A stretch of DNA of 64,000 nt from Sternotherus odoratus (taxonomy: Eukaryota > Chordata > Testudines > Kinosternidae): positions 10,794,285 through 10,858,284 of the forward strand of contig JAVMKO010000021.1 of assembly GCA_032164245.1 (NCBI GenBank). Reading direction: 5' to 3'. Each line of letters begins with the position of its first letter. The stretch's first letter is position 1. The position numbers and the translations under genes are program-made. The notes under the pieces are model-generated. The model made no database searches. It saw only the letters and a program-made list of their open reading frames with translations, and was not told the DNA's origin. Positions 1 to 64,000 of this stretch are shown one piece after another.

Positions 1-193
1 ATAGACAAGATGCTGGAATATACAGCGCACCAGGGTGATTAAGTGCATTAACTTCTTAATAGGAAGAGAGACCAGAAAAAAAAAATCTCATGTTTCCATA
101 GTAAGCTGTACCACCTGTACTACACGTGAAAAATGCCTGTATCTTTCCAGGTAGACTTTTACAATTGACCCATGACAGTACTTTTGAACTTAC
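1..193 (-). other. SMAP2: SMAP2 intron 5 (partial)
   Basis: The intron begins with GTAAGT at 193 (minus strand) and runs off the left edge. No other feature seen. Confidence 0.8.
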
Positions 194-280
194 CATTTTC
201 ACTTTCTCAAAGATAATGGGCTCCAGTTTCTTCTCTGATGCGGACTCGTCATTCCTTTTCCACTTGTCATCTTTTTCTTT
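194..280 (-). CDS. SMAP2: SMAP2 coding exon 5
   Basis: 87 nt, phase 0 at both ends, coding for residues 135-163: [20 protein letters not shown] then PIIFEKVKM. The acceptor is TTTGTACAG and the donor is ATG|GTAAGT. It is the charged linker after the ArfGAP domain. The next exon is outside the window. Confidence 0.93.
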
Positions 281-3200
281 CTGTACAAAGAATCAAACAG
301 AAGTGAGGATCAAAGCTCAGGCCATAGCAATGAGGAAAGTTAAAATAAAAATAGAAATCTAGTTTGGACTGCACCTTTTACCAACATAAAAAGCAGCAGC
401 TAATTGGATAACTACTTTGGCTTATACACACTTCCCCTTACCCAGCAATCAATTTTTTCCCAGTGCCTTGGTTAACCGTTTAAAAACACGTTTAGCCATA
501 TGTACACATGGTAATTTCAATCTGTAACAGAGGCTACAACTGCAGAATGGCCATGAGATACTCCCTATTTTTGGAGAATGAATAAAGTCACAAATAGTTA
601 AAATTCCCAAACAAGAGAAATACTTCCAAGAAGTCTGTGACCCTATTGAAAACACAGTTTACTCAGTTGCAGGTTGAGGAATAAGGCAAGATGGTCAACC
701 CTATACATCTGTCAGTTGATAGTTTTGGCGACAATTTTATGGTAACAAGTTCGTTCAGGCTAACAGAGCTATCAGGGCAGTGTTTACAAGTGTACGATTG
801 GTCTTCTACACAAGTTCTTAGGAAGTAGAGACTGACCCTAAGTGCATTGATGTCAAGACTTCGATCCAGGTATTTCTTCTTTTCATATTTGTCTCGGATA
901 AAGCCCTCCACGGCTCTGCAAGAGGCTGGTTAAGGATGAATGACTCAAAAGTTGACGCTGTCCATATAGTTATACACAATACATTTTGTGACCACCAAAT
1001 AATGGCAGTTTAAGGGGACGTTTGTATTAGCGAAAGTTAAACCGTGAAGAGGAAAAAAAAAAAAAAACTTACCTCTGGCTCTGCCAGCTGACTGGGGCTT
1101 GCATGGTTCAGGCTGCAGGGCTGTTTCATTGCTATGTCGACTTCCAGGCTCAGGTTGGAGCCTGGGCTTTAGGACCCTGCAAAGTGGGAGGATGCCAGGA
1201 GCACAGGAACCAGCCTGGAAGTCAACACAGCAATGGAAGAGCCCTGCAGACTCATGAGCCCAAACTAGCTGGCACAGCCCATCTGCAGGTATCTAGCTGC
1301 TGTAGAGGCATAACACTGCAGTGGGCTCCTACGGTCTCTTTTTATATTACAAACAAACAGGCCACTGAGCAACCATCCTGCTCCTCACTCAGTTTACAGA
1401 ACTATGACCCTGCGGCCTAGGAGACCTTCTCTAACTTACGATGGTCAGACATTTTCAAAAGGCGCCGAACACTTCCAGCTCCCACCAGTTTCAGTGGGAT
1501 CTCCGAGTGCTTGGTGCTTTTGAAAGTCAACCCTTCAGTTTGTTCGCGAACTGCCAATGCATATGCCAAGCAAGGGCTTCAAATTGTAACAGACTGGCCT
1601 CACTTAATTCTTACACTCCAGAGCTTCGCAAGGATCATTCAGATCTCTTCCACTGACGACAGTAATGTACCAAATCTGAAGCACTGCACAGAGGGTGTCT
1701 AGCTAGGGACCTGTTTTCATGGCTGACACTCCAGCACAAAGATCAGCAGCTGCCCTCTTTGTAGAGAGGCTTTTCATCTTGTTTCTAAGTCCCCTATATC
1801 CCCAAGTAATAAGGAAAGAAAGGATGCTGGTCTGTCTGGGGCCGCCTGAAGGTCTCTGGCAGGTAGGCTTCATAGAGACGATTCGCCTTTCGGTTTCCCA
1901 TCTCCTGCATACACTGCAATTCAAAAGAGAGATCGTAAGCCATGTTTCGGCATAAGAAAGTTCTGTCATACAGACCTATGGTGCAAAGCCGCCCTCCAAG
2001 AGTCTTAAAGCTCCTCTATTAAACTAGAATATTTTTAGACAGATCTCAGAAGCCTGTTCTGTGCCTTTGCGGCAGACTGAAAACCCAAATATTTAGAGAG
2101 CTCAACATCATTTAACTGGAATAAACTGAGCCTTAAACGTCTGAGCAGCCAGAAGACCCAGTGGATTTGAAACTTTGTTACACAGGAGGTGCAGGAGGGA
2201 TGTTTCCATCCTTGGAGGAATTTCATACTCTGAACATACTGAAGGGGAAAAACCCCATCAAATCAGACAGTGCAGGAATGGTCCTTTCATATCCAAGACT
2301 CTCCATTTTCCTTGGGATACTATTCCGTAACTCAAAGCTTGACTGGTAAAGTTTCCCCTGATAGTCAACTTACACTTCCTTCCTTTTATCCCATGCCACT
2401 GCTCTAGTTCCACCCCAGGTAGCTCTCCCTCACCGGCATTTACACCCTTCCACACAGTAGGATTGTGCCCAACTTGCCTCCTGCTCTTTAGTGGTCTGTG
2501 TGCCATGTGATACATACAGAGCTTAGTCTTCCTTTGGAGGCCTTACTAGCTACGGCATTATAATGTCTTAGAAATAAGCTTTGAGATCCCAATTAAAGAG
2601 AAAATAGCTATAAGAGTTGAGAATTATCTAGTGCTGGAGTTTATGAGTGAGAACAAGAGCTAGTTGAGCAGAGGATTTCTATTGCAACAGCTGTTCTCAC
2701 CCTGTAGGGGTAACCAAACCCAAACCCGACACTGTCGCCCGAGAGTGCGTTCGTCCTAGGACCATCAGACCCCTTGCCAAGCTTGGCTAATTTGTGATCT
2801 CCCTTCTGTACAGCCCAAAGTAAAAACACAGCAGACCCAGCATCTAACGCCAGAGACACATGCATGCTTATCTAGGCAGTTATTTGTGTCGGACAAATGT
2901 TTTATCAATATAACCAAAGTCTGTCAGACTCCCAACAGGCCAATGTTTTAATCAGTCAGCTCAAGAAAACTAGGAGTGGTGTTTGTGTGTGTGGTTTAAC
3001 TGTACAGGGAGGAAAACTTTTGTGATCATTTTAAAGAAGTCTTTCCCTCTCCCTCCACTGGACTCTCTCTCTGACAATTTAACATGTATTATAGGATTTA
3101 CTGAACCCCATTCAGCCAGAGCAACAGTTCTGTTCACATTATACGGCCCAGCTCCATTTTTACTTGTATCTGTTCTTGAGTCCACTGGTCGAGATTGACA

Positions 3201-6200
3201 GATTTCACCCGGGATATGTGAACTCCTAGATTCCGGTGGATCCCAGCACAGCGAATACAAATGAACACGCCAATGTTCCAGGATGCCCATCGTGGTCCTG
3301 CAAAAGGACATCAGAAGAGGCAGTCAGACACGTGTTCATAAATCCCCACCCCCATGAACAATCTCTTATGAGAAACTGCACCATGTGAACTGTGGATTGA
3401 AGATTTTGCACTTTCATCTAGAATGGAAATGGGGATTAGACACTAGCAGTGTGTTCTCTTAAAACAAAACAAAAAACAGGTCCAAGCAGAAGACTTAGGG
3501 AACAACTGTTTTGTGTTTCCTCCTTCCCCCTCCAATCTGGGTTACTTGTGTAACAAAACAGAAGCCTCTCAAAGTGAAACCAGAATAATCCTGGGGTGCA
3601 GAGAGAGGATGGCACTGCAAAAACATCCTTTCGCTTAATCCCCATTCTTTTTAAGTTACCTTTTTGATATCTAGCAGCTAGTGTCCAGTCACTAGAGACA
3701 TACTGGAGGGTGGTTTCAAAACCTCAATTTAGCATGGAGAGAGAGATTCAATGTTACCCAAGAGCCAGATTTCTGGATCCGACTATTTCAGTTTGAGTTA
3801 TTGGACATTAAGACGTTTTTCCTCTACTCCTGGAAAAAACACAAAATGTATTGTACGAGATATAGCCATGTTGCTTAGGTTACAGCAGAAGAGGTGTACA
3901 GCACAGCAGTTTATTCGTTCTCCTGATTCCAATGGCCTGACTGATTCTCCACCTTAGGCAGAGTGAATGGAAGTTCGGGTTGTGATCGGAGAGAGAAGTC
4001 GATACACAGTTTACTCTTCAGTCTTCAAACAGTTTTGATTTTTAGATGCAAGGTTAACATGCAGCTTTCAACAGACAGGAGAGCTCCAAGGTTTGGAAGA
4101 AGGGAGGTCATGCTGGGAAAAAACAAGGGAAAGCTTTACAAGTTGAATTTGACTCATTGTGAACTAGAACCTTAATCTTTCTGTGCAATAAGCATGGAGA
4201 TGTATTGTCAAGTGAAATACAGAGCTTTGTGGACTGCTACTCATCACCACCAGGTGGCATTCACAACTACTGTTCCCCTCCCAAGTCTCCTCCAGAAAGA
4301 TTAGCATTTGAAGTTTCTATCACGGCCAGCATAAAGTGATGAGGCCAGTTTCAAGACATGAACAACTCTTGAAATAACCTTCCTTTGCGGAGCACAGCCA
4401 GTTCTCCAAAACGCACAGACTTGGCCCAAGTTCCAAAGGCCTGCTGAATATTTACAAAAGCCGAGTGAGCCTACAGCTAGCTTGGTTTGCAAACTGTCCC
4501 TCATGCAATGTAAATTCACACACAGTATCAAGGCTGGCAGGCCAAAAGAGTGATTAACTGATACAGACAAACATTGGAGCATTTAGAGTAGATACCCATA
4601 CACTTAACACCAGCTCAAGAAATACAGGAGTAGATAGAAGGCAATAAGGGAAAGTTGTGCAATTTTAGAAAGCAGAAGTGTTCAAAACCTGCATGTACGG
4701 TTTCGTGCCATGTAGATATTTTGCTATTCAAAACCTTTTCTTTTTCCTTCCCCTTCTGGTTCATCTAGTAATGTTAATGCTCTTCAAAACTGAACGAAAG
4801 TTAACAAGTCTGGGCACACAATCAATGCTAAACCTTGGATCAAACTCCATGCTCTCCCTTCCCTCCTGAGAATTTTCATATCCATCAGGTTTATTTACGG
4901 TAGAGTGCATAATAAGAATTGGAAGTTTAAAAAAATCAATTGAAAGATCAGGATTCTGAATGGAGAGACATTCCATGGTTAAAACAGACTACCTCTGCAG
5001 GAGAACAAGAAATTAGGCCACATATATACTAGGAGTTTTATTGGCTTGTCTGAAAGGGGAGTGATTTTTTTTGTTTTGTTACCAACACTTATGCTAGTAT
5101 AAACTGCTTATTTCACTCTGGCAAACCGGAATAATATCAGTACATGCCCTTTTGCATAGGGCATAACTACATCTACACCAGGGGAGTTTGCTGCTTTAAC
5201 TGTGACAACATAGTAGCAAAACTTAAGTGTAGACAATGTCATATATGCCCCATCCTCTCAGTAGTTGCCCTCTTTCAATACTTTAGAGAAAATGCAAGAT
5301 TATGATATAGGAGTGCACAAAACATGGTAGCCATTTTCCAGACAGAGGAAGACAGAGTTCCTGCCATGAAGAGCAAACAGCAGCATACACTTTTAGATAA
5401 GGGGTTCAACTCCATGAAGACATCTGTTCAGGGACAGGGAAACTAACTCCTTTGCATTCTGAAAGCTCAGCAGACATTCAGGAGGAACCTTGTCAGAGGA
5501 AGGGGAACTCGGAGAAAAATCCTTCAGAAGATGGACGTTCTCACAATTGTTAGGTAGAATCATCCTTCAGGGTTAACAGCGTTTCCTTAGTCTCCGGCCT
5601 CCCTATGCCCACACACGGACTGCTGTCAGCCAAGCAAGCACAAGCAATATGGAGGAATTTATCTCACAGCAAGAGCAGAGTTTGAAAACCACATGTACAG
5701 AAAGGAAAACTAATGAATTTATCTGACATTGTATAGTTTAATCAAAGTTCCAAGGGCACTGCATAGGAAATCTCTAGTCTACACTACCATTGCTCTTAAC
5801 TGTCTCTTTAGAAAGGCCATTTCTGGACTTCACATCCAAACTCAACAAGTAGTTCCTGAGGAACACCTCAATAACGTGAAGTGAAGTGAGCTTTGACACC
5901 CAATAGCCATCACACAATAATGGCACAGAAGTACCTACAGTGCACTATGGGTATATTATTCAGGAAGGAAAGCCCACAAACCCCTTTGCAGTAGGTAAGT
6001 ATTCTGGTATCAGAAAAACTGGCACTCAGTTAAGTGACTTGCCAAATGTGTTACAGTAGTCAGCAGTAAAACTAGGAAGAGACCCCTGCAATCCCAGTGC
6101 CCAGTTGCCAGATTTACAAGTGCCTCTTATTTAATAAAAACTGTTCCATTTATAGATTTCATTGTGTCTCATTTCAGACAGTTTTAACTTGGGGACTAAC

Positions 6201-9200
6201 TTTGTTCAATCAAGTTAACCACTAGGAATTATTCAGGGTTATATTTAAGCTACACTTAAACCTTAGACTATAATTAGTGTTTATAGGACTAAAAGGATTA
6301 ATAGTAAACTAGATACTACATCAGGGGCCATAGTAACCTCTAGTTACTGTATCCCATAGTGCTAGTTAAGGCCATTTCACCTTCTACATGATTATATCAG
6401 ATGAGAACAGAATGCTCTTGTTGGCAGTACTGACTGCAATGATTTATGTCCCTAGCTTATTATTTGTGTGTTTCATTTAGGAGGTAGGATCAGAAACAGC
6501 CAGGATTGGGTATTAAAATGACAGCCGTCTGCCACCACATTTGAGTTCCAAGCTCAGGGAAATCCAGAAATAACACATACAGAGTTGAACATTTAGAAGC
6601 ATTTTCTGCTAAGGGACATTTTCTAAATTAATACTTAAGCTATAAAAATCCTGTTAGTTGCCAATAATTTTGCTTGGTAGCAGCAGATGCTGTCCTCTGA
6701 GGTAACAGACTCGTTTCCCTTCTTCTGTTGCTAAGAGCAGAGGAACTGACAATGAAATGAGATGAGAAAGAGAAGCAAATGAAATGTCAGGCGTCCCAAG
6801 AGGGGGGGAAAAATGCAGGTCAAAAAAGCAAAGCAGAAAGGTTACTAGAAAAACAGAGGTTTTTCTACTTCTTAGAACTAAGGCAAACGTTTTGATTCAA
6901 ATGCATTGTTAGGAACATTGAATTGAAGCTCCAATACCATTGTGATGGAGTTAAGTGTATACAGTCATCCCAAACACAAAGAGGCCTAAATATTTTATCA
7001 AACCCTACGAAAACAGAAAAGCATGTGAATGCAAGGTATACACCTTGACCTCTGCTCTTTACTGCATAAAGCAGTAATTGATTTGCTGCCATGTGAACTT
7101 ACGAGACGACTAGATAACGGTTAACTCTTCAAAGAGAAGGAAGACTATTTTGCTCCCCTTGGGCAGAAAGGGCAATGCTGTAAATTGAAGGGCTGCAGTG
7201 TGAGGGAGGAACTGTTTCCTGAAAGAGCTGTGATGGGTTGGCACAGGCAAGGCTCAGTACAATGGAAAAAGAGTAACTATAAAAATAAAGCATTCGTGAT
7301 TTGGAGAACACAAGCAGCAGCCTGTGAATAGCAATGCAAGGGCAGCTAAGACTTGCACAATTGAAGCAGAGGCCAAACAGCAAAACTATAAAGTGCTAAA
7401 GGATATTAAAGTTAATGTCAATCTTTCTCAGGCAATAATGAACATGGAAGGAAGTACATGATTACTTGCTTGGGAGAGCCATTGTGTGAGCAACAAGGCC
7501 ACGTTCAGGTTGTTCTGAAGAGACTACCCTTTATGAAATGCTGGGCATAGTACAGCTGTCCAAACAAAATGGAGTATGAATATGCAAGACTAAGTATATT
7601 GCCCTCCACATCCGCACTGATCCTTCAATTGCAAAAATCACTACTTACTCCTTAAAAGCTAATAAAGGTTTTTGTTTTGATATTTCTAATTTCTATGACA
7701 TACTTCGCTTTGCAAACATCTGGGGCGAAGGTTAGCCCACTAACATAAAAGCAAACAAGCTCTGTACTTCCCCATACAGATTTCTGTAATCACGGGATCA
7801 AATAAAAAGAGGAAGTTGTTCGCATGAAACCTCCAGCTCTGAAAAACATGGTGCAAGAGAATATTGTTTATATTCTGTACATCTAGTCAATTTCAAGAGT
7901 GCTGCTTCTATGCAACTTGATTAGACTTGCAAAAGCCCCTTTATAAACCAGCTCAGAGAATATTACAGAACTGAATTGGGTCCTACAAGAATTTTGCTTT
8001 TAGGAACTAGAGTATGCAGAAAGTTAAAGCTATCCTACCATAGTAAAATCAGACTGGCGACCTGCAACTTCAGTTGGGAACTTAATGCAAGAGGCATAGG
8101 ATTAGATCGGTTATGAACAATGGAATTAAGACATACAATATTTTGGGATAAAAAACTGTTTCTTCTACCTTAGACAAAACTTTGAGGGAAAGTGTGAAAT
8201 CCCAGGCCTGGAAGCATTTATCGACATAGCCACAAGAACTGCTAAAAAGTACTAGTATGCCTCTCCTGCTGCCTTTATTCACCTAATTAAGTCCTTCTAA
8301 TTGCTCTGTGTGCAGTTTGCCCACCCTCTGTCCTAACTTTTTGGCCTGAGTGCCACATCAGGGTATGGAAGTTGTATGGCGGGCCATGAATGCTCACAAA
8401 ATTGGGGTTGGGGTGCACGACGGGGTGAGATCTCTGGCTGGAGGTGCAGGCTCTGGGGTAGGGATGAGGGGTTTGGGTACTCTGGGCTGGGACCAAGGGG
8501 TTCAGAGTGCAGTGGGGAGGGGGAGATCAAAGCTGGGATAGGGGCACGGGAGACGGATCAGGCCTAGGGCAGGCTCTGGGAGTCGCTTGACGTAAGCACC
8601 GCCTGGAAGTAGTGGCATGTCCCTCTCTCCTCCTCCAGTTCCTACGTTTAGGAGCTGCCAGGCAGCTCTGCATGGTGCCCTGTCTGCAGGCACCGCCCCT
8701 GCAGCTCCCATTGGCCACAGTGTCCAGCCAATGGGAGCTGCGGGGACAGCACCCACGGACAGAGCAGCACACAGAGCCTCCTGTCTGCTCCAAAACATAG
8801 GAGCTGGGGGCGGGGACACGCCACTACTTCAGGGAGTTTTGACACACGTGGTGCAGCCCACAAACCACCTCCTGGCTGGAGTGCGGGAAGCCCCAGACCT
8901 TGCTCCCCAGCAGGAGCTCAAGGGCCAGATTAAATCGGCTGGAGGGCTGGATATAACCCGCGGGCTGTAGTTTGCCCACCCCTGAGTTAGGAGTTGGAGC
9001 ATTAGGTAAAAGGCCACATTTTATCCTATCTACACCTGTACAATCCCATTGGCTTCACCAGAATTACAGAAGACACTAAAGGTAGAATTTGGCCTAGTGT
9101 ACTTATCAAAAAAGCCCTTTAAAAGCCAAATTGGTAAGAAAAACATTTGACTTGCCAAATAATTGAAGAACATTGAAAGAAATGGCTCACATACATAATC

Positions 9201-12200
9201 CAGACAGAAGAGAGAGAGATCAACACTTTATCGTAAACATAGTTCCCTGGAGGCTGGCAGAATTACAGCCACCAGATGCCTGTAAAACTTGGAAGATCTT
9301 AATGAGAACTTGCGCTCCTATGCACAAAGTCACAGTTGGCGGCACGACCATCTAGTGTGATACAAGGAAGCCTGACACCATGATCATTTTTTATTTCGTG
9401 TTTTGAGTAAATGTAGTGTTCATAGATGCGACAGACTTGGGACCTATTAGAACCAGGCATACTGACTGCACTCAGATACGGACTAGTTTTCCCCATGTAC
9501 TATCCTGCACAACCTCACACATGCGAACGTCCCTGGAATCTCCTAAATGGAGTCTGTTAATTCTTTGTCCACCTCCAAGAATTCGGGGGAATTGGCATTA
9601 TGCTGATTAGGGAAAGGGAACTGGATCAAAACAGAGTGAGAGATGGCTAAAGGGAGCCAGCCATACCCTCGTATCCCTGAGTATACCCCCTTCCCTGATA
9701 GCTGGGAATACCACAGGGCCTCATTCTTGACCCAGGGATGGGTTGCACAGAAAGCCACCTCTAGGAGTGAACACCTAGCTTGTAGGTATCTCTATTCTTG
9801 GCAATCCCAGAAGAGGGCACCACGGTTTCCCAATTAGTCCTAGGTGTGAAGGGGGACGTGGACCACTATCCTATGGGAAACATGGTCAGTCTAAAGAGCT
9901 ACTACTAGTGGCATGGATTTGAAGCCTTAATCTAGAGAGGGATAAAGGCTCCATGTTCCTTTACCAGTCTTATCAGCCATTCAGTGCCCAACCTTCAAAG
10001 TACTTTTTTTATAAAACTGGCACAACTCTTAATTTGCAGTCAGTGAGTAACTCCAATGCCCTCCTTCACACACAAAACACAGAGGCACTAAGTGAAAGGA
10101 CTGTTTTCCAGAAGGCTCCATTAAAAAAAAAAAAGTTCTCTAACTAGTTAAGTTTCACACACATTTTACTGTTTTTTTTTCTCATTTGCTCTACATGGAG
10201 AATGCCACGCAGAGGGAATTTTCATTTTTAAAATCCTAGAGGGATTCACTCTTTGCCCTTGTCTATTCAGCACATGGCATTTTGGCTCATGCTGCTTATG
10301 CAAACTTCCTCTATAATAACCCTGAAGGCATTTATGAATAAGCAGAAATTGGCTGCAGAGAAAGGGAGGGGGAGAGGGAGGATGAGGTAAAATAGATGCT
10401 TTCATGGGACAGGAAGGAGAGAGCTTAGCTATTCAACTCCAAATGAAATAATCTCTGTGCGTACAATTGTTCAACTTGCAGGCTCCCTGCCTGCAATTAC
10501 TCCAGCAAAAGCCCAGCTGTAAGAGAGAAATGTGCGGCAAGGACTGAATGATCCATGCCAACGCTATTGCATGTGTTGGACGAAGACATCGTGCAAGCAT
10601 CTCCCTCGACAGTATGCGTGGGAGAGACTACGTGGGAAATCGTGCAGGCAGCAGGATAGATCCCAGTAAGAAGACACCCACATCAGACAGTACAAATCAT
10701 CACTGGTAGCCAGCTGGAAACTTTCCATTGACCTGGAACTGAGAATAAATTCCCCCTCCCTATTTTCCAGCCAACCAATGAATTGAAAGCTATTTTTTAG
10801 AGTCCCCAATACTTTCCACTAACTTAGAATTTCTCTTCTGGAAGTGATATTGCGCAAGATGACTTACTGGAATTCATTCCCTTCAGGGGAAAGGGATTTT
10901 CCGGAAGAAATGTTGTTATGGGTGTGACCGCGTACTGCATACCAGACTGGTACAGTCTTTCTGTGATTGCCCAAGGATCAAGAATTCTGTCACTGTTCTA
11001 CAAGGACATTCAAGGCAATCTCACCAGCTTCCCACAAAGGGGCTAAATGATTAATGACTAGGTCATCAATACAAGCCCATTAGAATCTAGGAGTCACCCT
11101 GCCTTACCTGAAAGACACACACTTATACAAGTACCTCCCCCATCTATGGATAGTTGGTTTGAAGTATGATGTGACCCATGGTAAATTGAGGTAGTGACTC
11201 AAGATCCAGATATTGTAGAATCAGAACTGGAGTGGACCTCGAGAGGTTATCTAGTCCAGTTCCCTGCCACTACGCAAAGCAGAATTTCAGCTCCCGTCTT
11301 CTCTTGCATAAAGAGTGAACTTTCTGTTATATTAGGAAGCTAAAGCAGAAGAGTCCCTGTGAGCAACGGGGGGAGCCAGGGATACTTTGGAGACGGAACA
11401 ACAGGCCATTCAGGAAGTTGGTTAAAACATCTAGAAGCTTGGCTGTAAGAAGCCACTCCGAGGAGCTCTCTTCCTTTGCAGGTCACCTTTAAAGGATTTT
11501 AAAATTTTTTTTTAAAAAAAATGCACCATTGTCACAAAATTTACCTACTGGTACCTACAGCATCTGCCCACCATTAGCAGGATGATACAAGACTGAATGA
11601 AATTTTACTCAACCATCAAAAGTTGTTCCAGGTAATAACATTTTGGAGCACTCCCTTAAACCAACTAATCGAGGGATGAAGAGTCTACTAGCAGCATGAA
11701 CTATTTGTTTCTTTCCAAATACTGTGTAGGGAGCCCAGGAGCGTAACTCAGGTTTTGTGAAACCCAGTGACTTCCTAGACACCTAAATGTTATGCTGACA
11801 TGGTTTCCCATGGTGTTTTACTAAGCAAGTCCCATTTCTAGAGCAGGTCCTTGTTTGCACATACATCTGTCACGTTTCACACCTTGTCAAGGTAAGGGAC
11901 AAGGTTTGGGAAGACCGTTACTGAACAGCTGCTAATTTTAAGGTAAATCAGTAGTTCTCTCTGCTGTTTATAACATACATCCTAGGAAGGTACTTCTTCA
12001 CTATCCCCTCCACCAAAGAAAACCCTTCACAGAAGTTCCATGGTGTTCAGATTTGTTAGCGTTAACACAACAGTTGGTTGAAAGTTTCCCTGGTAACATG
12101 AGAAATATTGGTAACATTCCGTCATGAAGGGCTCAGCCCACGCCTATAATTTTTGCAGAATCAAATCAGAAATATTACAAGAACCCCACTCCACTGACTT

Positions 12201-15200
12201 AGTCTTTATTGCATCTGTATTTATTTAATCTTATCAGGACGGTGGAGCTGCCAAGTAGTAATTCCAGCTTCCTAAAACAATTGCTAGTACAGCCAGGAAT
12301 CTCTCCCCTCAGGATACATGCACATGGTCATGTCCAATAATGCATCTGATTTTGTATAACTGAAGGTCTCAAGCAGACAGAGCCAATGGCATAGTTTTTA
12401 AAGAGACTCTTGAAACAAGAACAAATTCCAACAGTTACCAAGACTGAAAGAGACAGGTCTGAAGCCAACAGCCAACCAGGAGTTAGCGACGCTAGAGAAT
12501 TTAGTTGCATTTTTTCACCTGAGAAGAGACTTCAAATTTTAGACCAAAAGAAGTGACTAAATTAGTGGAGAAGTTGGATTAAGCTGCACTCGTACTTCAA
12601 CATTTCTGCTTCATTGCCACTTGAAAAGTAAATAGTTCCATCTTTTCCCAAGTCTTCGTGCATTGGCATTGTATATTGCTCAATCTAGTGAAGTTATGCA
12701 CTAATCCTCTAGCATCCCTATACAAGGATTCAAGTACACCTCTCTAGAAAGATTTTTAGCTCACAGGCATGTGTCTAGTGCTCCCCACACACCTGTAGTA
12801 GTCACATGGGGTTTGAAGGTGGTTAGCAGAACTCAGCCAGACAGGTACTTTTCCTTGCTGATGCAAGTGGATGGAAGCAAGAAGGGGCTGTTGCAATTCA
12901 CACATTTCTTGGTAAAAATCCCTACTGTATTAGAAATGTAGTTTCTTCCTTTTATTTTAAACTCTCATCCAATGCAGCCTTCTTTATGGACTTTATCAGG
13001 TTGAAGCATTCTCAGTTATTTTGTGGAGACAGGCATGAACAGTTCAACCTGTGCATCGGAGCTGCTCAGTATAAACAGAATCAGAGGATTCACCTGCCAA
13101 ACTCTAGCAAGGTTCTGCTGAGCCTGAGTGAAGTTTTCAAGGTGACAGCAAAAGGCACAGACACCAGGGACCTGTCACATTTCATACCCTTGCTCCAAAG
13201 CATGGAATTGCTAGAGCTTCTCAACAAAAAGTTGATTTTTTTTTTTAAACACATTGGCAAAGTGTGTTTCCCTAATCTTGTTCTTGGAAACAGCTGAAAT
13301 GTTTTCGCTAGAACTTCCTCACAAAATAGTCAGCCTTAGGCAGACATCTGGTATGGAAAAGTTCAGCACAAATTGTTTAAGTTTGGCAAAGTTATCAGCA
13401 ACTAGAAACAGGGTCTTATGAATGGAAAGCATTGGGCAATTTTAACCGGGGTCTTTACCAGTTTCAGCTATCAACATAGGACTCTGTTACTTATCAGAGG
13501 GGAGAAATAACAGCGTGTTACAAAGGATCAGTTTCATTCCAGTCCCATTTTTTTCAGTCCTAAATTTCAAGGAATATACAGAGATAACCACTATTTCTGA
13601 TTAGTCTTTCCTTCAAGACTAAAGACAAGTTGAGTTATGGAGTTAGTTTTGTTCTTTCTTTAGTGTTGATAACCTACTTGTATTAAGATGAATTATCTTT
13701 AAAGAGCAAAGATGTTGGTGAGATAAACACCTTCATAAAACCACATACCAGTCTGACATTTCCACTAATTTATCTGGCTGTTACTACAGTAACCAACCAC
13801 TATTTTTACTTAAATTGCAGCACACGTTTCATGAAACCTAGCAGAGTGGTGTATTTTTACAAAAACTGGGCACTCCATTATCTGTAAAACTGACCACCAC
13901 AGTATTTACATTGTATTTAAATGTTGTATGAAGATGACTTTAGCCATTAACATCCCCCATTTTACAGATGGAACAAGTAACAGTGACTTGCCCAAAGTCA
14001 CAAAGTTAGAGACTAGAGATCAGATTAGAAGGCAGGATGTTTCTGTCTAGATATTCACTGCTCAGTGCATTACATTAGACCTGCCTCTATTTCTTTCCCC
14101 CCCAGGTTTGCATAATTAATGCATCTGTATGCAGCACAGAGATATGTTCCAGGCTCCCAAGTCTCCAGACCTCATTTCTGAATGATGCTGCTGCTCTCTA
14201 ACACTCCTCTCACCATGCACAGCTACTTCCAAAATAGTTTCCCTTCTAATGCTGATCTTTCCACACTCTTGCAATGGCAATGACAGCCATTCCAACATTC
14301 TCTTGGACCCATATTTGCTGCTGCCTACTCAAACACAAGAGTAAGGCAGATCTCTCATCATAATTGTCCCCCCACCAATACTGACCAAAAGTCTCTTTAG
14401 CATATAGTGGCAACTGCTAGAATAGTAAATGCAGTTGAAAAGTGATTCTAAGAACCCTTTTTGTACAGATCATCTTGGTCAGATTTAGCTTCATCTGAAA
14501 GAGGACAGTGTGTTCACATTGCTGCACCTAAACCACTATATACCTATGTTATTCTGTTGCAAAAAATGATGCTCAGCAAGTCACCACAGAACTGCACAGT
14601 TTATGTACTTTTAAAGTTTACCATGACTGGATCTGCTCATTTTCTTCCTGTTTTTAACCCAGTCACCTACAGAGATTGTAGAAGAAGCAGAAGCACAAGA
14701 CGGGAAAAACACATTCTTGATTTTTCAGCTTAAGATGCTGCAATTACAAAGGCAGAAGTACGTTACAAAACTGCCCTGCAGGGGAGTCTGACTACATCAG
14801 TATATACCCTACATACATCAAGGTCAGATATCCTCTTCCACTTAGCAGATGATACGGGTTTAAATTAATCCAAGAATTCTTCACCAGTTTCAAGCATAAG
14901 ATGTTGTAAGAATTCAAAAGAGAATGTTAACTCACTGCAGAGTGTAATTGTAGGCAGGCCGTGCAGATCACTGCATCTGCTATTCAATTCTGTGTAAAGG
15001 GCTGCTGACGCAAGTCTTAACATACAAGAGGAAACTCTGGAGGCCTTATCCAGTGCTTCATCATGCAAACACGTAGCATCTGAAGACTGTTTTTAGGGAA
15101 CCATAGGTTAGTTCTCACTTTGTTACACCGCACAGAGCAATTTAAAGAAAAAAACACCATGCACATTGCCCTTACTGAAAGAGGAAGTTCAATCGTGATT

Positions 15201-18200
15201 CGAGCAAGTTTAGACAGTGGTTTAGTATGGAAATTCCATTATTCAATAAATTCCCCGACATATTTAACGTGAACAGTTGTTTGGCAGAGTGAGAAAAACT
15301 TATGAAAACCTGCTTCCACTTCTTGTTGTACTTTAAGCTCTCTCCCTCATACTCGTCACCACACCATCACCACTCTTGCTCTATCCACACTTCAGACCAG
15401 TCGTGTCATCTTCCTAGCTCAATTTCTCCCCTCATCCAATGCTTTTAACAGCCTCCCAACTAGCAGTCACCAGACTTCATCCTTTTCTTTCAAAAGCTAT
15501 TTGAATAACTTATGAGTTATTCTAGTTATGACAATTATGTACTTGTTTTCTAGCTCCATATTGTTTTCCTGCCTTGCACCTGCTCTAGATTCAGCTTTTT
15601 AGAAAAAGTACTGGTAACTTGTTTGCCACATTTCATCTATTACAATACTGTATCTAAAAATCCAACACTGGGTTCCTGTACTGCCCACACCAAAAGGGCC
15701 ACAACTGAGAAGATAGTGTGAAGTTAATTAGTCCCTTTACCTTTTTTTACAAACATTAATTGATACATTTAGAATTTAGATATTTTAAAATCTTACTTTT
15801 CCCACACCATTCTCAGCTTGTGAGTACTGGGTTATCAGTTTATTTTCCTGGTTCTTGTGTATTAGCACAATATTTGTATTGCTAACACTGCAAGGCAATG
15901 TTTAAATACAAAAGAGAAAGCTATTTAAAATATTAGCAAGTAGTGAACATTTTTTCCATTAGTGAGGCTTAGGAAAAAAATACTTAAAACCCCATTAATT
16001 TGAGCCCAATAACTTGACAGTCACTCTATGTTGTTCTCCATACTGCTTATAAGCTAAGTATGTCCATTGAATCGAACACTAAGGACAGAAAGAAGATCTT
16101 TCAAGACAAGCTTTGCAAATCACGTGCAGCTTTTAACTAACACCTTTAACATTTTGCATTTGTACAGCACATTTAATTGGCACTGTATATACTTAAAAAT
16201 CCCTAAGCAAAAAACCTCTATTGTAATTCTGGATGAGGAAATACTGAGAACAGAGAAAATCTGACCTAGCTCTGCATGTAGATCTATTTTATGTTAGAGT
16301 CAAGAAATAATGGACAGTTAAATTTTTTTGCATCTAATTGGCAATGAGTTATACAAGAGGGTTGGACTTCAAAATGGAACTCATGGCAGGGCTCCCATAA
16401 CACACAGGGGAGGGGTAATCAGACAAACCAAAGGAGGAGTGCGGGGCAACCTTAAACTGATGAGTGGATGCAGCAGAAGGTGCATAATGGTCATCGCTGG
16501 GGTACTCCACTGTGGAGGAACCTGCAGTTCTGCCATCAACGATACCGGATCCAAGGAGCCTGTGGGAAAGACGGGGACTGGAAGAGTAGAGGGGAAAGTG
16601 TGGGAGAGGGAAGAGAGTCAAATACAGTATCTGCATGCTGTAAAAATTCAGCGTTAAGCTTCAGAGAGTTAGAAATGCATAGAAGTTCCTTGGTTAATTT
16701 AACAGCAATTCTAAAGTGCCCACATTTACCACTTATAATAGCTGGAGACATTTAACATGGGCTAGTTTAAAACAAAAAAGTTTCCAGCCCATTCCAGTCA
16801 CGGAGTCTATATTGTTGCCCAGATTGAGACGTCCCTCACAAACTTGGACTTCACAATTTTACCCTCAACGTAACAATTGTGGGGTTAAATAGCTTTCATA
16901 TCCACCCACATATCCCAAGCCATTCAATATCTCCCTTTTGTCATGCCATATAACTCTGCTCTCTAATTACGATAGCAACACAACTATTTCCCAGAAGACC
17001 TACAGTGACAGCAGCAGTGAATGACAGATGGAAGAAACCTCATCTGGTGGTCAGGAAATGTTTTAATGACTCACTTAAAAATATATATATACAAACTTAA
17101 AAGAATGTCAACCTCACATTTGCAATTCAATTTGAGTGAAAAACTTTTCTTCCCGTGGTTCCAATCTGGCAGTCCACTAAGGAGACAGCTTTTGAGTAAA
17201 ACCCCACACTTGGTTGGGAAGCAGATCATAGCCTGTTTTGGCAGCATCCTTTTTACATAAGTATACCCAGCTGTCACTCGTGCAGCAAGATGAGAAGAAA
17301 TCCTGAGAAACGGGGCTTTGGGGGACAGAGCCATGTGTGCAGCACCTAGTGCAATAAAATGCCAGTCCAGAATGGGGCCTTTGATAATCAATTTTAGCAT
17401 TGTGGTCATGCATAATAGCTGCAGGGATGTAGCCACTAAACCCCAGTGACCTAGAGAAAATGTTAGCAAGGTAGAATCTACGGTTAATCTTGTGATTTGG
17501 TATCTATAGCAGATCATGATCAATGACCAGTCTGATATTATGATCTCATGTTACTAGAGCCCACACATTTGTTCAGACAGAAGCAACTCATTCCCAAGCG
17601 TCTGCTACCAGAAAGCACCACAGCCAAGCTTCATTTTCAATGAAGGGTGTACTTTGTTCGATCCTTTCCCCAGATCACCCAATTGGATTCAGATTAAAAA
17701 GTACTCTGGGTATGTCTACATTGAAAAAATCCACAGCCCAGGTCATCTGCTCAGGTTTCTGCTACAGGACTAACAATAGCAGTGCACATTTTCCTTCTCA
17801 GGCTGGACTGTGGGCTTTGAGACCCAGACAGGTTTCAGAGTCCAGAGACCAGCCTTACCAGGAACACCTACACCGCTACTTTTAGCCCCATAGCACAACT
17901 TATCTGGCCTCGGAAGCTAGGTTTACACTACAGCTTACTTTGGTATAACTTATGTCGCTCAGAGGTGCGAAGACGCTATCTCCCACCTCCGAGCAATGCA
18001 AGCTACATCGACCTAAGCGCCAGTGTGGACAGTGCTACATCGGCCACTTGCGGAGGTTATTTATTATGCCAACGGGAGAGCTTAGAGCATCTCCAACGGA
18101 CGCAATGCAGTGGTGCAGCTGCGTCGATGGAGCACTTCCTAGTGTAGACTAGCCCTGAGACTCACTCAATAAGGATCTTGTTTTTCAGCGTAGAAGTACC

Positions 18201-21200
18201 CTCATTCTCCCCACAACTGTAGACATGAAGCAGAAAACGTTACAAAATGCTTTCCCACACTGCGGAGCTTTTGCTTAATTTCCTCAGTTCTCCAAAAGTG
18301 ACATCTGAGAACACTGCCTGCCGTGTTTATTAGCTCAAGGCGGCTTCAGCTCTTCAAACTTCTCCGCATTTTCAGATACTGACCCACTTTGGAGTGTCTC
18401 ACTTCTTAGGCCAGTGCATTTCTCAACAAGCATGTTCTCTCCATCATGCTCAGACTATGCTAGCCAAAGCTTGTGTTCCAGTACTTGAGTTCTCCAGGGG
18501 CTCGGGGATTGATCCTGCTTTGAGCTGGGGGTTGGACTAGATGACCTCCAACAGCCATTTTGCAGCACTGGGACATCATTCAGTTCTTATTTCTTTCCTA
18601 CTTCTATGGAAAGAGGGCATGACAACTCACAATCCATCTTGTAGAGTGAGGTCACCTAAAACATCTCACAGAATTGGAAGCGTGGGTGGCAGTTGAATGC
18701 TATCTTTCAAAGTAGCACTAAATTGCAAGAAGCCAATAAGCTGAGCATAAAAGCAAGGAGACAGGGAATTAAACTGTAGTGTTTTATGCCTATGAGTACT
18801 TTTTATTGTAGTTTATCTGGCTAGAAAGGAGATTTTTCCCTTTCCTCCCCCAAATCAGTGAACAATCTTCTCTCTCGTTCCTTAGTCATCTTTCCTGGAC
18901 TCCATTGCAACATGCAAGTGTTGCACATCTCCTAAATGAAGTATATGTTACACTGAATTGGCTGGCAAGGAAAATGAGAACAAACACCCTCCCAAGGAAC
19001 AAGTTTAATGTGAAAGTATAGTCTAATGGGAATCTTGACAAATGACTTTCTGCAAAACTGCCATTTTCAGCGACAGCTGCCGCAGGTCAGCAGTAATGGC
19101 TACCGATAGAAGAATTTATCTAATCTTGAAGGGGATACAGAATTTGTCAGCTAGAAACTAAAACAAGATTTTTACCATTCTCACAACTGGGGGGATATTT
19201 ATTCATGCATTGCACAAGTTCAATGAAGATTCTTCTAACAGTGTCAAAATGTCATGGTGCAAGATTCTCCATTCACTTGCACTCTGAGAGCTTCCATGGA
19301 ACAGAAGTCAGACTTGCAACCAATTACAAGCATACAAAATAACCTACTGTACTTTCTATCAAAAACAATCAGTATGTTACAAGGAGAGAAGTAAACCCTA
19401 CAGAGGAGTTAGCATGCACCAGCTGGTCTTTTCTCATTAGAAGTCATTTTACTTAAGAGCTTTAAGATACCTAGACGGAAGAGGTGCGTGTCAAACAAAA
19501 AGTGTTCCTTATGCTGCGCAAACATTAAAGGCCTACTCCCAGTGAAGGGGAATTCAACTGACTTCAACATCACCAGGCCTTAGGTTAGTTTCTGCGGCAA
19601 GGGGTTGATGGTAAAAAAAAGGTGATGAGCAACCACAATTTCAACACAATGAAATTGTGGGAGCCCCATACTTCATGGACAGGCCTTAACAGTGGCAATG
19701 GAAAGATATATAGAGAGAGTTACAGAAATGTAATGTAACCTCTCTCCTCAGGAAGTTAACAGACTACCCTGGCTGGCAGCGTTCACAGAAATACCCAATA
19801 ACCACAAAGAAGTGTGTTTGGCTAAAGAACTACGAACTTCTTCACTTATCGTTCATGAGAACTGAGGCTCCCTCTGCCCTTTCCACTGTTTGTACAAATG
19901 TCAATTCCGTTGCAGAAACAGAAGCTATCATTCAACGCAACAGAAAACGGGTTCCATCTTGATCAATTTAAGTTTGTTGGTTTACAAAATGACTCTTCCT
20001 GTCTCATGACTGTTTTCACAGTAACAAGTCACTCACCATCTTTGGTAATAATGCTGGATTGTAAAACCTCACTTCCTGCACATCAGTGCATTCTGGAATT
20101 GTAACATTCCAGCTATCTATAAACAGAATGGACAGCCACTTTAAAAAGAAAGAAAGAAAAAAAATCACACTTATCCAGGAGTCTTCTCTGCCGAGACATC
20201 TTGTTTGTACATTTACAGGAGAAAGTACCAATCCTCATTGTTCAAAATTATGAGTACCAATCCTCATTGTTCAATTATGAGATCTACAAATGGCATTTAT
20301 TTGCCCAGTTTTATTTAATAGCCGATATATACATACAAAGATCTAGCAAACGGGAGAATGACCTCTCCCTAGGTCATTTACTGCCTAAAAAAAGAAAGAC
20401 CACATCAACTAAAAAAGACCCCCACCTCCAAAATATACAATTGGAATGTAAAACACACTTCTCTAAGTTGTGTCATCTTCTCTCCAGTACATGTAGCATC
20501 ATCCGTTTGTGCAGTTTGCTACAGCTCCAATACACACAAAGCATTAGAAACCAAAGATGTGGATCAAACTTCAACCCAAATACCTCCCACAAGAAAATAA
20601 AGCAGTACTTGAACAATAATTTTGCATTTCTGTTACTCGTTTTCTCCACAAATCACAAAAGTGCTCTTTACAATTGGTTAATTAGGCCTCATACTGATAC
20701 GATATACATCAACATCATCCCGCTGTAGAATGGAGATAGAGAGGCAGAAAGGTGTAGTGATTAACCCAAGATCCATTATTGGCATAACTGGGAACAGAAC
20801 CCAGGAATCCAGATTCCAATCCTCTACGGAAATTCGTTAGACAAACATTCCAAGAGCCACTAAGAAATTGTCCTGAAGTTACTGTTGTAGCAAAAATAGC
20901 ACAGAGGACTCAGAACAGTAGGCCAGGTGAAACTACATGGATGTGCAAGAGGATGAGTTAGAGGAGAAGCTGCTGCCTTTTTGCATTTGATTGCTTTGCC
21001 TTTGCACTTTTGAGACAGATCTTTAACAGTTTATTACTATTATGTGCTTCTTCAGATACTGACCCATGCCACAGCTCTAATTTAAAGTTTTAGTCCGAAG
21101 GAAGGCATAATAGGGGATATGGCTTTGGCTGAGAATGTTTTGAAAAGTTACGTAATCCAGTTTTTAAAATTTCCCTTAAAAATACAATTTTACCCAGCGA

Positions 21201-22999
21201 AAGTCCAATTCACACACAGGGTTAAGTGTTTGCAAATTGTCAGTATTTGAAATTCAGCCACCATTTACTCAGGATGTTTGAAAGAGTCCTTAGAGACAGA
21301 CTTTAGCCATATTTTCTATTCAACTGGTTTGCCAAACAACATGAACAGCAGAGCTACAAAACCCTGTTTCTCAGAAAACAATCACAGAAATGGCGTCTGA
21401 CTCTTGACTATAGTAATGCTAGCGTAGGCTGCTGTAGCTCAGGATTTATTAGCGAACCACAACATGAAGTTTGGATAAAATGAAGTAGCTTTTAGTGCCA
21501 GCACTCTTCCCAATTGAACTAGAAGCATCCATTGCAATATGATGGAGAAACTTACTGAGAGGAAATTGGGAAGAAGTTTCCACCCCACATACTTCTACAA
21601 CCTGGGCAGGTATTGCTCCTTTGTTTGCACTAAACAGGCATTTAGCATCTTCTCAAGAGGACAAGAACACATTTTCTAGCAACAGCCCTAGACTACAAGA
21701 TTTTAGACCTCAAACTGTCACATACGGAGATGTTAAGATGTTTTCAACAGCATTTGGTCTTTCTACCTTCATCCTCAAGAGTAGAGGGCAGAAAAGGTCC
21801 AATGAAAGTGCACTATCTACCCGCTTCCCTCACAAAAATTCTTTAAAGAGCTGTCATTAAGACGACTAGGGTAACAGATGGAAGCTGCCTTAGTGCCAAT
21901 GTGTGTTCCAAAATAGCATGGAGTGCAAATAAAGTTACTTCAGGTTTGACTCCTTATGTTGAACACCTGTGTTATCCAAAAGTGCATCAGGTGATAATGA
22001 GCATCAACTGACGGCCACATCCACCACAAATAAATCACACCTCCACTGTCCAGGAAGATGTGTGGGACGACCATGGAAGTGGATTTTCCCCAAGATGAGG
22101 ACTGGATTGTCAGAAAACTCCAACCGGCGAAGGCTTTTTTGGCCTACTCAAAACTAGTCCCACACATCCCAGAAGTGAATTTCCTCCACACCCTCCTTGA
22201 TCCAGTTCTGATACATGATGTTTTGTTCAACAACCTTGGCTTGACAATGAATCCTACGTCAGCCTGCTAATAAGTTCGTTCCTCTTCTTCATCGATCAGC
22301 CCACAGCACTTATAAATACACAAGCTGCTGAATACCATGTTCTGGAGTTGCCCTCTTTACACGGTTACATAATCAGCCCATTTAGCCGTCCCCCCCTAGA
22401 TGTTCTTTCAACAAAGACCAACAAATAAGCTGGGTGACTTTTCAACCCTGTCCCCCTCACCTGCTGAGTCAGGGATCATTTTCCCCACCTGCTCGCTCCC
22501 TTTCAAAAGAGGCCGCCCACACACAGATACCAGGTCTGAGGGCAGGAGGGGGGCCCTGCGCAAGAAACGACCCCATGACAGGGGGCCCCACTAGGAGAGT
22601 CACCACCCAAGCTGGGCAACACACACAGGCCTTTTATTCTGTATTGCAGCCCCCCCCCCCCAATCTGCAGGCACAAGCCCTAATCTCCTCCCCCCCCCCC
22701 AAATATCTGCAGGTACAAGCCGTAATCTCCTCCCCCTCCCAAATATCTGCAGGCACAAGCCCTAATCTCCCCCCCCAAAATCTGCAGGTACAAGCCCTAA
22801 TCTCCCCCCCCCCAAATATCTGCAGGTACAAGCCCTGATCTCCCCCCCCCCAAATATCTGCAGGTACAAGCCCTGCGCCCCCCCGGCTGCGTTCACCTTT
22901 GGCCTGGCAGTCGGCGCAGTCCTTGTTCTCCTCCTCCAGCAGCAGGCTGGCCAGGACGGCCTGGTACCGGTCCACGTCCCGCACCGACTTGCCCGTCAT
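194..22999 (-). CDS. SMAP2: SMAP2, small ArfGAP 2 (5' part: coding exons 1-5)
   Basis: Encodes the N-terminal 163 residues of a SMAP-family Arf GTPase-activating protein, which stimulates GTP hydrolysis on Arf1 at trans-Golgi and early endosome membranes and binds clathrin through its C-terminal part (family knowledge). The spliced product starts [13 protein letters not shown] and contains the ArfGAP zinc finger C28-x2-C31-x16-C48-x2-C51 followed by the catalytic arginine R56 (C-x4-R). The block from P36 to Q79 matches human SMAP2 as I remember it at every residue. Exons lie at 22897-22999, 3164-3297, 1828-1913, 837-915 and 194-280, joining in frame with phases 1, 0, 2, 0. The serine-rich, clathrin-binding and Met/Gln-rich C-terminal exons lie to the left of the window. 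SMAP1 is excluded because the N-terminus and the [17 protein letters not shown] stretch follow SMAP2. The gene is driven from a CpG island and diverges from COL9A2. Confidence 0.96.
281..836 (-). other. SMAP2: SMAP2 intron 4
   Basis: 556 bp between donor AGG|GTCAGT and acceptor TTTGTACAG. It is AT-rich and unremarkable; no repeat or RNA gene recognised. Confidence 0.8.
837..915 (-). CDS. SMAP2: SMAP2 coding exon 4
   Basis: 79 nt: the last base of Q108, then residues 109-134, [19 protein letters not shown] and LDINALR. The acceptor is CTCTTGCAG (U12-type upstream intron) and the donor is AGG|GTCAGT. The stretch is the C-terminal end of the ArfGAP domain; human SMAP2 has M for L in KKKYMDRS by my memory. 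Confidence 0.94.
916..1827 (-). other. SMAP2: SMAP2 intron 3, probable U12-type GC-AG intron
   Basis: The intron begins GCATCCTTT on the minus strand, against the U12 5' splice-site consensus RTATCCTTT, so it differs only at position +2. Near its 3' end it has TCCTTAAC (936-929), the minor-spliceosome branch-point element, with the branch adenosine at 930, 14 nt from the acceptor AG. There is no long polypyrimidine tract, as expected for this class. It is 912 bp, phase 2, and contains a turtle-type short repeat at about 1083-1340. The splice sites were placed by joining two conserved ArfGAP exons. Confidence 0.82.
1083..1340. mobile_element. MITE-like short repeat in SMAP2 intron 3
   Basis: The segment has alternating CAGGCT/AGCCTG words and an end reading GGTATCTAGCTGCTGTAGAG. 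This resembles a turtle family of non-autonomous DNA elements whose ends read like GTGTAGACATACC. The same style of repeat is seen at about 17705-17895. Ends are approximate and the superfamily is unassigned. Confidence 0.4.
1828..1913 (-). CDS. SMAP2: SMAP2 coding exon 3
   Basis: 86 nt coding for C80-D107 plus two bases of Q108: [20 protein letters not shown], then TFRRPQTD. The acceptor is ATTGCAG|TGT. No GT lies at or near the 3' boundary. The frame of exon 4 requires the exon to end GAC CA, and the intron then starts GCATCCTTT, a U12-like donor with GC. The resulting TDQAV junction is the same as in SMAP1. Confidence 0.9.
1914..3163 (-). other. SMAP2: SMAP2 intron 2
   Basis: 1250 bp between donor CAA|GTAAAA and acceptor ATTGCAG. 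Ordinary intronic sequence; nothing else recognised. Confidence 0.75.
3164..3297 (-). CDS. SMAP2: SMAP2 coding exon 2 (ArfGAP core)
   Basis: 134 nt coding for the end of G35 through Q79: [11 protein letters not shown], then [13 protein letters not shown], then the [13 protein letters not shown] block and EQIQ. It supplies C48, C51 and the arginine finger R56. The acceptor is a pyrimidine stretch ending TTTTGCAG and the donor is CAA|GTAAAA. The translation agrees with human SMAP2 at every position I can recall. Confidence 0.97.
4242..4260 (+). promoter_or_regulatory. CTCF-like site
   Basis: CCACCAGGTGGCA in context fits the core CTCF consensus. This is a motif match only; occupancy is not shown. 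Confidence 0.4.
8312..8985 (-). mobile_element. Non-autonomous DNA transposon-like repeat (hAT-like)
   Basis: A G/C-rich island of about 670 bp in AT-rich intron. It ends CGGGCTGTAGTTTGCCCACC CCTG; read on the minus strand this gives CAGGGGTGGGCAAACTACAG, the terminus of a very common turtle/crocodilian repeat. The interior contains GGCGGGCCATGAATGCTCAC and a strong hairpin at 8701-8741. The left end carries AGTTTGCCCACCC in the same, not inverted, orientation. Superfamily inferred from the terminus style. Confidence 0.6.
8698..8744. repeat. Hairpin with paired CCAAT boxes inside the hAT-like repeat
   Basis: Arms GCAGCTCCCATTGGC (8701-8715) and GCCAATGGGAGCTGC (8727-8741) are exact inverted repeats with an 11-base loop. 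The stem extends three more base pairs with one G-U pair. Each arm contains a CCAAT pentamer on one strand. Confidence 0.75.
11215..11345 (-). mobile_element. CR1 LINE 3' tail fragment
   Basis: Reads TAGAATCAGAACTGGAGTGG, then ACCTCGAGAGGTTATCTAGT CCAG. This is the antisense of the CR1 end that normally reads GGACTAGATGACCTC and finishes with ATTCTA repeats. It is truncated and old. Confidence 0.6.
13955..14075 (-). mobile_element. SINE fragment (MIR/tRNA-core type)
   Basis: CATTTTACAGATGGAACAAG followed by GTGACTTGCCCAAAGTCACA is the antisense of the CORE-type SINE motif around TGACCTTGGGCAAGTCAC and CCATCTGTAAAATG. Ends approximate. Confidence 0.5.
17705..17895. mobile_element. MITE-like short DNA element
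   Basis: Starts GGTATGTCTACATTGAAAAA and ends near CACCGCTACTTTTAGCCCCA. These are the termini and TTTTTAGCC interior of a turtle non-autonomous DNA element family. Boundaries approximate. Confidence 0.45.
17914..18158. mobile_element. MITE-like element with imperfect TIRs
   Basis: The left end AAGCTAGGTTTACACTA is imperfectly inverted relative to the right end AGTGTAGACTAGCCCTG. The interior includes ACATCGACCTAAGC and CCAACGGGAGAGC, typical of a turtle family ending in GTGTAGACYAGCCC. No transposase coding. Confidence 0.55.
18495..18562 (+). mobile_element. CR1 LINE 3' tail fragment
   Basis: GGGGATTGATCCTGCTTTGA followed by GGGGGTTGGACTAGATGACC is the conserved tail of sauropsid CR1 retrotransposons. 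Only the last few dozen bases are present. Confidence 0.65.
20725..20835 (-). mobile_element. tRNA-derived/CORE SINE fragment
   Basis: GAGAGGCAGAAAGGTGTAGT, then GGAACAGAACCCAGGAATCC, is the antisense of GGACTCCTGGGTTCTATTCC and of the CTCTGTGCCTCAG region of the SINE. Old copy. Confidence 0.5.
22661..22886. repeat. 36-41 bp minisatellite at the SMAP2 exon 1 donor
   Basis: Six units beginning ATCTGCAGGYACAAGCC and ending in a run of 7-10 C. Unit length varies mainly through the C run. The last unit stops about 10 bases short of the SMAP2 exon 1 5' splice site. On the transcribed (minus) strand each unit carries a long G run. Confidence 0.9.
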
Positions 23000-23420
23000 G
23001 GCGGGGGGGGGGGGGGGGCGGACCCGCCCCCCCGAAATAAACCGCCCCCGGGCCCGGCCCCTCCACAGCCCGGCGGGGCTCCGAGCCCTGCCCCCACCCC
23101 TCGGCGAGCGGGAACCCCGGGACCGGGGGGGAAGGGACGCGGGGGGGGGGGGTCTCCGGACTCGCTCCCGCCAGCGGCCGCCTCAGGCGCCGCCGCTTCC
23201 TATTTCCGGCCGGAGCGAAGAGAGGGGAGGAGCCTCGGGTAGAAAAGGGGGCGGGGCGACGTGCGGGGGCCGCGCCCCGTCGCCATTGATCCGCCGCCGC
23301 CCGTCACGCCGCGGCCGGTCAACTGGGGACCAATCAGGGGAGAGGGGGCGGGGCGGGGCGTACGCCGGTGGGGGGTGGAGAGGAGAGACGTGAATGGGGT
23401 AGGTCACGTGGATGAAGCCC
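22880..23420 (-). promoter_or_regulatory. SMAP2: CpG-island promoter of SMAP2
   Basis: Dense G+C with many CG dinucleotides surrounds and lies upstream of the SMAP2 start codon. There is no TATA box. On the minus strand, GCCGGAAATAGGAAGCGG (about 23193-23210) contains two adjacent ETS-type cores. CCAAT at 23330-23334 reads as CTGATTGGTCC on the minus strand, a strong NF-Y match. GTCACGTG at 23403-23410 is an E-box of USF/TFEB type. The TSS cannot be set exactly. Confidence 0.75.
22897..22999 (-). CDS. SMAP2: SMAP2 coding exon 1
   Basis: Codes for residues 1-34 plus the first base of G35. The start ATG (22999-22997) begins [10 protein letters not shown], as in other SMAP2 proteins. The exon carries the first two zinc-finger cysteines, C28 and C31 (CADCQAK). 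It ends AAAG before the donor GTGAAC. It lies inside the CpG island, and a G/C-rich minisatellite begins about 10 bases into intron 1. Confidence 0.95.
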
Positions 23421-23596
23421 GGGGGGGGGGGTGGAGGGAGAGGAGAGGGGAGGGGAGGGAAGGGGAGAGGAGAGGGGAAGAGAGGGGTAGAGGGGAGGGG
23501 AGGGGAGGGGTGGAGGGAGAGGGAGAGGGGAGGGGAGGGAAGGGGTGGAGGGGGAGGGGAGGGGAGAGGAGAGGAGAGGGGAGGGGAGGGGAGGAG
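23411..23596 (+). repeat. Polypurine (GGGGA)n tract
   Basis: About 180 bases of almost pure G/A, in GGGGA/GAGAGG units, immediately upstream of the SMAP2 CpG island. The long open frames here on both strands (Gly/Arg/Glu-rich, and Pro/Ser/Leu-rich on the other strand) are by-products of its composition. Confidence 0.9.
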
Positions 23597-23718
23597 AGGG
23601 GGACCAGACAGCAAGTGTGAAAAATCAAGACATGGGGTGGGGGTTAATAGGTGCCTATATAAGAAAAAGACCCCAATATCGGGACTGTCCCTATAAAATC
23701 CATACATCTGGTCACCCT
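23597..23718. mobile_element. 122-bp TIR element, copy 1
   Basis: Left end AGGGGGACCAGA and right end TCTGGTCACCCT are inverted repeats (11 of 12 positions). The interior reads GCAAGTGTGAAAAATCA and CCTATATAAGAAAAAGACCC. A second copy about 90% identical by eye lies at 28629-28747. This is a common reptile MITE-like repeat; no coding capacity. Confidence 0.75.
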
Positions 23719-23728
23719 AGAAGAGGGG

Positions 23729-24007
23729 CACTGGCGTAGCTAGGCGGGTGCGGGGGGTGCGGACCGCACCGGGTGACACCATCTCAGAGGGGTGACACCA
23801 AATGAAAAATTGGTGTCACCCCTTGCCGGAGCCGTGCGGGGAGCCCCGGGGGGGGGGGGGGGGGGGTGCCCCGGCTGCTGCCTCCGCCGAGCGACGGCAA
23901 CCGGAGCGCCCGCCCACTGCTCACGGTGTCACCCCTCCGGCGAAATCTGGAGGGGTGACACCGTGAGTTTACCGCACTGGGTGACACCAACCCTAGCGAC
24001 GCCACTG
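23729..24007. mobile_element. 279-bp TIR element with GGTGWCACC repeats
   Basis: Left end CACTGGCGTAGCTAGG and right end CCTAGCGACGCCACTG are inverted repeats. The 7-bp flanks AGAGGGG are identical on both sides (23722-23728 and 24008-24014). The interior has six GGTGWCACC near-palindromes. No transposase. The end sequence suggests a cut-and-paste DNA transposon (hAT-like), superfamily not certain. Confidence 0.7.
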
Positions 24008-24195
24008 AGAGGGGGTGGGGGGAAGAGGAGGGGGAGGAACAGAGGGGAGGGGTGGGGGGAAGAGGAAGAGAGGGTGGGGGGAAGAGGAGGGGAAGGAGCC
24101 GGGAGGAAGAGAGGGTGGGGGGGATGGAAGTAGTAGGAGGGGGAGGACAGGAGGAGGGGAGGGAGGGGGGGGGTGGATGGAAGGAAGGGAGCAGG
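24008..24195 (+). repeat. Second polypurine tract
   Basis: GGGGA/GGAAGAG-rich sequence continues the purine tract after the TIR element. Open frames across it are compositional. Confidence 0.85.
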
Positions 24196-25819
24196 GACAG
24201 GTTCTTTGTGCAGATTCTCAGGGGAGATGTCACACAAACCCAGGTCACTTTCAGCCTGGCCAGGACTTTGCCATGAACGCTTTGGCAGTGTCTCTCACCT
24301 AAGCAGAACCACCTGTATGCAGCCCTCCTCCAGCACTGACTTCCCATGCCCCAGGGCTCTGCTCCCTTTTGGAGAATGTATCTATGGACATAAGGGGAAG
24401 GGCAAGGACAAATAATTTTTAATTTTCTGGAAGCAAGGTGGTTTATTAACGCAAATGTATCTCTCTAATTGCAGCATACATTCACAACTACCAGGGACAT
24501 CATGGCTACCTCAGGGACAACAGATTGGCCTGCGAACACACACATTTTCAGCACGTGCAAGTCCCTTTAACAATCCCGGGGCGAGGGGATCATGCATGTA
24601 CCTGTAGGGAAGGAAGATAAATGCCACTGAAGCTGGAAAAGCAGTGAGACAAAACAAGCAGAATGTCAGGTTCAACTTCTCTGCAGCTTTGCCACTGACT
24701 CAAGTGGCTGACAGATCTCAGGAGAGAATCAGATCAAAATGTGCTAGTTTAAACAGAAGGTAAAAATAACTAGAGAGAAAAAGACTAGATGAGGCTTTTT
24801 AACAAGGACATATGTAATCTAAGCACAGGCTTCCCAAATCCCAGAGGCCTCATCTTGAGGCGCTAAGTGGAGTAATTAGGCAACCACGCAATGTAAAAAG
24901 TTGTGATCAACTGAGCAGTGGTGTTGGGGGAAAAATGTAAGCCACATGCAACCGTCTATGAGACATTTCAGATTACGTGACACGTCCTAAAGTGACACTC
25001 CAATCCCAAACACTTACCTGTACATAGTAATATAGATGGAAGTCTGTTTGCACTGGCACAAAATAAATAAAAATCACAACTGGATGACGAGTTTAGGCCT
25101 CAGTTTTCAGTGCTGTGAAAACAAGGTGTCCTTAAGACTGAAGTCCAGAAATGCCTCTTGTAAATCCAAAGAACACCAGTTTTTTTTATTTGTATAAATG
25201 AACTTCAATGCATTCCCAAGCTTGTAGCTATACCAGGGCACAACTGAAACTGACTAGAAACTAATAAGGTGAAATTAACTTGTCCGTTTCCATTGATGGA
25301 ATGCAAAGACTAAACAGCAAGAATGAAAAGTGAAATTTTAAACTTGCTCCCCAGTTTCATTGAAGTTAGTTATTACTAATCTAGCTTGTTGGACAAGACA
25401 TGCAAGAGCCCTTAGTTTCTCCAGTTAGCCATGGGGTAAGAGGGGATAGATTTTAAAAGGCACAGTGGGAATGAGATCACCATGGGACTATCTGGTGTAC
25501 AGAGTGGATACAGTGGGGTTGGACGGAAGCACCTTGTTTCAGAAACTAAAAGACTAGACCGCTATGAATAAGTTAGTAGGAAAAGCATCTTCTTGCTTCA
25601 AGATGTAAAACGAGGTTAGGAAGAAAATATCCACTGTAGCATTGCAGTTAGGTGCAAACATTCGGCATTGCTCGCTCTCCGGATACCAGAACAGATGAGC
25701 CCAATGCTATCTTTAATAACATGGATCTCAGACTCTTATTCTAGCTGTTTGACTAGGTACTTATATAGCCCCAACTTCCATAATAAGCATTCAGCCTTCA
25801 AACCTGTATCCTCACTGCA

Positions 25820-25955
25820 CCCCCATGAGGTAGGGAAGTATTACTATCCCCTCTTTCCAAATGGAGAACTGAGGCCTGGCGAATCTAAGTGACTCGCCCA
25901 AGGTCACCAGGAGTCTGTGGCAGAGCCATACACTGATCTCCTGAGTTCCACTCAG
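25820..25955 (-). mobile_element. SINE fragment (CORE type)
   Basis: AAATGGAGAACTGAGGCCTG, then AAGTGACTCGCCCAAGGTCA and CTGTGGCAGAGCC, is the antisense of the turtle tRNA-SINE/MIR core. Ends approximate. Confidence 0.55.
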
Positions 25956-26371
25956 TTCCTGCACATCTGTCCAGCCTTTTTCAGCTGGTCTCAGATGTAA
26001 TGTGGGAAACAGCAGTTAAAAGATGATTCTCACTTGAAACGCAGCTCAGACTCCAGGATAGTCTTGTCCGTTGATTTCAGCATGCGCCGAATCTTTAGCC
26101 ACACACCTTTTATTGCCAGAGATGTCAGCGGGGTCTCTAAAACAAGACGGCAGGGCACTAAACAGAGCCGGCTGGATGGGACCAGGGGCTTTGCAAAGGG
26201 AAGTCCTAGGTGGGAGACTCTTTAGCCGCCCACAGCGCAAGTTTTTCGGCTGGGACCATATGCCAAGAGATTTAACAGCACAAGTGATCTCCTGGAGCCC
26301 AGCTGGGAGTTTTTTCTCAAGACAGGGAAACTGCAGAGCAGAGGTAACCCTCCAAGTCATGTTGTTTTGCT

Positions 26372-26392
26372 CTCTGCCGCCCTCTACTGTTC
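26372..26392 (-). promoter_or_regulatory. CTCF-like site
   Basis: The minus strand reads ACAGTAGAGGGCGGCAGAGA, close to the CTCF core CAGNAGGGGGCRGC. Motif only. Confidence 0.35.
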
Positions 26393-26549
26393 CCTTTCCC
26401 CTCTGCATGGTTCTGTCCTCGGCATGCTGCTATTAAGGACCAGATTCAGAGTTGGTGTCAATCCACATCCCTCCTACTGGATTGGTGGCGTTACCATACT
26501 ACACAATAATAGTAACTGTTGTGTGTATTCCAATAATACACACAACAGA

Positions 26550-26640
26550 GGCTCCAAATGAGATCAGGGCCCCATTGGGCTAGGTGCTGTACAGACACCT
26601 AGCAGGAGACAGTTCCTGCCCCAAAGAACCTTCAATAAGT
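26550..26640 (-). mobile_element. LINE-type 3' tail fragment
   Basis: GGGCCCCATTGGGCTAGGTG, then CTGTACAGACACCTAGCAGG, and CAGTTCCTGCCCCAAAGAAC. Antisense of the same family seen in sense at 51740-52275 and in antisense at 41840-41918. Clade (CR1/L2/L3) not assigned. Confidence 0.5.
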
Positions 26641-28628
26641 TGTGTTTGGGTCACTTTAACCAACAGCGGGTCCCAGGCTCCCAAGAGAAGTTTTCTTGCA
26701 GTTGCCAAATGCAGCGGGGCCGCTATCATTTAGGAAATGGGTTGCAACCCAGAGATCCAGTCCTGGAACGGTTGAATTGCAGTGTTCCACCAGAGAAAGG
26801 TGAAGGAAGCCACACCTGCCATCCGCGGGGTGCCCTGAAGAGGGACAGCAAAGAGGTCCAAAACACCGTTCACCTTCTAACCAAAACACGTGGCCTAATA
26901 GGTCGAGCTAGTTATGTGTTGTGTAAAAAGACATTCTGTTGATCAGTTTTTAATGTTAGCAGGTATGATTACTCTTGGGTATGCCAGAAGTAGTTCTCAC
27001 TACTGCCAACCCCCAAGCATTCAAAGTCCTGAGTCTGGGCCCCCACAATCATGAGATGGTCTTAAAAGCCATGAGATCAGGTTTTTTAAAAAATAATCAG
27101 TGCTGGGTTCTGTTTCTTTACTTTCTGTTTTTTGAGCTTTAAATTAGAGTGAATTCCTTCCCCCCTCCTCCCCCCCCCTGCTTTTATCAGGAACCATCAG
27201 GGTAGAAATTTCCTTTTGTAAAAAAACAAGGGAGAGATCTGAGGGTCTCGGGACTCCAGGAGCTGGGGCTTTAAGGAAAACACTGACTACTACAAGGCTC
27301 AGGATAAAATCGTGAGGGTTCACAACACTGAGTCCCACTGCACTTAGGACCTGGGAATTTGGGGCAGGCTGCTGGCTGCGGTGGATCTTTGGCCAGATCC
27401 TCGGAGGGCCAATTCCACCTCGCCATGCACAGCAAGAGTGTGTAGCCGCCAAGTGCTAGATAACCCCCCTGCTGGTGAGATGGCTCCTTGTCTGGCTGAC
27501 AGACACAGGATTGACCCAGGGACCTTCAGAGCTTGAAAAAACAAAGAGAACACAGACAACTCCAGCATGGAGCCAAAGCACCAGAGATTGTGGCTGTAAC
27601 AACTCATATGCTCTAGGGATCAGCACTGAGCAGGACATGTAACACACCCACCGATGGGTTATACTGGTGCCATGTGGGATCGGTGATGAGCACATTCTTC
27701 CCACAGAAATTGGCCCATCTCCTCCCTCCTACTCGAAGCATAAGGTCCCCGGGTGAATTCCTAGCATAGCTTCTCTCCTTCCTTTCCCTACCTCACTCAG
27801 AATCCAATGAGGAATTTCTCAGTGGCTTTCTGACAGCCTTCCCGACGGAGAGGCCTCTGCTGTTTTTTTAGTCAGCTTTCGTACTGATGCTGTCTGGACA
27901 CTCTGTGGTTTGATGTGTCTAGCAGATGGGTCCAGGGGGCGGCCTTCAGGTCTGAAACCGGTTCAGAGGGCGAGGGTTAGATTAGAAGTGAGATCAGCAG
28001 TTAGGGGTTGGGTTCAGATTAGACATTGTACAGATGCCCAGAGGGACAGAAACCTGCTAGAGACACTGACCTCGTGGGTTTTTCACTGTCTGGGAACAAC
28101 ATCTTGTGTGTGAACAGCAGTTCTTGGAATGTGTCAGCCCCATCTGAACCGGAACCAGGGAAATAGGGCTCCCCTGTTCGACCCACAATGAAACCGACAG
28201 GGCAGGTTAAAGTCTGAGGATTTAGGCCTGATCACCACTGAAATTCAAAGGGATTTGATCCTGAACTGTGGCCCATTTCTAGCTAAGACTGATTTTTGTT
28301 GATTGGACAGACTCCTCAGTACCCAGTTTTACATATCAGCCGAAAGCTGGCACGTGCTGTAGCCCCACATTGAGGTCAGCACTGACTCAGAGGGGAGAAC
28401 ACCCCTTCTCTGGAGTCCCACATCCCACCAGGAGAGATCATCTCCACAGCAAAGACAAGAGATCATCCCGTCTTCAGTCCCCCTCACTGCAGCATTTGAG
28501 ACCAGCACTTACTCAGAGAAAGGAGTCCCACTTCCTAGAGTGCTTACGGATCTCCTGTCCCATTCAAGAACCAAAACAGGGCCTAACCTGCTTAGCAGGC
28601 AGCGATCAGGGGGATGCTATACAACCAC

Positions 28629-28747
28629 CCTAACTAGATAGCAAGTGTGAAAAATCAGGACAGGGGGTGGGGAGTAACAGGAGCCTATATAAGAAAAAGC
28701 CCCCAAATCGGAACTGTCCCTATAAAATCAGGACATCTGGTCACCCT
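28629..28747. mobile_element. 119-bp TIR element, copy 2
   Basis: Same element as 23597-23718: GCAAGTGTGAAAAATCAGGA, CCTATATAAGAAAAAGCCCC, and right end TCTGGTCACCCT. The left TIR is more degraded than in copy 1. Confidence 0.75.
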
Positions 28748-29205
28748 AACCCTCACCCTTAGCTGTACATTTTCTGTCTAAGCTGTAGGTTGCTTTCCCA
28801 GCCCTCGTGCTCTTTTAAAGCCTTTTTAGATCAGTGACTCATTCAATTCGAAAGCCCAGGGTCTCTGGCTAGACGCTAGACTCTTCCCCCTGGCCTGGCC
28901 TGCCTGGAAGAACTTCCCCTTCACCTGAGCCATGAACTGGACTGGAGCTAGTTCCCTGGGTCTCATGTGACAGAGGAGGGCGTGAAGGGGACTCCCAGCC
29001 AATCTCCCTGCCCTCACCTCCTAAGCTGCTCCATATTAATGAGTCTGCCCCACCGTCTCTCCTCCTCCTGGCTACTGCAAAAGTCTGTCCAGCGGTTGGA
29101 TTTGCAAGCTTGTGCATTTGAGGGCTGGCTGGCTGGCTGTACCTGGAATTTCAGCTAGCAGAAGGGGAAACTTCTCTGCTCCTAAGCTAGCCAGAAGCCC
29201 TCACC

Positions 29206-62533
<33,328 letters not shown>

Positions 62534-63020
62534 GGGGCAGGTGCCAGCATCCTTGGGGAAAATTAAACCGGGAACTTTTCTAGAGCAAGCTGGCAATGCA
62601 CCATCGCGACATGGCCAGGCCGGGGCTGGGGACCAAAGAAACGGGGAACGCCAAACACTTGAACACAAGATCGATGATATGCCTGGATGCTTGGATATCG
62701 AAACCATCCACACTCTTCTGGTATGAAGAGAGCTCTTGGCCAACCTGAGAAAACCCAATCAAGGGGAATAAGAGACACCCATGGGGATTTAATTCTATAT
62801 ATAAATGCTCAGATACCTTGGATTGTGGCAGGGAAAAGATCCAGAGGAACAAAGTGGGGGGGAGGGGGGAGGGGGGGAGGGAGAGGCGGGAAGGGGTGGT
62901 TTACTCCAATGTTTTGTACTTAGTGTTACGGTCCATTAATTACCTCATCCTGATTTTCCCCACTTTCTACACCCTTATAAAGCAAATAAATTGCCTTTTA
63001 TTAATATTCTCTTATTCTTT
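62534..63020 (+). other. COL9A2: COL9A2 3' UTR with poly(A) signal
   Basis: Non-coding sequence after the stop with an AATAAA at 62985-62990, followed by a T/GT-rich stretch, gives a plausible cleavage site near 63005-63020. Further AATAAA hexamers at 63194, 63229, 63837 and 63852 could serve longer transcripts. A G-rich run lies at 62857-62895. Confidence 0.65.
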
Positions 63021-63500
63021 GATGTTATATTTGGAGGGGAGGAGGGTTTATTGTTGTGTGCCCCCTTTTTTGGTGCTGTTTTTAAGAGACAAAATATTTG
63101 TGGTTTAATATTTAACTGAATCACCAGACCAATGTCAGGCGTGCCCCGAGCTGTAAATCTTTGTAAAATAGGATTGTTTTATAAATAAGAATGAATAAAA
63201 AAGACCAACTTTTCAAAAGCAAATGGAGAATAAAATCCGGATGGAACGTTAATGAACTTCATCAATGCGTTGATTTCTTTGAACAAAATCGGGGTTTGTT
63301 GGTTTGGTTTTTTAAACAAAATGAAACACAATTGTATTGTTATTGCTGTTATTTTATTATTATTTTTGGTGGATGCCTACAGGGTTTAATACCCTTCCTG
63401 TTGAAATTATTCCAGCCTCTTGATTAACTTAATTAACAAGAGTTATTTATTTTGTGTGTGGTGGGGAGAAGGTGTGGCTCTTTTTGGGGTTGGGGTAGCC

Positions 63501-63769
63501 CTGTCAGGATCTCAAGGTGTGGGTGTGTGGGTGTGTCTGTCCCAGGACCTCAAGGTGTGTGTGTGTGGGTGTGTGGGTGTGTCTGTCCCAGGATCTCAAG
63601 GTGTGTGTGTGTGGGTGTGTGGGTGTGTCTGTCCCAGGATCTCAAGGTGTGTGTGTGTGGGTGTGTGGGTGTGTCTGTCCCAGGATCTCAAGGTGTGTGT
63701 GTGTGGGTGTGTGGGTGTGTCTGTCCCAGGATCTCAAGGTGTGTGTGTGTGTGTGTCTGTCCCAGCTGC
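63501..63769 (+). repeat. 46-bp minisatellite downstream of COL9A2
   Basis: Units CTGTCCCAGGATCTCAAGG followed by GTGTGTGTGTGTGGGTGTGT and GGGTGTGT repeat with a 46-base period: a partial first unit at 63501, four full units from 63537, and a shortened last one from 63721. It gives Cys/Val/Gly-rich open frames that are not genes. Confidence 0.95.
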
Positions 63770-64000
63770 TGACCCAAAAGAGTCTCGCATTCCAAGTGGC
63801 AATACTGTTTATATTTGATACCCAGTGTTGGACTGTAATAAATGTGCACAAAATAAAGGTAATTGATGGAATTATTTTCTGGTGGATTTAGATGGGCAGA
63901 AGTTTAAATTTTGGGGGGTTTATTTCTAGTCCTAATTTTTCCCATTATTAAATCGTTTTTTTGTGCTGCGAATCCAGACTTTTCCTGAAGTTTGCCGGTA

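Follow-up and report, generated by a model that had tools for sequence, protein, structure and literature searches.

The question raised by this locus is why one intron in the ArfGAP-coding part of SMAP2 begins with GC in the turtle Sternotherus odoratus, and which spliceosome would remove it. The evidence assembled here allows intron 3 of turtle SMAP2 to be read, with considerable confidence, as an ancient U12-type intron in which the +2 base has changed from T to C. Throughout, the window denotes the whole stretch of 64,000 nucleotides that was analysed (G000:C21:10794285-10858284, from a 1.76-Gb genome).

SMAP2 gene model and the exon 3/4 junction

SMAP2 exons were joined from the window together with the adjoining 20 kb (84-kb region), producing a minus-strand model of 10 exons and 9 introns that encodes an uninterrupted protein of 429 aa, identical to human SMAP2 in 352 of 429 aligned columns. 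Among the 120 SMAP2 matches listed of 3,180 found, the closest was from Chrysemys picta bellii (95%), followed by Pelusios and Carettochelys (91%). Exon joining placed the coding part of exon 1 at 22897..22999, exon 2 at 3164..3297, exon 3 at 1828..1913 (86 nt, ArfGAP domain), exon 4 at 837..915 and exon 5 at 194..280, all on the minus strand. Eight of the introns are GT-AG and intron 3 is GC-AG; junction 8 has two possible acceptors, 3 nt apart, leaving intron 3 unaffected.

A 38-bp × 5.9 tandem repeat lies at 22650-22874, in SMAP2 intron 1 near exon 1, and further tandem repeats are found at 47350-47668 (19-bp × 16.8) and 63517-63756 (46-bp × 5.2). On the plus strand, open frames with collagen-like Gly-X-Y repeats extend over ~31500-62500 and presumably belong to COL9A2, going by synteny. 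An Rfam scan of the window gave 0 matches at gathering score.

Intron 3 occupies 916..1827 on the minus strand (912 nt, phase 2), with its 3' terminal AG at 916..917. Exon 3 ends in GAC CA and exon 4 begins with A GCC GTG, and their join reads PQTDQAVEGF, colinear with the solved SMAP2 and SMAP1 domains; the joined 100-aa protein aligns without gaps to both (2iqj, 98 aa, and 2crr, 93 aa). All GT-AG, GC-AG and AT-AC pairs up to 15 nt from the exon edges were scored against human SMAP2, and the GC-AG pair ranked first (score 264). The runner-up, an AT-AC pair (249), was rejected, as it destroys the donor and branch elements described below and adds residues; none of the GT-AG pairs at this junction restores the protein. 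The initial annotation had assigned the intron to SMAP2 with these ends and this frame, and the gap-free alignments and the junction scores bear it out.

It is highly improbable that the GC site is dead and that SMAP2 is made through a cryptic donor, exon skipping or intron retention. Exon 3 does contain a GT, at -52, that pairs in frame with three acceptors, the three frame-keeping GT-AG pairs, but the products are 14, 18 and 25 residues shorter within a 55-residue segment; skipping of exon 3 shifts the frame, its length being 86 nt, and retention of intron 3 meets a stop after 11 protein letters (letters not shown). The nine joins, by comparison, yield the intact protein, and the same clean junction (DQ|AVE) is found in 64 of the 120 SMAP2 models listed.

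Donor, branch element and the SMAP1 counterpart

The 5' splice site of intron 3, GCATCCTTT (1819..1827, minus strand), has G at base 1827 and the +2 C at base 1826, and matches the minor-class consensus RTATCCTTT at 8 of 9 positions, deviating only at +2, and the major-class consensus MAGGTRAGT at 3 of 9. Under the same donor scoring, the other eight SMAP2 introns gave 2-4 of 9 for the minor and 6-9 of 9 for the major consensus. The branch element TCCTTAAC (929..936, minus strand) is an exact match to TCCTTRAC, with its second A (base 930) 14 nt ahead of the final base of the intron. Both elements stand at positions preset by the reading frame, and both are scarce by chance: in the 84-kb region, nine-mers with at most one mismatch to RTATCCTTT number 13 and 14 among 83,991 on the two strands, and an exact TCCTTAAC 9-20 nt upstream of an AG was found at 0 of 6,394 and 2 of 6,018 AGs per strand, intron 3 included. 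In its termini the intron departs from the GT-AG or AT-AC usual for the U12 type; U12-type introns are, however, defined by the 5' splice site and branch sequence, the termini being only usual (PMC3584512). A branch spacing of 11-13 nt is given as the optimum in PMC6717393, compared with 14 nt both here and in the SMAP1 intron described below.

The initial annotation had read the donor as RTATCCTTT with C at +2 and had placed a U12 branch element 14 nt from the AG; both readings hold, and the consensus match is higher for U12 than for U2, as its minor-class assignment implied. Its further argument, the lack of a long pyrimidine tract, has to be given up: 14 of 20 bases are pyrimidines at -23..-4 of intron 3, within the range of 13-20 that was measured in seven other introns of SMAP2, so the tract does not discriminate the minor class.

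Within intron 3, a palindromic repeat was found at 1090..1245, and the stretch 1080-1290 folds as a hairpin (z -7.9). The repeat has at least 66 matches genome-wide, on both strands and with its own copy included, and belongs to a dispersed, MITE-like family; a role for the hairpin in splicing was set aside on account of this membership.

The paralogue SMAP1 of the same genome carries a homologous intron (C3:44208320-44224638) in the same phase (2) and at the same codon, with the donor GTATCCTTT at CA|GTATCCTTTT, the same branch element TCCTTAAC and the same 14-nt spacing to the AG. It differs from SMAP2 intron 3 in its length of 16,319 nt and in its GT start, and over the first nine bases of the two donors only +2 differs (GT vs GC). 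With a GT minor intron at the same codon, a minor intron with T at +2 was most likely in place before the duplication that gave SMAP1 and SMAP2, and T would accordingly be the ancestral base at this position.

The intron was sought in more distant relatives through gene models that run on into it, since a start of GTATCC or ATATCC is then translated as Q/S-Y-P and a start of GCATCC as Q-H-P. The 177 distinct SMAP relatives (the best 120 of 392 together with the best 120 of 508 matches) comprised 97 spliced models, 17 read-throughs, all with Y and 15 of them as Y-P, 7 other models and 56 without a usable signature, among which the sturgeon SMAP2 P0051 reads DQYP by eye. The Y read-throughs include teleosts, a sea slug and a sea cucumber, and together with SMAP1 of the same genome they show position and class of the intron to be conserved. 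No SMAP relatives were confirmed in viral and prokaryote contigs.

These data also bear on the class of the intron. Major-class GC donors usually rely on a strong remaining match to U1, and a major-class (U2-type) GC-AG intron that merely resembles the minor class is very unlikely here. Such introns do exist, accounting for 0.77% of human U2 introns, a far larger set than the U12 introns (PMC7367187), and the pyrimidine count is like that of the other SMAP2 introns; strong U1 complementarity is nevertheless absent, the junction CCA|GCATCC agreeing with MAGGTRAGT at only 3 of 9 positions. Nor would this reading account for the exact branch element or for the minor-type intron of SMAP1. Donor, branch element and the minor intron of SMAP1 at the same codon make it very probable that intron 3, with its C at +2, is a minor (U12-type) intron by inheritance, and we infer that the minor spliceosome would splice it at this GC.

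Bird protein models and the age of the +2 C

The same read-through logic was applied to the 120 SMAP2 proteins listed. Besides the 64 clean models there were 41 with DQ-HP, 0 with DQ-Y, 14 others (an extra Q in eight, AEE/EETW-like residues in six, such as AAEETWTVESF in P0236) and 1 without the segment. DQ-HP corresponds to CAR CAY CCN and hence to an intron start of (G/A)CAYCC, with CAYCC at +2 to +6; H fixes only CAY, so that in this protein-level reading +1 in birds could be G or A. All 41 DQ-HP models, which fall among P0195-P0293, are from birds and represent 41 named species, among them tinamous (P0216, P0226, P0268), quail (P0232), pigeon (P0195), raptors and passerines. The HPFF-type residues are probably annotation errors, in which gene models carry apparent intron residues, and pipelines may have run on into the intron because they met no GT donor. 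Where the donor is GT, the model would be clean and perhaps part of a large cluster, and the 41 are therefore positives and not a frequency; the clean model P0186 represents 139 sequences, and Cariama cristata has both forms (P0186, clean DQ|AVE, and P0257, DQHPFF). A bird-like 428-aa frame with a clean junction, P0182 (418 of 428 residues identical to P0186), covers the query from end to end on a 1,912-base contig, too short for anything but a copy already spliced. The source code of P0182, lgn, is taken to denote assemblies of public reads.

If GT were the true start, and the C a private variant or an error of assembly, a single base of a single assembly would be concerned. This is nonetheless very improbable, because CAY is encoded at this junction in bird models from 41 named species, one each, and the residues that follow vary by species, as they would not if a single error had been copied.

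Intron residues beyond the donor were compared between birds and turtle in the 22 models with the commonest pattern, HPFF[LF]C; these were chosen by their first six residues, and only codons 7 to 10 count. The mean distances to turtle intron codons 7, 8 and 9 were 0.95, 1.14 and 0.09 bases, against 1.65, 1.80 and 1.90 at random, and codon 10 was no closer than chance (2.05 vs 1.85). In the remaining 19 of the 41 bird models the residues are more divergent, or the intron is left within a few residues.

Turtles and birds diverged more than 250 million years ago. The shared CAY suggests that the +2 C is older than this split, and we infer that birds and turtle may hold it by common descent from a T-to-C change. 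An alternative that competes only with this shared descent, leaving the minor-class GC in place, is that C arose separately in turtles and birds. We consider it unlikely. In its favour, a change from T to C takes one transition, one turtle was read at the DNA level, GT species would be hidden among the clean models, and 19 of the 41 bird models are off the commonest pattern. Against it, CAY occurs in three tinamous, quail, pigeon, raptors and passerines, and 22 models come near the turtle codons 7 to 9, though not codon 10. With turtle DNA from one species and bird data at the protein level, the GC-starting intron 3 most likely goes far back in the lineage of turtles and birds.

Proposed recognition of the GC donor and known precedents

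Components of the minor spliceosome were found in the genome above the Rfam cut-offs, with one match for U11 (117.8 bits), one for U12 snRNA (150.2 bits) and seven for U6atac (134.9 bits), of which the three inspected keep AAGGAGAG. Their pairing segments agree with the standard ones, and no compensating change was seen in the pairing segments of U11, U12 and U6atac. Beside the U11 gene lies a tandem array (L017, G000:C21:3060225-3060366) in which ~10 units were counted by eye, each containing ACACTGTATCC.

In the work of Dietrich in 2005, the majority of U12 introns mutated at +2 were reportedly defective. Pairing with U11 leaves out the first three bases of the intron, and the U11-48K protein reads these instead (PMC3584512). 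The +2 position is then a protein contact, which may explain how a C is tolerated there at the cost of a weaker site. In the mechanism that we propose, U11 would pair with the unchanged stretch from +4 onward, U12 would pair with TCCTTAAC, and U6atac would then take over the donor; recognition would be weakened by the +2 C, not lost, and splicing would proceed at 1827/1828 and 915/916, perhaps inefficiently.

GC-AG introns of the minor class had been called very rare in the initial annotation, and published counts agree, putting them at 0.61% of the U12 set in human and 0.97% in chicken (PMC7367187, Table 2). Three precedents are described. A minor intron of human LZTR1 is termed a unique GC-AG splice site and responded significantly to depletion of CENATAC; GT sites outcompeted the GC site when tested in a P120 reporter (both PMC8280824). 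Turtle SMAP2 intron 3 shares the minor class and the GC-AG termini with LZTR1, in a different gene, and may be similarly sensitive to loss of CENATAC. In the turtle, the homologous LZTR1 donor (L011/L008, G000:C22:656915-659238) appears to be GTATCCTTAA, with the exon edge set by eye, which would seem to give turtle and human different +2 bases in LZTR1. Drosophila CG16941 (SF3A1) likewise has a GC-AG intron of the U12 type, the human counterpart being given as absent in the table and as GT-AG in mammals in the text of PMC2831892; the SMAP2 case is instead found in a turtle and, at the protein level, in many birds. For a lipid transfer protein gene of Acanthamoeba castellanii, a distant protist, evidence for a GC-AG U12 intron is reported (PMC2846911).

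The papers searched do not mention a minor intron of SMAP2 or SMAP1, and the main texts checked for these words contain neither SMAP nor SMAP2; in connection with intron retention, SMAP2 came up in a paper on dyskerin. The kind of intron is already known, and the interesting part is its apparently long conservation; the reading of CAY at this junction in 41 bird models is new here. One could speculate that the +2 C has been kept by selection, with a weak donor throttling SMAP2 through retention and an early stop since before the turtle-bird divergence while SMAP1 keeps a strong GT, but we regard this as a doubtful proposal.

The +2 base of minor introns is nearly always T, and it is read by protein, not paired with U11 (PMC3584512). 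A C at this position in a turtle and in birds, beside a GT twin in SMAP1, offers a natural comparison for the importance of +2 and for regulatory retention of introns with weak donors. Many bird SMAP2 models may carry intron residues, and errors of this kind allow splice sites to be read from protein databases.
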